Assembly (NCBI GenBank): GCA_022841825.1
Contig: JALHQT010000002.1
Location: forward strand, 62,001-126,000
Length of the DNA stretch: 64,000 nt
Direction of reading: 5' to 3'
Source of the DNA: Anaerolineae bacterium
Lineage (GTDB): Bacteria; Chloroflexota; Anaerolineae; Aggregatilineales; Phototrophicaceae
Of this stretch, positions 1-64,000 are shown in pieces (position 1 is the stretch's first letter; each line of letters begins with the position of its first letter). The notes under the pieces are model-generated. The model saw nothing but the letters and a program-made list of their open reading frames with translations. It was not told the origin of the DNA and searched no databases. The translations under genes and the position numbers were made by a program.

Positions 1-129
1 CTTAGCGTTTCGGCGGCGTGGGATGTCGAGGGTTGAGATCGAGCGGATGATGAATGATCTGCTTATGTGTTGGGTTCGCAGGTCGTCGCCCTAGCGGCGC
101 ACCTATTCATATTGTCCTGGGAGGAAAAA

Positions 130-618
130 ATGTACACAACTCTTGCAAACCGAGCCTATGCATTGAACGGAAACGAAGGGGAAGCACGTTGGTGGATGGG
201 TTCGCTCGCGTTGATCAAAGCTTCAGGCAAAGATACCGGCAAGCAGTTCGGGCTGGTGGAGGTGGTGGAACACGAAGGCGCAGAAGCTCCGTTACATGTC
301 CATCACAACGAAGATGAAGGCTTCTGGATCTTGGAAGGTTCGTTGACGTTTGAAGTGGGAGACAGAACCATCCAGGCAGAAGCAGGGACATTCCTTCTTG
401 GACCCAGGGATGTGCCGCACCGTTACATCGTTAACAAGGGACCCGCGCGGCTGTTGTTCATCCTTGCTCCGGCAGGGTTCGAGGAGTTCATCCGTGAGAC
501 AAGCGAGCCTGCACCTATCCCCAGCCTGCCGCCGCGCCCTGATGCACCGCCCACAGATGAAGAAATGGAGCAGTTGATACCGATTGTGCAGAAATATGGG
601 ATGGAGATACTTGGATAG
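130..618 (+). CDS. Cupin-domain protein
   Basis: A 162-residue single-domain cupin. The first metal-binding cupin motif is visible at residues 56-70 (His56, His58, Glu63, Gly70) and the second near residues 87-100 (Gly86, Pro92, His97), so a bound divalent metal is likely. The ATG at 130 is preceded by GGGAGGAAAA, a strong ribosome binding site, which argues against the upstream in-frame start at 67. Cupins of this kind include quercetinase-like dioxygenases and simple sugar-binding or isomerase proteins; the substrate cannot be told from sequence. It stands alone, followed by a hairpin at 637-668. Confidence 0.85.
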   Translation: MYTTLANRAYALNGNEGEARWWMGSLALIKASGKDTGKQFGLVEVVEHEGAEAPLHVHHNEDEGFWILEGSLTFEVGDRTIQAEAGTFLLGPRDVPHRYIVNKGPARLLFILAPAGFEEFIRETSEPAPIPSLPPRPDAPPTDEEMEQLIPIVQKYGMEILG

Positions 619-636
619 CGATTTGCGGCGACGATC

Positions 637-668
637 TGGGCTTGATGCACGAAATCGGATCAAGCCCA
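637..668 (+). terminator. Hairpin after the cupin gene
   Basis: A 10-bp perfect inverted repeat (TGGGCTTGAT / ATCAAGCCCA) with a 12-base loop lies 18 bases after the cupin stop. There is no T-run behind it, so it may act as a weak terminator or 3-prime mRNA-stabilising stem. The remaining bases from 669 to 916 show no gene or other structure that I can support. Confidence 0.45.
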
Positions 669-916
669 TTAAACAACCTCCCCCCGGTAATCCAACGCCT
701 TTAGATGAAGTGTTCTCCCCCTACCGGTCGCAACGTATGTTCAGCAAACTCGCATCAGGCTCCGTAAGCATTGTCTTCAACGACGGTTGTAATAAGGCGT
801 TGCTGCGTCTCATTTTCCCTTACTCAACATCTCACCAACCCCTCACGATCATTACGCGACATTTCGATTATTCTTAGCACTGTTGATCGTTAGCAGTACA
901 AACAGTTAGCAGCCCG

Positions 917-1378
917 ATGCAATCGAAAGCCAATCGCTCGCCCGACTCCATCAGCCTGCCGCATCTCATCCTCGATGCGCTGCCGATGACGATGCGCGTG
1001 GTCGCCGCGCAAATGCGCGATACCCCGCACAGTCTCCAGTACCAGCATCTGCCCGTGCTGGCGGCGCTCACCCGGCAGCCGCTCACACAGAGCGCGCTGG
1101 CGGAGATGATGTCGGTCAGCGGGGCGACGATGAGCAACACGCTCACGGCGCTGGAGGAGCGCGGCTGGATCGTGCGCGAACGTTCGCACGAAGACCGCCG
1201 GGTTGTCCACATTTCGCTGACGGCGGACGGCGCGACTGCGTTCCGCGACACGATGGCGGAGATGGAAGCCTACATTGATGGACTGCTGGTGCACCTGGAC
1301 GAGCAGGCGCGGGCGGAACTGCGGGCGGGGCTGCTGCATCTGCGCGACGTGTTCTATCGGGCGTTGGGCGATGAATAG
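917..1378 (+). CDS. MarR-family transcriptional regulator
   Basis: A 153-residue winged-helix regulator. Residues 55-100 hold the recognition helix region (SGATMSNTLTALEERGWI) followed by the wing with the typical D-R-R pattern (EDRRVVHISLT). MarR proteins bind DNA as dimers and usually repress neighbouring export or detoxification genes until a ligand binds. The gene lies 119 bases upstream of a DrrA/DrrB-like exporter in the same direction, so it probably controls that exporter and itself. A heptamer inverted repeat (1383-1449) fills the gap, so operator sites are more likely upstream of 917. Confidence 0.85.
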   Translation: MQSKANRSPDSISLPHLILDALPMTMRVVAAQMRDTPHSLQYQHLPVLAALTRQPLTQSALAEMMSVSGATMSNTLTALEERGWIVRERSHEDRRVVHISLTADGATAFRDTMAEMEAYIDGLLVHLDEQARAELRAGLLHLRDVFYRALGDE

Positions 1379-1382
1379 ACCT

Positions 1383-1449
1383 GTGCGAAGTGCGTAGTGC
1401 GAAAAGACAAATCCGTGCTTGTTCGCACCACGCACCTCGCACTTCGCAC
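1383..1449. repeat. Heptamer inverted repeat, copy 1 (family B)
   Basis: The left arm is three tandem heptamers GTGCGAA, GTGCGTA, GTGCGAA. After an 18-base AT-richer spacer the right arm gives four reverse-complement heptamers (TTCGCAC, CACGCAC, CTCGCAC, TTCGCAC). The arms can fold into a long hairpin. It sits between the MarR gene and the ABC ATPase gene. Related copies occur at 42131-42219, 55840-55985 and 59502-59575, and a right-arm remnant lies near 24351-24371. Confidence 0.8.
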
Positions 1450-1497
1450 TCACTTTGAAACACTATCGGAATTGAAAGCATTGGAGGCGTAGCGGTT

Positions 1498-2508
1498 ATG
1501 TCGAATCGTGAAATCATCGCGGAAAATCTGGTCAAACGGTACGGGGATTTCGCCGCTGTGGACGATGTCTCGTTCAAGGTCGGGTCGGGCGAGATCTTTG
1601 GCTTCCTGGGTCCCAACGGGGCGGGCAAGAGCACGACCGTGTCGATGCTGACGACGCGCGTTGTACCCACCCAGGGTAAAGCGCTGGTCGGCGGTTTCGA
1701 TGTCGAACGGCAGTCTACGGATGTCCGTCGTCTGGCAGGCGTGGCGCTTCAGGAGATCGGGCTGGACCCGCTCATGAAGTCGATGGAACTCCTGACCATT
1801 CAGTGCCAGCTTTTCGGCTTAGCGCGCAAGGCGGCGGTCATGCGGGCGCAGTATCTGTTGGAAGTCGTCAAGCTGGACGACCCGACAACCGTCCAGCGCC
1901 CGGTTGGCAAGTACAGCGGTGGGATGCGCCGCCGCCTCGACCTGGCGATGGCACTGGCGCACGAACCCGCCATCCTGTTCCTGGACGAGCCGACGACCGG
2001 TCTTGACCCGATGAGCCGCCGCGACATCTGGACGGAAGTGCGCCGCCTGAACCGCGAACTCGGCATCACGATCTTCCTGACCACGCAGTATCTCGAAGAA
2101 GCAGACCAGCTCGCCGACCACATCGCCATCATCACGCAGGGCAAGATCGCCGTCGAAGGCAAGCCTGCCGACCTGAAGGCACAGATGGGCGGCGACGCCA
2201 TCAACCTGGTCTTCGGCGACGACATGACGGTCGAACGTGCGCGCGTCGCGCTGACCGACATGGCGACCCGCACGCAGATCGACCGCGACATCCTGCGTCT
2301 GTACCTGGCAAACGCGGCATCCGCCGTGCCCGCCGTCGTCAGCCGCCTGCAGGAAGCGGGCATCCCGCCGCTTTCGCTCTCGCTCACACAGCCGACGCTG
2401 GATGACGTGTTCCTCAAGGTCACCGGGCAGCGCTTCAGCAGTGACGAGGCGGACGCGGGCGACAAGGCGAAGAAGGACGCGGCAGGCAAGAAGGACAAAG
2501 CGGCGTAA
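1498..2508 (+). CDS. ABC exporter ATP-binding protein, DrrA-like
   Basis: A 336-residue ABC ATPase: Walker A GPNGAGKST near residue 40, signature SGGMRRR near 140, Walker B ILFLDEPTTGLD near 160. The C-terminal accessory region of about 100 residues matches the daunorubicin-resistance (DrrA) type. It ends in an unusual Lys/Asp/Ala-rich tail of about 20 residues. The partner membrane gene follows at 2648, and a MarR regulator precedes it, so this is the motor of a drug or lipid exporter. The two exporter genes are separated by an inverted pair of family A palindromes (2531-2597). Confidence 0.92.
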   Translation: MSNREIIAENLVKRYGDFAAVDDVSFKVGSGEIFGFLGPNGAGKSTTVSMLTTRVVPTQGKALVGGFDVERQSTDVRRLAGVALQEIGLDPLMKSMELLTIQCQLFGLARKAAVMRAQYLLEVVKLDDPTTVQRPVGKYSGGMRRRLDLAMALAHEPAILFLDEPTTGLDPMSRRDIWTEVRRLNRELGITIFLTTQYLEEADQLADHIAIITQGKIAVEGKPADLKAQMGGDAINLVFGDDMTVERARVALTDMATRTQIDRDILRLYLANAASAVPAVVSRLQEAGIPPLSLSLTQPTLDDVFLKVTGQRFSSDEADAGDKAKKDAAGKKDKAA

Positions 2509-2530
2509 GCGCTCGCCATGCCTACGCGAG

Positions 2531-2597
2531 CGGACAAGGCATGCCTTGTCCCTACAGCGCCACGAACATCTCGTAGGGACGAGGCACGCCTCGTCCG
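2531..2597. repeat. Inverted pair of family A palindromes
   Basis: The first palindrome (2531-2555) has a perfect core GGACAAGGCATGCCTTGTCC followed by CTAC. The second (2573-2597) starts GTAGGGAC and has arms GGACGAGGC/GCCTCGTCC. The two are in opposite orientation. They occupy the gap between the exporter ATPase and permease genes, so they lie in the shared transcript. Confidence 0.85.
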
Positions 2598-2647
2598 TTA
2601 GAACCCCATGCAGAACGTTTCGTGAAAATCAGGAGTACCGTATCCCC

Positions 2648-3475
2648 ATGACTGCTATGACTGCCAATCCCGCGCGCGGAGTCCAGATGGACGAGCGCTC
2701 GAAAACCATGCCCTTCCTGCTTCAGGTTTCGACCATGACCTGGCGCAGCCTGGTGACCATCTTCCGCGAGCCTGCTTCGGTGGTGCCGGGTCTGATCATC
2801 AGCGTCTTCTTCGTCCTGGTGTATGACGGCTCGTTGAGCGGCGCGGCGCGCTTCTTCCTGCCCGGTCAAAGCTACCTCGGCTTCATCCTGCCGGTCTCGA
2901 TTGTCTCGTCGGCGCTTTCCGGTGCCAGCATCGCCGGGCAGGGGATCGTCCGCGATATCGAGAACGGCTACTTCGACAAGCTGCTGCTGACGCCGATCAG
3001 CCGCTCGGCGCTGCTGCTCGGTCCGATGATCGCCGGTGCGCTCGTGCTCGTGCTCCAGACGCTGCTGGTGATGGTCGTCGGTCTCATCCTCGGTCTGCGC
3101 CCGGAGACGGGGGTGCTCGGCTTCTTCGCGGTGCTCGGTTTCGCGCTGCTGCTGGGGATCGGTTTCGCGGGCTTCGTCGTCGCCGTCGCGCTGCGCACCA
3201 GCAGCGCTGCCGCAACGGGTGGCGCGTCGTTCCTGTTCTTCCCGCTCTCGTTCCTGACCGCGACCTTCACCCCGGCGGAACAGCTTGTCGGCTGGATTCG
3301 CACCGCCGCGACCTATAACCCCATCACCTATATCCTGGAAGCGATGCGCGCGCTCTTCAATACGGGCTGGGATACCGAAATCATGCTGCGCGGCTTGTCG
3401 TCCTGCCTGGCGATTGCCGTCGTCACCTTCATCCTCGCCTTCTGGAGCCTGCGCGTCCGCACCCGCCAGAAGTAG
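2648..3475 (+). CDS. ABC-2 type permease, DrrB-like
   Basis: A 275-residue membrane protein with about six hydrophobic segments and the ABC-2 pattern: an amphipathic N-terminus, DIENGYFDKLLLTPISR after the second helix, and a late loop NPITYILEAMRALF. It partners the ATPase at 1498. The ATG at 2648 is chosen because CAGGAG lies upstream; the longer open frame from 2402 overlaps the ATPase gene and the repeats and has no coding character. Substrate unknown; the DrrAB family exports hydrophobic drugs or lipids. Confidence 0.9.
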   Translation: MTAMTANPARGVQMDERSKTMPFLLQVSTMTWRSLVTIFREPASVVPGLIISVFFVLVYDGSLSGAARFFLPGQSYLGFILPVSIVSSALSGASIAGQGIVRDIENGYFDKLLLTPISRSALLLGPMIAGALVLVLQTLLVMVVGLILGLRPETGVLGFFAVLGFALLLGIGFAGFVVAVALRTSSAAATGGASFLFFPLSFLTATFTPAEQLVGWIRTAATYNPITYILEAMRALFNTGWDTEIMLRGLSSCLAIAVVTFILAFWSLRVRTRQK

Positions 3476-3517
3476 CGCGTAATCCGCGAGTAATCTCTCT
3501 CCAGTAGTATCATCATG

Positions 3518-3546
3518 AGAGGGCGCAGCGTTCCTGCGCCCTTTCT
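3518..3546 (+). terminator. Rho-independent terminator after the exporter
   Basis: A stem AGGGCGCAG / CTGCGCCCT with a 5-base loop is followed by TTCTGTT. It lies 43 bases after the permease stop and before the start of the oxidoreductase gene, which fits the end of the MarR-ABC transcript. Confidence 0.65.
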
Positions 3547-3577
3547 GTTGCCGACTATTTTCCAGGAGACCCCGCGC

Positions 3578-4969
3578 ATGAAACAGTACGACGCGATTGT
3601 GATCGGGACAGGGCAGGCAGGTCCTTCGATGGCGAGCCAGCTCGCCGCCAGCGGGCAGAAGGTTGCCATCGTCGAAGGCTATCGCTTCGGCGGCTCGTGT
3701 GTGAACTACGGCTGTCGCCCGACCAAGGTGTTGATCGCCAGCGCGCACGCGGCGCATCTGGCGCGGCGCGGTGCCGATTTTGGCGTCATGATCGAAGGGA
3801 TGTCGATCGATTGGGCGCGCGTGAGCCAGCGCGTCACCGGCATCATCGACAACACCAGCAGCGGCATCGAAGGCTGGCTGCGCGGGCTGGAAGGTGTCGA
3901 TGTCTATCACGCCTACGCGCATTTTGAAGGCGTGGCGGACGGTCAGTACCGCGTCCGCGCAGGGGACGATGTCTTCCAAGCGCCGCAGGTTTTCCTCAAC
4001 ACGGGCACGCGCGCCCGCATCCCGAACATCCCCGGCGTCGAGAGCGTGAATGCGCTCGACAGCGAGAAGCTGCTGCGGCTGGATGTGCTGCCGGAACACC
4101 TGCTGATCTACGGCGGGTCATATATCGCCCTGGAGATGGGGCAGGCGTTCCGGCGGCTGGGCAGCCGCGTCACGATCATCGAGACCGCCGAATGCATCAT
4201 CCACCGCGAAGACGACGACGTGCAGCAGGTCGTGCATGGCATGTTGACCGACGAGGGCGTCGTCATCCACACCCACAGCCAGATCACGCGCGTCGAAGCG
4301 ACGGCAGCGGGCGGCATTCGCCTGCATGTGCGCGATGACGATGGGAGCGAGCATACGGTCGAAGGCTCGCACTGGCTGAACGCCGTCGGGCGCATCCCCA
4401 ACACCGACAAGCTCCACCTGGAGGCGGTGGGCGTGCAGGTCGATGCGCGCGGCAATGTCGTCGTCAACGACTTTTTGCAGACGACCGCGCCGGGCATCTA
4501 CGCGCTGGGCGACATCAACGGCAAAGGCGCGTTCACGCACACGTCGTATCACGATTTCGAGATCGTGCGCGATAACCTGCTGCGTGGGCGGCAGCGTAAA
4601 GTCTCCGAGCGGACGATGGCGTACAGCCTGTTCACCGATCCGCCGCTGGGGCGCGTGGGGATGTCGGAGAAGGACGCGCGAGCGTCCGGGCGCAAGGTGC
4701 TGATGGCGACGAAGCCGATGAGCAGCATCGGGCGCGCCATCGAACAGGCGGAGACGACGGGCTTCATTAAGCTGCTGGTGGATGCGGAGACCGAGCGTTT
4801 CCTGGGCGCGACCGCGCTGGGTTATCACGGCGACGATGTCGTACAGGTGATCAGCTACTACATGGCGACGGGCGCGACTTACCGCCCGATGCTGGAGGCG
4901 CTGCCTATTCATCCGACCATCGCCGAGTGCATGCCGACGATCCTGAGCGAGCTAGCGCCGCTGGTCTGA
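3578..4969 (+). CDS. FAD-dependent pyridine nucleotide-disulfide oxidoreductase, MerA/Lpd-like
   Basis: A 463-residue class I flavin disulfide reductase. It has the FAD dinucleotide fold GTGQAGPSMA at the N-terminus, the redox pair Cys-x4-Cys in GGSCVNYGCRPTK (residues about 40-52), a NAD(P) fold around YGGSYIALEMGQ, the second FAD motif YALGDINGKGAF, and a C-terminal dimer domain with HPTIAE carrying the usual His-Glu pair. No N-terminal HMA domain and no C-terminal Cys pair of true mercuric reductase are present, so the substrate is open. ATG at 3578 follows CAGGAGA. It converges on and overlaps ribF by 18 bases. Confidence 0.88.
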   Translation: MKQYDAIVIGTGQAGPSMASQLAASGQKVAIVEGYRFGGSCVNYGCRPTKVLIASAHAAHLARRGADFGVMIEGMSIDWARVSQRVTGIIDNTSSGIEGWLRGLEGVDVYHAYAHFEGVADGQYRVRAGDDVFQAPQVFLNTGTRARIPNIPGVESVNALDSEKLLRLDVLPEHLLIYGGSYIALEMGQAFRRLGSRVTIIETAECIIHREDDDVQQVVHGMLTDEGVVIHTHSQITRVEATAAGGIRLHVRDDDGSEHTVEGSHWLNAVGRIPNTDKLHLEAVGVQVDARGNVVVNDFLQTTAPGIYALGDINGKGAFTHTSYHDFEIVRDNLLRGRQRKVSERTMAYSLFTDPPLGRVGMSEKDARASGRKVLMATKPMSSIGRAIEQAETTGFIKLLVDAETERFLGATALGYHGDDVVQVISYYMATGATYRPMLEALPIHPTIAECMPTILSELAPLV

Positions 4970-5896
4970 CGCGCTGCTTAACCACGCGCGCCCGGCATCG
5001 ACATCGCGGTGGATCTGCGCGACCAGCGCGTCGATGCCGTCGAACTTCATCTCCGGGCGCAGCCGCTTCTCAAACGTCACCGTCATCTGCTGCCCGTAGA
5101 TGTCGCGGTCGAAATCGAGCAGATGCGATTCGACGGTGATGTTCTGTCCGGTGAAGGTTGGGCGCATCCCCACGTTGGTCATCGCCATGAAGCGCTCCTC
5201 GCCGAGCGTCGCCCATCCCGCGTAAACGCCGCTGCCGGGGAGAACCTGCTGCGCCCAGACATCGACGTTCGCCGTCGGGATGCCTATCGTCCGCCCGCGC
5301 GCCATGCCATGCACGATCTCGCCCGTCACGCTGTACGGTCGCCCCAGCCACGCCGTCGCGTGTTCGACATCGCCCGCTCCCAGCGCCACGCGGATGCCCG
5401 AACTGCTGATGGCGCTGTGGTCGCCGTTGGCGAGGATCAGCTCGAGCGTCTCGACGTTGAAGCCCTGTGCCGCGCCCGCTGCGCGCAGCCAATCGACCGT
5501 GCCTTCACGCTGGTAGCCCAGCGCGAAATCTGCCCCCACCCACAACGAGGACATCTTAAGGTGGTGCAGCATCCGCTCCACGTATGCCTGCGCCCGTGTG
5601 TGACGAAAGGTATCGTCGAATGTCTCGGTGACGACGCAGTCAACGCCGAGTTCGCCGAGCAGCCGCGCGCGCTCATCGGGCGTGCTGAGGTAGTAGCGCC
5701 CTTCCAGCTTGCGGATGACGACATCGGGATGCGGGAAGAAGGTCAGGGCGACGGCGAGTTTCCCCCGCGCCCGCGCCTCATCGACCAGCCTGCGGATGAG
5801 CGCCTGATGTCCGCGATGCACGCCATCAAAGACGCCGATGGTGACGACTGAGGGGTGTTGGAGCTGCGCGTCTTGCAATGCGTAATAGTGCTGCAT
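4952..5896 (-). CDS. ribF: Bifunctional riboflavin kinase / FAD synthetase
   Basis: A 314-residue RibF. The N-terminal FMN adenylyltransferase has GVFDGVHRGH near residue 19 and the TFFPHP block; the C-terminal riboflavin kinase has GRTIGIPTANV, GVYAGWATL and GMRPTF followed by the Glu-containing ITVESHLLDF. Length and order match the bacterial family. The start at 5896 (MQHYYAL) places the nucleotidyltransferase motif at the normal distance; longer frames upstream are not conserved. It makes FMN and FAD in the cytoplasm. No FMN riboswitch is seen. Confidence 0.95.
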   Translation of the reverse strand: MQHYYALQDAQLQHPSVVTIGVFDGVHRGHQALIRRLVDEARARGKLAVALTFFPHPDVVIRKLEGRYYLSTPDERARLLGELGVDCVVTETFDDTFRHTRAQAYVERMLHHLKMSSLWVGADFALGYQREGTVDWLRAAGAAQGFNVETLELILANGDHSAISSSGIRVALGAGDVEHATAWLGRPYSVTGEIVHGMARGRTIGIPTANVDVWAQQVLPGSGVYAGWATLGEERFMAMTNVGMRPTFTGQNITVESHLLDFDRDIYGQQMTVTFEKRLRPEMKFDGIDALVAQIHRDVDAGRAWLSSASDQRR

Positions 5897-5976
5897 GAAT
5901 GCGACCTGAGCGGCGAACGAAGTGGCGCAGATGATACCATGCAGCGGACAAAGGGACGAGGCGCGCGCCGCCGCGA

Positions 5977-6390
5977 TCAGAATTTGCGGGTGAAGGTCTT
6001 GATCTCGGCACGCGGGCGGACACGGAAGACTGACCACGTCTCGTCGAGCGAAATCTGGGTGACCGCGTGCCAATCGAGCGCCGCCAGTGCGTCCCAGCCG
6101 TGATCGCGGGTGATGTCGGTCTTGATGCTGCCGCTCTTCTTGGGATACGCGACCCACAGCATCCCGCCGGGCTTGACCGCCGCGACCGCCTGCGCGATAT
6201 GCGCGTCAATATCCGCCTTGTTGTGGACGAAGAGATGCACCGCATCATATGCGCCGTCGGGTGTGCGCGTGACTGCCGCGCCATCGGGCAGCGCGCCCAG
6301 GCGTGCTTCGTAATCGGCGGGCGCGTTCATCAGCGCGATCTGCTGCCCGGTCCTGACGAGCATCTTTTGCGTCAGCGTCTTTTCCGGCAT
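5977..6390 (-). CDS. DUF3052-like conserved protein
   Basis: A 137-residue cytoplasmic protein. It resembles small DUF3052-type proteins: a start region with a short strand (IALMNAPADYEARLGALP), then YDAVHLFV near the middle, and the block MLWVAYPKKSGSIKTDITRD. This last block looks like a degenerate Rossmann or methyltransferase-like strand-turn. Function unknown. ATG at 6390 has CAGGAGA upstream. It lies between ribF and an ABC-F gene, same strand, without tight coupling. Confidence 0.75.
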   Translation of the reverse strand: MPEKTLTQKMLVRTGQQIALMNAPADYEARLGALPDGAAVTRTPDGAYDAVHLFVHNKADIDAHIAQAVAAVKPGGMLWVAYPKKSGSIKTDITRDHGWDALAALDWHAVTQISLDETWSVFRVRPRAEIKTFTRKF

Positions 6391-6455
6391 TGCCCTGTTC
6401 TCCTGCTCTGTTGTTCGGAGTATGCTGGTGTGCATGATTGCATACGCAATCTGCC

Positions 6456-8348
<1,893 letters not shown>

Positions 8349-8389
8349 GTTCCGCCTGTGGGTCGTCGTTCGATGCGCAGGCGATTATA

Positions 8390-8824
8390 TCATGCAGGCG
8401 GCGGCGAGGGTCGGTTGGGCTGTGTTGGGTCGTCCGGGCTGTAGCCCGCCAGCTTTTGCAGCGCCAGCATCCGCCCCGCCTGGAGATTGATGGCGGTGTG
8501 CAACTGCGCTGCGCTGTCCCGGTAGATCGAGCGCAGGAAGGCGATCATCACATTCACGGCTACGCTGTCGCCGCACAGGATGACGATGTCGTGCGGGCGC
8601 AGCCCGTGCAGCAGTTGGCGCATATTACGCAGGCTGTCACGGGGGATCGTCTGCATGGTTTCCAGGTTCAGCAGCAAGGCAATCGGTTCGTCGGCAGCCG
8701 CTTGATCCAGAAGCTGGCGCGTCATGTTGGAGGCTTCCGTCGAATCCGCCCATGTCCAATCGCCTGTGTAATCCCAGCGCAGGATGGATTGTCGTTCGTC
8801 GTCCCAACTCACAATTACTGGCAT
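8390..8824 (-). CDS. Conserved hypothetical protein, possible STAS-like fold
   Basis: A 144-residue cytoplasmic protein beginning MPVIVSWDDERQSILRWDY. The alternating pattern of strands and helices (a W-rich N-terminal strand pair, IALLLNLETM, then HDIVILCG and an amphipathic helix) is reminiscent of SpoIIAA/STAS-type domains, but the phosphoserine motif cannot be assigned. Proline-rich last residues. It ends 42 bases before the ABC-F start and may share its transcript. Start chosen at the ATG where the hydrophobic strand begins; the 25-residue longer frame is less protein-like. Function unknown. Confidence 0.6.
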   Translation of the reverse strand: MPVIVSWDDERQSILRWDYTGDWTWADSTEASNMTRQLLDQAAADEPIALLLNLETMQTIPRDSLRNMRQLLHGLRPHDIVILCGDSVAVNVMIAFLRSIYRDSAAQLHTAINLQAGRMLALQKLAGYSPDDPTQPNRPSPPPA

Positions 8825-9226
8825 GATCGTGCCGCTCGCGCATGACGTAGATGAAATAACCAGGGAGATGCGCCGCTTGCTCGCCTTGTCAAACCCCAAC
8901 GTTACATTTTTGGAATGTCAGTATAACAGAGCGACTCCCAATTGCGCCTTGCACGGGAGGATATTTTATATTACCGACAAATATCTATCCGATTTCTAAC
9001 CTCGCCACCCGGCTGCACATGCTTTTGCGCGTCATTTTGCCGCTCCTGTTGTGTCATCGTTGTCCTGCCATGAAATTTCTACAGGTCTCCACCAGCCGAA
9101 TGGGCGTGCGCCTCAGCCTTGGGCTGGCATTGCGTTTACGTTTGTAAGGGCAGCATCGGGCAGCCGTTGAGGAAACCTCCAGGATCGGGTGTAGCATATG
9201 TTGGAATTCAATGCATAGGAGTTCTT
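8825..9226. other. Divergent intergenic region
   Basis: About 400 bases between a leftward and a rightward gene, markedly AT-richer near 8890-9000 than the surroundings. It must hold promoters for both sides. TATAAC at 8922-8927 and TTGACA on the minus strand (8886-8891) are present but neither has a partner element at the proper distance. No repeat or RNA gene recognised. Confidence 0.4.
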
Positions 9227-10930
9227 ATGCAACCCGAAGTCGAAATTGAACTGCCGTCCGTCGCCGAGCTGACCGAGTCGTCGCCAGCTCCCACACGCCG
9301 CCGCCCTGCTCGCCCGGAAGCGACGCCGGAGCGTGTCAGCCTTGCCGCCTGGGCGGTCGGGGCGGGTTTACTGGTGGGCTATGTCGGCAGCGCCGTCTTC
9401 ACCGGCGTGCTGGTCGGGCTGTCATTCCCGATCTTTGTCGCGCTGCTGGTCGTCGTCGCGGCAGCGGCAGCGCGGCGGGCGGGCGTGGCGCTGCGCCCAC
9501 ACAACCTGTGGCTGGCGCTGCCCGCGCTCTTCTTCGCTTTTATGGTCGCGGTGCGCGCGGATAACACCATGCGTGACATGAACATCGTGGCGTCGCTGGC
9601 GCTCGGCGCGCTCTGGTTGCACTACCTGCCCCGTCCCCAACGTCTCGACGAGGCGACCGTGCGCGAATACGCCATGGGCGTGATCGAGACGAGCGCGAGC
9701 AGCCTGGGCGCGGCGGGTGCCGAGCTGGGCTACGCGCGCCAATGGCTGCGTGAGCACAGCACTGGGCGCTCGCGGACGATGGGCGCGGTCGTGCGCGGCG
9801 TGCTGCTCGCCCTGCCGATCCTGCTCATCTTCGCGGCGCTCCTCAGCACCGCCGATGCCGTCTTCAGCCGCGCGCTGCGCGACCTGGGCAGCCTGTTCTC
9901 GCTCACCGATTCCAGCATCCTCTATCGTGCTTTCTGGTTGGTGGTCTTCGGCTGGTGGGGGATCGGCGTCGCCGCCTGCGCCATGCTCGGCACACGCCAT
10001 ACGACACCCGCGCCGAGCGCCGACGCCGACGCGCTGGCTGGCGCGCTTAACCAGCGCGCCACCCGCCGCAAGAGTACGCCGATCACGTTGAGCATGATCG
10101 AGACGGGGATCGTGCTGGTCGGCGTCAACCTGATGTTCGCCGTCTTCGTCGCCATCCAGTTTCGCTACTTCTTCGGCGGGGACGCCAACATCAGCATCGA
10201 AGGGCTGACCTACGCGGAATACGCGCGGCGCGGCTTCTTCGAGCTGGTCACGGTCGCCGTGCTCACGCTCGGGCTGGTGCTGGCGCTCGATTGGGTGACG
10301 GTGCGCAGCGGCGCGCGGCAGCATCGACTGTTTCGCGGGCTGGCGCTGGCGCTGGTCGCGCTGGTCGGCGTGATGATGTTTTCGGCGTACAACCGCATGG
10401 ATCTGTACCAGAGCGCCTATGGGTACACGGCGCTGCGCGTCTACGTTAGTACCTTCATTCCCTGGCTGGCGGCAGTCTTCGGCTTCTTCGTGCTGACGCT
10501 CTTCCGCGTCCGCGAGCGTATCTTTTCGATTGGCGTGCTGATCTGCGCCATCGGTTTCGCCGTCCACCTGAACGTGATGAATGTCGAAGGCACGATTGCC
10601 CAGCGCAACATCGACCGCTACCTAGCGGGCGAGTCGCTCGATGGCTACCTGCTCTCGACCTTCTCGGTCGATGCGTTCGCGCCGATGTGGGCGCTCTATC
10701 AGAACGAGTCCGCGCCGGAAGCCGTGCGCAGCTATGCGGAGACGTGGCTGGAGCGCGCGTATGGTCGCCTGGTCAGCCAGCGCAGCAACGGCGGCGAAAC
10801 ATTCCTCTCAGCCAACTGGGCGCGCGACACGGCGTATGCGCAGTTAAGCGGCAGCAGCATCGCGGGCGATGCGCCGCAGTTCCCGTACACCGATGGGAAC
10901 TGGTATTTTGAGGGGCGCGGGGGATCGTAG
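9227..10930 (+). CDS. DUF4173 multi-spanning membrane protein
   Basis: A 567-residue integral membrane protein with about ten or more hydrophobic helices after a 40-residue cytoplasmic N-terminus. The conserved block YFFGG...GLTYAEYARRGFFELV in the middle matches the DUF4173/DUF4153 family, usually annotated as putative inner-membrane protein. The C-terminal 100 residues are soluble and W/Y-rich. ATG at 9227 is preceded by ATAGGAGTT. Function unknown; it stands alone and is followed by two perfect palindromes. Confidence 0.85.
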   Translation: MQPEVEIELPSVAELTESSPAPTRRRPARPEATPERVSLAAWAVGAGLLVGYVGSAVFTGVLVGLSFPIFVALLVVVAAAAARRAGVALRPHNLWLALPALFFAFMVAVRADNTMRDMNIVASLALGALWLHYLPRPQRLDEATVREYAMGVIETSASSLGAAGAELGYARQWLREHSTGRSRTMGAVVRGVLLALPILLIFAALLSTADAVFSRALRDLGSLFSLTDSSILYRAFWLVVFGWWGIGVAACAMLGTRHTTPAPSADADALAGALNQRATRRKSTPITLSMIETGIVLVGVNLMFAVFVAIQFRYFFGGDANISIEGLTYAEYARRGFFELVTVAVLTLGLVLALDWVTVRSGARQHRLFRGLALALVALVGVMMFSAYNRMDLYQSAYGYTALRVYVSTFIPWLAAVFGFFVLTLFRVRERIFSIGVLICAIGFAVHLNVMNVEGTIAQRNIDRYLAGESLDGYLLSTFSVDAFAPMWALYQNESAPEAVRSYAETWLERAYGRLVSQRSNGGETFLSANWARDTAYAQLSGSSIAGDAPQFPYTDGNWYFEGRGGS

Positions 10931-10931
10931 T

Positions 10932-11030
10932 GGCGATGCCATGGCATCGCCCGACACAGGCGACAGACGCGTGCGCGGACGCATAGGCGGGCGGACACAT
11001 GAACGGGCGGACCCATGGGTCCGCCCCTAC
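10932..11030. repeat. Two perfect family A-like palindromes
   Basis: GGCGATGCC/GGCATCGCC type palindrome at 10932-10951 (20 bases, perfect) and a 22-base perfect palindrome centred on CCATGG at 11005-11026, the latter followed by CTAC as in family A. They separate two convergent genes, so they could serve as a two-sided terminator, although T-runs are absent apart from TTTTT at 11036-11040. Confidence 0.75.
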
Positions 11031-11401
11031 CTGCGTTTTTTCGCCGCCTTCGCGCGGTTCTCCTCCAGGCGGTACTGCGTGATGCGCGTCACCAGGTCGA
11101 GCGGCAGCGGTTGGTCGTGCGGGAACTGCGCCGAGCCTTTGCCGCTCTTGTACGGCGCAAGCTCCTCTTGAAACGCCTCGATGCCGTTGGGCGTCGGGTA
11201 GAAGCCGATGTGATTCTTGCTCACGCCGAAATAGACGAGATTGCCCTCGTAGAAAAACGTCGGCATTCCGTAGCTGATCTTCTCGCTCGCGTCCGGCGCG
11301 GCGGCGCGGATCGTCTCGCGCATGGCGCGCAGGCGCGCCTGCACCGCTTCGGGATAGGCGGCGATGTACTCGTCAATCGTGGTCGGTTGTGGGGTATTCA
11401 T
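11027..11401 (-). CDS. DUF1801 / YdhG-like iron chaperone-type protein
   Basis: A 124-residue cytoplasmic protein. Recognised by IDEYIAAYPEAVQARLRAMRETIRAAAPDA followed by EKISYGMPTF and VYFGVSKNHIGFYP, the conserved pattern of DUF1801 (frataxin-like fold; B. subtilis YdhG is described as an iron chaperone). Basic C-terminal tail (AKAAKKRR). ATG at 11401 follows AAGGAG, preferred over the ATG 8 codons upstream. The iron role is known only for some relatives. Confidence 0.85.
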   Translation of the reverse strand: MNTPQPTTIDEYIAAYPEAVQARLRAMRETIRAAAPDASEKISYGMPTFFYEGNLVYFGVSKNHIGFYPTPNGIEAFQEELAPYKSGKGSAQFPHDQPLPLDLVTRITQYRLEENRAKAAKKRR

Positions 11402-11437
11402 GATCGGCTCCTTGAATAACATCAATCTAATTCTGTC

Positions 11438-12166
11438 TTACCCCGCCGCCAGGAACTGCGGGCGGATCACGCCTTCGAGCGCGTCGAGCGGCAGCCGCAC
11501 CTCGACGCCGCCTGCGGCATAAGCGGCAACCTGATAGGGCGCGAAGTAGAAGACCAGCGAATCCTCGGTCAGCGCGAAGGCGCGGTAGTTGTCCGGGTTT
11601 GTCCCGCTGCCGCTTTCGATCCATGTACCGTCGGCGGCATCGCCGAGTTGCTCCGTCAGATTCGCCATGACCAGCGGCGCAATCGTTGTCCAGGGGTCGC
11701 GCCCACGCACGAAGAGGTCTTCCAGCGCGATCCGCGATTGATCGATCAGGTCGAACGTGTAGGTCACATACAGATAATTCGGATGCGCGCCGCCTGTGTA
11801 ATTGCCTACCGTATAGACGAGGCTGGCGACATCCGCCGAATGCTCATAGATCTCGTAGCTGGCGGTCAGCGTCCAGTTGTTCATGTAGGAAGGCAGCGTG
11901 AAATCGGGGACATACGACGCGATGAACTCCTGCTGTATCCCCGCCAGCCAGGGGTCGATGGTCTCCGCGACGACAGGCTGCGCTGCCAGCTCGACCGGAT
12001 AATCGAGGTCAATGCGGACGCCCGACTGGATGACGCATTTGGACTCGTCGGCATTCCACTGTCCGTTGGCGGCGAAGCAGTCGTCTTCCGGCGTGGCGGC
12101 TGAGACAGCAGTCGCCATCGCAATCAGCAGCAGCGAAACGACCAAGAGGGATGAACGATGCTTCAT
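11438..12166 (-). CDS. Secreted DUF3298 (RsiV/PdaC-like) domain protein
   Basis: A 242-residue protein with a Sec signal peptide (residues 1-23, AVSAA cleavage region). The mature part shows the DUF4163/DUF3298 pattern: WTLTASYEIYEHSADVASLVYTVGNYTGGAHPNYLYVTYTFDL and a C-terminal DSLVFYFAPYQVAAYAAGGVEVRLPLDAL. Such domains occur in the anti-sigma factor RsiV and in peptidoglycan deacetylase PdaC. Without a transmembrane helix or a deacetylase domain it is probably a free extracellular binding protein. Two Cys (residues about 31 and 44) may form a disulfide. Confidence 0.8.
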   Translation of the reverse strand: MKHRSSLLVVSLLLIAMATAVSAATPEDDCFAANGQWNADESKCVIQSGVRIDLDYPVELAAQPVVAETIDPWLAGIQQEFIASYVPDFTLPSYMNNWTLTASYEIYEHSADVASLVYTVGNYTGGAHPNYLYVTYTFDLIDQSRIALEDLFVRGRDPWTTIAPLVMANLTEQLGDAADGTWIESGSGTNPDNYRAFALTEDSLVFYFAPYQVAAYAAGGVEVRLPLDALEGVIRPQFLAAG

Positions 12167-12202
12167 GGCATACTTCTCCAGGAGTTGCGGTCGCAGCCCA
12201 TT

Positions 12203-12230
12203 ATATGCCCGTTAGCCCGGACGGGCATAT
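12203..12230 (-). terminator. Hairpin after the 80-residue gene
   Basis: A perfect 10-bp stem ATATGCCCGT / ACGGGCATAT with an 8-base loop lies 27 bases past the stop of the leftward gene at 12258. It has no T-run; it could be a terminator or a member of the dispersed palindromes. Confidence 0.45.
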
Positions 12231-12257
12231 CGGTTCACAAAAAGACCCCTTGCCGAG

Positions 12258-12500
12258 CTACTTCAGCGTCTCTTTGCCCTGCCGCTCATTGCCACGCTTG
12301 AAGTTTCCCGTGAAGCGCGCCATGACAAGTTGCGCCTCTGCGCCATCCAGTGACTCAATCTGCGTAAGGAACTTTTGCGCCTGCTTGCCCGCAAGGGTCG
12401 TCACTTGTTTGTTGTACCAGTAGATGAAGACTTTGTTGTCCTTGCTCACCTGATACTCGAAAAACCCTTCATCCAATTTACTCGCCTTTGTTTCCGCCAT
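12258..12500 (-). CDS. Small conserved hypothetical protein
   Basis: An 80-residue cytoplasmic protein beginning MAETKASKLDEGFFEYQVS. It is mixed charge with a W-Y core (VFIYWYNKQVTTLAGKQAQKFL) and a basic end (GNFKRGNERQGKETLK). I do not recognise a named family, but the composition and the regular strand-strand-helix pattern make a real gene likely. GGAGAG lies just before the chosen ATG; two in-frame ATGs 4-5 codons upstream are alternatives. Function unknown. Confidence 0.65.
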   Translation of the reverse strand: MAETKASKLDEGFFEYQVSKDNKVFIYWYNKQVTTLAGKQAQKFLTQIESLDGAEAQLVMARFTGNFKRGNERQGKETLK

Positions 12501-12555
12501 GCGGCTCTCCATCATGTTACAGAATGCTATTGCCACGCTGCTCCGTTCGTGAACA

Positions 12556-13692
12556 TTATCCCACACCTGCCCAACCGTACAGCTCACTCCACGTTTGACC
12601 GCGCCAGATGCGCCAGGCAACCGGTGACCAGGCGAACGAGACAGGCTCGTTGATCACATCCGGCAGCGGGATTTCGCTGAAGCTGTCGTCGGCGGGGCGA
12701 TAGATAACGGTCGATTCGGACACGGTGACGAACGCGCCATCGCCGGACATCGGTGGCACGTCCGTCAGCGCGAAGGCGTAGGTGACGGGCAGCAGGTTCG
12801 CGCCGTCGCCGTCCTCCGCCATGCGCAAGCGCCAATCGCTGACGTCCTCGATGCTCACGCCTGCGGAATAGACCAGCGCCGCACCCTCCGGTTCCCTGCG
12901 CGGGTAGACCTCCGGCGGGTAATCGCCCGGCTCGGTCGTATTCGTCGCCGGGTCGAGCAGCGTCCAGGTGCTGTCCTGCTCGCGGATCAGGATCTTGCTC
13001 ACGCCCGCGTCATCCACCCAGACGAACGGCGTGACGACCTCGCGCGCGAAGCCGCCCGCAGGCGTGCGATCCACCACCGCGATCTCGTGACGAGCGACCC
13101 GCGTGCCGCTCGCCGGATCGTAGACTTCGACCGCCTGCGCGCCATCGCGCGGTGTGTTCAACAGCGTGATGCCGCCCGTGCCCCAGGATGGCGACAGGGC
13201 ATCATAGCGCGCCTGGGCGGGCAGTTCGACGATCAGGGTGGTGTCGCCGCTGCTGTGGTCATGGCGCATCAGGCGCGGCGCGGGTGAATCGCCCGCATCG
13301 TATTCGATCCACGCCAGCGCTGCCCCGTCGGGCGACCAGGTGGGCGGGGTGACAAAGCGCCCATCGCTGCCGGAGATTTCAATCCTCGCTGCCTGGGCGA
13401 GATCGCAGACGACCAGCCCGGCAGCCACTGCCAGCGATGGGGCAAAAAGCTCCGCGCGCCCGGCAAGTTCGGGCGGAGTCTCTCGATACGCCACGCGCGT
13501 CCCCTCCGGCGCTAGGACGAGCGGCGGCTTGGCGTAGTCGCCCGCGCAAAAGTCGAGCGCTGCGAGCGCGGGCGCGCCTTCTTGGTAGCGATAGACGACG
13601 CCATTTGCCATCACGATCAGCGGTGGCGTGGCGGGCTGGGCGGCGAGCGGGGTGGCGAAGTGAACGAGAAGGAGCAAGAACAGGATACGCAT
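12556..13692 (-). CDS. Secreted WD40/TolB-like beta-propeller protein
   Basis: A 378-residue protein with a short signal peptide (MRILFLLLLVHFATPLAAQ). The mature part is a series of four-strand repeats with W-S-P-D type turns (PTWSPDGAALAWIEYDA, FAWSPVAWRIW), the mark of TolB-type or WD40-like propellers. Likely extracytoplasmic ligand binding or scaffold; no enzyme residues evident. The first strands are DNA-encoded close to a divergent promoter region shared with the gene at 13846. Confidence 0.75.
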   Translation of the reverse strand: MRILFLLLLVHFATPLAAQPATPPLIVMANGVVYRYQEGAPALAALDFCAGDYAKPPLVLAPEGTRVAYRETPPELAGRAELFAPSLAVAAGLVVCDLAQAARIEISGSDGRFVTPPTWSPDGAALAWIEYDAGDSPAPRLMRHDHSSGDTTLIVELPAQARYDALSPSWGTGGITLLNTPRDGAQAVEVYDPASGTRVARHEIAVVDRTPAGGFAREVVTPFVWVDDAGVSKILIREQDSTWTLLDPATNTTEPGDYPPEVYPRREPEGAALVYSAGVSIEDVSDWRLRMAEDGDGANLLPVTYAFALTDVPPMSGDGAFVTVSESTVIYRPADDSFSEIPLPDVINEPVSFAWSPVAWRIWRGQTWSELYGWAGVG

Positions 13693-13845
13693 AGGGCAAG
13701 ACTCCGAGAACTTGGGGCGTCTCTTAGTCCATCATACCGCTGCATCGACATCCTGTTATACTCAAGCCCATCATGGAATGTGACGGGTCGCCTTTCGTCC
13801 GCCCACCCATCGAATGGGCGGGCTACCAATGGAACGAGAAATCTG

Positions 13846-14511
13846 ATGACCGATGCTATTTTTCAGGACGACCGTGCGAAGCTTCTGAGCGAACTCAACC
13901 AGGAGCTGGACTACGGCATTCTGCTCACGGCGCAGATCGGCGGCGCGCCGAACGAGATCCAACTGCTGGTCGAGACGGCGGTCTACGACGAGGCGGTCGA
14001 AGGCTTGCGCCCGCGCGGCAACTACATCATCCGCGCGCTTGGCGTGCGCGAACACCGCGTCTCGCTTGGCGTCTTCGGGCGGCTGACCTTCACGCAGGAG
14101 CATCCGCTGCTCTTCCATCACAATCTGCCGCGCTATGCCGTAGAGTTCGAGGGAAAACCCGATAACCTGCACGAGATCGTCCTCGACATCTCGCAGGCAT
14201 ACGCCAGCACCTTTGGCGCGTGGCGGCATCTGACCGAGATCAGCGCCGACATCAACCGCGCCATGCCGCTGGTCGATCTTCTGAGCGCGGGTGATGGCTT
14301 GCTCGGTATCATGCCCGCGCCGCTGGCGGAGCGCATGGAAAAGGTGCTGGCACATCATGGCATGAAGGTGACGAAAGAGCTGGCGGAGCCGTTCACGCCC
14401 CGCGACGAGCACGGTCGCTCACGCGCCAGCGAGCTGCTGCTGATCGACCAGACGTTCATCGTCGCGCTGGCATTCTCGGTCGATAAGATGCAGCCGCGCA
14501 AGACGAAATAA
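13846..14511 (+). CDS. Conserved hypothetical protein
   Basis: A 221-residue soluble protein starting MTDAIFQDDRAKLLSEL. It has a long strand-rich middle (NYIIRALGVREHRVSLGVFGRLTF) and an acidic helix region. No family recognised; no signal peptide or membrane helix. ATG at 13846 is chosen because the open frame upstream runs through a degenerate palindrome (about 13788-13825). It is followed after 19 bases by a membrane protein gene and probably cotranscribed with it. Confidence 0.6.
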   Translation: MTDAIFQDDRAKLLSELNQELDYGILLTAQIGGAPNEIQLLVETAVYDEAVEGLRPRGNYIIRALGVREHRVSLGVFGRLTFTQEHPLLFHHNLPRYAVEFEGKPDNLHEIVLDISQAYASTFGAWRHLTEISADINRAMPLVDLLSAGDGLLGIMPAPLAERMEKVLAHHGMKVTKELAEPFTPRDEHGRSRASELLLIDQTFIVALAFSVDKMQPRKTK

Positions 14512-14530
14512 ATAATGAGGAGAAGCATCC

Positions 14531-15106
14531 GTGACTGACACTGCACCCACCGCCCCTCTCCCTCCCCCTGGCTACCGCGACCTCTCGATCCCGCTGACGG
14601 ACATCACGCTCAAGGCGACGCTGGGCACGATCCCGCTGATCGTGCTGCCGCTCGTCCCCTACTGGCTGATCTATGGCTGGGATGCCTTCTGGTCAAATGC
14701 CTTCGACGATAGCTGGCTGTTCTTCCTGGGCGCGGTCATCCTCGGCATCATCGCCCACGAAGGGGTCCACGCCATCGGCTGGAAGTTCGCGGGCGGGCTG
14801 GCGTGGAGCGACCTGTCCTTCGGCATCGACAAAAAGACAGGCAGCCCCTACTGCCACGCCAAAGCGCCGATGAAGGCGAGCGCTTACCGCCTGGGCGCGG
14901 TGCTGCCCAGCATCGTCACCGGGCTGCTGCCGGCGCTGATCGGCACGGCGGTCGCGAATGCGCCGCTGACGTTCGTCGGCGCGGTGCTGTTCTCGGCGGC
15001 GGTCGGCGATTTCCTCATCCTGTGGATCATCCGCGATGTGCAGCCCGACGCGCTGCTGCTCGATCATCCGAAGAACGCCGGGTGTTATGTGAAGGACGCG
15101 GCGTAG
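14531..15106 (+). CDS. DUF3267 putative zinc membrane protease
   Basis: A 191-residue protein with four or more membrane helices and the zinc-protease motif HEGVH (HExxH) at about residues 77-81, within IIAHEGVHAIGWKF. This fits DUF3267, a family of presumed membrane metalloproteases. The third ligand is not assigned. Starts with GTG at 14531 after AGGAGAAGC. Same strand as, and 19 bases after, the unknown gene at 13846. Substrate unknown. Confidence 0.75.
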   Translation: MTDTAPTAPLPPPGYRDLSIPLTDITLKATLGTIPLIVLPLVPYWLIYGWDAFWSNAFDDSWLFFLGAVILGIIAHEGVHAIGWKFAGGLAWSDLSFGIDKKTGSPYCHAKAPMKASAYRLGAVLPSIVTGLLPALIGTAVANAPLTFVGAVLFSAAVGDFLILWIIRDVQPDALLLDHPKNAGCYVKDAA

Positions 15107-15186
15107 GCAGCTAATGAGGCAATGAGGTGATGAGGTATGCGCACGGTGGATGTCTTGTGGGGCGTCCCTACGGACATTTCGTGACG

Positions 15187-15211
15187 GTAGGGACGAGGCG
15201 TGCCTCGTCCG
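15187..15211. repeat. Family A palindrome
   Basis: GTAGGGAC followed by arms GGACGAGGC / GCCTCGTCC. A decayed partner ending in GTCCCTAC lies at 15162-15171 in opposite orientation. Located just before the start codon of the gene at 15230, so it lies in that gene's leader. Just upstream (15113-15136) is a short tandem of AATGAGG-like units. Confidence 0.75.
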
Positions 15212-15229
15212 CGACGGGGTAAACAGGAC

Positions 15230-15919
15230 ATGCTGATCAAGACGCCCCTGGGCTTCACCGACTTCACCGATGATGACCTCGCCGCCAACGCCGACAGCGA
15301 GCTGACGCCGGAGCAAATTGCGCGATTGATCACCGAAATTGAAACGCAAGTGCGCGCTGGCATTGTGCAGCGACATTGGATTGCCCTCGCAGCAATGATT
15401 CTGATCCTCGCAGGCTGTGTCATTTCCTGGTTAATGAATACCGCGATGAACATCACAGACGCCCAACTACTTCTCTTTGTCATCAGCATTCTGGGCATCT
15501 TTGGAGTTGCAGCAAATCTGGCATTCCCGCCCGAGACCGCAAATCCAACCCTCGATAGGTTGCGTGCTTTCAATTTTGAGATCGCAGGTTACGGAGGACC
15601 GGCTGAATTTGTCATCATTCCAAGCTATACCAGGCTTGGGAAGTACCAGGACAATTATCTGGTTAGAACTGAAGCAGGCTCATTTACTGTCACGCGAGAG
15701 CTGTGGGAAGACCTCCGCAATTCCAGCAATCACGTTCGGCTCTACTATTTAACATATCCCCTCGTTACCCTGCTCTCCGTCGAGCCGATCATGTTACCCT
15801 CCCGTCCACCCACCGACGCCGAGCTGGCGAACGTCATCGGCATCGGCGACGATGGCGAGCTGATTTATGAGGAGCAGGACGAGCCGGGCAATCGGCGGGA
15901 CGCCGCGGGGAAGGAATGA
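15230..15919 (+). CDS. Hypothetical protein with two membrane helices
   Basis: A 229-residue protein. The N-terminus is cytoplasmic with an acidic helix (ELTPEQIARLITEIETQVRAG), then two membrane helices (about residues 44-64 and 72-92) and a soluble C-terminal domain containing VRLYYLTYPLVTLLSVEP, which resembles the end of bacterial PH-like or DUF domains attached to membranes. The tail is acidic. The ATG at 15230 has CAGGAC close before it. The middle of the gene (15300-15790) is lower in GC than its neighbours. Function unknown. Confidence 0.6.
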   Translation: MLIKTPLGFTDFTDDDLAANADSELTPEQIARLITEIETQVRAGIVQRHWIALAAMILILAGCVISWLMNTAMNITDAQLLLFVISILGIFGVAANLAFPPETANPTLDRLRAFNFEIAGYGGPAEFVIIPSYTRLGKYQDNYLVRTEAGSFTVTRELWEDLRNSSNHVRLYYLTYPLVTLLSVEPIMLPSRPPTDAELANVIGIGDDGELIYEEQDEPGNRRDAAGKE

Positions 15920-16010
15920 CGAGGAGTCGCTCCTCGCTGCCAGATGCTCAAGCATCCGGCAAGCAGGCGTCCGGTAAACCGGACGGCGTCTATCGCAGCA
16001 GCTCGCCCTT

Positions 16011-16034
16011 CGCCTCGTTCACGAGGCGGTTTTT
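16011..16034 (+). terminator. Rho-independent terminator
   Basis: Stem CGCCTCG / CGAGGCG with loop TTCA followed by GTTTTT. It lies about 92 bases beyond the stop at 15919 and closes the rightward transcript. Between them (15925-16000) are two small palindromes, GATGC/GCATC and GTCCGGT/ACCGGAC. Confidence 0.65.
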
Positions 16035-16156
16035 GCCAGAGCATTGATGTTCTGGCGCGCGCGGTTCAAACGACCTTCTGATGTGACTCGCATTCGTCGG
16101 CACTTCGCGGTTCAATCAGAGAAAATTGTCTTGATCAATAGAGAAAGAGGGCGTTT

Positions 16157-16924
16157 ATGCAGCTCCAGGACTCCACCGTATTGGTCACAGGCGGCGCGTC
16201 GGGCTTGGGCGAGGGCGTCGTTCGGCGCTTCGCGGCGGCGGGCGCGCGCGTCCTCATCCTCGATCTGAACGCCGAGCGCGGCGCGGCGCTGGCGTCCGAA
16301 CTGGGCGAGCGCACACGTTTCGCGCGGGCGGATGTCGCGGACGAGGCGCAGGTGGGCGCGGCGGTCGAGGCGGCGCGCGAATTCGGCGGGCGGCTGGATG
16401 TCGCCGTCAACTGCGCGGGCATCGTCACGGGCGCGCGCATCATCGGCAAAGACGGCGCGCACCCGCTCGAACTCTTCGAACGCACCATCCGCGTCAACCT
16501 GATCGGCACCTTCAACGTGCTGCGGCTGGCGGCGCTGGCGATGCGCGATAACGCGCCTAACGCGGCGGGCGAGCGCGGCGTCATCATCAACACCGCCTCG
16601 ATTGCCGCCTATGACGGGCAGATCGGGCAGGCGGCATACGCGGCATCCAAGGCGGGCATCGCGGGCATGACGCTGCCCATCGCCCGCGACCTGGCGCGTG
16701 AGGGCATCCGCGTCGTCACGATTGCGCCGGGCGTCTTCGATACGCCGATGGCTGCCGGGCTGCCGGACGAGGTGAGGAAGTCGCTTGCGGCGCAGGTGCC
16801 GTTTCCGTCGCGCTTCGGGCAGCCGGACGAGTACGCGCAGCTTGCGCAGGCGATCCTCGAAAACATCATGCTCAACGGCGAGGTCATCCGCCTCGACGGC
16901 GCGATGCGATTGGCACCGCGCTAG
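16157..16924 (+). CDS. Short-chain dehydrogenase, 3-hydroxyacyl-CoA dehydrogenase type II-like
   Basis: A 255-residue SDR. It has the cofactor motif [11 protein letters not shown] (TGxxxGxG), the NCAG strand motif, catalytic Ser in [10 protein letters not shown] and YAASK (Tyr-x3-Lys), and the characteristic [17 protein letters not shown] and [14 protein letters not shown] blocks of the HSD10/type II 3-hydroxyacyl-CoA dehydrogenase group. It likely oxidises a 3-hydroxyacyl-CoA with NAD in fatty acid or branched-chain breakdown. AGAGGG precedes the ATG. Monocistronic; converges on dnaA. Confidence 0.85.
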
Positions 16925-16944
16925 AGCAGGTTCTCGTATCTTTT

Positions 16945-16969
16945 CGGACGAGGCACGCCTCGCCCCGAC
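16945..16969. repeat. Family A palindrome
   Basis: CGGACGAGGC followed by a slightly decayed right arm GCCTCGCCCC. A second, more degenerate copy (GTAG...CTAC outline) lies at about 16988-17020 in inverted orientation. They separate the convergent SDR and dnaA genes. Confidence 0.6.
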
Positions 16970-17051
16970 AGGCACGATGGTTTTGTCGTAGGCGCGAGGC
17001 AAGCCCTGTCTCTACGGGATCGCGTGATTCTGTTTCGGCGACCCAGGTCGA

Positions 17052-18551
17052 TTACTTGTTCTTGAGGAGCTGCTCGCGCAGGTGATTGACGGTGTGGCGC
17101 AGCACGTCGTTCGCTTCCATGTCTTCGCACATCTTGCTGCAGCTATGCAGCACCGTGCTGTGCTTGCGCCCGCCGAATGCCTCGCCCAACTGCGGCAGCG
17201 ATAGCGTGGTGAATTCCCGCGCCAGGAACATGGCGATCTGCCGCGCCTGGTTGATGTGCCCGTTGCGCTTGGGACCCACGATGTCTGCGACTTCTAGCCC
17301 ATGCGCGAATGCGACGGACTCCAGCACCTGCCGGAGCGTGACATGGTGGCGCGGGCGCTGGTAGGTCTCCAGCGCGTCATCCGCCAGCGTTGGCGTCAGA
17401 TGCGCGCCAGTCATGCGCATCGTCACCATCATCTGATTGAAGATCCCTTCGAGTTCGCGCACATTCGTCCGCGCTTTGGCGGCGATCATCTCGCAGTCGC
17501 GCTCATTGAGCGCCAGGTCGCGCTCTTGTGCCCAATTGCGCAGGATGGCGGTGCGCGTCTCCAGGCTGGGCGGCTGAATATCGATGACCAACCCACCCTC
17601 GAAGCGCGAGCGGAGGCGCGCCTCCAGCGTTTGCAGGTCGCGCGGCGGGCGGTCGCTGGCGAGAACGATCTGCTTATTAAAGGTATAGAGCGCGTTAAAG
17701 GTGTGGAAGAATTCTTCCTGCGAACTCTCTTTACCGGCGATGAACTGGATGTCATCGACCAGCAGCACATCGGCGCTGCGATACTTTTCGCGGAACATCG
17801 CCGTCGTCTTCTGGCGGATGGCGTCGATCAGGTCGTTGATGAAGATTTCGGAAGGGATGTAGACGGCGCGCAGCCCGCGCGCCCGGCAGCGATGCGTGAT
17901 CGCCTGGAGCAGATGAGTCTTGCCCAGCCCGACGCCGCCGTGAATGAAGAACGGGTTGTAGGCACCGTCCGGATGATCGGCGACTGCCTGCGCTGCGGCG
18001 AGCAGCATCTGGTTTTCGTTCCCGCTGATGTAGCGCTCGAACGTGAACCGGAGGTTCAGGTCCTGGTCATGGAGCGGGCTGCGTTCCGGGCGCGTGATCT
18101 GCTGGTAGAGCGGCGGGGCAGGCTTACTGATATCCTGCGACTGCGGTGCCTGCGCCATCATACGGAAGAGGGGCATATCGCTCAGGTCGTCGGCGTGGCG
18201 CGTGGTCTCGGCGGGCTTATGCAGCTCGAAGCGCAGTTCGACGGCTTTGCCACAGACATCGCTCAGGACGCGGCGGACGTTGCGATACAGCCGATGACGC
18301 AGCATGTCACGAGCGTATTCGTTGCGCACGCCGATGATGAACTCGTCGCCTTCCACCCCCAACAGGCACGCCCCGCGCAGCCAGGTCTCAAAACTTGCGC
18401 GGTCGAGCTGGAGTTCGAGTTGATGATAGGCACTGTCCCAAAGCGTTTGCGCGTCCACGATCACGTCCAGAATTGATGTGCCGCGCAGCAGCGCAGCCCG
18501 GCGATAGAGACAAAAAGAGCCACGATCGGGCAGTTTTGCCCGATTTGGCAT
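17052..18551 (-). CDS. dnaA: Chromosomal replication initiator DnaA
   Basis: 499 residues as drawn. Domain I (residues about 33-110), a linker, the AAA+ domain with GGVGLGKTHLLQ (about 200-215) and DVLLVDDIQFIAG, and the C-terminal DNA-binding domain with AREFTTLSLPQLGEAFGGRKHSTVLHSC. The domain IV signature normally reads GGRDHTTV; here Asp is replaced by Lys (codon AAG) and the first Thr by Ser. Family similarity begins at residue 32, so a GTG at 18458 (giving 468 residues) is a strong alternative start; the first 31 residues do not look like DnaA. The AT-rich gap upstream is a candidate origin. Confidence 0.95.
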   Translation of the reverse strand: MPNRAKLPDRGSFCLYRRAALLRGTSILDVIVDAQTLWDSAYHQLELQLDRASFETWLRGACLLGVEGDEFIIGVRNEYARDMLRHRLYRNVRRVLSDVCGKAVELRFELHKPAETTRHADDLSDMPLFRMMAQAPQSQDISKPAPPLYQQITRPERSPLHDQDLNLRFTFERYISGNENQMLLAAAQAVADHPDGAYNPFFIHGGVGLGKTHLLQAITHRCRARGLRAVYIPSEIFINDLIDAIRQKTTAMFREKYRSADVLLVDDIQFIAGKESSQEEFFHTFNALYTFNKQIVLASDRPPRDLQTLEARLRSRFEGGLVIDIQPPSLETRTAILRNWAQERDLALNERDCEMIAAKARTNVRELEGIFNQMMVTMRMTGAHLTPTLADDALETYQRPRHHVTLRQVLESVAFAHGLEVADIVGPKRNGHINQARQIAMFLAREFTTLSLPQLGEAFGGRKHSTVLHSCSKMCEDMEANDVLRHTVNHLREQLLKNK

Positions 18552-18654
18552 GACGGTACAACCATTGTTGAAACGAAAGATGTTGTCACCGCCGGAGTGG
18601 GGCGGTGGTTCGGGAACGTGCGCTTGCTTCGTTCCTGAAGGTATTGTCCAGTAT

Positions 18655-18960
18655 AGCGTGATCGGGGTCAGAACTCAACAGATTTTGGGTCACGAACCTT
18701 AAAAAATTGGAAATTTTAAGGTTGGGATATTTTCTACCCAGAGCGCCTGAGAAACCTGATCGATAGACCATTTGTTCATATGGTTTTCGGACGAAAAAAC
18801 AGGGTCTTTTGCGATGTTTGTGGGTAATAACACCCACTTTTTCCGCCAATGTGGGATTCACCCACATTAATCTGATCATTGCAATGCGGTGTTTGTGAAA
18901 GCGCGAATTTTTTAACATTGGGATAAGTTTTACCCAGCATGTCAGAAACCCGGTTTTTCT
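18655..18960. other. Candidate replication origin (oriC) upstream of dnaA
   Basis: An AT-rich stretch between dnaA and spoVS, quite unlike the surrounding GC-rich DNA. It holds TGTGGGTAA (18819-18827), one base from the DnaA box TGTGGATAA; an 8-bp perfect inverted repeat AATGTGGG/CCCACATT (18848-18868); GTGGGT/ACCCAC (18820-18837); and two related 18-mers with TGGGATA...ACCCA at 18723-18740 and 18919-18936. Position next to dnaA, base composition and clustered DnaA-like boxes together suggest oriC. The boxes are variants rather than consensus, so this is not certain. Confidence 0.55.
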
Positions 18961-19014
18961 TGGGATTTCGCGTTAACGGCGGCGTTCAATATATCGATCT
19001 ACCTTACGAAATAG

Positions 19015-19043
19015 TAGACGGCAAAATCGAATCTCTGTACAAT
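19015..19043 (+). promoter_or_regulatory. Putative sigma-70 promoter of spoVS
   Basis: TAGACG (19015-19020) and TACAAT (19038-19043) spaced by 17 bases, about 60 bases before the spoVS start. The -35 matches consensus at 4 of 6 and the -10 at 5 of 6. Confidence 0.4.
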
Positions 19044-19104
19044 GCAGCAAAGACTCTGTGAAAAATTCTTTGTCACAGACTATGCATCCTGTGGAGGTGC
19101 CATC

Positions 19105-19452
19105 ATGACCGATGCATATGAGGATGACACCATGTTTAATAACATGGAAGACCTCGACGCTGATCATCTGGTGCAAACGTCTAGCAAGCCCGATGTGATC
19201 AAGGTCTCGGCAAAATCGCGGTCTACGGCGGTCGCTGGGGCGATTGCCGCCGTGATGCGCGAACACCACTTTGCAGAAGTACAGGCGATTGGCGCAGGCG
19301 CGGTCAACCAGGCGGTCAAGGCGCTGGCGATTGCGCGTGGTTATCTGCACGAGGATGGCATCGAGATCGTCTGTGTCCCGTTTTTTAAGGAAGTCGATAT
19401 TGAAGGGCAGGAGCGCACTGCGGTGCGCTTTAGCGTGGAGCAGCGGCACTAA
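19105..19452 (+). CDS. Stage V sporulation protein S (SpoVS) domain protein
   Basis: 115 residues. After a 30-residue acidic N-terminus the SpoVS domain covers the rest: VIKVSAKSRSTAVAGAIAAVMRE, then VQAIGAGAVNQAVKALAIARGYL and RTAVRFSV. SpoVS is a small Alba-like nucleic-acid-binding fold; in Bacillus it affects sporulation and septation, but it is common in non-sporulating Chloroflexota, Deinococcus-Thermus and others. ATG at 19105 follows TGGAGGTG. Position between the origin candidate and a PHP gene suggests a chromosome-related housekeeping role, which is inference. Confidence 0.88.
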   Translation: MTDAYEDDTMFNNMEDLDADHLVQTSSKPDVIKVSAKSRSTAVAGAIAAVMREHHFAEVQAIGAGAVNQAVKALAIARGYLHEDGIEIVCVPFFKEVDIEGQERTAVRFSVEQRH

Positions 19453-19455
19453 TGG

Positions 19456-19513
19456 AGTGACGAGTGACCAACAGCGCAATCTGTGTCATACTCGTTACCC
19501 GTTACTCATTACT
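19456..19513. repeat. Heptamer inverted repeat, second sequence type
   Basis: Left arm AGTGACG, AGTGACC; right arm CGTTACC, CGTTACT, CATTACT after a 23-base spacer. The same architecture as family B (tandem heptamers arranged as an inverted repeat) but built on a different heptamer. It fills the gap between spoVS and the PHP gene. Confidence 0.6.
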
Positions 19514-19530
19514 GAGCCACCAGAGTCCTC

Positions 19531-20355
19531 ATGAGAATAGATCTCCATCTCCATACCACCGCCTCCGATGGTCAGCATTCACCTGTCGATCTGATTCGGA
19601 TTGTCCACCAGCACAAGCTTGACGTGATCGCCATCACCGACCACGACACGACCGCCGGCTTTGCCGAGGCGAAGGCGGCGTCGGCTGGGCAGCCTATCGT
19701 CATCCCAGGCATCGAACTGAGCGCCGAGGACGAAGCGGGCGATGTCCACATGCTCGGTTATCACCTCCGGCTGGATCATGCGCCGCTGCAAGCGCGGCTC
19801 GCCGAGTTCCGCGACCTGCGCGAGAATCGCGGGCGGAAGATCGTCGAGAAGCTGGCGGGGCTGGGGATGCCGATCCCATGGGAAAGCGTCGAGGCGATTG
19901 CGGACGGCGCGGCAATCGGGCGACCGCACATCGCGCGCGCCATGATCGAAGCGGGATACGTCGAATCAGTGCGTGATGCCTTCGACCGCTACCTTTATAA
20001 TGGCGGACCCGCCTACGTCTCGCGCTACCGGCTGTCGCCGGAAGAAGCGGTCGCGCTGATCCACGACGCGGGTGGTGTGGCGGTGCTGGCGCATCCGGGC
20101 TTGCTGCCGGATTATCGTACGATGGCGCTGCGGCTGATCCCGGCGGGCTTGGATGGCGTCGAGGTCTGGCATCCCGATAACAACGAGCATGTCCGGCTGA
20201 ATCTGCGCGCCATCGCCGCCGAGCACAACCTGATCATGACGGGCGGCTCCGATTTTCACGGCGCAGCGATCAAGACCAACAACCACCCCGGCAGCACGAA
20301 CCCGCCGGATACGTGTATCGCACAGCTTCAGGCACGGGCGGAGAAGTATCGGTAG
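19531..20355 (+). CDS. PHP-domain phosphoesterase
   Basis: A 274-residue metal-dependent phosphoesterase. Metal ligands are visible in DLHLHTTASDG (residues about 3-13), ITDHDT (about 35-40), PGIELSAE, HPG near residue 190 and GSDFHG near 247. This matches the PHP group containing RNase AM and 3-prime,5-prime-nucleoside bisphosphate phosphatases (YciV/TrpH). It probably cleaves pAp-type nucleotides or the 5-prime ends of short RNAs; a histidinol phosphatase role is less likely. ATG at 19531 lacks a strong ribosome binding site. Confidence 0.85.
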   Translation: MRIDLHLHTTASDGQHSPVDLIRIVHQHKLDVIAITDHDTTAGFAEAKAASAGQPIVIPGIELSAEDEAGDVHMLGYHLRLDHAPLQARLAEFRDLRENRGRKIVEKLAGLGMPIPWESVEAIADGAAIGRPHIARAMIEAGYVESVRDAFDRYLYNGGPAYVSRYRLSPEEAVALIHDAGGVAVLAHPGLLPDYRTMALRLIPAGLDGVEVWHPDNNEHVRLNLRAIAAEHNLIMTGGSDFHGAAIKTNNHPGSTNPPDTCIAQLQARAEKYR

Positions 20356-20410
20356 AGCCAGATATAATGAAGCGGTTGTGATGTGATAGCCGCATTCAGG
20401 AGATCATCAG

Positions 20411-20626
20411 ATGGCGGTCAATCTACAAGATGTGGTTCACCTCGCGGAAGAACTGACAGAAGACCAGCAGGCGGAACTGGTCGTCTGGTTGCTTGATCGA
20501 ATCAAGACGCGCGATCTTACAACGCGTGAGCGTCTCGCGGTATTTGACTCGATGACACTGGATCTTGGCGCGGTACTGCCTGGATACTCGGATCGGCGTG
20601 ACGATTGGTACGAGAATGCCCGCTAA
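20411..20626 (+). CDS. Putative antitoxin of a VapBC-like module
   Basis: A 71-residue acidic-basic mixed protein with an N-terminal helical segment (DVVHLAEELTEDQQAELVVWLLDRI), which resembles small antitoxin or addiction-module proteins that read as a helix followed by an extended toxin-binding tail ending RRDDWYENAR. Strong AGGAGATC before the ATG. Its last codons overlap the start of the PIN-domain gene by 11 bases, the usual layout of type II toxin-antitoxin pairs. No DNA-binding fold can be named with certainty. Confidence 0.6.
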   Translation: MAVNLQDVVHLAEELTEDQQAELVVWLLDRIKTRDLTTRERLAVFDSMTLDLGAVLPGYSDRRDDWYENAR

Positions 20627-21050
20627 GGTCTTCATTGATACCAACGTACTTCTTCGTGCAACGGTTGCCCAGTTTCCTGATTATGCCCGCATTAAGCCCG
20701 TTGTCGATCAACGCATTGCCAATGGCGACGAGTTGTGGATCAACGGGCAAGTCATTCGGGAATACTTCAACCAAGTCACGCGCCCTCAATCCTTCATGCA
20801 ACCCGTTACAAGCGATCAAGTTGCAGGACAATACAAGAAGTTACGTGCGGTCTTCAAGATCGCTGTAGAGACAGATGCGGTGATCGAGCAATTCGTGACC
20901 TTGCTTCAGTCACACCCCAAAGGGGGTAAACAGGTTCATGACACAAACCTCATCGCAACGATGGTCATTTATCAGATACCCATCCTGCTTACACTTAATC
21001 TTGAGGACATGAAGCGTTTTGGCGATCTCGTCACAGTTTTGTCGCCATGA
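20616..21050 (+). CDS. PIN-domain protein, probable toxin
   Basis: 144 residues. The PIN fold is shown by VFIDTNVLLRA (first Asp, residues 5-15), Glu in QVIREYFNQV and the late acidic block HDTNLIATMVIYQIPILLTLN with Asp; these form the metal-binding acidic centre of RNase-type VapC toxins. ATG at 20616 overlaps the antitoxin gene. The stop overlaps the next gene (ATGA at 21047), which is unusual for a toxin gene. Probably an endoribonuclease neutralised by the upstream protein. Confidence 0.8.
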   Translation: MPAKVFIDTNVLLRATVAQFPDYARIKPVVDQRIANGDELWINGQVIREYFNQVTRPQSFMQPVTSDQVAGQYKKLRAVFKIAVETDAVIEQFVTLLQSHPKGGKQVHDTNLIATMVIYQIPILLTLNLEDMKRFGDLVTVLSP

Positions 21051-22339
21051 TCGACACTCTCATTCTCGGCGCAGGGGCGGCGGGGCTGTCCGCCGCGCGG
21101 GCGCTGCACAACGCGGGCAAGCGCGTCGTCGTCCTCGAAGCGCGCGACCGTATCGGCGGGCGGGCGTGGACGGATACGACCTGGGAGGGCATCCCGATTG
21201 AACTTGGCGCGGAGTTCATTCATGGCGAACACGTCAGCACGCATGCGCTGGTGCGCAAGTTCGGGCTGACGACGCTGCCCGCCCGCCGCCACGAAGCGCG
21301 CTATATGCACTGGCATGTGTCGGGCGACCGCCTGCGCGCGATGGATGATCTGCCGCCGCAGCTTGCGCAGGACTGGGCGACGACCAGCGCGCTTTATGAG
21401 GCGTTGGCAGCACGCGCCGACGACGCGCCCGATCTTTCGCTGCGAGATTACCTCGCCAGCCACCATCCCCATTGGAATGACGACAACTATCGCATGGCGG
21501 ATGTGCTGCTGGCGCAGACCTGCTGCGCGTCGCTCGATACGTTGAGCTGCGCTGACCTCGCCAACGAGATGAAGCGCGACCGCGCGGGCAAGCTGGAGTC
21601 CCGCATCGCCGAAGGCTATAGCGAGCTGTTCTGGCGGATGGTCGAGGAGTGCAGCATCGATGTGCGGCTGAATGTGGTTGTGCGCAGCATCACCTGGTCG
21701 CGCGAGGGCGTGCAGGTGACGACGGAGGCGGGCGAGATCTACGCAGCGCGCGCGTGCGTGATCACGCTGCCGGTCGCTGTCTTACAGCACGGCGGCATTC
21801 AGTTCGATCCGCCGCTGCCGACCGCCAAGCAGCGCGCCATCTGGGCATTCCGCGTCGAGCCTGCGACGAAGCTGATCTATCGCTTCAAAACGACTGTTTG
21901 GCAGGCAGACATGCGCTACATCGCTCACGCCGATCCTACCGGGCGCTGGTGGCTACCGGGCGAAGAACGCCGGGATGCATCGCCGATCATCACGCAGTTT
22001 GTGACGGCGGATCGGGCGCATCGTTCGGATAACCTGCTGGAAGCGCGTGCGCTCGCTGAGGGGCTGGAAGCGCTGGGGATGGTGCTGAATGTTTCCGCAG
22101 AGGGGATACAGCAGTCTGTCACTAAGTCACGACGCGTCTCGTGGGCGCATGACCCGTTTGCGCGCGGCGGCTATGCGCATCTGCCGCCTGGTCATGCCGA
22201 TGCGCGGGCAGTGCTCGCCGCGCCGCTCGACGACGTGTTGTTCTTCGCGGGTGAGGCGACCGCCTACGACAGCAATCCGCAGACGGTGCATGGGGCGCTC
22301 GACAGCGGGACGAGAGCGGCGCGGGAGGTGCTGGCATAG
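21047..22339 (+). CDS. Flavin-dependent amine oxidase family protein
   Basis: A 430-residue FAD protein. N-terminal GxGxxG fold (LILGAGAAGLSAARAL), the FAD-binding block VLEARDRIGGRAWTD, ELGAEFIHG, and a C-terminal LFFAGEATAYDSNPQTVHGALDSGTRAA, all standard for monoamine/polyamine oxidases (flavin-containing amine oxidoreductases). The C-terminal motif includes the Glu-Ala-Thr that contacts FAD. It likely oxidises an amine or polyamine. Its ATG overlaps the PIN stop, so it is translated from the same transcript as the toxin-antitoxin pair. Confidence 0.85.
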   Translation: MIDTLILGAGAAGLSAARALHNAGKRVVVLEARDRIGGRAWTDTTWEGIPIELGAEFIHGEHVSTHALVRKFGLTTLPARRHEARYMHWHVSGDRLRAMDDLPPQLAQDWATTSALYEALAARADDAPDLSLRDYLASHHPHWNDDNYRMADVLLAQTCCASLDTLSCADLANEMKRDRAGKLESRIAEGYSELFWRMVEECSIDVRLNVVVRSITWSREGVQVTTEAGEIYAARACVITLPVAVLQHGGIQFDPPLPTAKQRAIWAFRVEPATKLIYRFKTTVWQADMRYIAHADPTGRWWLPGEERRDASPIITQFVTADRAHRSDNLLEARALAEGLEALGMVLNVSAEGIQQSVTKSRRVSWAHDPFARGGYAHLPPGHADARAVLAAPLDDVLFFAGEATAYDSNPQTVHGALDSGTRAAREVLA

Positions 22340-22357
22340 AGGCAGGTGAACGCTGCG

Positions 22358-22379
22358 CGGACGAGGCGTTCCTTGTCCG
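22358..22379. repeat. Degenerate family A palindrome
   Basis: CGGACGAGGC with a mismatched right arm ending TTGTCCG, between the convergent amine oxidase and holB genes. Confidence 0.5.
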
Positions 22380-22400
22380 TTGACACGATGCGAACAGCCT

Positions 22401-23399
22401 TCAGCGTCCCAGCCCCGGATAATCGAGGAACATGACTTCGAGCGCCAGCCGCACGTTGGCGTTGCTGTCCAGCGTGCCGACCATCTGCTGCGTCGCGCGC
22501 AGCGCCGCCACCGCATCATCCTGCGTGATGAGCTGCGTCAGCCTGCGCAGGTGGTCGGCGCGGTCGCGGTTGGCGATGGGCAGTTCGCTCCCCACACACA
22601 GGTGCAGCGCATCACGCCAGTAACTGCCCCACAGCTCCAGCAGCGGGTAGAGCGCCAGCTTCTCTTTCGCCAGGTCTTCCGCCAGCGAAAAGCGCCCCGC
22701 GCGCCCCTGACCGAGCGCGTTTTCCAGCAGGTCGAGCGCGTTCGTCCGCTGCTCCAGCAGCGTCTCATCCGCCAGCGCGCTCAACGCCCAACCGATCCGA
22801 CCACTACATACGCCCGCCAGCAGTGCCGCCTTGTCCGCATCCGCGCCATGCGCCAACAGCGCCCTCTCGACCTCGGCGGTCGGCACGGGACGCAGCGGTA
22901 AGACCTGGCTGCGGCTGGTGATGGTGGGCAGGACGGCTTCCGGCGATTGGGCGAGCAGGATCAGCAAGGCGTGGGGCGGCGGTTCTTCCAGCGTCTTGAG
23001 CAGCGCATCCTGCGCGCGCGGCTGGGCGGCGTCGAAATCGCGGAAGATGGCGACGCGGTAGCGCGCGTCATACGGCTTGAGCGCCAGCCTGCCCGCGAGC
23101 GTGCGAATCTCCTCGATCTTCAGCGCCCCGCTGGTCGCATCGACCTGCGAGTAGAGGATGTCGGCATGGCTGCCGCTGGCGATCTGCTGGCAGATGCGGC
23201 ACTGCCCGCACGGGCGGGCGGCGGGATCGTCGTCGAGGCAGTTGAGCGCCATCGCAAACGTCCGTGCCAGCGTCTCTTTACCGACCGACTCCGCGCCGAG
23301 CAGCAGGTAGGCATGGCGGATGCGCCCGTTGAGCAGCGCGCGACGGAGCTGCTCGGCAGCCCAGGTGTGACCGTAGATGTTCCAGAGTGGTGTTGTCAT
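22401..23399 (-). CDS. holB: DNA polymerase III subunit delta-prime
   Basis: 332 residues, AAA+ clamp-loader subunit. HAYLLLGAESVGKETLAR (altered P-loop, as in delta-prime), a zinc-ribbon CGQCRICQQ with the earlier Cys, LEEPPPHALLILL and SRSQVLPLRP in place of the arginine-finger region. The protein belongs to the replication clamp loader with delta and tau/gamma. ATG at 23399 (MTTPLWNIYGH) starts at the position where family members begin; the longer frame has no similarity. Divergent from a lipoprotein gene. Confidence 0.9.
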   Translation of the reverse strand: MTTPLWNIYGHTWAAEQLRRALLNGRIRHAYLLLGAESVGKETLARTFAMALNCLDDDPAARPCGQCRICQQIASGSHADILYSQVDATSGALKIEEIRTLAGRLALKPYDARYRVAIFRDFDAAQPRAQDALLKTLEEPPPHALLILLAQSPEAVLPTITSRSQVLPLRPVPTAEVERALLAHGADADKAALLAGVCSGRIGWALSALADETLLEQRTNALDLLENALGQGRAGRFSLAEDLAKEKLALYPLLELWGSYWRDALHLCVGSELPIANRDRADHLRRLTQLITQDDAVAALRATQQMVGTLDSNANVRLALEVMFLDYPGLGR

Positions 23400-23512
23400 C
23401 TTGATTATGTCCACGCATAGTTTAGCACAGATGAGAAGCAGCAGGCTCCCGCTGCGCCGACATTCGGTGGATGGCGGGGATGTGGGGTAGAATGCCAGCT
23501 TCATCTGAGAGG

Positions 23513-24310
23513 ATGTACGACGTGTATCGAGTGTGCTTCATCCTATCGCTGCTCCTGCTGGCAGCCTGCGAACCGCGCGTGCTGACGCCCGCGCCGCTGC
23601 CGACGCCCGCCGACATCAATGCGGTGGCGACCGGCGTCGTCCTGACGCAGAATGCCCCGCCACCGCCCTATAATGTCGCCATCCAGTTCCCGGCGATTGA
23701 CGACCGCCTGGCGGAGCTGGCAGGCTGGCGCGCGACCGTCCGGCTGGAATTTGACGGCGTGTTCGCGCGGACGACACGCCCCACGCAGGCGACCGCCAGC
23801 GCCGAGATCGCCTTTAATCAGCTTTCGTCGGCGCGGCGTGTGCTGGTCGAGACGCTCGGCGAGCTGGTCGGGCAGGCGGAAGATACCACCTACGAAGCGG
23901 TACAGTTGGGTCCCGATACCTTCCTGATCCGCGAGGACATCTGCCAGAGCAACACCGACGCTTCGGTGCTGGCGTCGGCGCTGCGCGCGGGCACGCTGAT
24001 CGGCGGCGTGTCGCAGGCGGCGCCCGCCGGGCGGCGTGCAACGATCAACGGTGTCGAAGTCTTCGGCTACAACTTCGCCCAGGGCGATCTCGTCCTGCCC
24101 GCGATTCGCGGCGGCGAGGTGACGATGACGAGTGGCGAACTCTGGTTTTCGGCACAGCACAACGCGGTCGTGCGCTTCTGGGTCAACCTGCAGGTGAGCG
24201 GCAGCATCATCTTCGACCGCCAACTGCCGGTCGATGGCACCGTCGTCATTCGCTACGATCTCTATGACATCGGAACTGCGTACAATATCACTGTGCCGTT
24301 TGGATGCTAG
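23513..24310 (+). CDS. Putative lipoprotein
   Basis: 265 residues (or 262 if the GTG at 23522 is the start, which fits the GAGAGGA upstream better). A type II signal peptide ends in LLLLAACEP, a lipobox with Cys near residue 20. The mature part contains a Pro-rich linker (TPAPLPTPAD) and a strand-rich domain ending VRFWVNLQVSGSIIFDRQLPVDGTVVIRYDLYDIGTAYNITVPFGC, similar to LppX_LprAFG-like lipid-binding domains of Chloroflexota and Actinobacteria, a weak resemblance only. Likely attached to the outer face of the membrane. Confidence 0.65.
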   Translation: MYDVYRVCFILSLLLLAACEPRVLTPAPLPTPADINAVATGVVLTQNAPPPPYNVAIQFPAIDDRLAELAGWRATVRLEFDGVFARTTRPTQATASAEIAFNQLSSARRVLVETLGELVGQAEDTTYEAVQLGPDTFLIREDICQSNTDASVLASALRAGTLIGGVSQAAPAGRRATINGVEVFGYNFAQGDLVLPAIRGGEVTMTSGELWFSAQHNAVVRFWVNLQVSGSIIFDRQLPVDGTVVIRYDLYDIGTAYNITVPFGC

Positions 24311-24407
24311 CGCAGCAGGTGCGCCGCTCCTACAGGCATTGAGTGCCTTGTTGCACCGCGCACCACGCACTTGAAAAGCCCATCTGTGACTCTACACTGA
24401 GGTGACC

Positions 24408-24974
24408 ATGACGACACCGACGACACCCTGGACATTCGAGACGCTGGCGCAGGCGGGGCGCGCGACCTTCGAGGACATCCTGCACACACACCCCTCGCCC
24501 GACCCGGCGCAGCTCGCGGGGTATGTCTATAAGGGCTGGAACGACGCCTTCATCACTCATCTGACCGGCAAGAAGTTCAAGAAGTGCTTCTGGCAGGAAG
24601 GCAGCGACGTGTATGGTTGCAACCTGGTCATCGCCTACGACTTCCAGGAGTTTCGCGGCGAGTGGCGCGAGGTCAACCTGTTCGGCAGCGTGCCGCGCGG
24701 CGGTTATTACGGCGTGCAGTCCGTGCCGAATGTGGCGATTGCCGAGTATGTCCCGTATCAGCCGCTCAGACTGCTCAACTACAATGTCGCGCGCAACACC
24801 TGGTTGATGTTCCCGCTGCGTGTCATCCGCGATGTCGTCGCGCTCCCTAACCCGGACAGCCACGAGCTGGTGCTGGGCAAAGCCTATCTACAGATTCTGC
24901 CGCTCTCACTGGTGTTTGTCAGCTATTTCGTCCTGGGGATGCGCGAACCGCTTCCCGTTGGGTTTAACGGATAG
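24408..24974 (+). CDS. Conserved hypothetical protein
   Basis: 188 residues, soluble, rich in aromatic residues. Contains a Cys near residue 59 (KKFKKCFWQEG) and another in VYGCNLVIAYDF. I do not recognise a family. Start chosen at the ATG at 24408 with GAGGTG just before it; a GTG two codons upstream is possible. A family B right-arm remnant (GCACCACGCAC) lies just upstream at 24351-24371. It is followed after 5 bases by the Uma2 gene and is likely cotranscribed. Confidence 0.55.
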   Translation: MTTPTTPWTFETLAQAGRATFEDILHTHPSPDPAQLAGYVYKGWNDAFITHLTGKKFKKCFWQEGSDVYGCNLVIAYDFQEFRGEWREVNLFGSVPRGGYYGVQSVPNVAIAEYVPYQPLRLLNYNVARNTWLMFPLRVIRDVVALPNPDSHELVLGKAYLQILPLSLVFVSYFVLGMREPLPVGFNG

Positions 24975-24979
24975 AAACC

Positions 24980-25603
24980 ATGACGGATCTACAACTTGAG
25001 CAGCCTGTCGAGGCAGCGTTGGACATGCCACAGCATGACCTGCATCTTTATCGCATGAGCGTTGACCAGTATCACGCCATGATCGAAGCGGGCATTCTGA
25101 CCGAAGCTGATAACGTCGAACTCCTGGAAGGCTGGCTAATTCACAAAATGACTAAGAAACCGACGCATCCCGTTGCAAACGAACTGGTTGCAGACGCTCT
25201 GCGCGGACTTGTGCCTGCGGGTTGGTTTGTTCGGATGCAAGACCCAATAACAACCCAGGATAGCGAGCCTGAGCCAGATGTCGCAGTAGTCAAAGGTAAA
25301 GTCCGCGACTACATCAAGCGACACCCGCTTCCTGAAGAGGTAGCCCTGGTGGTGGAAGTTGCAGATGCAACAGTCAAGCAGGATCGCACCATTAAGCAGC
25401 GCATATACGCGCGGGCGGGGATTCCGGTCTACTGGATTGTCAATCTGGAGGCGCGCAAGCTGGAAGTCTATACGCAACCAGGTGGCAGCGGCGCGACAGC
25501 ACGCTATGCACATCGCGTTGAATTGGATGAAACGGCGCGTGTGGAGGTTATCATTGCGGGCGCTGTTATCGGGACGATCCCCGTGCGCGAGATGCTGCCC
25601 TGA
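24980..25603 (+). CDS. Uma2 family endonuclease-like protein
   Basis: 207 residues, a PD-(D/E)xK-fold protein of the Uma2 (DUF820) family. Typical blocks: LTEADNVELLEGWLIHKM (the Glu of the nuclease site), PEPDVAVVKG (Asp), VALVVEVADATVKQDR (Glu and Lys site) and KQRIYARAGIPVYWIVNLEARKLEVY. Family members are abundant in Cyanobacteria and Chloroflexota; their cellular role is unknown, and nuclease activity is predicted from fold. Its stop overlaps the alanine racemase start by one base, so the two are translationally coupled. Confidence 0.9.
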   Translation: MTDLQLEQPVEAALDMPQHDLHLYRMSVDQYHAMIEAGILTEADNVELLEGWLIHKMTKKPTHPVANELVADALRGLVPAGWFVRMQDPITTQDSEPEPDVAVVKGKVRDYIKRHPLPEEVALVVEVADATVKQDRTIKQRIYARAGIPVYWIVNLEARKLEVYTQPGGSGATARYAHRVELDETARVEVIIAGAVIGTIPVREMLP

Positions 25604-26745
25604 TGGTTCAGAACCCTGTTTCTACCGCACAATTCCTGCGCCCGACCTGGGTGGAGTTCGACGCCGACGCCATCGCCCACAACACGCGCCGCCTCCGGCA
25701 GATTATCGGCTCGCGCGTGGCGTTGATGGCGGTCGTCAAGGCGGATGGCTACGGACATGGCGCGGTCGCGGTCGCACGGGCGGCGCTCGCCAACGGCGCG
25801 GCGCAGCTCGCCGTCGCCAATGTCGACGAGGCGACAATCCTGCGCGAGGCGGGCATCCGTGAGCCTATCCTCGTCCTCGGGTATGTCGATCCCTCGGCGG
25901 TCGCGCACTGCATCGCGCATGACCTGACGATCACGCTCTACGATAGCGACCTCGCGCGCGAGATGGATCGACGCGCGTCCGGGGCAGGCGGGCGGCTGCG
26001 CGCGCATGTCAAGTTCGATACGGGCATGGGGCGGCTGGGACTGCTGCCGGATGCCGCGCGGCAGTTCGATATCGGGGCATTCCCCTCCCTCGCCATCGCG
26101 GGCGCATATACACACTTCTCCGCCGCCGACGAAGACCCATCCTACACTGCCGAGCAGCTCGCGCGCTTCAAGGCGCTTGTCGCAGAGACACGCTTTATGG
26201 CGTCCGCTCATGCGCGAAGCGGGCTGCGCCCCCTGCTTCACTGCGCCAACTCCGCCGCTACACTCTCCATGCCTGATGCGCATCTGAATCTTGTGCGTGT
26301 TGGGCTTGCGCTGTATGGCTTGTCGCCCTCCGCTGCGGTGCCGCTGCCCGCAGACTTCCGCCCAGCGCTGGCGTGGAAGACGGTCGTCGCATCCCTCAAG
26401 ACGCTGCCGCCCGGTCACGCCGTCGGCTATGGCAACAGTTACATCACGCAGGGCGAGGAATGCATCGCAGTCCTGCCCGTCGGCTATGCCGATGGCTTCC
26501 GGCGAGCGCCCACGCATTACGGCGAAGTCCTTGTGCGGGGGCAGCGCGCGCCCATCGTCGGGCGCGTCAGCATGGAGAAGACCATGATCCGCGTCGATCA
26601 CATCCCCGGCGTACGGATCGGCGATGAGGTCGTGCTGCTCGGCGCGCAGGGAGCCGAACGCATCAGCGCCGAGGACATCGCCCGCCGTCTGGGGACGATC
26701 AATTACGAGGTTGTCTGCTCGCTGCTGCCGAGGGTTATGCGATGA
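25603..26745 (+). CDS. alr: Alanine racemase
   Basis: 380 residues, PLP-dependent fold-type III enzyme that makes D-alanine for peptidoglycan. The PLP lysine lies in VVKADGYGHGA (Lys near residue 44); the second catalytic Tyr is in HAVGYGNSY. HVKFDTGMGRLG, HCANSAA and NLVRVGLALYG are family blocks, and RAPIVGRVSMEKTMI carries the usual GRVSM site, with Glu-Lys where Asp-Gln is typical. The start ATG overlaps the Uma2 stop, and its own stop overlaps the next gene (ATGA). Confidence 0.93.
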   Translation: MVQNPVSTAQFLRPTWVEFDADAIAHNTRRLRQIIGSRVALMAVVKADGYGHGAVAVARAALANGAAQLAVANVDEATILREAGIREPILVLGYVDPSAVAHCIAHDLTITLYDSDLAREMDRRASGAGGRLRAHVKFDTGMGRLGLLPDAARQFDIGAFPSLAIAGAYTHFSAADEDPSYTAEQLARFKALVAETRFMASAHARSGLRPLLHCANSAATLSMPDAHLNLVRVGLALYGLSPSAAVPLPADFRPALAWKTVVASLKTLPPGHAVGYGNSYITQGEECIAVLPVGYADGFRRAPTHYGEVLVRGQRAPIVGRVSMEKTMIRVDHIPGVRIGDEVVLLGAQGAERISAEDIARRLGTINYEVVCSLLPRVMR

Positions 26746-27287
26746 ACAAGACTTACGCTCACCCCCGCCCGCTGCTCGACCTGATCACACAGGGCACCGC
26801 CGCGCTCTTCCTGGCGACCGCTATCGCGCTGGTCGTCATTCAGCTTGTGCTGATCGTACAGGGGGTTTCCCCGCTGCTGGTCTTTGCGGTCAGCACCACC
26901 CTGCTCCTGCTGACCGCGCCCGCGCTCTGGCTGCTGTTCGCCACGCCCGCCATCACGCTGGACGACGACGCGCTGACGCTGCGCCCGCGCTTCTGGACGG
27001 CGATCCGGGTGCCCTGGGCGGACGTGCGCGCGGTCAAACCCTATCCGCTGCTGCCGGAAAAAGACGCCGAGAAGGTGCGCCAGGCGTTCGTCGGGCGGGC
27101 GAATTTCCGCGCCGCCGAGGGCATCATGCTCGTCATCCCGTCGCTGCCCCTGCAATATCGGTTCCAGGGGTTCTTCGTCGGCGAAGGCTTTGTCGGCGTC
27201 GTCGCCGTGACCAGCCGCACGCATGGCGAGTATGACGCACTGGTCGCCGCGCTGCGTGACCGATTGGCGGAGGTGTGGGGTGAGTGA
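26742..27287 (+). CDS. Membrane protein with a PH-like domain
   Basis: 181 residues. Two N-terminal membrane helices (about residues 16-38 and 44-66) followed by a soluble domain: AITLDDDALTLRPRFWTAIRVPWADVRAVKPYPLL, which reads as the bacterial PH (bPH2/YdbT-like) beginning, and a late strand-helix block. It overlaps alr by four bases and the glycosyltransferase by eight, so the run of genes from 24980 to 28275 is one operon. Function unknown; envelope role plausible from neighbours. Confidence 0.65.
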   Translation: MNKTYAHPRPLLDLITQGTAALFLATAIALVVIQLVLIVQGVSPLLVFAVSTTLLLLTAPALWLLFATPAITLDDDALTLRPRFWTAIRVPWADVRAVKPYPLLPEKDAEKVRQAFVGRANFRAAEGIMLVIPSLPLQYRFQGFFVGEGFVGVVAVTSRTHGEYDALVAALRDRLAEVWGE

Positions 27288-28275
27288 TTCGTTCGTGATT
27301 TCGCTCGTGTGCACCGTGCTCAACGAGGGCGAGAGCATTCGCCCGCTGCTGGACTCGCTGCTGGCGCAGACGAAGATGCCCGACGAAATCCTGTTTGTCG
27401 ATGGCGGCAGCCGCGACAATACCGTCGCCGTGCTGCAAGAGTACGCGGATCGCCTGCCGCTGCGCGTGATCATCGAAGCGGGCAGCAACATCAGCGCCGG
27501 GCGCAACCGCGGCATCTCCGAAGCGCAGGGGACTCTGATCTGTGTGACCGACGCGGGCGTCGTCCTGGCGCCGGTATGGGTGGAAGCGCTGACCGCACCG
27601 CTGCTGGATGACCCGCGCGTGCGTGTGGTGGCGGGCTGGTTCGAGGCAGCGCCGCAAACGCCGTTCGAGGCGGCGCTTGGCGCGACGACGCTTCCGCACC
27701 AGGACGAGATCCGGCATGAGACGTTTCTGCCGAGCAGCCGCAGCGTCGCCTTTCGTAAGGCGGTCTGGGGCGCGGTGGGCGGCTATCCCGAATGGATCGA
27801 CTTCTGCGAGGATTTGATCTTCGACCTGCGGCTGAAAGAAGTGGCGGGAGCCTTCGCCTTCGCGCCGCGCGCCGTCGCGCACTTTCGCCCCCGCCCATCG
27901 CTGGCGGCGTTCTATCGCCAGTACTATCGCTACGCGCGCGGCGATGGCAAAGCCGACCTGTGGCGCAAGCGACATGTCATCCGCTACCTGACCTATCTCG
28001 TCGCCGCGCCGCTGCTGCTGCTGGCGGGGCTGCTGATCCATCCGCTGCTCTGGCTGCTCGTCATCCCTGGCGCGGTCGTCTATCTCGCCGCGCCCTACCG
28101 CCGCCTGCCGGAGATCATGCGCCGCCAGCCCCGGCGGTCGCCATTCGACTGGCTGTACGCGGTCGTCATGGTGCCGGTCATCCGCGTGGTCGGTGATGTC
28201 GCCAAGATGATCGGTTACCCGGCGGGGTTGGCGTGGCGCGGCAGGATGCAGCCGCCCGACTGGCGCGTCGTTTGA
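27280..28275 (+). CDS. Family 2 glycosyltransferase
   Basis: 331 residues. GT-A fold with FVISLVCTVLNEGESIRPLLDSLLAQT at the start, a DxD-like VDGGSRDNT, GRNRGISEAQG and the acceptor site block WIDFCEDLIFDLRLK (ED). One or two C-terminal membrane helices (about residues 230-270). It probably transfers a sugar to a lipid or polymer at the membrane. The GTG at 27280 follows GGAGGTG and overlaps the previous gene by 8 bases. Confidence 0.85.
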   Translation: MSDSFVISLVCTVLNEGESIRPLLDSLLAQTKMPDEILFVDGGSRDNTVAVLQEYADRLPLRVIIEAGSNISAGRNRGISEAQGTLICVTDAGVVLAPVWVEALTAPLLDDPRVRVVAGWFEAAPQTPFEAALGATTLPHQDEIRHETFLPSSRSVAFRKAVWGAVGGYPEWIDFCEDLIFDLRLKEVAGAFAFAPRAVAHFRPRPSLAAFYRQYYRYARGDGKADLWRKRHVIRYLTYLVAAPLLLLAGLLIHPLLWLLVIPGAVVYLAAPYRRLPEIMRRQPRRSPFDWLYAVVMVPVIRVVGDVAKMIGYPAGLAWRGRMQPPDWRVV

Positions 28276-28287
28276 GGGCGCGCCGTC

Positions 28288-29781
28288 TCACGGCGTCATC
28301 AGACTCTGGAACCACCCCGCGATATAGAGCTGCCCTACCCAGACGCCAATCGACACAACACCTGTCGCCGCCAACCAACCCGCGATCAGAAGCCCCGACT
28401 CTCCCCACGAGGGCGCACGGTACGCCGTCGAATGCGCTGCCGCAACGAGTTCTCGCCCGCGCCGCCCCATTCGCCAGCGCACCAGCAGGATCGACAGCAC
28501 GAGCACTCCGGCGAAAATGCCGAGGTCGATCAGGGTTTGGGCACCGCCCATGCCAAGGCGATAGAACAGGATGGGACGGGCAAAGTAGGCGAACGCGCCG
28601 AGCGGCAGACTGATCAGCAGGCAGACCAGCATCCCCTCCAGCGCCAGTCGGTCGGTGTGCCAGTGCATGATCGGCTTGAGGGGATCGCTGATGATTTCGC
28701 TGCGCCGCAGGTGACGATTCGCCACCCCCCACATCGCCATGTAGCCAAAGATGAGCAGCAAGACCAGCCACCACGCCCACCAGACCGCCAGCACGCCGAG
28801 CGGCACGAGTGACGAGACGACTGCTGCCACAATGCCCGCCCGACGGACAGCGCCGCGCGCCAACCCTGCCGCGCGCGCGTGGCGCACCGTCATAAGGACG
28901 CTGACGACGACCACGATTAAGCCGACGGCGACTGCCATCGGGTAGAAGCCGATGTCGAAGGTCGTCGGCACGATCCACAGGATGATGGCGATGGCAGCGA
29001 GCGCGGCGAAGGCGAGCGAGAGGCGCAGCGCCTTGCGCCAGGCGTCGGATGCGGGCAGGAGATAGCGCCAGACGCGGCTGAGGAGATAGGCGTGCAGGAA
29101 GGGCAGCGGCGGGAGCAGCAGCGCGGCGAGGACGACGCCCGCCACCGTCAGCGGATCGCTGAAGCCGAGCGGCAGCGCGCGCAAGCCGGGGATGTTCTGG
29201 CGCAGCTCCCAGGAGCGCGTCGTCTCGACGCCCGGCGCGGGACCGACGAGGATGCCCTCGGTGCCCATCGAGATGTAGATCGTATCGCCCGCGATGCGGT
29301 TGTGGTAGCCGCCCTGCCCGACGACGAAATAATCGACCGAGTCGCCTGTGCCGTCGTCGGTACTGCGATAGAAGAAGTCGCGGAAACCCGCGCGCGGGAA
29401 CACCCAGGTCTCGCCGCCAAAGAGTCTGCTGTATCCGGCCTCGTTCACTCTGCTGTATCCGCCCTCGCCCAAGTAGATTGAGGGATCGGGCGCGTCGAAG
29501 GCATCGGTCGGCGTCCACGTCCGCCCGTCGTCGGTCGAGGCGTAATAGTAGTCGCTTTCTCGGAGGGGTGGGGCTGACGTGGGACCATAATCGGGCGTGT
29601 AGTATTCAGACTCGGACGGCACAAAGCCGACCATTTGGCGCACGATGACGCGCACATGCCCCGGCTGGGCGGCATCCGCATCGACGGCGGCGACATAGAT
29701 CGTGTTGTACGAAATGCCGCCGTCACATGCCAGCGCCGCCAGAGCGAGCAGGATGAGAGGAAGAAGGAGACGTAAGCGCAT
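28288..29781 (-). CDS. Lipoprotein/membrane protein, tandem paralogue 1
   Basis: 497 residues. Lipobox LLALAALAC with Cys at residue 19, an extracellular domain of about 190 residues with W- and Y-rich strands and a sialidase-like Asp-box hint (YYASTDDGRTWTPTD, RSTDDGTGDSV), then seven or so membrane helices. It is paralogous to the gene at 29805: the N-termini, STDDG/SIDYG repeats and FSDPLTVAGVVLAALLLPPLP match. This copy has an extra C-terminal half of about 130 residues. Start: ATG at 29781. Function unknown. Confidence 0.65.
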   Translation of the reverse strand: MRLRLLLPLILLALAALACDGGISYNTIYVAAVDADAAQPGHVRVIVRQMVGFVPSESEYYTPDYGPTSAPPLRESDYYYASTDDGRTWTPTDAFDAPDPSIYLGEGGYSRVNEAGYSRLFGGETWVFPRAGFRDFFYRSTDDGTGDSVDYFVVGQGGYHNRIAGDTIYISMGTEGILVGPAPGVETTRSWELRQNIPGLRALPLGFSDPLTVAGVVLAALLLPPLPFLHAYLLSRVWRYLLPASDAWRKALRLSLAFAALAAIAIILWIVPTTFDIGFYPMAVAVGLIVVVVSVLMTVRHARAAGLARGAVRRAGIVAAVVSSLVPLGVLAVWWAWWLVLLLIFGYMAMWGVANRHLRRSEIISDPLKPIMHWHTDRLALEGMLVCLLISLPLGAFAYFARPILFYRLGMGGAQTLIDLGIFAGVLVLSILLVRWRMGRRGRELVAAAHSTAYRAPSWGESGLLIAGWLAATGVVSIGVWVGQLYIAGWFQSLMTP

Positions 29782-29804
29782 AAAGCAAAGACTCCTGGGA
29801 TCGG

Positions 29805-30935
29805 TTAAGGATAGCCGGTCATTGACCCTACAAAGAATCCTGCCACTACCCATTGCGCCCAAAGCAGTGAAATTGCCAGGAGGATGCCCACTACGATTGC
29901 GCCGAATGCGCCAATAATGCCATTGATGGGATCAAGTCTGACGACTTTCGGACGCCAATCCTCTGCCATCCCGGCAGACACCATGATCAGGATGATGCCC
30001 CACAACCACCATACACTCAGCACTCCCAATGGGACGATCATCGAGGCGATGATCGCGCGCGCTGTGGTGAAGCGGGTGACTTTTGTATCAAGGCTCGCTC
30101 TACGGGCATGTCGGATCGTCAAGAATGTACTGACAAGGACGACCACGATACTCACTCCGATAGCAAGAGGGTAGAAGCCAATATCGAAGGTATCGGGTAT
30201 TATCCACAAAAGGATGGCAGCAGCGCTCAGAAGTCCAAACCCGATCGATAGATCGAGCGCACGCCGCCATGCCTCCGCCGCAGGCATGAAGCGACGCCAG
30301 ACGCGGCTCAGGAAGTGAGCATGCAGGTAGGGCAGCGGTGGGAGCAGCAGCGCGGCGAGGACGACGCCCGCCACCGTCAGCGGATCGCTGAAGTTGAGCG
30401 CCAGCGGACGCAAGCTGGGGATGTTCTGCCGCAGCTCCCACGGGCGCGTCGAGCCGCTGCCTGGTGCGGGACCGGCGAGGATACCCTCTGTGCCGAGCGC
30501 AACATACATCACATCTCCTGCAATGGCATTACTCACTTCCCTTAGTGCTGGATGGAATGTGTCCGCCCGAGCTATAAGGGCAGCGCTATAGAAAAACTGC
30601 CGAAACCCTGCGCGTGGAAACGTCCACAACGTTTCACCCTGATAGACGAGGCTTTCGTCCTCCCAGGCGAGATCGAGGCTGCTGCTGGATGGGGCAAAGG
30701 CTGCCGTCCGAGTCCATGTCTGACCGTAATCTATTGACGCATAGTAAATGTCTTCAGCGGAGCGCGTATCTTGCGGAGGCATTGCTGGAATCTGATGCAC
30801 GATGATGCGAAGATGCCCAGGCTGGTCGCTATCCGCCGCCAGCGCATAGACTCTTGCAAACGCGGGGAAAGCAGGGCTACATGCCAGCGCCGCGAGGGCG
30901 AGCAGGATGAGGGGGAGGAGGAGACGCGGATTCAA
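29805..30935 (-). CDS. Lipoprotein/membrane protein, tandem paralogue 2
   Basis: 376 residues from a TTG start at 30935 (GGGAG 8 bases before). Same layout as paralogue 1: lipobox LLALAALAC, an extracellular part with SIDYGQTWT, then several membrane helices, but a shorter end. A 60-base stretch (30330-30389) is nearly identical to 29101-29160 of the paralogue while the sequence around it has diverged, which suggests gene conversion or strong constraint. Function unknown. Confidence 0.65.
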   Translation of the reverse strand: MNPRLLLPLILLALAALACSPAFPAFARVYALAADSDQPGHLRIIVHQIPAMPPQDTRSAEDIYYASIDYGQTWTRTAAFAPSSSSLDLAWEDESLVYQGETLWTFPRAGFRQFFYSAALIARADTFHPALREVSNAIAGDVMYVALGTEGILAGPAPGSGSTRPWELRQNIPSLRPLALNFSDPLTVAGVVLAALLLPPLPYLHAHFLSRVWRRFMPAAEAWRRALDLSIGFGLLSAAAILLWIIPDTFDIGFYPLAIGVSIVVVLVSTFLTIRHARRASLDTKVTRFTTARAIIASMIVPLGVLSVWWLWGIILIMVSAGMAEDWRPKVVRLDPINGIIGAFGAIVVGILLAISLLWAQWVVAGFFVGSMTGYP

Positions 30936-30950
30936 GAATACGCTCCCTTG

Positions 30951-31511
30951 CTATTCCGGCAGCCTCTCCAGCGGCAGGTCGCGCAGGCGCGGGTTGCGCT
31001 GGTCGCGCGGCGACATGACGGGCGACTGCGTGCCCCAGTCCAGCGCGATGTCCGGGTCGTCCCAGGCGACGCCCAGCTCATCGCCGCCATCGTAGTACTG
31101 ATTGACGAGATAAGTCAGTGTGGCATCGGTCAGCGCGCAAAAGCCGTGCGCCACGCCGACCGGGATGAAGACGCCGATGTTGTTGCTGTCGCCGATCTCC
31201 AGGACATGCTTCTGCATGTAGGTGGACGAACTGCGCCGCAGATCCACCATGCCAACGCGGATGCTCCCGCGCGCCACGTACCAGTAGTCGATCTGCCTGC
31301 GGTGGAAGTGCAGCCCGCGCAGGACGCCTGCCTGGCTGTCGGAACGGTTGCTTTGCATGTTCGACCAGTCGATCCAGGGGAACCACTCACGGCGGAACGT
31401 CTCCATAAAGCGCCCGCGCTCGTCGGCGAAGACGCGGATCGGGACGGTATAGACGCCCGCGATGCTGGGCGATGGGGTGATGTCGGCAGTGAGAGGCACA
31501 GTATTGGACAT
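30951..31511 (-). CDS. dTDP-4-dehydrorhamnose 3,5-epimerase-like protein
   Basis: 186 residues, RmlC-type cupin. Conserved signs: FADERGRFMETFRREWF (Arg/Phe), the substrate-site His in GVLRGLHFHRR, and GVFIPVGVAHGFCALTDATLTYLV. Catalytic His-Asp dyad is represented by HFH and ALDW. RmlC makes dTDP-L-rhamnose for surface polysaccharide. Only this gene of the rml pathway is in the window, so the true sugar is unknown; the family also contains other sugar 3,5-epimerases. ATG at 31511 has no strong ribosome binding site. Confidence 0.8.
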   Translation of the reverse strand: MSNTVPLTADITPSPSIAGVYTVPIRVFADERGRFMETFRREWFPWIDWSNMQSNRSDSQAGVLRGLHFHRRQIDYWYVARGSIRVGMVDLRRSSSTYMQKHVLEIGDSNNIGVFIPVGVAHGFCALTDATLTYLVNQYYDGGDELGVAWDDPDIALDWGTQSPVMSPRDQRNPRLRDLPLERLPE

Positions 31512-31579
31512 AATCGCTCGCAAGAAAGTACCGACTACTGAGTGCTGAGTGTGGAGTACTCTATCACGCCCTCCCTCGT

Positions 31580-31608
31580 TTGACACCCCCCTGTGCCACG
31601 ACTATAAT
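31580..31608 (+). promoter_or_regulatory. Consensus sigma-70 promoter of the LysM gene
   Basis: TTGACA (31580-31585) and TATAAT (31603-31608) with exactly 17 bases between them, 62 bases before the start of the secreted LysM protein. Both hexamers are perfect matches, which is rare in this GC-rich window and indicates a strong promoter. Confidence 0.75.
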
Positions 31609-31670
31609 GCAGCCCCGTGCTCAGGCGCTGCCTGGGACGATGACATGACAAAACAACGCAAGAGTAAACC

Positions 31671-33311
31671 ATGCAACGATGGCTCACACTCGTACTGCTG
31701 CTGCTCCTGTCGCTCCTTGGCGCGACAACCAGCAGTGCGCAGGGAAATCTGCTCCGCGATGGCGACTTTGAAGGCAGCTATACCTCGCGCGGACGCCCCG
31801 ACCTGAACATCCCCGCCGACTGGAACGTCTGGGTCGCCACTTCGCCGCGCACAGAAGCCTGGATGAATCTCGACCCGGTGGGCTTTCCCCACAACGGACC
31901 CGGACCCAACCCCCAGAGCGGCGCGCGCGCGATCAACCTCAACCGAGGCTTTGCAACCTTCACCACCGCCGTTTACCAGACCGTCGCCGTGACCAGCGGG
32001 AGCAACGTCATCGGCAGTGCCTATGGCTACCTGCGCACCTGTAACCCGCCAACCGGCTTCGATAACTGCGGCTCGGCGGTCGAAAGCGGCGCGTTCATGC
32101 GCGTGGGCATCGACCCCGCAGGTGGCAGCGACCCGAACAGCCCGTCGATCCTCTGGTCGAACAACGCCCAGCCGCACGACCGCTGGGAGCAGATGACCGT
32201 CAGCGCGACGGCGGCGGGCGCGAACGTCACGCTGTTCATATACGTCACGCAGCGCTTCCCGGCGCAGATCAACAATGCCTATTTCGATAACGCCTCGCTC
32301 ACAGGCGGCGGCACAGGCGGCAGCGCCCCTGCCGTGCCCGGCGCGCCGACCCCTGTCCCTCCGCCGCCTGCCAATGTGCCGTTCGTGGTCGCGCAGGGCG
32401 AGCAGGACGATGGCTCCATCCTTCATACGGTGCAGCCCGGCGATACGGTGGACAGCATCGCCGTCGCTTACGGCGTGACTCGCCAGGACATCCTGACGCT
32501 GAATGACATCCGCGACCCGCGCATCATCCAGGTCGGGCAGTCGCTGCTGATCCGCGCCGCGCGACCGACCAGCACCGGTGATGAAGCGGACGCGACCGAA
32601 GCCGCCGACGCGCCAGAGGCGACGGAAGCCGCCGACGCGCCCGCCGAAACCGAAGCGGCTGCCTCTCCCGAAGCGACGGAGGACAGCGCGCCCGCCGAAA
32701 GCACCGAAGCCCCCGCCGCCGACGCCACTGAAGACGCCGCGCAACCGACACCCGCGCCGCTCGACCTGGCGGCGCTGCCGACCGCGCCCGTGCGTTCCGC
32801 TTCGTCGGGCGATGTCCTGCCTGCCCTCGACCCGGCTGCGCAGACCGGGCAGATCTGCGCGATCATGTTTGAAGATGTCAATCAGAATCGCGTCCAGGAC
32901 GCGGATGAAGGGCTGCTGCCCGGCGGCAGCATCCTGCTCGTGCGCGGCAGCGAAGCCGTCGCCGAGTACACGACGGATGGGAGCGAACCATACTGCTTCA
33001 CCGACCTCGCGCCGGGCGATACCCTCGCAAGCCTTGCCGCGCCGGAAGGCTACGGCTTGACCACGCCGGATCAGCTCCAGCTTCGTGTTGCAGCGGGCGC
33101 GCGCGTCTCACTCACGGTCGGCGCGGCAGAGGGTGTCTCGCCGCCAGTCATCCCGGCGGATACAGGCGCGCCTGCCTCAACGACCGTCGAGACGGTTGCG
33201 CCAGCCGCCGCCAATCCACTGCTGGACAACCTGGGCTTGATCGCGTTGGGTGGCGCGGCGGTCGTGCTGCTGATCGGCGGCGGGCTGGCGTTCACGCTGC
33301 GTCGGCGCTAG
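31671..33311 (+). CDS. Secreted LysM surface protein with SdrD-like domain
   Basis: 546 residues, modular. A signal peptide (1-24), a jelly-roll or CBM-like domain (about 25-210, with NLLRDGDFEGSY and NNAYFDNASLTGG ends), a LysM domain (251-294: HTVQPGDTVDSI...VGQSLLI), a low-complexity Thr/Glu/Ala/Pro linker (297-385), an SdrD-type B domain (about 402-500; IMFEDVNQNRVQDADEG, calcium-type DxN/DxD) and a C-terminal membrane helix (523-543) with a basic tail RRR. It is probably anchored in the membrane with the LysM binding peptidoglycan or another glycan. Driven by a perfect promoter. Confidence 0.82.
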   Translation: MQRWLTLVLLLLLSLLGATTSSAQGNLLRDGDFEGSYTSRGRPDLNIPADWNVWVATSPRTEAWMNLDPVGFPHNGPGPNPQSGARAINLNRGFATFTTAVYQTVAVTSGSNVIGSAYGYLRTCNPPTGFDNCGSAVESGAFMRVGIDPAGGSDPNSPSILWSNNAQPHDRWEQMTVSATAAGANVTLFIYVTQRFPAQINNAYFDNASLTGGGTGGSAPAVPGAPTPVPPPPANVPFVVAQGEQDDGSILHTVQPGDTVDSIAVAYGVTRQDILTLNDIRDPRIIQVGQSLLIRAARPTSTGDEADATEAADAPEATEAADAPAETEAAASPEATEDSAPAESTEAPAADATEDAAQPTPAPLDLAALPTAPVRSASSGDVLPALDPAAQTGQICAIMFEDVNQNRVQDADEGLLPGGSILLVRGSEAVAEYTTDGSEPYCFTDLAPGDTLASLAAPEGYGLTTPDQLQLRVAAGARVSLTVGAAEGVSPPVIPADTGAPASTTVETVAPAAANPLLDNLGLIALGGAAVVLLIGGGLAFTLRRR

Positions 33312-33332
33312 GCAGAAAGAGGGACGTGCACG

Positions 33333-34049
33333 ATGGGTAGAGCAAAATACAACGGACGCCATCAATGGCGTCCCTACACGAGTCGAATTGTAGGGACGCC
33401 ATTGATGGCGTCCGCCGCTGTCATCGTCGCGATCCTGGTTTCGTTCGCCCGCCCTGCCTTCGCGCAGACGGGGGGGCAGTTCTGCGTGCGTGCTTATGAA
33501 GACCGCAACGGCAGCACCACGCGCGACGCCAATGAGCCGCTGCTTGTGCGCGATGTCGTCGTCAACCTGCTGGATGGCGATGGCGTGACGGTCGCCAGCG
33601 GCGTGCTGGAAAGCTCGCCGACGGCGGCGCAGGGCATCCTGTGCTTCCAGCGGCTGCCCGCCGGGCAGTACAGCGCCGTCGTGACGAGCGCCGACCTGAC
33701 CGCGACGACGCCGACAACCTTCAGCGCTGCCGTCAGCGAGACCGGGCAGCCCGTGGTCGTCGAGTTCGGCGCGCAGCGCGTTTCGGCGGCGATGCCGACC
33801 GCCGCACCCGCTGCCGCGCAAGCGTTCACCCAAGGCGATCTGGTGCGCGTGGGCGTGTCGGTGGGTGGGGCGCTCTTCGTCATGTTGGGAATGGTGGTTC
33901 TGGGGTTGATCTTTTACGCGATCTTCCTGCGCCGCCCCGCGCCGCGCTCAGTGGGCGCGACATCGACCGGTTCGATGCGCCCTGTCCGGATCGACACGAC
34001 CGAGCTGGAGATGGGCGACACCGGGAAAAGCAAGCCCGTCCGCCCCTGA
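33333..34049 (+). CDS. Secreted SdrD-like domain protein
   Basis: 238 residues if the ATG at 33333 is used; 214 if the ATG at 33405. The SdrD/Cna-B-like domain follows a signal peptide (MASAAVIVAILVSFARPAFAQ): FCVRAYEDRNGSTTRDANEPLL is the calcium-binding type start, as in the preceding protein. A C-terminal membrane helix (about residues 170-195) with a basic-rich cytoplasmic tail follows. Two inverted family A palindromes (33353-33414) lie in the 5-prime end; the second supplies the ATG right before the signal peptide. The gene follows the LysM gene by 21 bases and is probably in its operon. Confidence 0.72.
   Translation: MGRAKYNGRHQWRPYTSRIVGTPLMASAAVIVAILVSFARPAFAQTGGQFCVRAYEDRNGSTTRDANEPLLVRDVVVNLLDGDGVTVASGVLESSPTAAQGILCFQRLPAGQYSAVVTSADLTATTPTTFSAAVSETGQPVVVEFGAQRVSAAMPTAAPAAAQAFTQGDLVRVGVSVGGALFVMLGMVVLGLIFYAIFLRRPAPRSVGATSTGSMRPVRIDTTELEMGDTGKSKPVRP
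33353..33414. repeat. Inverted pair of family A palindromes inside a gene start
   Basis: Copy 1 (33353-33377) reads CGGACGCCAT-CAATGGCGTCC then CTAC; copy 2 (33390-33414) reads GTAGGGAC, arms GGACGCCAT/ATGGCGTCC, then CG. They are in opposite orientation, 12 bases apart. They overlap the 5-prime end of the SdrD-like gene and provide one of its candidate start codons. Confidence 0.85.
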
Positions 34050-34074
34050 GGGAGTGGTGAATTTCGCGGTCATG

Positions 34075-34152
34075 AACCTCACCCCGCATAGACTCAACAA
34101 CCGCGAGAGTCGCCCCCCTCTCCGCACGCGGAGAGGGGACGGGGGTGAGGTT
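34075..34152. repeat. Nested hairpin between convergent genes
   Basis: Outer arms AACCTCACCCC and GGGGTGAGGTT (11 bp) enclose an inner 11-bp stem CCCCTCTCCGC / GCGGAGAGGGG with a two-base loop (34115-34138). It stands between the convergent genes ending at 34049 and 34275. It may act as a two-sided terminator; the rest of the gap (34153-34274) holds a small GGCGGACA/TATCCGCC palindrome. Confidence 0.65.
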
Positions 34153-34274
34153 CCGGATGGAAGCATCTCCCCCTGATGTTTGGCGGGCGGACACATCTAT
34201 CCGCCCCTTCGCCTTCCTGCGCTGATCTGAAATCGATGAAGTCAGTGGAGCGGTAGATGCCGCCCCGCTGACCG

Positions 34275-35735
34275 CTATTGCGGTCGAAGCGTCAATTCTG
34301 CCAGGCACATCGCGCCGTTCGGATCGATGTACGTTAAGCCCAGGCTGCCGCCATTTTCATTTGCCTCAACCAGGACAATCTGATAGGTCATGTCAAAGCG
34401 ACCCTCTGCGCCGTTGTACGTGTAGTAGCCGAAGTCGTTTTCCAGTACGTAGACTTCGCCATCGACCGCGAGTTGGTAATTTCCATCGGGCAGGCTCTCG
34501 AAGGCAGCTCCGTCAAAATTGGGCAGCAATTCGCGCACGTTTTGTGGGCACATCATCTCCATCGGCTCGAAGACGACCGTCAGTTGCAGGTCGCTGCTGC
34601 CTGCGGGCGGTGGGGGCGTTAGCGTTTCACTCTGTGCGTCCTGCACATCCTGCCCAGGCTGCGGCTGCCCGGCTTGTCCCAGTTCCCCGCTCTTAAAGCA
34701 CATTTCCATGCCCGCAAAGCTGCCCCAATCCAACATGATCGTATCGACGAGCAGCGAGACCACAATCTGCCGCTCCGCAGACATGAATTCGTAGCGGGTT
34801 TGGTCGGCGGTGCTGGGGAACAGGGTGTAGTCCTCGTCCCCCACGCGCAGCAGCATGTCGCCATTCGCGGCATAATCGACGGCTGCTTCTGTAATGGCGG
34901 GCCTCGTGGCGGGCGTGCAGGTGCCGCTGTCTACCGTCCAGGTCACGGGATAGGTGGCAGGCGGAATCGGAAGCGGGGTTTCAGTTGGGGCGGGCGGCGT
35001 GCCGACGGGTGTGCTGATGGCAGTGGGCGTGAAAACAAGCATAACATCCGCTGCCGTCGTGCACACGCTTTCATCTGCCTGCACCAATTCAAAATAGGTG
35101 TCGGTTTCCATCGTGCAGCCGCCGTCTTCCTGATACACGCGATGCAGCCCGATCAGGTCAGGCGAAATGATGCGATATTCCTCGCTGTAGGTCGTCGCCA
35201 GCGAGCCGACGGTCGCCCCATTCTCGCGGATGAGGGCGCGGTCTGCTGTGATGCGTCCGTAACGGTCGGTCTCCAACAGTCCATTGGGAAAGTCATCGAC
35301 AAACAGGAAATCGCCCAGATTGGACTGGCAAACTGTGGTCAAATCGGGCATGGGCGTGGGTTCTGCGCCGCCGCCTTCACCGCCCGATCCAAAGCCCATT
35401 GCGGATGAACGACAGGTGCCGGTCATGGTCATGAAGGTATCGGTCTGCCGCCAAAAGCCCGGCGCGACACGACTGATGCCGCCCTCGTCGGTGGGCAAGC
35501 GGGTTGGAGCGGCGGTTTCTGTCACAAGCGGCACGATCAGGTCATCGTCTTCGAGGCTGGCTGAAGTGGCATCTGCCGTCACAAGCGGCACGATCAAGTC
35601 ATCGTCTTCGAGGTTGTTTGGATCAGCACTTGCTGCGACAAGCGGAACGATCAAATCCTCGTCCTGCGCGAAGCTGATGCTGACAGAGGCGGTGATGAGA
35701 ACGAGGATGGCAAGCAGCCATTTGACACTGGACAC
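34275..35735 (-). CDS. Secreted protein with N-terminal tandem repeats
   Basis: 486 residues from a GTG at 35735 (AGGAG 9 bases before). Signal peptide to about residue 24, then three near-identical 19-residue units containing DDLIVPLVTADATSASLED (residues about 25-75), a Cys-containing region (SSAMGFGSGG), a Pro-rich linker (TPTAISTPVGTPPAPTE) and a C-terminal strand-rich domain. No family recognised. The repeats look like a stalk or decoy segment before the folded domain. The strand between Cys residues may hold disulfides. Confidence 0.7.
   Translation of the reverse strand: MSSVKWLLAILVLITASVSISFAQDEDLIVPLVAASADPNNLEDDDLIVPLVTADATSASLEDDDLIVPLVTETAAPTRLPTDEGGISRVAPGFWRQTDTFMTMTGTCRSSAMGFGSGGEGGGAEPTPMPDLTTVCQSNLGDFLFVDDFPNGLLETDRYGRITADRALIRENGATVGSLATTYSEEYRIISPDLIGLHRVYQEDGGCTMETDTYFELVQADESVCTTAADVMLVFTPTAISTPVGTPPAPTETPLPIPPATYPVTWTVDSGTCTPATRPAITEAAVDYAANGDMLLRVGDEDYTLFPSTADQTRYEFMSAERQIVVSLLVDTIMLDWGSFAGMEMCFKSGELGQAGQPQPGQDVQDAQSETLTPPPPAGSSDLQLTVVFEPMEMMCPQNVRELLPNFDGAAFESLPDGNYQLAVDGEVYVLENDFGYYTYNGAEGRFDMTYQIVLVEANENGGSLGLTYIDPNGAMCLAELTLRPQ
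35510..35663 (-). repeat. 57-bp tandem repeat in a coding region
   Basis: About 2.7 copies of a 57-bp unit (19 codons, core peptide DDLIVPLV) encoded in the gene at 34275-35735. Adjacent copies differ at a limited number of bases, so copy number could vary between strains. Confidence 0.75.
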
Positions 35736-35928
35736 GTAGAGGACTCCTGTAGGTTCTGGCTGCTCCTCAGGACGAATGAGTCGGCTTTATTGGACATGCA
35801 AAGCCTGTTATGAGCGGGAGCATTGCTCCCTATTCAAGCATGTGGCACGAGTCTAAGTATCCTTCAAAGGGGGGAGACGGTATCGTTCTTTCGCGTGGAA
35901 GCGGTGTGTTCACGCCGAATTGCATCGC

Positions 35929-35957
35929 TTGCCAGCACGCCCGTTCTGGACTAGAAT
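35929..35957 (+). promoter_or_regulatory. Putative sigma-70 promoter of the radical SAM gene
   Basis: TTGCCA (35929-35934) and TAGAAT (35952-35957) with a 17-base spacer, 55 bases before the start at 36013. Each hexamer deviates from consensus at one position. Confidence 0.5.
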
Positions 35958-36012
35958 ATGAACATGCGTTCTTAATGCGCATGAAAGTCCGGAGTGCAGG
36001 CAGGCGGCGGCG

Positions 36013-37191
36013 ATGAACATCCACAAATCACTCGATACGTTCGACAAGCTGGCGCAGATCGCCGACGCGACCGAGTTCGAGCCTGCCGGCGACCAGCCTC
36101 AGGACGAGCGGCGCGCTTCCAAGCCAGGCAAGGAGCGCGAGCAGTACCAATCGCGCAGCCTGGCGGAGTGCATCACGCATGTCGCCACGCCCAAAGGCGC
36201 GATGCCGATGCTCAAGACGATGATCACGACCGCCTGCGAGCGCAACTGCTTCTACTGCCCCTTCCGCGCCGGGCGCGGCAAGACCAAACGAGTCACCTTC
36301 ACGCCCGACCAACTGGCGACCGCCGCCGCCGAGATGACGCGGGCGGGCAGCGTGCGCGGCATGTTCCTCTCGTCTGGCATCATCAAGGGCAGCGTGACGA
36401 CGCAGGACAAGATCATCGACACGGCGGAAATTCTCCGGCGCAGGCATCGCTACGATGGGTTTCTGCATCTGAAGATCATGCCTGGGGTTGAGAAAGACCA
36501 GCTTCTGCGCACCATGCAGCTCGCCGACCGCATCTCGGTCAACCTGGAAGCGCCGACGCAGGAACGCCTGGAGGCGCTCGCGCCCAAGAAGGAGTTCACG
36601 CGCGAACTGCTCGACATGCTGATGCTCGCCGCGCAGATTCGGCGCGAAAACCCGCGTATGAAGCTGGCGGGCAGCGTGACGCAGTTCGTGGTCGGCGCGG
36701 TCGGCGATACGGATGTCGAGCTTCTGTCGTTGAGCGCGCAGTTGTATCGTCAGGCGAACCTCAAGCGCGTCTACTACTCGCCTTTTCACCCGGTCAGCGG
36801 GACGCCGCTGGAAGGCGTCGCGGCGACCGACCCGCTGCGCGAACACCGTTTGTATCAGGCGAGCTTCCTGCTGCGTGATTACGCCTGGGAGGTCGAAGAT
36901 CTGCCGTTCCTTGGTGCAGGGGATCTGCGGCTGGACATCGACCCCAAGCGCGCGTGGGCGGAGGCGCATCTTGTGAACGCGCCCATCGACCTGATGACGG
37001 CGGACAGGACTCAGCTCATGCGCATTCCGGGCGTGGGTCCCGTCGCTGCTACGGCGATCCTCAAAGCTCGCCGCGAGCGACGCCTGACCGACCTCACACA
37101 GCTCACCGCGCTGATGCGCAGCGCGGCACAGGCAGCACCGTACATTCTCCTCGACGGGCGGCGACCGGAGCAGCAGTTGCGGCTGTTTTAG
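36013..37191 (+). CDS. Radical SAM protein of the DNA modification/repair (UDG-linked) type
   Basis: 392 residues. The radical SAM cysteines are Cys75, Cys79 and Cys82 in [12 protein letters not shown] (CxxxCxxC). The middle carries [15 protein letters not shown] and [14 protein letters not shown] helix-hairpin-helix at about residues 330-360 ([16 protein letters not shown]) suggests DNA binding. This is the architecture of the putative DNA modification/repair radical SAM family that is often next to a uracil-DNA glycosylase-like gene; no such partner is in the window. The precise reaction is unknown. Confidence 0.82.
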
Positions 37192-37850
37192 CGCTGCCCG
37201 TACTTCTTGATGAATGCCTCGACGTCGTTCATTTCGTCCAGCCGCGCGCCCAGCGTCGCATGATCCCAATCCCACCAGGCAATGCCCAGCAGCGCCTCGG
37301 CGATGCGTTCGGGGAAGCGCGGGCGGACGATCTTCGCAGGTACGCCGACGGCGATCATGTAAGGCGGCACATCTTTGGTGACGACCGCGCCGCTGCCGAC
37401 CACCGCGCCGTTCCCGATGCTGACACCCGGCATGACGAGCACGCCGTGCCCCAGCCAGGTATCATGACCGATCGTGCATTTGTGGTCGCGCCGCCACTGA
37501 AAGAAGTCCTGGTCGTCCTCGCCAAAGCCGTACAGCTTGCGGCGGTAGGTCATGTGATGCAGGGTCACGCGCTCCATGGGGTGATTGCCGGGGTTGATGC
37601 GGACGTGTGAAGCGATGTTGCTGAACTTCCCGATCTCGCTGTAGATGATCTGGTTATCGCCGGCGGTGTAGCTGTAATCGCCAAACGTCGTCTCGACGAT
37701 GGAGCTGTTGGCACCGATCTCGGTGTAAGCGCCAAAGTGCGAGTCGTGGACGACGACATTGCTATGAAAGGCAGGCTCCTCGCCGAGCGCTTTCATGCCG
37801 ATATGCGTGCCATCGCCGATGTTTGAAAAGTGCGTAACGTGGATCATCAT
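37188..37850 (-). CDS. Phosphonate-cluster hexapeptide acetyltransferase
   Basis: 220 residues, left-handed beta-helix with hexapeptide repeats ([61 protein letters not shown]). It matches the xenobiotic-type acetyltransferase family found at the end of many phn clusters, where it probably acetylates an aminoalkylphosphonate, a role served by PhnO in E. coli. His in [15 protein letters not shown] is a candidate catalytic residue. ATG at 37850 overlaps the phnM stop (ATGA). It ends the C-P lyase operon and overlaps the radical SAM gene by four bases. Confidence 0.85.
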
Positions 37851-39049
37851 TCCCCCGCCATCTCCACGTCTGCCGCCAGCGCCTGCCAGAGGCGCGCGCC
37901 GTGCACATCGCTGTAGATCACCTCGCCGCTGCGCAGCGTCGCCCGCACCTTCACCTCTTCGCCCGGCTCCACCAGCACGATGTCCGCCGCGCAGCCAACC
38001 GCGATGCGCCCACGATCCTCCAGCCCGCAGGCGTCGGCGGGGTTCGCCGTCACCAGGCGGATCGCGTCGGGCAGCGGCAGGACGCCTTCGCGCGCAAGCT
38101 TGAACGGCGTTTGGAGCATGGCAGCCGGGTAGTAATCCGACGCCAGAATATCGACCACACCCGCGCGGATGCCATCCATCGCGCTCAGATTGCCCGTGTT
38201 GCTGCCGCCGCGATAGGCGTTGGGAGCGCCCATGATGATGTGCATCCCGCGCCCCTGCGCCGCCCGCGCCGCTTCGACGTTGATTGGGAACTCGGCGATG
38301 CTGACGCCCATCTCCGCCTGCGTGTCGATCTTCTCGACCGTGTCGTCGTCGTGCGAGGCGACATGCACGCCATGCGCCAGCGCCGTGTCGATGATCGCTT
38401 TCGCCAGCGACCAATCGCGCGGCTGCGCCTGGATGACCTCGATCTTCTCCTCGATGCGCGCGTAGACGGGCGCGAGCTGCTCGTCGGTGAAGCCCAGCCA
38501 CTCCTTGAGGAAGGTCGTGTAGCGCGTGGTGTCGTTGTACTGACCCTGCCCTGGCGTGTGATCCATGATCGACACCAGGTCGATCATGCCGCGCGTCAGC
38601 ATCCCATCCAGCAGCGGCACCGTGTCCGGGTTGTTGACCTCGAAGCGGGCGTGAATCCGGCAGTCGGTCAGCAGCGTCCCCTTGATGCGATGCAGCGTCT
38701 CGATGATGCGCGTCGCCATCTCCTGCGTACGCAGGTCGCTCTTGCGCCAGGCAAAGCCAATCGCCGCGTATGCCGTCGTGATGCCCGTCGCGGCGAGCCG
38801 CTTGTCGAGTTCGTGCATCGCCAGCTCGACCGGGAAGAGCGCGCGCGGGCGCGGCTCGACTTCGCGTTCCAGCATGTCGCCGTGCAGGTCGATCAAGCCG
38901 GGGATCGCCGTCAGACCGTGCGCGCTTAACACCTCGCCGCCGGGTGCGTCGCCTTCGAGGATGGTCTCGATGCGCCCGTTGAGGATGCGCAGCGCCCCTT
39001 TTTCGATGATTCCGTCGGGAAGGATGATCCGTAAGTTGCTAATCCACAT
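37847..39049 (-). CDS. phnM: alpha-D-ribose 1-methylphosphonate 5-triphosphate diphosphatase
   Basis: 400 residues of the amidohydrolase superfamily. Metal ligands: [19 protein letters not shown] (residues about 50-68), VASHDDDT near 247, and a late [13 protein letters not shown] block. The enzyme removes pyrophosphate from the ribose triphosphate intermediate made by the PhnGHI complex, before the C-P lyase step. The start ATG at 39049 overlaps phnL by 11 bases. Confidence 0.92.
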
Positions 39050-39749
39050 GCTCGACTGCTCCGTTGAGAACGACGCTGGTCAGGGAAATCTCGCCGTCGA
39101 TGAGATGCTGCACATCTTCGGGATGATGAAAGACGCCGATCATAGCGACGCCGTGTTGTTTGGCGGATGCCAGTCGTTCGACCAGCGCCGCGCGGGCGAT
39201 GCGGTCGAGCGATGCGGTGGGTTCGTCGAGCAGCAGCAGCCGCCGCTCGGCGATCAGCGCGCGCGCCAGATTGACTTTCTGCTGCTCGCCGCCGCTGAAT
39301 GTCGAGGGATAACCCTGCCAGACATCGCGCTTCAGGTTGAGCGTATCGAGCCAGGTTTCCGCATGGAGCTGCGCCTCTTCCCAGTCCCAGCCTGCGTCGA
39401 GCAGCGGTTCCATCACCAGTTCGAGCGCGCTGACACGCGGGCGCGGGCGCAAGAACTGCGTGACGAAGCCGATCTCTTCGCGGCGCAGCAGCGCGATATC
39501 GACATCCGCCGCGTGCGCCAGGTCGATGTGCCCGTGCTGGCTCGTATACCAGGCATAACCGCTGCTCGGCATATACGTGCGGTAGAGGCAGCGCAGCAGC
39601 GACGACTTGCCCGCGCCATTGACGCCCGTCACGAGCAGGAACTGCCCTTTGTCGAGCGTGAACGAGAGATCGCGGAAGACGCCGATCTCGCGCTGGAGGT
39701 GGTCGATATGAAAGTCTTTGGTCAGACGTTCGACGGTCAATAGAGGCAT
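39039..39749 (-). CDS. phnL: C-P lyase complex ATP-binding subunit PhnL
   Basis: 236 residues, ABC-type ATPase. Walker A GVNGAGKSS near residue 43, FSGGEQQKVNLARAL near 145 and LLLDEPTASLD near 170. PhnL joins PhnK on the PhnGHIJ core rather than acting in transport; the block RPRPRVSALELVMEPLL is specific to PhnL. Start ATG at 39749 (MPLLTVERL); a longer frame is not conserved. It overlaps phnM at the 3-prime end. Confidence 0.92.
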   Translation of the reverse strand: MPLLTVERLTKDFHIDHLQREIGVFRDLSFTLDKGQFLLVTGVNGAGKSSLLRCLYRTYMPSSGYAWYTSQHGHIDLAHAADVDIALLRREEIGFVTQFLRPRPRVSALELVMEPLLDAGWDWEEAQLHAETWLDTLNLKRDVWQGYPSTFSGGEQQKVNLARALIAERRLLLLDEPTASLDRIARAALVERLASAKQHGVAMIGVFHHPEDVQHLIDGEISLTSVVLNGAVEHVD

Positions 39750-39765
39750 ACTGTCTTTTCCCTCG

Positions 39766-40320
39766 TTAGCCACCCAAAACCTCAATAAAGACGCGAAATC
39801 GATTGGGATTGCTGGTATCGATTAGAACCTCTTGGCTGAATTCTGTGACGGTGTAAAAGCCATAGATGAAAGACTCCATCTCCTCACTCCATGTTCGCAT
39901 TTGAGCAGATGACTGGCTGTAGCCGGTACCGAAGACGCGAGGTTCGGGCATTTCACCTACCCATTGACTGGCTTCGATACTTGTACTCGCTTGAAATACC
40001 CTTAAGTCGGCAGGCAGCATTTCAAAGCTTGCACTCAGCCCCCACCCTTGCATGCCGCCGCATTCGGATTGGATAGTCATCGCACTCTCCGGAAACTCGA
40101 ACCGACCGAGCGTTTCCGTTTGCTCAATGCCCTGGGGATCATCCACTCTACAGCCACCATCAAACATTCCCACTGCCATCATCAACATTGAGTAGATGAG
40201 CAATACGCCCATTGCCAAACCCCCTACCAATCCAACCATGCATGGAAGTAATATCATCCACCAGTGTCTGCGCGCCCAAGACATGAAGTGAGGCGCTGGA
40301 GGTATTCCACTCATGAGCAT
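39766..40320 (-). CDS. Unknown membrane protein inside the phn operon
   Basis: 184 residues. A short cytoplasmic N-terminus, a double membrane segment (about residues 22-55, WWMILLPCMVGLVGGLAMG), then an extracytoplasmic domain with several strands and a Cys pair (GGCRVDDP, QSECGGM). No family recognised. The DNA is clearly lower in GC than the flanking phnK and phnL genes, so it may have been inserted recently. GGGGAG lies immediately before the chosen ATG and AGGTGG further up; an in-frame ATG two codons on is possible. Confidence 0.55.
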   Translation of the reverse strand: MLMSGIPPAPHFMSWARRHWWMILLPCMVGLVGGLAMGVLLIYSMLMMAVGMFDGGCRVDDPQGIEQTETLGRFEFPESAMTIQSECGGMQGWGLSASFEMLPADLRVFQASTSIEASQWVGEMPEPRVFGTGYSQSSAQMRTWSEEMESFIYGFYTVTEFSQEVLIDTSNPNRFRVFIEVLGG

Positions 40321-40382
40321 GCTCCCCGATCCACCTTTGTTTAAGTAAAGCTGGATTACGGAGACATTATCCTTGTTTTGCC

Positions 40383-41204
40383 TCACAATTTGGCATGGAC
40401 CAACTGCTGCGTGTACGGATGCTGCGGGTCGTCGAGAATCTGGTCGGTCAGCCCGCGCTCGACGACGCGCCCGCCGCGCATCACCAGCACGCGGTCTGCC
40501 AGCGTGCGGATGACGCCCAGGTCGTGCGAGACGAGCACGATGGTCATGTCGCGCTCGCGCTGGAGCCGCTTGAGCGTGTCGAGCACCGTCGCCTGGATGC
40601 TGACATCCAAGCCCGTCGTCGGCTCGTCCAGCAGGAGCAGGGCGGGCTTCATCGCCAGCGCCTTCGCCAACTGCACGCGCTGCTGCATCCCGCCGGAAAG
40701 CACGCGCGGCGGGTCATCCATCCGGTCGAGCGGGAATTCCGACGCCGCCAGCGAGTCGCGCGCGGCAGCTCGCAGCGTCGCAAAGCTGCGTTCGCCCGCG
40801 ATCAGCAGACGCTCGGCGACGTTGCCGCTGCTGGTGAACTTCATCCGTAAGCCCAGGTGTGGGTTCTGGTAGACGATGCCGATGTGCTTAATCTGCACAC
40901 CACGTCGATCAAAGCGCGGCAGGGCGAACAGGTCACGCTCGCGGATGCCGTCGATGTCGAGCGTATAGACGCCCACGTCCGGCATTTCTTCCAGGTTGAG
41001 CAGGCGCAGCAGCGTCGATTTACCCGACCCCGACTCGCCGACCACGCCGACGACTTCGCCCGGATAGACCTCCAGCGACACGTCGTGCATCGCCATCCGC
41101 GTCCCGTAGCGCTTGGTCAGCCCTTCGGCGCGCAGCAGCGGCGGCGTCGCTTGCAGACGCGGCGCGTCAAGCGGGACGGACGGGCGGCTTGAGATAACCG
41201 TCAT
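40383..41204 (-). CDS. phnK: C-P lyase complex ATP-binding subunit PhnK
   Basis: 273 residues, ABC ATPase. Walker A GESGSGKST near residue 56, VLSGGMQQRVQLAKALAMKPA near 160 and LLLLDEPTTGLDVS near 185, ending with YTQQLV typical of Opp/Phn ATPases. PhnK binds the PhnJ/PhnI core as a dual ABC module with PhnL. Start ATG at 41204; it overlaps the 3-prime end of phnJ by 38 bases, so translation is coupled. An unusual unknown gene follows it instead of phnL. Confidence 0.93.
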   Translation of the reverse strand: MTVISSRPSVPLDAPRLQATPPLLRAEGLTKRYGTRMAMHDVSLEVYPGEVVGVVGESGSGKSTLLRLLNLEEMPDVGVYTLDIDGIRERDLFALPRFDRRGVQIKHIGIVYQNPHLGLRMKFTSSGNVAERLLIAGERSFATLRAAARDSLAASEFPLDRMDDPPRVLSGGMQQRVQLAKALAMKPALLLLDEPTTGLDVSIQATVLDTLKRLQRERDMTIVLVSHDLGVIRTLADRVLVMRGGRVVERGLTDQILDDPQHPYTQQLVHAKL

Positions 41205-42102
41205 GGTAGAAGTTCCCCTGTTCGTCAAAGTAAGTCGCGCCCGGCGCGAGGTCGTTCTTGAGCTTTTCGGCATAGCCGCTGTCGGAAAGCTCGAATGTCG
41301 CGCTGCCATCGTCCTGCGGCAGTTCGTTCATGAATTTGTTCGCCGCGCCGGTCGTCTTGCAGACGCGCCCGGTCTGGTCTTCGATCTGGAAGGGCACGTC
41401 ATCGAATTCGAGCGGCTGCACATTCGTGTAAGGCGGCACGGCGTACATGCGCTTTTCGCGCCCTGCGGAGAGCAGCGTCAGATGCGCCGCCTGATGCAGC
41501 TTGGGCGTGTCCCAGCGCGGGATCGGGCTGGGGTTCATGATGTAGCGCCCATGCACCAGCGACGGATAGTCCGCCCCCTGTACATACTGCTTGAAGCGCA
41601 CCAACTGCTCGTACAAGCCCAGCCACATCTGCCCATAGTCGGCGTCGGCGTGGAGCTGCGCCGCCTTGCTGATGTCCGGCTGCACACGGCGCAGCGGCTC
41701 AGGATCGGGCACCTGCAAGACCAGCACCTGCCCCTCCTGCATGATTTCCTCCGGGATGCGGTGGCGGCTTTGCAGGATGGTCGCCCGGAGCGTGTCGGTC
41801 GTGGTCGATGCGCCGCTCATGCGCTTGATGAAGCGGCGCAGGTTGGCGGCGTTCACGCTGTCATCCGCGCCCTGGTCGATCACCTTGACGATGCTGTCGG
41901 GACCGACCAGCGCCAGCGTCACCTGCAAGCCGCCCGTGCCCCAGCCGCGCGCAATCGGCAGCTCGCGGCTGGCATACGGCACCTGATAGCCGGGGATGGC
42001 AATCGCTTTGAGGGCGCGGCGGCGCAGCTCGCGCTTGGCGTAGGCATCCAGGTAGCCGAAGCTGTAGCCCTGGCGTTCATTGGTTAATTCGGACAAAGTC
42101 AT
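41167..42102 (-). CDS. phnJ: PhnJ-family C-P lyase subunit lacking the iron-sulfur cysteines
   Basis: 311 residues. Core blocks are conserved: GYSFGYLDAYAKRELRRR, the glycine-radical region AIPGYQVPYASREL (Gly38), GWGTGG, KVIDQGADDSVN, RYIMNPSPIPRWD, GREKRMYAVPPYTNV. In E. coli PhnJ Cys241, Cys244, Cys266 and Cys272 serve the [4Fe-4S] radical SAM site and catalysis. Here the corresponding residues read Cys248, Thr251, Leu272 and Ala278 (VCKTTG, FELSD, GYAEKL). I checked the codons on the DNA. A 30-residue extra C-terminal tail is present. The gene is intact and in operon position; either activity works differently or it is a structural subunit. Confidence 0.9.
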   Translation of the reverse strand: MTLSELTNERQGYSFGYLDAYAKRELRRRALKAIAIPGYQVPYASRELPIARGWGTGGLQVTLALVGPDSIVKVIDQGADDSVNAANLRRFIKRMSGASTTTDTLRATILQSRHRIPEEIMQEGQVLVLQVPDPEPLRRVQPDISKAAQLHADADYGQMWLGLYEQLVRFKQYVQGADYPSLVHGRYIMNPSPIPRWDTPKLHQAAHLTLLSAGREKRMYAVPPYTNVQPLEFDDVPFQIEDQTGRVCKTTGAANKFMNELPQDDGSATFELSDSGYAEKLKNDLAPGATYFDEQGNFYHDGYLKPPVRPA

Positions 42103-42130
42103 CGCGTTCTATCCTTCAGACTGCTGGTGC

Positions 42131-42219
42131 GTGCGAAGTGCGTGGTGCGCAGTGCGAAAATGCAAATCGGGCTGCCGACATGTGATGCCTGTTCGCACCT
42201 CGCACTGCGCACTGCGCAC
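42131..42219. repeat. Heptamer inverted repeat, copy 2 (family B)
   Basis: Four tandem heptamers (GTGCGAA, GTGCGTG, GTGCGCA, GTGCGAA) at 42131-42158 and four reverse-complement heptamers at 42192-42219, with an AT-richer spacer. It occupies the phnI-phnJ gap (42103-42222) inside the operon, so the mRNA should form a long hairpin there. Confidence 0.8.
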
Positions 42220-42222
42220 CAC

Positions 42223-43434
42223 TTATCCAACTTGTTCCGCTTCATCCATCGCCGCGCTTGGTCCCGGCGTCTGCGCGCCCTTGCCGTCATCCCAGCCGAC
42301 CGCCGCCGCCATCTTGCGGATGTTGTCGAGCGAGCTGGCGAAGGTGACGTAATGCGGCAGCTTGAAGTGGATGCAGAAGCCGGATGCCTCGACCGGCTCG
42401 GTGTGGTACATGACGAACTCTTCGCTGTGCGCGGCATGACCGTCGCCGTCGTTCGCCGCCATGTCCATGTCGAGCGTCGATGCGGCGATCAGCTTGACCT
42501 CGTTCCAACCCATCGTCGCCGCGAAGCCGAGCATGTAGCCCTGCTTGCCCGCGTCTGGCGTGATGACTTCGCACTGCGAAACGCGCACGCGCCCTACGCT
42601 GAAGACCGCTCCGGTGACCGGATGCGTCAGCTCGACTTCGCTGTAACCCAGGCGCAGCTCATTGACCGTCGGGTGGATCAAGCCGTAGCCGCGCATGATC
42701 GAGTAGCCGAGCGCCAGCACGCCGCCGGTGTCCGCGCGGGCGAGCGCCTGCAAACGGTGGGCGCGCGGCGCGGGGAACATGACCGTGTCGGTCGTCACAT
42801 CCGGGATGTCCGCCGGGGCGATCTGCTCTGGCTCGGTCGGCGGCAGCAATCCTTGCGCGCGCTGCCAATCGGCGAGAGCGGGATACGTTGAGGTAGGGAC
42901 GCCATTCATGGCGTCCGTGGTGTTGGTGACGGACGAAGGAATTGATTGAACCGCGGAGGGCGCGGAGACGGACGAGGCATGCCTCGTCCCTACGGATGTG
43001 GTCTCCGCGTCTTCGCGGTTCAATGCTGCGCGCTCTTCATCCAGCACATCCAGGCGCAGCAGGCGATGGCTGTAATCGAGCGAGGGACCCAACACCTGCC
43101 CGCCCGGGATGTCCTTGAACGCCGCCGAAATGCGCCGCACCGTGAACAGCTTGTCGGCGCTGGTCGCGTGGGCGTAGGCGATGCGCGGCTGGGTGGCACG
43201 GTAGGCGCGCAGCAGCAGCACCGCTTCGTACAGGTCGCCGCCCGTCTGCGCCAGCGCCAGCGCCGCCAGCTCTGGCGCGTAGAGCGAGCCTTCGCCCATC
43301 ACGCGATCCACCAGATAGGGCATGCCTTCCTGGATGGCGCGCACCATGTCCAGCGTCAGCGCGCCATTGAGTGCGCCGTAAAGCGCTTCCGAATTCTGGA
43401 TGGCTTCTTCGCCACCCTTTGCCGCTACATACAT
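42223..43434 (-). CDS. phnI: Carbon-phosphorus lyase complex subunit PhnI
   Basis: 403 residues. MYVAAKGGEEAIQNSEAL at the start, YEAVLLLRAYRATQPRI, FKDIPGGQVLGPSLDYSHRLLRLDVL, ALGYSIMRGYGLIHP, and LPHYVTFASSLDNIRK are all PhnI blocks. PhnI is the nucleosidase that swaps adenine for the phosphonate on ribose in the PhnGHIJ core. Between residues about 140 and 190 an extra low-complexity stretch rich in Ser/Thr/Pro (SVGTRHASSVS, TTDAMNGVPTST) is encoded by two family A palindromes. It interrupts a linker, not a conserved block. AGAGGAC precedes the ATG. Confidence 0.9.
   Translation of the reverse strand: MYVAAKGGEEAIQNSEALYGALNGALTLDMVRAIQEGMPYLVDRVMGEGSLYAPELAALALAQTGGDLYEAVLLLRAYRATQPRIAYAHATSADKLFTVRRISAAFKDIPGGQVLGPSLDYSHRLLRLDVLDEERAALNREDAETTSVGTRHASSVSAPSAVQSIPSSVTNTTDAMNGVPTSTYPALADWQRAQGLLPPTEPEQIAPADIPDVTTDTVMFPAPRAHRLQALARADTGGVLALGYSIMRGYGLIHPTVNELRLGYSEVELTHPVTGAVFSVGRVRVSQCEVITPDAGKQGYMLGFAATMGWNEVKLIAASTLDMDMAANDGDGHAAHSEEFVMYHTEPVEASGFCIHFKLPHYVTFASSLDNIRKMAAAVGWDDGKGAQTPGPSAAMDEAEQVG
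42893..42917. repeat. Family A palindrome in phnI
   Basis: GTAGGGAC, arms GGACGCCAT/ATGGCGTCC, ending CG. It lies in frame within phnI and encodes TTDAMNGVPT on the coding strand. The second copy is at 42969-42993 in opposite orientation. Confidence 0.85.
42946..43023. repeat. Larger inverted repeat carrying a family A palindrome in phnI
   Basis: Ends of about 23-24 bases (TTGAACCGCGGAGGGCGC... and ...GCGTCTTCGCGGTTCAA) are imperfect inverted repeats of each other and enclose a family A palindrome (42969-42993). The layout is that of a small miniature inverted-repeat element, in frame inside phnI. The A copy is in its loop. Confidence 0.75.
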
Positions 43435-43467
43435 AACGTCATGTCCTCTGCCAATTGCGCGCCTGCG

Positions 43468-44517
43468 CTACGGATCAGGATAAGATGCCGATGGATCGAA
43501 GATTTCGATGCGCGCCCATACCGGGGCATGGTCGCTGCCGCCCGACGTGGGCATCACCCGTGCATCGATGGGATCAAGTCCGCCCTGCGAGAAGATGTAA
43601 TCGAGCCGCATCCAGCGCGTGATATCGACCCCGCGCAGACGCAGCGTATGCGTCAAGCCAATGCCGCTCCCGGCATCCCGATAGGCGTCGCGCATCAGCC
43701 CGGCGATGACGCCGTAATCGTCGTTGGTCTCCGACATGTTGAAGTCGCCCATCACGATCAGATGTGGCGCGCCTTCATCGCGGATGCGCTGGCTGAGGGC
43801 GCGCATCTCGTTGGCGCGCGGCGCGAAATTCAGCCCGCCCGTCAGCGGATGCAGCAGATGGAGGTTGTAGATGATGACCGGATAGGCGGGATGGTCGATG
43901 ACGAGCCGCTGCTGCCCGAACGAACGGGTGTTGCCTTCGAACTCGAAGAATTCATGTTCGAGGATTGGATATTTGCTCAGGAATGCCTGCCCGGCATAGC
44001 CCCACTCCAGCGGGTCGAGCGCCATGTGTGGATACAGATCGGCGAGACCCTCGTCAAGCTGCACGGCGGCTTGCGGGCTGATCTCCTGAAGCGCGACAAC
44101 GTCGGCGTCCATCTCGCGGATCAGCGCGAGAGTGGCGTCGTAGGGTTCGCTGCGCCATTGAATGTTGTATGTCACCGTCGTCAGGGTGACCCCGGAGCGT
44201 GCGGCGGTCTGGGCGCTGCTGCCGACGAAACGCACGCCGAAGACCAGGAGCCATGCCAGCGAGGGCAGCACCAGCAGCGGCACAGCGCGCCACACCCGCA
44301 GCAGCAGCGCGACGACCAGCAGGATCAGCGCAAACAGCCACAGCCAGTGCGCAGCGGTTGCATAGACCGCCATCGGCAGGAAGCTGTCGGTCACGACCAG
44401 GCGCAGCAGGAGCAACAGCGTGGCGACCGCACCATACGCGCCTGCCGCCAGTGCAAACAGCCGGACGAGGCAGCCGCGCGGCTTGCGTGCGCTTTGCGCT
44501 GTCTCCACTCTGCTCAT
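43468..44517 (-). CDS. Membrane-anchored endonuclease/exonuclease/phosphatase family protein
   Basis: 349 residues. Three N-terminal membrane helices (about residues 17-41, 56-74, 77-95) place the catalytic domain on the outside if the N-terminus is inside. The EEP catalytic residues are all present: Asn in TYNIQW, Glu in VVALQEIS, His in NLHLLHPLT, Asp/Asn in GDFNMSETND, Asp in LDYIFS and Asp-His in GSDHAPVWA. EEP enzymes hydrolyse phosphodiesters or phosphomonoesters. The gene sits between phnI and phnH with 8-bp and 33-bp gaps; a role in releasing phosphonate or phosphate esters outside the cell is a reasonable inference. Confidence 0.85.
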   Translation of the reverse strand: MSRVETAQSARKPRGCLVRLFALAAGAYGAVATLLLLLRLVVTDSFLPMAVYATAAHWLWLFALILLVVALLLRVWRAVPLLVLPSLAWLLVFGVRFVGSSAQTAARSGVTLTTVTYNIQWRSEPYDATLALIREMDADVVALQEISPQAAVQLDEGLADLYPHMALDPLEWGYAGQAFLSKYPILEHEFFEFEGNTRSFGQQRLVIDHPAYPVIIYNLHLLHPLTGGLNFAPRANEMRALSQRIRDEGAPHLIVMGDFNMSETNDDYGVIAGLMRDAYRDAGSGIGLTHTLRLRGVDITRWMRLDYIFSQGGLDPIDARVMPTSGGSDHAPVWARIEIFDPSASYPDP

Positions 44518-44525
44518 GACCTGAT

Positions 44526-45074
44526 TTAGCCCACCTGCGTGGTGCGCGGCAGCCCGATGACGTGCCCGTGATCGATCAAATAGACATCCCAGCCGAGCGG
44601 GTAGCGGATGGCACGTTCTCGTAATCCCCAGAAGCGCGCCGGGATGCCGCCGAGCCGGATTTCCTGCGTCGTCTGGATGCCGGGACCCGCCAGCGAGAAG
44701 GTGCTGCCGCTGGCGAACGCGCAGCCGATGATCAGCGTCGCGCCTTCGTCGGGGCGCAGCATCGTGCCGATGTTCGCCTGTGTGATGCTCGCCAACGCCG
44801 CGCCGTCAAGCGCCGGATAGAAGTGATAGGCGGCTTCGCTGGCTGGGAGATGTCTCGCCCCGCTGCGCAGCAGCTCGTCGGCGAGTGTCTTGTCGGGCGT
44901 GAAGAAGCTGGTTTCCAGGTCGAGCAGCGCCGCGCCGATGGCGCTGAAGGTGTCATGCGTGTGCGCTGCGCCGCCGATGTCGTGGATGCGACCGGGGTAC
45001 GAAAGCGCCCACATCAGCGCGAGGAACGTCTCACGGTCGCGCGCTTCGTCGGGGGTGTATGTCGGATAGATCAT
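44526..45074 (-). CDS. phnH: C-P lyase complex subunit PhnH
   Basis: 182 residues, PhnH family. RDRETFLALMWALSYPGRIHDIG near the start is typical, with GATLIIGCAFASGSTFSLAGPGIQTTQEIRLGG and a C-terminal region GWDVYLID. PhnH is a non-catalytic subunit of the PhnGHI nucleosidase core. Its start abuts the stop of phnG (no gap). Followed by the EEP gene at 44517. Confidence 0.92.
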   Translation of the reverse strand: MIYPTYTPDEARDRETFLALMWALSYPGRIHDIGGAAHTHDTFSAIGAALLDLETSFFTPDKTLADELLRSGARHLPASEAAYHFYPALDGAALASITQANIGTMLRPDEGATLIIGCAFASGSTFSLAGPGIQTTQEIRLGGIPARFWGLRERAIRYPLGWDVYLIDHGHVIGLPRTTQVG

Positions 45075-45497
45075 CTAAAAGGTCTCCAGTTCGACGCGCG
45101 TCTTCTCGACTTCGTGCAGCAGCGCTGCGTCTGCCTCGCGCTGTGCATTTGCCTGCGCTGTCACGAACGCCGTCAGCGATTCGGTCGCAATGTCTGCTTG
45201 CAGCGCCGCGTCGATCAGCGCGATGGCAAGCGACTGTTCCAGGTCGCGCCCCAGGCAGGCGGCGTAGCCCTCCGTCCCCGCGCCGATGCGCACGCGCGAC
45301 TCGCTGACCAGCACCTCGCCCAGGTGAAAGCGGCTGCCCTTGACCGTATCGGTGTACGGCAGCATGACCAGCCCGGTGCGGTTGACCAGCACGGTGATGT
45401 CGCCCAGTGAATTGAGCAGCGCCTCAGCCGTCTGCTTGACCTGTTCGGCGGGCGCGTGGGTGAGGATGGACAGGTATTGGGATTGCGGGAAGGACAT
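45075..45497 (-). CDS. phnG: C-P lyase complex subunit PhnG
   Basis: 140 residues. GTEGYAACLGRDLEQSLAIALIDAALQ (the conserved block around the GRD and ALIDA sequences) and RFHLGEVLVSESRVRIG mark PhnG. It is the small subunit that pairs with PhnI in the core. GGAAGGAC precedes the ATG. A family A palindrome lies in the gap to phnD. Confidence 0.9.
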   Translation of the reverse strand: MSFPQSQYLSILTHAPAEQVKQTAEALLNSLGDITVLVNRTGLVMLPYTDTVKGSRFHLGEVLVSESRVRIGAGTEGYAACLGRDLEQSLAIALIDAALQADIATESLTAFVTAQANAQREADAALLHEVEKTRVELETF

Positions 45498-45568
45498 CGC
45501 AGGACTCCGAACAACGCGCGAAGGAAAAAGGGGTCTCGAAAGAATTCTAGTCTACCTTTGCAACAGCA

Positions 45569-45594
45569 TAGGGGCGCAACCTGTTGCGCCCCTA
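45569..45594. repeat. Family A-like palindrome between phnD and phnG
   Basis: A 12-bp perfect stem TAGGGGCGCAAC / GTTGCGCCCCTA with a two-base loop. It lies in the leader of phnG after phnD. It could lower expression of the lyase genes relative to the transporter (partial termination or processing); no T-run is present. Confidence 0.75.
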
Positions 45595-45648
45595 CATGGC
45601 GTTCATGGCGAGGTGGCGGTCAAATCGTTCAACCGCCACTCATCATCT

Positions 45649-46695
45649 TTAGCGCGCGCGCAGGTCGATGCCGAGGTTGGCGGCAATCGCACGCAGGCTG
45701 TCGTACAGCGAGTCGATGCTCTCGACACCCGCTTCTTCCGACGGATCAACATAGTAGCGTTCGAGTTCGTCGACCAGTTCCTGGTTGTCCGCAACTGCCA
45801 GCAATGCGTCCTGAACGGCAGTCTTGAACGATTCCGGCAGCGCGGCATTGATGGCGAAGGGGGTCTCCGGGATCAGGGGCGACTGATGGAAGACGACCAG
45901 GCTGCCTTCGGGGCATTCGTCATAGATCGCCATGATTTCGTCGCGGGTCATCGCCACGAGATAGGGCCATTCTGCGGCGGTCGCGGGACCGTCAATACCC
46001 ATGTCGGTGTAACCGCACAGGTTCTCGATGGCACCTTCATCCGCCTGCACGGGGATGTTGCCATCGAAGGTGGCGGCAGCTTCCACGGTGTCATTGAAGA
46101 CCGAGAGGACGGCGGTCGGGTGATTGCCCGCGAAAGTCACGTTGGCGAACTCTTCGATCTGCGCCGCATCGTCGAACTCCATCGCCTGGAGGATGTCGTT
46201 CGCCGGGACGAGGTAACCACTGGTCGAAGCCGGGTCGGTGAAGGCGAAGCTGCGTCCTGCCAGGTCCTCAATGCTTGTGATGCCCGAACCCTTCTTGGTC
46301 AGCATCAAGCTGAAGTAACCGGGGACTTCGCCCAGGTCAACTTCGACTTCGTAGTTGGCGACGGCGATGGCTTCCGCATTGGCGACATCGGCAGCGAGGA
46401 CATACGAGAACGGACCGACTTCCATCGCGTCCGCGCGGTTGGCAGCCATCGCTTCGATGATGGCGTTGTAGCTGGTGCCGGTGATCAGGACGGTGCGCAC
46501 GCCCAGGGTTTCTTCCAGATACGCGCGCAGCGGTTCGACGGCGGCGAGGGCTTCCTCGACGTTATCGCCGGGATATACGCCGATGATGAAGGTTTCGGGC
46601 CAACCGGTACGATCGACTTCCTGCGCCGATACCAGACCGAAGCCCAGCATGGCGACGACGAGCAGAGCCACGATCACGAGAGCAAACTTCTTCAT
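45649..46695 (-). CDS. phnD: Phosphonate ABC transporter substrate-binding protein
   Basis: 348 residues with a cleavable signal (GLVSA-Q, about residue 24). Typical PhnD fold: FIIGVYPGDNVEEALAAVEPLRAYLEETLGVRTVLITGTSYNAIIEAMAANRADAMEVGPFSYVLA (domain 1) and FAFTDPASTSGYLVP (phosphonate loop), with AVLSVFNDTVEAAATFD. Binds phosphonates outside the membrane and delivers them to PhnE/PhnC. Genes run C-E-D, then the lyase genes. Confidence 0.92.
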   Translation of the reverse strand: MKKFALVIVALLVVAMLGFGLVSAQEVDRTGWPETFIIGVYPGDNVEEALAAVEPLRAYLEETLGVRTVLITGTSYNAIIEAMAANRADAMEVGPFSYVLAADVANAEAIAVANYEVEVDLGEVPGYFSLMLTKKGSGITSIEDLAGRSFAFTDPASTSGYLVPANDILQAMEFDDAAQIEEFANVTFAGNHPTAVLSVFNDTVEAAATFDGNIPVQADEGAIENLCGYTDMGIDGPATAAEWPYLVAMTRDEIMAIYDECPEGSLVVFHQSPLIPETPFAINAALPESFKTAVQDALLAVADNQELVDELERYYVDPSEEAGVESIDSLYDSLRAIAANLGIDLRAR

Positions 46696-46750
46696 TCTGT
46701 GCTTATCTCCCTTAGCATAGGACGCATACGCAATAGCCAGCCGCCGCGCC

Positions 46751-47719
46751 TTAGATGAAGCGCTGCCGCAGCCAACTGCTAAAACGATCGATGATCGTTA
46801 CAGCCACAACCAAAACAATTGCCGTACCCAGCACGCGGTCATAGTCGCTGGTGCCGGTGTACTTGAAGAGCAGGAAACCCAGACCACCCGCGCCCACCAA
46901 ACCGAGGATGGTCGCATGGCGAACATTCGACTCGAAGAAGATGATGGTGTACGAGATGAAGAGTGGGAATGCCTGCGGGATGACCGCATAGACGAACGTT
47001 TGCATGCCGCCTGCGCCGGTCGCTTTGACGGCGTTGACCTGCGCCGGGTCGATCTGTTCAATCGCCTCGGAAAAGACGCGGGCGAGCGAGCCAACCGAGC
47101 CGAATGCCAGCGCCAGCACCCCTGTGAACGGACCCAGACCGACCGCTGCCACAAATAGCAGGGCGAAGACGAGTTCCGGGATAGCGCGCATGAAGTTGAG
47201 GAACAGACGGGTTACGTTGTAGAGCACCGGGTGGGGCGACGTGTTGCGCGCCGCCAGCAGCGAGAGCGGCAGCGCCATGACGACCGCGCCGAGCGTGCCG
47301 ACGATTGCCATTTGGATCGTCTCGAACATCGCGCTCACCACAGGCAGCCAGCCGATCTCAAGCGTGTTGCCGAACACGTCTATCGTGCTGCGGGTGATGC
47401 TGAAATCGAGAAGCTGCACGCCGAACAGACTGATCTGGACGGGCTGCTCGCGGACGACTTCCCATCCCGGCGGCAGCATCCGCCAGATCAGATTGCCCAT
47501 CGCCACAAACGGGTCCCAGAAGGACGTGATGCGGTTGATTTCGCTGGGACCGACGGCAGAAAAGCTCCACGACAGGATGCCGATGACGACCAGCAGGATC
47601 AACAGCGCGCGGATGCTCAAACGCGGGAAGGGGCGCAGAAGCTGTTCGCGGATCTGCTCCGGGCTGATGGCACTTGCTTTGTTGGCGAGAGCGCCCGCTT
47701 CGTTGACGGTGATATTTGC
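46751..47719 (-). CDS. phnE: Phosphonate ABC transporter permease
   Basis: 322 residues from the GTG at 47719 (AAGGA 6 bases before), which is preferred over a TTG at 47740 directly after phnC. Six membrane helices and the cytoplasmic EAA loop (LARVFSEAIEQIDPAQVNAVKATGAGGMQTFVYAVIPQAFPLF), followed by GLVGAGGLGFLLF typical of PhnE/MetI. Single permease gene, so the transporter is a homodimer in the membrane. Confidence 0.9.
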   Translation of the reverse strand, partial: ANITVNEAGALANKASAISPEQIREQLLRPFPRLSIRALLILLVVIGILSWSFSAVGPSEINRITSFWDPFVAMGNLIWRMLPPGWEVVREQPVQISLFGVQLLDFSITRSTIDVFGNTLEIGWLPVVSAMFETIQMAIVGTLGAVVMALPLSLLAARNTSPHPVLYNVTRLFLNFMRAIPELVFALLFVAAVGLGPFTGVLALAFGSVGSLARVFSEAIEQIDPAQVNAVKATGAGGMQTFVYAVIPQAFPLFISYTIIFFESNVRHATILGLVGAGGLGFLLFKYTGTSDYDRVLGTAIVLVVAVTIIDRFSSWLRQRFI

Positions 47720-47740
47720 CACGCTGGATCCTTTACTCAA

Positions 47741-48544
47741 TTAACCGGGGATAAGCTCGCGCAGTCGTGCGAGTTCCGCCAGGTCTTTTTCCGAGAGGTT
47801 TTTGTCGAAGCGATAAATCGCATCGAGGACGGTCAGGTTGAGTTCGCTCGGCGGTCCATCAAAGACAATCTTGCCGCGCGCGATGCCGATCAGGCGGTCG
47901 CAGAACTGCTGCGCGAGTTCGACCTGATGGATATTGATGAGGGTGAGCACGCCGACTTCGCGGGCGACGCGCGCCAGGTCGCTGAGGACCTGTACCGAGA
48001 GTTCGGGGTCGAGGCTGGCGACGGGTTCATCGGCGAGGAGGATTTTTGGCTGCTGGCTGATGGCGCGCGCAATCGACACGCGCTGCTTTTCGCCGCCGGA
48101 GAGCTTATCGGCACGGAACTTGGCACGGTGGAGTAAGCCGACCTGTTCGAGGCTCTTGAGCGCGATTTCGCGGTGGGATTTATCGAAATAGCCGAAGAAG
48201 CTGGCGAACCCGCTGTTGTAGCCCAGTCGCCCTGTCAGGACGTTGGTGATGGCGGGCAGTCGTTCGACCAGGTTGTACTCCTGCCAGACGAAGCCGATCT
48301 CGCGCCGCGCCTTGCGCAGCTCGCTCTCGTTCATCGCCGTCAGGTCTACGCCGTCGAGGACGATCCGCCCGCCCGTCGGCTTCTGCATCCCGTTGATGCA
48401 GCGCAGCAGGGTCGATTTGCCCGCGCCGCTGCGACCGATGACCCCAACGAGTTCGCCTTTTTCTGCGGAGAATGTGATCGACTTCAGCGCTTCATTGCCG
48501 TTCCCATACACAACGCGGAGTTCATGGACTTCGAGTAACGGCAT
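47741..48544 (-). CDS. phnC: Phosphonate ABC transporter ATP-binding protein
   Basis: 267 residues. Walker A GRSGAGKST near 37, LSGGEKQRVSIARAI near 145, LLADEPVASLDP near 165 and a late NIHQVELAQQFCDR. The block LRKARREIGFVWQEYNLVERLPAITNVLTGRLGY is the PhnC type. It energises PhnE/PhnD import. First gene of the operon; its leader has Pho-box-like sequences. Confidence 0.93.
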   Translation of the reverse strand: MPLLEVHELRVVYGNGNEALKSITFSAEKGELVGVIGRSGAGKSTLLRCINGMQKPTGGRIVLDGVDLTAMNESELRKARREIGFVWQEYNLVERLPAITNVLTGRLGYNSGFASFFGYFDKSHREIALKSLEQVGLLHRAKFRADKLSGGEKQRVSIARAISQQPKILLADEPVASLDPELSVQVLSDLARVAREVGVLTLINIHQVELAQQFCDRLIGIARGKIVFDGPPSELNLTVLDAIYRFDKNLSEKDLAELARLRELIPG

Positions 48545-48583
48545 CTAGGGCGCATCCTTCTGATGATTCTTTGAGCGGGTGGA

Positions 48584-48705
48584 CTGCTGCTTAACCTTCG
48601 GCAGTGTAGCGAGCCACCATCAAGAGGATGCGAAAGGATTGTTAAAGATGTGTCGGTACTATGGAGTAGTTTGTTGATAGAGGCTTAAAGGTTGCTTTAA
48701 CTGTT
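48584..48705 (-). promoter_or_regulatory. Candidate phosphate-starvation (Pho) regulatory region
   Basis: The phnC leader contains repeated CTTAAC/CTTTAA-type elements: CTTAACCT at 48590-48597, a GTTAAAG unit near 48641, and a tandem of CTTAAAGGTTG and CTTTAACTGTT (two 11-base units) at 48684-48705. Eleven-base spacing of TTAA-containing units is the known shape of Pho boxes, and C-P lyase operons are commonly under phosphate-starvation control. The exact box consensus for this phylum is not known to me, so this is tentative. Confidence 0.35.
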
Positions 48706-48792
48706 GGCGGCACGCCACCGCCCCGGCGCATCAGTGCGCGGACGGCGGCATGATGCGCTCGGGATCGGGATGAGCGCGGCTGGTGGGCGACT

Positions 48793-49089
48793 TCAGCCGC
48801 CCGCCATCGCGCCAATGACACGGAACGGCTGCGTACCCGCCACGACCTCGGCGGGCACGAGCGCATCCGCAGACTCGTGAGAGAGATCTTCCCCGCAGGC
48901 GAAGAAACGGATGAAGGGGCGGCGTTCCTGAGTCGCAATGTCGCGGATGGTACCGCGCAGCATCGGATAGGTGGCTTCAAGCGCATTCAGGATCGCGCGC
49001 TGGGTGACGGGCTGCGCGACCTCCAGCAGAACCGCCCCCTTCACCTGTGCCAGCGCCCGCAGGTGGGCGGGCAGTGTGACCGAAATCAT
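48793..49089 (-). CDS. MoaD/ThiS-like small protein
   Basis: 98 residues. Ubiquitin-like fold of the MoaD/ThiS family: a first strand ([24 protein letters not shown]), an extended helix region ([14 protein letters not shown]), and a Gly-Gly end (VIGAMAGG). The terminal GG is the site of thiocarboxylation in sulfur carriers used for molybdopterin, thiamin or thio-modified tRNA. No MoaE, ThiG or adenylating enzyme is adjacent. It overlaps the BNR gene by four bases (ATGA), so they are coupled. Confidence 0.75.
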
Positions 49090-50201
49090 GGCAGAATCTG
49101 GACCTCAAGCGACAGTACAGCGGGCAAATCGTGGACGATGGGCAGCCAGTGATCGCCGGAATCGGCGGAGACGTAGACCTGCCCGCCCGTCGTGCCAAAG
49201 TAGACGCCGCACGACTCCAGCTTATCGACCGCGAAGGCATTGCGCAGCACGTTGACGTAGCAGTCTTTCTGCGGCAGCCCTTCCGTCAGCGCCTCCCACT
49301 GCTCGCCGCCCGTGCGGCTGCGGTAAACCCGCAGTTTGCCGTCTGGCGGGAAGTGATGCGAGTCGCTGGTGATGGGCACGACGTAGATCGTGTTCGCCTC
49401 GTGGGCATGGACGGCAATAGGAAAGCCGAAGTCGCTCGGCAGGTTACCGCTGATCTCATGCCACGAGTCGCCGCCGTTGTCCGTGCGCATCACGTCCCAG
49501 TGCTTTTGCATGAACAGCGTGTTGGGGCGCGAGGGGTGCATGGCGATGCTGTGGACGCAGTGCCCGACTTCGGCGGTGGCGTCCGGCAGCTCAAACTCCG
49601 ATTTCAGCCCCTGGTTGACCGGACGCCAGCTCGCCCCGCCGTCGTCGGTGCGGAAGGCACCTGCGGCGGAGATGGCGACGAAGATGCGCTGCGGGTCGTC
49701 GGGGCTGAGGACAATCGTATGCAGGCACATGCCGCCCGCGCCAGGCTGCCAGAGGTTGCCCTTGACATCGCGCAGCGCGGCGAGTTCGCGCCAGCTTGCG
49801 CCGCCGTCACTTGAGTGAAAGAGCGCGGCATCTTCGACGCCAGCGTAGATTGAGTTGGGGTCGGTCGGCGAGGGTTCGAGATGCCAGACACGCTTGAATT
49901 CCCAGGGATGCTGCGAGCCGTCGTAGAACTGGTGGGTGCCAGGATCTCCGTCATAACGGAACTCATTGCTGACGGCTGTCCAGGTCTTGCCGCCGTCATC
50001 GGAACGCTGGATCACCTGCCCGAACCAGCCGCCGGATTGCGAGACATACAGGCGGTCGGGATCGGCGGGCGTCCCGGTGATGTGGTAGATCTCCCAGCCG
50101 GGAAAGTGCGGTCCTTCGACCAACCAGTCCTTACGCTGCTCATCCGAACGCAGGATAAAGGCACCCTTGCGCGTGCCGACCAGAACACGAACCTCGCTCA
50201 T
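49086..50201 (-). CDS. BNR-repeat/exo-alpha-sialidase-like beta-propeller protein
   Basis: 371 residues without signal peptide. Asp-box (BNR) turns recur: [74 protein letters not shown]. This is a WD40/YVTN-like propeller commonly annotated as exo-alpha-sialidase; the catalytic sialidase residues are not recognised. The MoaD-like protein is coupled to it, an often-seen pairing in Chloroflexota-type genomes by my recollection (unverified). ATG at 50201 follows GAGGGAGAG. Confidence 0.8.
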
Positions 50202-50325
50202 GATGCTCTCCCTCAAGTGCATGTCACGCGATTCTGAGGATAGAACTTTTGTTCAGTTTCGTCAAGTGGTTTGATCCAGTGGGTAGAATAGGGGGTGTCG
50301 TCACTTGAAAGCAGAGGCTAATCGC

Positions 50326-52416
50326 ATGAAGAATGTCCCGCTCGCGCATAGTGACCTCCAGGCATCCGCCTGGCTGCGCGAAACGCTTGGCGAAAGCGCC
50401 GCCTTCCGCGATGGGCAGTGGGAGGCGATCTCGGCGCTGGTCGAGCGGCGCGAGCGCGTGCTGGTCGTCCAGCGCACGGGCTGGGGCAAGAGTATGGTCT
50501 ACTTCATGGCGACGCGGCTGCTGCGCGCGCAGGGGGCGGGACCGACGATCCTGATCAGCCCGCTCCTTTCGCTCATGCGCAATCAGATCGCCTCCGCTGC
50601 GCAGTGGGGCGTGCGCGCGCAGACGCTCAACAGCAGCAACAGCGAGCAACATGCCGAAATTTCGCGCGCAGTGCTGAACGACGAGATCGACCTGCTGCTG
50701 ATCTCGCCGGAACGCCTGGCGAATGATCGCTTTCGAGCGGAGGTGTGGGAAGTGCTGCGGGCGCGCATCGGGCTGCTGGTGGTCGATGAGGCGCACTGCA
50801 TCTCCGACTGGGGGCACGACTTCCGCCCCAACTACCGCCGCATCATGTCCCTGCTCGACGAAATCCCGGCGCAGACGCCGATCATCGGCACGACCGCGAC
50901 CGCCAACGACCGCGTCGTCGCGGATGTCGCCGCCATCCTCGGCGCGGGCATGAACATCCAGCGCGGGACACTGACGCGCGAAAGCCTCAAGCTCTACGTC
51001 TATCCGGATGCGCAGGATGCGGCGCAGCGCCTGACGCTGCTCTCGCACCTGCTGCGCCATCTCCCCGGCAGCGGCATCATCTACTGCACGACGACGCGCG
51101 ACTGCCGCCTGGTGGCGGACTGGCTGCAAAGCGAGGGCTTCGCCGCCAAAGCATACTACGCCGATGTCGAGGAGATGTCGTCGGACGACCGCGAGACGCT
51201 CGAAGACCAGCTCATGCGCAACGAGGTCAAGGCGCTGGTCGCCAGCGTCGCGCTGGGGATGGGCTTTGACAAGAGCGACCTGCATTTCGTCATCCACTAC
51301 CAACTGCCGGGCAATATCATCGGCTACTACCAGCAGATCGGGCGTGCCGGGCGCGGCATCGACCAGGCGCACATCATCTTGATGCATGGGCGCGAAGACG
51401 AGGACATCCAGCGCTATTTCATCGACACCGCCTTCCCCAAACCGGAGCATGTCCAGGGCGTGATCGACGCGCTGGCGCGGCAGCTGCAGAGCCGGGTCGC
51501 ACTCCAGCAGCGCGTGAATGTGCGTGTCTCGACGCTGGAGAAGATCCTGACGCATCTCGAAGTCGAGGCGATCATCGAAAAGCGCGACGGCGATTATGCG
51601 CTGCTGCGCGATGCCGCGCCGGATTACGCGCGCTGGGATGCCGTCACACGGACGCGCTACCGCGAGCTGGACGCGATGAAGGCGTATCTGCGCGAGCCGG
51701 GCTGCCTGATGCGCTATCTGGCGCGCGCATTGGACGATCCCGCGCCGGTCGAGCGCTGCGGGCGCTGCAAAAACTGCACCGGCGTCCACAGCGCCTTCAC
51801 GGCACAGCCAGAGGCGATCAGCCGTGCGCAGCGCTTCTTGCAGCAGGGCAAGCCGATCCTGTTCGAGCCGCGTCGCCGCTGGCCCGCCCGCAGCGAGGAG
51901 TTCCCCAAGACGACTGACATCCGCCTGAACGAGACGGGCATCGCGCTGTGTGGCTACTATGACGAAGGCTGGGGGGCGCGCGTCCGCGAGGGACGAGACC
52001 GCGGTGTCTATGGCGATGATCTGGTCGAGGCGGCGGCGAGCGCGCTGCGCCGCTATTGGCAGGAGACGGGCATCGCTGTCGCCGGGGTAGTCCCGGTGCC
52101 ATCGCTGCGTCGCCCTGATCTCATGCCCAATTTCGCGCAGCGTCTGGCGACAGCGCTGGGGCTGCCCTATGCCGCCGTCATCGGGCACGAGGCACAGCAC
52201 GCGCCGCAGCGTGAGATGCGCAACAGCTTCCAGCAGGCGGTCAATGTTTTGGGCAAATTCAGTATCGCGCAGCCGCTCAAGGGCAAGCCCGTGCTGCTGG
52301 TCGATGACGTCGCCGACTCGAAATGGACGCTGACGATGCTCGGCGACCTGCTGCAACGCAGCGGCAGCGGCAAGGTCTACCCATTCGTGCTGGCGGTGAC
52401 GAACATAGGAGATTGA
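50326..52416 (+). CDS. RecQ-family DNA helicase fused to a phosphoribosyltransferase-like domain
   Basis: 696 residues. The helicase core has VVQRTGWGKSMVYF (Walker A-type, residues about 53-66), VVDEAHCISDWGHDFR (DEAH), GTTATAND, ASVALGMGFDKSDLHFV, and GRAGRG. A zinc-like RCGRCKNC (residues about 480) follows the RecQ-C region. The C-terminal 200 residues hold a PRTase motif (LLVDDVADSKWTLT, PRPP-type acidic pair) and FAQRLATALGLPYAAVI, resembling ComF/PurF-type phosphoribosyltransferases. AGAGG precedes the ATG at 50326; a TTG seven codons upstream is an alternative. The fused domain is unusual in a helicase. Confidence 0.88.
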   Translation: MKNVPLAHSDLQASAWLRETLGESAAFRDGQWEAISALVERRERVLVVQRTGWGKSMVYFMATRLLRAQGAGPTILISPLLSLMRNQIASAAQWGVRAQTLNSSNSEQHAEISRAVLNDEIDLLLISPERLANDRFRAEVWEVLRARIGLLVVDEAHCISDWGHDFRPNYRRIMSLLDEIPAQTPIIGTTATANDRVVADVAAILGAGMNIQRGTLTRESLKLYVYPDAQDAAQRLTLLSHLLRHLPGSGIIYCTTTRDCRLVADWLQSEGFAAKAYYADVEEMSSDDRETLEDQLMRNEVKALVASVALGMGFDKSDLHFVIHYQLPGNIIGYYQQIGRAGRGIDQAHIILMHGREDEDIQRYFIDTAFPKPEHVQGVIDALARQLQSRVALQQRVNVRVSTLEKILTHLEVEAIIEKRDGDYALLRDAAPDYARWDAVTRTRYRELDAMKAYLREPGCLMRYLARALDDPAPVERCGRCKNCTGVHSAFTAQPEAISRAQRFLQQGKPILFEPRRRWPARSEEFPKTTDIRLNETGIALCGYYDEGWGARVREGRDRGVYGDDLVEAAASALRRYWQETGIAVAGVVPVPSLRRPDLMPNFAQRLATALGLPYAAVIGHEAQHAPQREMRNSFQQAVNVLGKFSIAQPLKGKPVLLVDDVADSKWTLTMLGDLLQRSGSGKVYPFVLAVTNIGD

Positions 52417-52439
52417 CCCGCGATCTGCACTGCCTGACT

Positions 52440-53195
52440 CTACTTCCCGCCGTCGATTGCCAGCACCTGCCCGGTGATCCAGCTCGCGTAGTCCGACGCC
52501 AGGAAGAGCGCGCCATGCGTGATGTCGTCAGGCGTGCCGAGCCGCCGCATGGCAATGCCCGCGATCAACTGCTGCTGTCTGGCTTCGCCATACGACTGCC
52601 ACTGTCGCTCGGTGTTGGGGTTTGAGCGGACGAAGCCCGGCGCGATGCTGTTGACCGTGATGCCGTACTGCCCCAATTCGTGGGCGAGCTGGCGCGTCAG
52701 GTGGATGACGCCTGCTTTGGCGGTCGCATATGCCTGAATACCGGTCAGGCTGATGTTCAGCCCCGCGCCGCTGGAAATCGTGATGATGCGCCCGAAGCCG
52801 CGCGCCTTCATGCCGGGCGCGACGCCTTGCGCGAACCAGAACGCCGCGCTCAGGTTGACGGCGAGGATGTCATTCCATTCGGTCGGCGTCACGGCTTCAA
52901 TCGGCTTGCCAACATGCCCCAGCACGCCGCCCGCGTTGTTGATCAGGATGTCCGCCCCGCCCGCATCGCCGACGAATTGGCGGATCGCCTCGACATCACG
53001 CACATCGACGGCGCGCACCTCGCACACGCCGCCTGCTTCGTGGCACAGTCTGCGCGTCTCGGCGAGTTCGTCCGCCAGCAGGTCACAGCCCCAGACGCGC
53101 GCGCCGCGCTGCGCGAAGGCGACGCACAAGGCGCGCCCCATGCCGTGCGCCGCGCCCGTGACGATGACGTTCCTGCCCTGAAATGCGATTTGCAC
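52440..53195 (-). CDS. SDR-family oxidoreductase 1
   Basis: 251 residues. Cofactor motif VTGAAHGMGRALC, NNAGG, catalytic Ser in TISSGAGLN and YATAK; the fold ends DGGK. Classical short-chain dehydrogenase of the glucose/3-oxoacyl-reductase type. The GTG at 53195 has GGTGAG upstream and starts 3 bases after the creatininase gene's stop. It belongs to the leftward catabolic cluster; the substrate is unknown. Confidence 0.85.
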   Translation of the reverse strand: MQIAFQGRNVIVTGAAHGMGRALCVAFAQRGARVWGCDLLADELAETRRLCHEAGGVCEVRAVDVRDVEAIRQFVGDAGGADILINNAGGVLGHVGKPIEAVTPTEWNDILAVNLSAAFWFAQGVAPGMKARGFGRIITISSGAGLNISLTGIQAYATAKAGVIHLTRQLAHELGQYGITVNSIAPGFVRSNPNTERQWQSYGEARQQQLIAGIAMRRLGTPDDITHGALFLASDYASWITGQVLAIDGGK

Positions 53196-53198
53196 CGC

Positions 53199-53897
53199 TC
53201 ACCAACCCGACGTGAGGAGCGCGCGTGTTTCGGCGACCGCCACCTCCCACAGGGCGAGCATGTCGTCGTCGGGACGCTCATACAGCCCAGCGAAGTTGCC
53301 GTCGCCCAGCAGCGCCCGCCCGTCCTGCGGCGAAAGCAGGCGCAGCAGGTCGTAATCGACGGGTGCCTTCTGCTTGGCTGGCAGCGCGATTCCCGCCAGG
53401 CGCGTCCAGGGGAAGTTTTCCATCCATGAGGCGTGGGAAGCGATGGGGTCGATCTTCTGCACCTTCGCCCAGGTCTTCGGCGCATTCCACCAGTTGTGGA
53501 ACTTGACCCTGACCGAGGTGTGATCAGCCATCCACTCGCCCACGTAACCCTGCGCCGGGCTGTTCCCGCCATGCCCGTTGACGATCACGATGCGCCGGAA
53601 GCCCTGCTCTGCCAGCCCGTCCAGCACATCGCGCAGGAGTTGCAGATAGGTGTGCGTGCGCAGGGTGATCGTGCCGGGGTAGGCGCGGAACGACGGCGTG
53701 ATGCCATAGTTGAGGACGGGGAAGACCGGGATGCCGAGCGGTTCCGCCGCGTCATGCGCCATGCGTTCCGCGAGGAGGTTGTCCGTACACAGGCTCAGAT
53801 AGGCGTGCTGCTCTGTGCTGCCGAGCGGCAGGACGCAGCGGTCGTCGCCGCCGAGATACGCCTCGACCTGCATCCAGTTCATGTCTTGGATTCGCAT
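53199..53897 (-). CDS. Creatininase-family amidohydrolase-like protein
   Basis: 232 residues. Metal ligands fit the creatininase fold: LPLGSTEQHAYLSLCTD (Glu29, His31, Asp39), VNGHGGNSPA (His), and a later H in SHASWMENF. Family members are creatininases and sugar-lactam or mycofactocin-type amidases; some act in catabolism of inositol or uronic derivatives. The neighbours (SDR, aminotransferase, Gfo/Idh) argue for sugar or sugar-amide breakdown. ATG at 53897. Confidence 0.85.
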   Translation of the reverse strand: MRIQDMNWMQVEAYLGGDDRCVLPLGSTEQHAYLSLCTDNLLAERMAHDAAEPLGIPVFPVLNYGITPSFRAYPGTITLRTHTYLQLLRDVLDGLAEQGFRRIVIVNGHGGNSPAQGYVGEWMADHTSVRVKFHNWWNAPKTWAKVQKIDPIASHASWMENFPWTRLAGIALPAKQKAPVDYDLLRLLSPQDGRALLGDGNFAGLYERPDDDMLALWEVAVAETRALLTSGW

Positions 53898-53909
53898 GGT
53901 GCCCCTCCC

Positions 53910-54653
53910 TCAGGGATTGCCGCCCATCTGCTGCGAAAGCGCCCAGGCATCGAGCCGCTCCCCCGTCACATCCTGCGCCGTCACGCCCGCCAGATGGAGG
54001 AAGGCGGGCGTCAGCTCCGCTGGGTCGATCCAGCGCTGCTTGAGTTCGTCGTTGTAGTTCGAGGCGGACATCGGCGTGTTGATCGGCGCGCCGGGCGTGA
54101 TGGAATTGACCGCGATGTTGTAAGGTGCGCCCTCCATCGCCAGCACCTTCATCAAGCCCTCCTGCCCGTGCTTGCCGGGGCAGTAGGCAACCTCTTTGAC
54201 GAAGCCCTTGATGCCCGACCCCGACGACAGATAGACGATGCTGCCGTCCCGCGCGTCGGTCATGCCCTGCCAGACGGCTTTGCTCAGGATGAACGCCGCT
54301 TGCAGGATGATGTTGATCTCTTTTCGCCAGGCGCTCAGGTCGATCTCGAACATCGAGCGTTCCACCAGCAGTGCCGCGTTATGCACCAGCACGCGCGGTG
54401 TGCCGTAGAACTCGATAGCTCGTTCCACCGCCGCCTGGGTCGCCGCCGCGTCGGACAGATCGACCGGGATGGGCAGCACGTCCGCGCCCAGTGCCCGCAG
54501 TTCGTCCGCCACACGCGTCAGTGCTTCCGCGCGCACATCCATCATGGCGATGTGCATCCCCGCCTGCGCGTAGGCGCGGACGATGGCGTAGCCCAACCCC
54601 TGCGCCGCACCGGTGACGAAGGCGACTTTGCCGCGCAGATCAACCGCGCTCAT
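53910..54653 (-). CDS. SDR-family oxidoreductase 2
   Basis: 247 residues. VTGAAQGLGYAIV (cofactor), HNAA (NNAG variant), catalytic Ser in YLSSGSGIKG and YCPGKHG in place of the usual YxxxK (Tyr, Lys kept). C-terminal VNSITPGAPINTPM. Distinct from SDR 1 (about 30-40% similar by eye). ATG at 54653 overlaps the aminotransferase stop by four bases. Probably an NAD(P)-dependent sugar or polyol dehydrogenase in the same pathway. Confidence 0.82.
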   Translation of the reverse strand: MSAVDLRGKVAFVTGAAQGLGYAIVRAYAQAGMHIAMMDVRAEALTRVADELRALGADVLPIPVDLSDAAATQAAVERAIEFYGTPRVLVHNAALLVERSMFEIDLSAWRKEINIILQAAFILSKAVWQGMTDARDGSIVYLSSGSGIKGFVKEVAYCPGKHGQEGLMKVLAMEGAPYNIAVNSITPGAPINTPMSASNYNDELKQRWIDPAELTPAFLHLAGVTAQDVTGERLDAWALSQQMGGNP

Positions 54654-55822
54654 GGCTGCCGCTCCAGTAGCGCGCTCACGAACGCCTTGAAACGCGCCAA
54701 GCCCTCGTCGAATTCCGGCGATGCCTTCGTCAGCGCGCCGCGAATGAACCCTTCGCCCGCGCCGCCGCCAATCGTCCCCGGTTGGAAGACGAGCAGCGCT
54801 TCTTCGCGCGCCCGCGCCACGAACTCCGCGCTGGTCAGCCCGGTCGGGCGGATGTCGATGAAGATGTAGTACGCGCCCTGCGGTTCGCTGTAGGGCAGCG
54901 GGATCGAGTCGAGCATTTCCATCCACAGGCGGCGGCGGCGGTCGTATTCCCGCAGCACATCGGCGAACCAATCGCGCGGCTGGCTGAGGACGGCGAGACC
55001 GCCATACTGCGCGATGACGTTGGCGCAGATCATCATGGCGTGGTGGAAGGGCAGCAGCGCTTCGACCAGCGGCGCGGGCGCGGCGATGTAGCCCAGGCGC
55101 ATCCCCGTCATGGCGAAGCTCTTAGAGAAGCTGTTGATCGTGATCGTGCGCTCGCGCATCCCCGGCAGCGACGCCATGCTGACATGGCGATGCCCATCGT
55201 AGGTGTAGTACTCGTAGATCTCGTCAGAGACGACCAGCAGGTCGCGCGCCTGCGCGAGATCGGCAATGCCCTTGAGCGTCGCTTCTGGCAGCACGGTGCC
55301 CGTCGGATTGTTGGGCGAGACGACGATCAGCGCGCGGGTGCGCGGCGTAATCGCGGCTTCCAGCGCTGCCACGTCAATCGTGAAGTTCGACTCTGGCGTC
55401 GTTGCCACGGGGACGAGCGTCCCGCCCAGGACGCGGGCATCGCGCGTGTACTCGTCGTAATGCGGTGAGGGGGTCAGGACTTCGTCGCCGGGGTCGAGCA
55501 GCGTCATCAGGACCGCCATCAGCGCTTCCTGCGCGCCCGAAGTGACGACGATCTCGCCGTTCGGATCGACTTCGATGCCGTTTTCGATCTTCAGCTTCTG
55601 GGCGATGGCGGCGCGCAGTTCCGGGATGCCCGTCCAGGCGGTGTACTGGATGCGCTGTTCCGCCAGCGCCTTCTGCATCGCCTCGAAAACGTGCGGCGGC
55701 GGCACGAAATCGGGCGTGCCGCTGCCCAGGTTGATCAAGCCCGGTATCGGGACGGAGGTTTGTTTGCCGAGCGATCCGTGCAGCCCCTGGGCGCGTTGGG
55801 AGAGGTATTTGTCGTAATTCAT
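54650..55822 (-). CDS. Class I/II aminotransferase
   Basis: 390 residues, fold-type I PLP enzyme. VTSGAQEALMAVL, SPHYDEYTRDARVLGG, VVSPNNPTGTVL, SDEIYEYYTYDG, and the PLP lysine in NSFSKSFAMTGMRLGYIAAP. Resembles aspartate or aromatic aminotransferases of the I-alpha/I-gamma type. Start at the ATG 55822, where AGGA lies 5 bases before. In the catabolic cluster it probably handles an amino-sugar or amino-acid partner; the exact substrate is not known. Confidence 0.88.
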   Translation of the reverse strand: MNYDKYLSQRAQGLHGSLGKQTSVPIPGLINLGSGTPDFVPPPHVFEAMQKALAEQRIQYTAWTGIPELRAAIAQKLKIENGIEVDPNGEIVVTSGAQEALMAVLMTLLDPGDEVLTPSPHYDEYTRDARVLGGTLVPVATTPESNFTIDVAALEAAITPRTRALIVVSPNNPTGTVLPEATLKGIADLAQARDLLVVSDEIYEYYTYDGHRHVSMASLPGMRERTITINSFSKSFAMTGMRLGYIAAPAPLVEALLPFHHAMMICANVIAQYGGLAVLSQPRDWFADVLREYDRRRRLWMEMLDSIPLPYSEPQGAYYIFIDIRPTGLTSAEFVARAREEALLVFQPGTIGGGAGEGFIRGALTKASPEFDEGLARFKAFVSALLERQP

Positions 55823-55839
55823 GTTCATCCTAAATCGTG

Positions 55840-55985
55840 GTGCGAAGTGCGCAGTGCGTGGTGCGATAGAACAAAACCATTGTAGGGACACCATTCATGG
55901 TGTCCGTCGTGTCGTGCACGGACGCCATGAATGGCGTCCCTACGCGATCCCTGTTTGTTCGCACTGCGCACCACGCACTGCGCAC
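55840..55985. repeat. Family B inverted repeat with two family A palindromes in its loop
   Basis: Left arm: four heptamers of the GTGCGNN type at 55840-55867; right arm: four reverse-complement heptamers at 55958-55985. In the loop are two family A palindromes in opposite orientation: 55882-55906 (GTAGGGACACCATTC...) and 55919-55943 (...GGCGTCCCTAC). It lies in the gap between the aminotransferase and the Gfo/Idh gene. Confidence 0.85.
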
Positions 55986-56000
55986 AATCGGGACGGTCCC

Positions 56001-57068
56001 CTACACATTGATCCATCTGCGTTCTTTCGACGACTGGCGCACCGCGTCCATCGCAAGCTGGCAGCGCAGCCCATCGGCGAAGGTGGCGACTTCGCGGGTC
56101 GGGCGCTTTTCGCGGATGGCGTCGGCGATCTCGCGCATCATGGCGACGACCGAGACATTCCAGATGCCTTTGCCGACGCCCGGCAGCGCCGCATTCGGGT
56201 CGCTCTCACTCACATCCTGCCAGTCCTCGCCCGCGCGCGCGAACATCAACTTTTCGTCGGCGTCCAGCAGCCGGATCGAGCCTTCGCTGCCGAAGATCTG
56301 CACCCCATTGCCCATGTTGTGCCGCGCCACGCCGCTCAGGAAGACGCTCGCCAGCGCGCCGTTCTGCATCTCCGCGCTGAAGTGGACGAGGTCATCCGCC
56401 GTCGCCGTCCAGGGTTCGCCCGTCGTCTTGTCGCGGCGGTCGGCGACCACGGTCGCGATCTGCCCGCTGATCGCGCCGACATCGCCCAGCCAGAAGCGCA
56501 GCAGGTCGATCTGATGTGAGCCGTTCGCGCCGAGTCGTCCGCCGCCTTCGCTCGCCAGCGACCACCAATCGCCCGCCGGGCGCGACGCCGGGTCGCCCCA
56601 ACTGGCGTTGATGTTGACCATGTTGATGTGCCGCACCTGCCCAATGGCACCGCTGGCGATCAGGTCGCGGATTTTGCGGCGGTTGGGGTTGAAGCGCAGT
56701 TCGTGCCCGATGGCATGAACGCGCCCCAATGCCTCGGCGCGGTCGAGCATCTGGCGCGCTTCGTCGGCGTTCATCGCCATCGGCTTTTCGCACAGCACAT
56801 GCGCGCCCGCGTCGAGCGCGGCGAACGTCATCGGCGCGTGATGCACGGTCGGCGTGGCGATGCCGACGAAATCGACCGCATGCTTCTCCAGCATGACGCG
56901 GTAATCGTCGTAAGCGTGGGCGACGCCGAACGCCTGCGCCGCATCCTGCGCGCTCGCCAGCCGCGCGCTGGAGACGGCGACGATCTCGACATCTTCGATG
57001 GTCTTCAGCGCGGGCAGGTACGCCGCTTTGGCGAAACTCGCCCCGATAACCGCAGCACGTATCGTCAT
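56001..57068 (-). CDS. Gfo/Idh/MocA-family oxidoreductase 1
   Basis: 355 residues. Rossmann start AAVIGASFAKAAYLPAL (GxGxx-type), EKPMAMNADEARQM (the lysine-containing catalytic block of the family) and GHELRFNPNRRKIRDLI. Sugar dehydrogenases of this type oxidise inositol, glucose or similar sugars using NAD(P). Coupled to the gene downstream by an ATGA overlap. Probably an early catabolic step. Confidence 0.87.
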   Translation of the reverse strand: MTIRAAVIGASFAKAAYLPALKTIEDVEIVAVSSARLASAQDAAQAFGVAHAYDDYRVMLEKHAVDFVGIATPTVHHAPMTFAALDAGAHVLCEKPMAMNADEARQMLDRAEALGRVHAIGHELRFNPNRRKIRDLIASGAIGQVRHINMVNINASWGDPASRPAGDWWSLASEGGGRLGANGSHQIDLLRFWLGDVGAISGQIATVVADRRDKTTGEPWTATADDLVHFSAEMQNGALASVFLSGVARHNMGNGVQIFGSEGSIRLLDADEKLMFARAGEDWQDVSESDPNAALPGVGKGIWNVSVVAMMREIADAIREKRPTREVATFADGLRCQLAMDAVRQSSKERRWINV

Positions 57069-58456
57069 GATAATACTCCTCGTTCCCGCAGCGCTTCGCC
57101 GACCGCGTCCATGTTGCGCAGTTCAGCTTCGCTGTAATTGCGTGAGATCAGCACCCCATGCGCGCCGCCGTCGAACGCCGCGTGAATGCCCGCTTTGACT
57201 TCTTCCGGCGTGGTCGGCTTGGTCGTGCCACCATCGCCGACGCCGACCCCGATGCCAGGGTAGACCTTGCAGCGCCCGCCTGTATCGGCGATCAGATTCT
57301 CCGTCCACTTTTTCACGTAGTCGGCGCTGAAGCCTGCCATCGGCGCATCCGCGCGCGGGGCGATGTAGTCCTCCAGTCCGAGGATGTTTGCCAGGGCGTT
57401 ATACGCGCCATCCGGCGTCGCATCCGCCAGCACGCCCTTCTGCCACGATTCGGCGAAGTTGGCGAAGCGCGCCCCGGCGGGCGTGTTATACAGCACAGGC
57501 TTGAGCCAGTCGGCGGAGTTGGCGTAATCCGCCTGGTCGTACTGCGCGCGCAGGTAGGGGTTGTAGGTGTTGATAACCTGCCAGATGCCGTAACCGACTT
57601 CGTGTTTAGGGTCGGAGAAGCGGATCATACCCGCGATTTCGTGGTACATCGATTGGTGCGCGTCCAGCCACATCTTCTCCCACATCAGCACTTCCGGATG
57701 ATGCAGCAGGTGGCGCAGCAGCGTGACGAAGACGCCATCGCGCGGGCGTTCCCCGGCGCGCACGCCTGCCAGGAAGCGGTCGATGGCGCGGTAGCCTTCG
57801 ATTGCGCGCTGCGGGTCGATGCCGCGCGCGCGCCCCTCGGCGACAAAGTACGAGTCGAAGCCGGTGCTGCTGTCGCCCCGGAAGATGTCCATCAGCGGGC
57901 TTTGGCGTTCGATGCCCCACAACATGCCGTCGAGCGCGTGGTTGCTGAACCAGTCGTCCACCACCGAGCGCCACCACGTCCGATAGCCGGGGTTGAGCAG
58001 CGACGGACGGGTCGCCACGCGCCCCCATTGATCGCGGTCGAGGAATTCATGGAAGCCCGGCTGCCAGACATGACGGATCGCCGAAGACGACGTTTCGCAG
58101 TAGTAGGTGTAGACCTTCATGCCGCGCGCTTTCGCCGCCGGGATGACCTCCGCCAGCGTGTCGAAGCCTCGATAGAGCGGGTCGGGCGCGATGAAGTCTT
58201 TGTGGTTGGTCGCGCCGTAGTAGGCAGGGTTGGGCTGCCAGAACGCGCCACCTTCCAGGTTGTCCGGCTCCTGCACGCCATGATCGGGGAAGCCATACGC
58301 CGCGCGCCCCGCGTTGCCCCGGCTCCACGAGAGCGCAGAGATCAGGATGGCGTTGATGCCGGAGCGCTGCTGCAAGAGATCGAGCACTGGCTCGACGCCC
58401 TCGTCCACGAAGCTGATCGCGCCAATCTGAATGCCTATGAAGGGAGAAGATGTCAT
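57065..58456 (-). CDS. TIM-barrel protein, glycoside hydrolase-like, unknown substrate
   Basis: 463 residues, no signal peptide. It starts MTSSPFIGIQIGAISF, has a block of conserved aromatic residues (NPAYYGATNHKDFIAPDPLYRGFDTLAEVI), MKVYTYYCETSSS, HALDGMLWGIERQSPL (a plausible acid/base Glu) and GVLISRNYSEAELRNMDAVGEAL at the end. The pattern of strands and helices suggests a barrel of the alpha-amylase or GH-like kind, but no named family is assigned. ATG at 58456 has AGGACA upstream. It overlaps the Gfo/Idh gene by four bases. Confidence 0.65.
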   Translation of the reverse strand: MTSSPFIGIQIGAISFVDEGVEPVLDLLQQRSGINAILISALSWSRGNAGRAAYGFPDHGVQEPDNLEGGAFWQPNPAYYGATNHKDFIAPDPLYRGFDTLAEVIPAAKARGMKVYTYYCETSSSAIRHVWQPGFHEFLDRDQWGRVATRPSLLNPGYRTWWRSVVDDWFSNHALDGMLWGIERQSPLMDIFRGDSSTGFDSYFVAEGRARGIDPQRAIEGYRAIDRFLAGVRAGERPRDGVFVTLLRHLLHHPEVLMWEKMWLDAHQSMYHEIAGMIRFSDPKHEVGYGIWQVINTYNPYLRAQYDQADYANSADWLKPVLYNTPAGARFANFAESWQKGVLADATPDGAYNALANILGLEDYIAPRADAPMAGFSADYVKKWTENLIADTGGRCKVYPGIGVGVGDGGTTKPTTPEEVKAGIHAAFDGGAHGVLISRNYSEAELRNMDAVGEALRERGVLS

Positions 58457-58500
58457 TTCTATTGTCCTAAACCAGATAAATGCCGCGTCATCGCCAACGC

Positions 58501-58526
58501 GGGCGCACACACGGGTGCGCCCCTAC
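58501..58526. repeat. Family A-like palindrome
   Basis: GGGCGCAC / GTGCGCCC stem of 8 bp with 6-base loop, then CTAC as in the family. It lies in the leader of the TIM-barrel gene, next to the stop of the permease. Confidence 0.6.
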
Positions 58527-58527
58527 A

Positions 58528-59472
58528 TCACCGCCCACGCAAACGCGGGTCGAGGAAATCGCGCACCCAATCGCCCAGAATGTTGAGCGACAGCACCGTC
58601 AGCATGATGGCGATGCCGGGGAAGACCGCCAGCCACCATGACCCGCCGAGCAGATTGTCGCGGCTTTCGGCAAGGATGCCGCCCCAGGTGGGCACGGTCG
58701 GCGGCACGCCCAAGCCGAGGAACGACAACGACGCCTCCGCCAGGATGACGCTGGCGACATTGAACGACGCGATCACGATCAGCGGCGCAAGCACATTCGG
58801 GAAGATCGACCGCAGCATGATGCGCAGGTCTTTCGCGCCGATGCTGCGCGCCGCCTCGACATATTCTTTTTCGCGCTGGGCGATGGTCTGCCCGCGCGCG
58901 ATGCGGGCATACGTCACCCACTGCCCGATGCCAAGCACCAGCACCAGATTGCCGACGCCGGGACCCAGCACGACCAGCACCATGATGGTGAGCAGGATGA
59001 AGGGGAAGGCGAGCTGAATATCCGCCAGACGCATGATGATGTCATCGACCCTGCCGCCGAAGTAGCCCGCGATGATGCCGAGCGACGAGCCGAGCAAGCC
59101 GCCGATCACGACCGCCGCGAAGCCGACCGCCAGCGAAACCCGCGCGCCGTAGATCGCGCGCGAAAGGATGTCGCGCCCCAGCGCATCCGTGCCGAGCGGG
59201 TAGGCGACGACGCCCTCGGCATTCGCCGTCATGGGCGGCTTCAGGCGTTCGATCAGGCTCTGGCGGTTCGGGTCACGCGGGGAGATCTGTGGACCAAAGA
59301 CCGCCATGACCGCCATGATCAGCAGGATGAGGAGCGCGAGGATGGGCCAGCGCGCGCCGAGCAGGCTCTTGCGCGCGCGCTTCCATTCGGACATCGAAGG
59401 CTGCGCTGCGCTGCCGTGCAGTACGGCGACGCCGACATTGGGGATGGGTTGTTTCTGTACACCCTCGGTCAT
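58528..59472 (-). CDS. Dipeptide-type ABC transporter permease (DppC-like)
   Basis: 314 residues. N-terminal cytoplasmic tail, then six membrane helices. The block MRLADIQLAFPFILLTIMVLVV and the EAA loop EYVEAARSIGAKDLRIMLRSIFPNVLAPLIV identify a DppC/OppC permease. ATG at 59472. A family B repeat (59502-59575) separates it from the DppB gene upstream. It works with the DppB-like permease and the binding protein. Confidence 0.9.
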   Translation of the reverse strand: MTEGVQKQPIPNVGVAVLHGSAAQPSMSEWKRARKSLLGARWPILALLILLIMAVMAVFGPQISPRDPNRQSLIERLKPPMTANAEGVVAYPLGTDALGRDILSRAIYGARVSLAVGFAAVVIGGLLGSSLGIIAGYFGGRVDDIIMRLADIQLAFPFILLTIMVLVVLGPGVGNLVLVLGIGQWVTYARIARGQTIAQREKEYVEAARSIGAKDLRIMLRSIFPNVLAPLIVIASFNVASVILAEASLSFLGLGVPPTVPTWGGILAESRDNLLGGSWWLAVFPGIAIMLTVLSLNILGDWVRDFLDPRLRGR

Positions 59473-59501
59473 AAAACGAATACCTTTAGCCGACGAACCT
59501 T

Positions 59502-59575
59502 GTGCGTAGTGCGTGGTGCGAAGTGCGTACAAACAGATGACAGCTTATATGCACTTCGCACCACGCACTTCGCAC
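59502..59575. repeat. Heptamer inverted repeat, copy 4 (family B)
   Basis: Four tandem heptamers GTGCGTA, GTGCGTG, GTGCGAA, GTGCGTA at 59502-59529 and their reverse complement to 59575 (ATGCAC, TTCGCAC, CACGCAC, TTCGCAC). Lies between the DppC and DppB genes in the same transcript. Confidence 0.8.
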
Positions 59576-59576
59576 G

Positions 59577-60557
59577 TCACCTTAAACGGATACGCGGGTC
59601 GAGCTGCGCATAAATAATGTCGATCAGCAAATTCAAGCCGACAAATAAGAACGAGAACAACACGACGGACGCCTGCACGACCGGGATGTCGCGCTGGGTG
59701 ATGGCGTTGAAGACCAGCCGCCCGACGCCGGGCCACGAGAAGACCGTTTCGGCGACGACGACGCCGCTGAGGAGAAACCCGAATTCCAGACCGATCATGG
59801 TCACAATCGGGATGAGCGCGTTGCGCAGGGCATGACGCACGATGACGACCTGCTCGCGCAGCCCTTTGGAGCGCGCGGTCGTCACGTATTCCTGCGAAAG
59901 CACTTCCAGCATCGCCGAGCGTACCAGGCGCGCGTTGCGCGAGAGCGAGAACACGCCGACGGTAATCCCCGGCATGATCAGATAGCGCAGCGCGTCACCG
60001 CTGTTGGCGAATGCCGTCTGGAAATCGCCCGCGAAGAGCGGTTCCAGCAGCGGGACATGCCCGGAGATGGGCAGGGCGCGCAGCCCCAAGCCGACCGAGA
60101 GGATCAGCATGATGCCCAGCCAGAAGCTGGGGATGGACTGCCCGAACATGGCGAAGAGCATGATGCCGCCATCAAACGGCGTCCCCCGGTTGATCGCCGC
60201 CAGGATGCCGATGGGGATGGCGATGACAGTCGAAATCGCCATCGCAAAGAGGGTCAGCTCCAGCGTGGCAGGCAGCCGCTCCATCACCAGTTCCATGGCG
60301 GGCTGGCGCGCGCGCAGCGAAGTGCCGAAGTCGCCCGTCAGCACGCCGCCGATGTAGTCTATGTACTGCACGGGCAGCGGGCGGTCAAAGCCGAGCTTCT
60401 GCCGGGTGTCGATGATTTCCTGCTCGCTGGCGCGCTCACTGACGTAGAGATACGTCGGGTCGCCCGCGAGATGCAGCGTCAGAAACGAAAGCAGCGTGAC
60501 GCCAATGATCACGATGACCGATTGCAGCAGCCTGCGGATAATGTATGCCGTCATCAT
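59577..60557 (-). CDS. Dipeptide-type ABC transporter permease (DppB-like)
   Basis: 326 residues. MMTAYIIRRLLQSVIVIIGVTLLSFL at the start, YIDYIGGVLTGDFGTSLRARQPAMELVMERLPATLELTL and the EAA-type block SQEYVTTARSKGLREQVVIVRHALRNALIPIVTMIG are hallmarks of DppB/OppB. Six membrane helices. Starts at the ATG pair at 60557/60554. It has a family A palindrome between it and the binding-protein gene. Confidence 0.9.
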   Translation of the reverse strand: MMTAYIIRRLLQSVIVIIGVTLLSFLTLHLAGDPTYLYVSERASEQEIIDTRQKLGFDRPLPVQYIDYIGGVLTGDFGTSLRARQPAMELVMERLPATLELTLFAMAISTVIAIPIGILAAINRGTPFDGGIMLFAMFGQSIPSFWLGIMLILSVGLGLRALPISGHVPLLEPLFAGDFQTAFANSGDALRYLIMPGITVGVFSLSRNARLVRSAMLEVLSQEYVTTARSKGLREQVVIVRHALRNALIPIVTMIGLEFGFLLSGVVVAETVFSWPGVGRLVFNAITQRDIPVVQASVVLFSFLFVGLNLLIDIIYAQLDPRIRLR

Positions 60558-60602
60558 GATCGTGGAGTCCCAGAATAATGCAAACAACGATTGCAGGGCA
60601 TC

Positions 60603-60634
60603 CTGTCGGGGCGACCCATCGGTCGCCCCGACAG
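60603..60634. repeat. Family A-like palindrome in the transporter leader
   Basis: A 14-bp perfect stem CTGTCGGGGCGACC / GGTCGCCCCGACAG with a four-base loop, after the binding-protein gene and before the DppB gene. Like the palindrome between phnD and phnG, it may reduce downstream expression relative to the abundant binding protein. Confidence 0.7.
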
Positions 60635-60642
60635 ACCTGCGT

Positions 60643-62214
60643 TTACTCTGCCAGGCTCGCGTCGAGCACGATAACCTGCTCGTCACGACGTGCCTGCCAG
60701 GCGACACGGTTGCTCACACCGTAGAAATCGGGCTGGAAGTAGAGCAGCAGCCACGGCGGGTCATTGTAGAAGACTTCGAGCATCTGGTTGATCAGCTCGC
60801 GTTCTTCTTCCGGCGTGGTTCCGGCGGTGGAATCCCACAGCTCGAACCATTCGCTGTTGTTCCAATTGGTGTAGTTGGTGCCTGCGTCTGGCGCGGACAG
60901 GTCAGCCATGTCGTAGAGCGCGCTCCACGTCGAGCCACCGGTGCCGAGGAAGAAGATCGGACCGACGTTCTTTTCGCGGACGCGCGGCAGATAGTCCGAC
61001 GACCAATCGAGGATTTCGACAGTGGTCTGGACGCCGATGTCCGTCAGGTACTGACCAATCGCCTGGACGACGTTGGCATCGTTGAGGTAGCGACCGCGCG
61101 GACCCATCAGGGTGATCTCGAAGCGGACACCATCGGCGTTACGCGGGTAACCCGCTTCGTCGAGCAGTTGTTCCGCCATCGCCGGATCATAGGGGTACGG
61201 GGTCAGGTTCGGGTTGTCGTTGGGCGGGTTGACCATGCTCGATGCGCGGGTGCATTCGGTGCCCAGCAGCGACGAGCAGATGGTCGGTACGTCGATGGCG
61301 TACTGGAGGGCGACGCGGACAGCCGTGTTCTGGATGGCATCATAGCCGGGCGAGTCGGCGAACGCCTCACCGAACTGGAAGCCGACGTACATACGGCGGG
61401 TGCCCTGGACAGCCTGCACCGCGGCGACGCCTGATGCATCGACTGCTGCGACCTGATCCGGCGGCACGTTGGCGACAATATCGACGTTGCCGGCGATCAG
61501 CTCGGCGACGCGGGTCGAGGCTTCGGGGATGACACGCCAGACGATGCGATCAAAGCTGGGCGCAGACGGATCGACGGCTTCGATGGCGACATAGTCATCG
61601 CGCACCCATTCGACAAAGCGATAGGGACCGGAACCGACTGGGGATTCGGCGGCTTCTTCCAGCGTAAGGCTCTCGTAGTAGTCCTTGCAGTGCAGGTAGA
61701 CTTCGGAGAGCAGACCGAGACGCAGCGGTTCAGACTGGGCGCGGTCGGTGATGATGGTGACTTCCAGGTCGTTTTCCGCGCGGGCATCGACATAGCCGAC
61801 CGACGGGAAGACGAAGCCGACCGTGTTGCCCGTGAAGGCATTTTCCGGGTTGGCGGCGCGCTGGAAGGTGTAGACGACATCTTCGGCCGTCAGTGCTTCG
61901 CCGTCATGGCAGGTCAGCCCTTCGTTAAGGGTGAATGTCCATTCGGTGCCATCTTCCGAGATGCTGTAGCTGTTCGCCAGATAGGGCGCGAGGGTGCCAT
62001 CGGCGGTGATGTCAAACAACGTGCCGTACAGGTGACCAAAGATGTTCGCTTCGGCGCGCGAACCCACCAGCGACGGTTCGAGTGAACCGACATCAACGCT
62101 CTGACCGATGACCAGCGTGTTCTCATCGGGGGTCGTCTGTGCGTATACCCCGAACGCGGTCGCCAGCAGTGCCAGCAGCGAGACCAATACTACCAAACGA
62201 GACCTACCAGACAT
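60643..62214 (-). CDS. Dipeptide-type ABC transporter substrate-binding protein
   Basis: 523 residues. Signal peptide (about 1-27, GVYAQ), then a family 5 extracellular binding protein: LTCHDGEALTAEDVVYTFQRAANPENAF, ESPVGSGPYRFVEW (the peptide-contacting block), SRVAELIAGNVDI and LLGTECTRA. Usually binds peptides, opines or oligosaccharides. ATG at 62214 follows AAGGAGCT. No ATPase gene (DppD/F) is nearby; the neighbouring sugar genes suggest it imports a sugar derivative. Confidence 0.9.
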   Translation of the reverse strand: MSGRSRLVVLVSLLALLATAFGVYAQTTPDENTLVIGQSVDVGSLEPSLVGSRAEANIFGHLYGTLFDITADGTLAPYLANSYSISEDGTEWTFTLNEGLTCHDGEALTAEDVVYTFQRAANPENAFTGNTVGFVFPSVGYVDARAENDLEVTIITDRAQSEPLRLGLLSEVYLHCKDYYESLTLEEAAESPVGSGPYRFVEWVRDDYVAIEAVDPSAPSFDRIVWRVIPEASTRVAELIAGNVDIVANVPPDQVAAVDASGVAAVQAVQGTRRMYVGFQFGEAFADSPGYDAIQNTAVRVALQYAIDVPTICSSLLGTECTRASSMVNPPNDNPNLTPYPYDPAMAEQLLDEAGYPRNADGVRFEITLMGPRGRYLNDANVVQAIGQYLTDIGVQTTVEILDWSSDYLPRVREKNVGPIFFLGTGGSTWSALYDMADLSAPDAGTNYTNWNNSEWFELWDSTAGTTPEEERELINQMLEVFYNDPPWLLLYFQPDFYGVSNRVAWQARRDEQVIVLDASLAE

Positions 62215-62315
62215 AGACGTTAGCTCCTTGCAAAAGACCATTTCCTTCTCGCGCACAGGTGAACTTGCTTCGCACCTTATTCAATCGTTGCAGCACTCCT
62301 TTCCCAGTCATCATG

Positions 62316-63356
62316 TTAAAAATCGCCAGACTTCGGTGGTAAAACACTGGCGATCTGCACACAGCGGGATTCGCGGCTGGAGACGGCACAAGCCTGCACC
62401 ATCGCCAGCGACATCAGATGATCGCGTCCGCTGCACGGCAGAGGGGTCTTCAGGGTCAGCGAGTCGATGAAGGCATCGAGCAGACCCTGCGTTTCGGTAA
62501 TCCAGAGTTCATGTGGCGGCAGTTCGACGGGCGTGAGAGCTGCCTCGTGGCGCGCCGCATAGTACAGATCGCCAAACTGCGCGCGCTGCGTGACGACGCC
62601 GTTCGTGCAGTCGGTGCGCCACTCAAAATGCGGCTCCGCCCAGCCGCTCTGCCAGGTGCCCTGGTAGTTGACGACCATGCCATCGGCGAAGGTGAAGAGC
62701 GCGGCGACATTGGTATCGCTGTCGTACATGCTCCAGGGCGGGTTCCACGTCCGGCATTCCACCGTCACTGGCTCCTGCCCGTAGATATAGCGCATCAGGT
62801 CGAAATGATGGATCGACTGCTCCCACAACATGGGCTGATCCATCGTCAGCGGGTATTTGTTCAGGTCGGGGCGGTTGCCATCGCGGTAGCGCTCGTAGGT
62901 GAAGCGCGCGAACGAAGGCTGCCCGACCGTGCCGTCGGCGAACAGCTTGATCGCCGCTTTGGTCACGCCCAGGTAGCGGAAGTTCAGCCCGACCATCAGC
63001 GGCACGCCCGCCTGCTCGGCGGTTTCGACCAGCCGCGCCGCCTCGTTCATGTCGAGCGCCAGCGGCTTTTCGATCAGCATCGGCAGCCCGCGCGCGACAC
63101 ACGCATCGACCTGCGCCTGCCGCCCAATCGGCGGGTTGGCGAGGACGACCGCGTCCACATCTTCAAGCTGGGGCAGGGCTTCCTCGACCGAGGCGAACGA
63201 CGGACGTGCGCCGTACTTCTCCGCCATGCGTTCGTGTGCGGCGGGGTTCGGGTCGGCGTAGGCGACGATCTCGGCGCGTGACGAGCGCGTGATGACATCC
63301 GCCCAGTGGCGACCACGCACGCCCAGCCCACCCAGGAGAATACGCATGGGCGTCAT
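62316..63356 (-). CDS. Gfo/Idh/MocA-family oxidoreductase 2
   Basis: 346 residues. RILLGGLGVRGRHWADVI (cofactor loop), VVLANPPIGRQAQVDACVARGLPMLIEKPLALDMNEA (the EKPLA catalytic block), and NYQGTWQSGWAEPHFEWRTDC. Member of the sugar dehydrogenase family; about a third similar to copy 1 by eye. It overlaps the epimerase gene at its 5-prime end by four bases (ATGA at 63353). Probably works on a second step of the same sugar. Confidence 0.87.
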   Translation of the reverse strand: MTPMRILLGGLGVRGRHWADVITRSSRAEIVAYADPNPAAHERMAEKYGARPSFASVEEALPQLEDVDAVVLANPPIGRQAQVDACVARGLPMLIEKPLALDMNEAARLVETAEQAGVPLMVGLNFRYLGVTKAAIKLFADGTVGQPSFARFTYERYRDGNRPDLNKYPLTMDQPMLWEQSIHHFDLMRYIYGQEPVTVECRTWNPPWSMYDSDTNVAALFTFADGMVVNYQGTWQSGWAEPHFEWRTDCTNGVVTQRAQFGDLYYAARHEAALTPVELPPHELWITETQGLLDAFIDSLTLKTPLPCSGRDHLMSLAMVQACAVSSRESRCVQIASVLPPKSGDF

Positions 63357-64000
63357 GGGGTTATTTCCAGTTGTGCAGACTGCCAGGTAAGGGTGGCGGC
63401 GATGCCTTGCGCGAACGGCGTCCAGGCTCGGAAACCCGTTTCCGCGCGCAGGCGGCGGCTGCTCAGGGTATGGCGACGCTGGTCGCCGGATGGCGCGCCG
63501 TGTGCCTCGACCACGCGCGCATTCGGCAGCGCTGCGGAGACCGCATCGGCGATCTCGCCCGCTGTCAGAACTTCCTCGCTGGCGACATTGTAGACGGCAT
63601 GATGCAGGATGGGCGCATCCAGCAGGGCGCGCACCGCCGCGCCAACATCCGGCGCAAAGGTCCAGCTCTGCGTGCGCATGGCGGTATCAAGCGTGAACCG
63701 CCCGTCGGTCAGCGCGTCGTGCAGCATTTGCCCAACGCGGCTGATGCGGGGGCGGCTGGGGCGCGGCAGTTCGCCGGGACCATAGATGCTGCCCAGTCGG
63801 ATCGCCGCGATGTCGCGGTCATACTGATGGCGCAGCGCACGCGCGGTGTGTTCCAGTGCAGCTTTGGCGACGGCGTACAGTCCCTGCGGCTGCGTGGGGG
63901 TGTCCTCATCCAGCAGTCCAGGCGGCGTATCGCTGTAGACCGCATCCGACGAGATGAGCAGGACTCGCGCGACGTTCGCCGCATGAGCGCGCTCGACGAG
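63353..64000 (-). CDS. NAD-dependent epimerase/dehydratase, cut at the window edge
   Basis: The 3-prime portion (about 215 residues visible). Read from the edge it begins LVERAHAANVARVLLISSD, then AVYSD, and has the catalytic YAVAK (Tyr-x3-Lys) and LGSIYGPGE, followed by the C-terminal substrate-binding part (TSWTF-like, AVYNVASEEVLTAGEIAD). This is an SDR of the UDP-glucose 4-epimerase or dTDP-sugar dehydratase kind. The N-terminal cofactor motif lies outside the window. Confidence 0.85.
   Translation of the reverse strand, partial: LVERAHAANVARVLLISSDAVYSDTPPGLLDEDTPTQPQGLYAVAKAALEHTARALRHQYDRDIAAIRLGSIYGPGELPRPSRPRISRVGQMLHDALTDGRFTLDTAMRTQSWTFAPDVGAAVRALLDAPILHHAVYNVASEEVLTAGEIADAVSAALPNARVVEAHGAPSGDQRRHTLSSRRLRAETGFRAWTPFAQGIAATLTWQSAQLEITP

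Follow-up and report, generated by a model that had tools for sequence, protein, structure and literature searches.

In the C-P lyase of Escherichia coli, the closest described system, PhnJ contains the proposed glycyl radical site Gly32, the proposed [4Fe-4S] cluster ligands Cys241, Cys244, and Cys266, and the proposed thiyl cysteine Cys272. The cluster site or Cys272 is placed ∼30 Å from Gly32, which is an open discrepancy (PMC9947105, PMC7916636) and part of the reason why cleavage of the C-P bond is called an unresolved conundrum in PMC9947105. In the same source, the product PRcP is modelled into a histidine site at the PhnI/PhnJ interface, and growth on phosphonate is reported to require these histidines. 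A recent paper describes the four PhnJ cysteines as binding a cluster and as coordinating zinc and also uses them to validate PhnJ (PMC11978286), and a marine survey dropped sequences lacking residues held to be essential (PMC9381506). We found no description of a cysteine-poor PhnJ in the open-access literature searched, which is weak evidence of absence since subscription papers mostly lie outside it. Here, we analyze a phn operon encoding such a PhnJ in a 64,000-nucleotide stretch of DNA (the window), whose nearest named relatives place its source in the Chloroflexota. We suggest, with a probability of roughly 0.6, that this operon encodes a C-P lyase that still cleaves phosphonates without a PhnJ [4Fe-4S] cluster or a Cys272 thiyl radical.

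The initial annotation, made from the sequence alone, had described PhnJ as full length and in frame, with the glycine-radical region kept, Cys248 in place of Cys241, and Thr251, Leu272, and Ala278 in place of Cys244, Cys266, and Cys272. Alignments to E. coli PhnJ and a check of the codons bore out this description (Table 1). The Pfam PhnJ family matches residues 12 to 282, i.e., nearly the whole protein, with 409.5 bits compared with a gathering cut-off of 25. Cys248 is the only cysteine in the protein; of the three cluster-ligand positions, the other two are Thr251 and Leu272, and the position of the proposed thiyl cysteine is occupied by alanine. Gly32 is conserved as Gly38, a statement on residue presence alone, and is glycine in 232/232 aligned rows. 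Besides the PhnJ fold and Gly32, the window shares with E. coli PhnJ His108, PhnI His328 and His333, PhnK Gln90, Asp170, Glu171, and His204, and the gene content apart from phnF, phnN, phnO, and phnP. In contrast to E. coli, the window PhnJ not only lacks the three cysteines but also has a C-terminal extension of ∼24 residues, in which G288, T290, Y/F292, and G302 are conserved, and substitutions such as G206S and L251M; moreover, its PhnI has a cysteine at the position equivalent to 326.

In the order of transcription, the operon comprises phnC, phnE, phnD, phnG, phnH, a gene of the endonuclease/exonuclease/phosphatase family, phnI, phnJ, phnK, an ORF without a Pfam match, phnL, phnM, and a hexapeptide acyltransferase gene. 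As initially annotated, C, D, E, G, H, I, K, L, and M are all present based on matches to Pfam and curated family models, and PhnG, H, I, J, K, L, and M are encoded together; PhnK and PhnL match TIGR02323 and TIGR02324 best, both below the curated cut-offs. Neither PhnN nor PhnP was detected above curated cut-offs in the same genome. The window PhnK lacks the N-terminal CxxC...CxxC knuckle that most of the PhnK read carry. A radical-SAM gene at 36013-37191 was considered as an activating partner and rejected, having no counterpart in 30 or 9 mapped loci with limited flanks.

Table 1. Features of the phn locus (window coordinates; residue equivalents refer to E. coli)
Feature	Coordinates	Strand	Basis
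Hexapeptide acyltransferase gene, frequent phn-operon neighbour	37188..37850	-	Pfam Hexapep
phnM (RPnTP diphosphatase)	37847..39049	-	NF011990 above cut-off
phnL	39039..39785	-	TIGR02324 best family, 232 bits, below cut-off of 256
phnK ORF; true start probably downstream	40383..41309	-	TIGR02323 best family, below cut-off
phnJ, cysteine-poor subfamily, 311 aa	41167..42102	-	PF06007 E 6.7e-123; 4xb6_D E 3.7e-85; sole PhnJ of its genome
PhnJ C-terminal domain, approximately residues 242-311, with lost metal site and extension	41170..41379	-	Alignments; AF2 model
PhnJ Ala278 codon (Cys272, proposed thiyl cysteine)	41269..41271	-	Alignments, codon check
PhnJ Leu272 codon (Cys266)	41287..41289	-	Alignments, codon check
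PhnJ Thr251 codon (Cys244); Ser/Thr in 60/60 variants	41350..41352	-	Alignments, codon check
PhnJ Cys248 codon (Cys241), kept; Asp in 7 relatives	41359..41361	-	Alignments, codon check
PhnJ Gly38 codon (Gly32, proposed glycyl radical site), conserved	41989..41991	-	Alignments, codon check
phnI, two zinc-site histidines kept	42223..43434	-	PF05861 E 7.9e-113
PhnI Cys354 codon (PhnI position 326, two residues before His328)	42373..42375	-	Alignment, codon check
phnH	44526..45074	-	PF05845 E 1.7e-32; TIGR03292 above cut-off
phnG	45075..45497	-	PF06754 E 1.2e-24; TIGR03293 above cut-off
phnD, phosphonate-binding protein	45649..46695	-	TIGR01098 above cut-off
phnE, permease	46751..47740	-	TIGR01097 above cut-off
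phnC, transporter ATPase	47741..48544	-	TIGR02315 above cut-off

The window PhnJ is neither a sequencing error nor a product of decay. In a draw of 400 genomes from its phylum, the same three cysteines are absent from PhnJ in 11 other genomes (69-73% identity over nearly the full length), which excludes the error or frameshift that the initial annotation had named as a possible refutation. The other refutation it had named, a second, four-cysteine PhnJ elsewhere, did not materialize: no further copy was found in the 5.9-Mb genome (95.7% complete), the next match having an E-value of 0.4. The initial annotation had treated it as one odd protein, whereas it belongs to a large subfamily. In the 400-genome draw, PhnJ occurred in 37 genomes (38 copies), 12 copies being of this type (the window included) and 26 having four cysteines. 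Among 111 genomes from the phylum of a Trueperaceae MAG (G1118, Deinococcota), 14 contained PhnJ and 11 of these this type. For the class of Rhizobium miluonense (G410, Alphaproteobacteria), the figures were 48 genomes with PhnJ out of 289, of which two, the seed genome and one other, had this type, and for the phylum of a Solibacillus (G429, Bacillota), 21 out of 398, of which the seed genome alone was cysteine-poor; both of these draws contain their seed genomes. A scan of named genomes, taking the best 80 of 588 confirmed matches, added Anaerolineae, Rhizobium, Devosia, Paracoccus, Haematobacter, roseobacters, and others. Members of the subfamily are also found on plasmids, i.e., in Thermus thermophilus (8 records matched, of which 2, L112 and L113, were read), Sinorhizobium sp. 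B11 (L114), Haematobacter massiliensis OT1, Nitratireductor sp. OM-1, and Mesorhizobium sp. AR07; the last three (L225-L227), which are additional to the 230 rows counted below, read CSLG, CSVG, and CSLG at the four cysteine positions. Among viral contigs, 29 stretches fit a pattern, and none was a relative.

At positions 241/244/266/272, 170 of the 230 PhnJ rows compared carry all four cysteines (7 of the 170 duplicate another row over E. coli residues 6-275, some of these seven being one genome sampled twice), 52 retain only Cys241, seven have none, and one reads C-C-; re-fetched rows (L135-L145, L147, L177, L199-L201, and L268-L269) and a contig-end fragment (L198) are left out of the 230. 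Because only one intermediate exists among the 230 rows, the cysteines are kept or lost together, which shows a joint function, be it catalytic or structural. Each of the 60 cysteine-poor rows has Thr (33) or Ser (27) at position 244 and Cys (53) or Asp (7) at position 241, and across the variants position 272 is Gly, Ala, Val, Met, Leu, Lys, or Ile. The 60 rows comprise two sets. The one containing the window, here subfamily I, has 55 rows from Chloroflexota-type genomes, Alphaproteobacteria, and Thermus/Deinococcota, with Cys at position 241 in 48 and Asp in seven, which excludes Cys241 as an essential thiol common to all of subfamily I. The other, the Bacillota-type group, consists of five PhnJ from Solibacillus palustris, a Ureibacillus MAG, an uncultured Anaerolineaceae, and Bacillota and Erysipelotrichaceae MAGs, and includes MAGs named for anaerobic groups, which bears on oxygen tolerance as a possible driver. 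Replacement cluster cysteines inside PhnJ were sought and rejected: besides 241, only position 33 exceeds 10% in subfamily I (18/55), counting cysteine columns with an E. coli counterpart. Five PhnJ (L035, L205, L206, L208, and L210) lack any cysteine from residue 5 on, and all five are encoded in operons containing C, D, E, G, H, I, J, K, L, and M.

In trees of PhnJ without the C-terminal domain and of this PhnJ core together with PhnI, the cysteine-poor rows fall into these two groups. Subfamily I has SH-aLRT support of 94 (43 rows, PhnJ core) and 100 (33 rows, PhnI plus PhnJ core), and the five Bacillota-type rows have 85 and 82; both are quick trees without bootstrap or an inferred root, and L080 is missing from the PhnI plus PhnJ-core tree. 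Forcing both groups into one clade lowers lnL by 98 (AU p = 0.0001, quick tree). The initial annotation had proposed to test whether the cysteine-less type is monophyletic: the 33 subfamily I rows make up one side of a branch in the PhnI plus PhnJ-core tree, a single clade of all cysteine-poor PhnJ is rejected, and the cysteines were lost in the Bacillota-type lineage independently of subfamily I. We infer loss rather than gain from the remaining Cys241 and the distribution, the trees being unrooted. Two events are required on the PhnI plus PhnJ-core tree to account for Asp in place of Cys241. The purifying selection for which the initial annotation had proposed a check is evident from pairwise dN/dS values, which range from 0.007-0.16 across 14 pairs of PhnJ cores (dS exceeding 1 in four) and from 0.03-0.25 across the 12 pairs of C-terminal domains for which dS is finite (two pairs being saturated for synonymous change). 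Together with a well-supported subfamily and a single copy per genome in the window's phylum and in Deinococcota, the low values for the core support its view that simple decay is less likely. Specifically, subfamily I provides the sole PhnJ, with open frames and without stops, in 12/12 genomes of the draw from the window's phylum, as well as the sole PhnJ in 11/11 Deinococcota genomes and in 5/5 of G400-G404; the five Bacillota-type genomes each have one PhnJ. Among Alphaproteobacteria, further PhnJ matches are present in 20 of 23 subfamily I genomes, consisting of fragments only in one of them (G409); one extra copy from each of the other 19, and five further copies, have all four cysteines. 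A single PhnJ was found in Haematobacter massiliensis CCUG 47968, but in strain OT1 a four-cysteine copy accompanies the variant on its plasmid. Because of the four-cysteine copy alongside, the variant could be non-catalytic in Alphaproteobacteria.

PhnI His328 and His333, the metal-site histidines, both occur in 54/54 subfamily I rows, one further row being gapped at these positions; the window PhnI reads GFCIHFKLPH. The PhnK ATPase residues Q90, D170, E171, and H204 are present in 45/45 C--- rows, which include the window and four Bacillota-type rows. Position 326 of PhnI is Cys in 50/54 subfamily I rows and Ala in the four Thermus-type rows; elsewhere, Cys326 occurs in 6/133 four-cysteine rows, of which five are of Desulfobacterota or Nitrospira type by name and one groups with them, and in 0/5 Bacillota-type rows. 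On the tree, Cys326 requires three changes and arises in subfamily I after the split of the Thermus type, which branches first and has Ala, so that universal compensation by Cys326 is rejected. Nor are the PhnK knuckle and the PhnJ cysteines strictly coupled, as all four combinations exist. When PhnG, PhnH, PhnK, PhnL, and PhnM from 27-29 operons were compared, no cysteine was common to half of the rows of any of them. Cysteine-poor PhnJ is encoded in complete or nearly complete operons, some loci being cut by contig ends; in some Rhizobium-type clusters, phnCDE is absent within the flanks examined, and for L226 the gene table of PLSDB, which is incomplete, lists only one of the two ABC ATPase genes that follow phnJ. 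In Mesorhizobium sp. AR07, in which PhnJ reads CSLG, phnGHIJKLM is followed by genes for a DUF1045 protein and PhnN, which acts on a later product of C-P cleavage in the known pathway.

The most similar systems share some features with the window and differ from it in others. The four-cysteine PhnJ encoded by Chloroflexota, Bacillota, and sulfate reducers (e.g., Ktedonobacter, Paenibacillus, and Desulfatibacillum) are ∼50-58% identical to the window PhnJ and encoded in phn operons; however, they retain all four cysteines, and their PhnK mostly carry the knuckle, which is absent in subfamily I. Plasmid pVV8 of T. thermophilus HB8 encodes a subfamily I PhnJ reading CTVM at the four positions in a complete C-D-E-G-H-I-J-K-L-M set; it differs from the window in having Ala at PhnI position 326, a short PhnJ tail, and a YmdB-like metallophosphoesterase nearby. 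The Bacillota-type PhnJ resemble subfamily I in that Cys241 is kept, Cys244 is replaced by Thr or Ser, Cys272 is lost, and Cys266 is lost in 4/5, but their origin is independent, the PhnK knuckle is kept, and PhnI Cys326 and the C-terminal extension are absent.

Structure prediction supports that the window protein adopts the E. coli PhnJ fold. An AF2 model based on 64 sequences has a mean pLDDT of 84.4, with 91-95 in residues 241-300, and the whole model matches 7z18_D with Z 29.6 and an rmsd of 2.4 over 244 residues (first to last aligned, 11-285) and 4xb6_D with the same Z. Using Foldseek, the model matches 7z19_H (E 5.3e-34), and whole-chain superposition on E. coli PhnJ chains gives an rmsd of 7.4-7.6 with query TM of 0.71-0.72, indicating that portions of the model are either positioned differently from the E. 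coli chains or misplaced. Prediction of the C-terminal domain is confident despite its missing metal ligands, which the four-cysteine rows in the alignment may favor.

The operon is intact, the cysteine loss extends across the subfamily, purifying selection acts on PhnJ, and Gly32, PhnI His328/His333, and the PhnK catalytic residues are retained; this PhnJ is the sole copy in its genome. Because the loss occurred in two lineages, with the operon kept and with a single copy in many genomes, a complex working without the four-cysteine site is the best explanation. In such a complex, transport, ribose coupling, and trimming by PhnG, PhnH, PhnI, PhnL, and PhnM would proceed as in E. coli. The C-terminal domain of PhnJ would persist without the metal site, possibly held by a Cys/Asp-x-x-Ser/Thr turn. 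We place bond cleavage at the PhnI/PhnJ interface, putatively around the PhnI histidine metal site, because PRcP is modelled there and the histidines are reported to be essential in E. coli (PMC9947105). For most members of the subfamily, PhnI Cys326 could supply any thiol needed; however, the Thermus type lacks it, leaving PhnJ Cys241 as the only candidate thiol there, and Cys326 arose later than the PhnJ loss, so that it cannot be a universal replacement. The reaction might be started either by a redox metal bound at the histidine site or by a radical initiator that is not part of the complex. We only tentatively extend this to a second class of C-P lyases using neither an iron-sulfur cluster nor a PhnJ cysteine, in which the PhnI histidine metal site and, mostly, the Cys326 thiol would act, and we regard this extension as doubtful. 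If such a class exists, its members could be less sensitive to oxygen, and their cleavage of methylphosphonate might yield something other than methane. The initial annotation had offered another mechanism as one of its three readings; it is the one we favor, as a proposal. The two losses, the Cys241-to-Asp changes, and the PhnI cysteine were not visible from the one sequence on which that annotation was based.

Some ribosomal proteins drop their zinc ribbons, and by analogy the four cysteines may, in every C-P lyase, bind a metal with a structural or accessory role instead of the catalytic cluster. The natural variants would then show this metal to be dispensable, and the Cys272 mechanism would be wrong for E. 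coli too. We consider this possible, with the odds somewhat against it. Two independent losses at one site with the rest of the operon kept, the confident prediction of the domain without its cysteines, the ∼30-Å separation of Gly32 and the cluster in E. coli (PMC9947105, PMC7916636), and the description of both cluster and zinc for these residues (PMC11978286) all speak for it; the near absence of intermediates (one per 230 rows), in contrast, points to a joint function of either kind, and radical biochemistry of E. coli PhnJ with SAM and Gly32 has been published, as cited in the papers named above. Most of the evidence is shared between this alternative and the preferred reading of a complex working without the cluster; they differ only on E. 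coli. Alternatively, a cluster could be retained by Cys241 or Asp241 together with residues of another subunit or a small thiol, which accords with Cys241 in 48/55 rows, Asp, a possible metal ligand, in the other seven, and Cys326 in 50/54 PhnI. Yet, the five PhnJ without any cysteine, the lack of a half-shared cysteine in PhnG, H, K, L, and M, and the position of Cys326 beside the histidine site in sequence make other cluster ligands, the second of the initial readings, quite improbable.

The third initial reading, in which PhnJ is structural and the operon traps or modifies phosphonates or related phosphorus compounds without C-P cleavage, can appeal to the loss of the residues proposed for holding the cluster and attacking phosphorus, and in most of the alphaproteobacterial genomes examined the four-cysteine copy could do the cleaving. 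It is weakened, and in our view unlikely, given that the variant is the only PhnJ in every PhnJ-positive genome carrying it in two phylum draws (12/12 and 11/11), that PhnCDE and PhnM are kept with one relative's operon adding DUF1045 and phnN, and that Gly32 and PhnI His328/His333 are conserved. As for sequencing error, frameshift, or pseudogene decay, the same three cysteines are lost in 54 other subfamily I rows with low dN/dS, frames are open in 12 genomes, and the window's genome has no second copy, so that this explanation is already refuted. Natural complexes free of the cluster cysteines, including one on a plasmid of the cultured T. thermophilus HB8, offer a direct test of the accepted mechanism. 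Moreover, filtering on essential residues, as in the marine survey (PMC9381506), could leave out subfamily I and thereby undercount phosphonate users.

A CxxC...CxxC knuckle at the N terminus is present in most of the PhnK proteins that we read (e.g., at phn loci L061, L018, and L077), where it is inserted at approximately E. coli residue 18 with 11 to 12 residues between the two CxxC pairs in the rows counted. The knuckle accompanies four-cysteine PhnJ in 60 of 65 cases and Bacillota-type cysteine-poor PhnJ in 5/5; it is absent from all 42 PhnK proteins of subfamily I, the cysteine-poor group that includes the PhnJ of the window, and also from 5/65 PhnK proteins with a four-cysteine partner, including that of E. 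coli. Within subfamily I, 18 of the 55 PhnJ proteins (L037-L054 and similar) have a Cys at position 33, adjoining Gly32, and those listed are alphaproteobacterial.

The window has three additional genes in or beside the operon, and counterparts of none of them were seen in the 39 other phn loci mapped, for which gene content was compared within limited flanks. The endonuclease/exonuclease/phosphatase-family gene might substitute for PhnP. In Thermus and in one Deinococcota genome, a YmdB-like metallophosphoesterase gene lies close to the subfamily I operon, and its substrate is possibly the cyclic phosphate product.

Additional genes in or near subfamily I phn operons
Feature	Locus	Coordinates	Strand	Remarks
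Endonuclease/exonuclease/phosphatase family	Window	43468-44517		Between phnH and phnI
206 aa ORF	Window	39766-40386		Between phnK and phnL; no Pfam match
Radical SAM protein with helix-hairpin-helix	Window	36013-37191	+	Adjoins operon, opposite strand
YmdB-like metallophosphoesterase (TIGR00282 type)	L112	15046-15849		Thermus
YmdB-like metallophosphoesterase (TIGR00282 type)	L113	12074-12868		Thermus
YmdB-like metallophosphoesterase (TIGR00282 type)	L222	5805-6740		Deinococcota genome

The phn operon L034 comes from a MAG labelled Bacteroidetes and is nested among Anaerolineae, possibly due to mis-binning or transfer. The PhnJ of L102 groups with that of an alphaproteobacterial MAG, so that the name under which L102 is recorded, Mycobacterium sp. 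KBS0706, looks doubtful.
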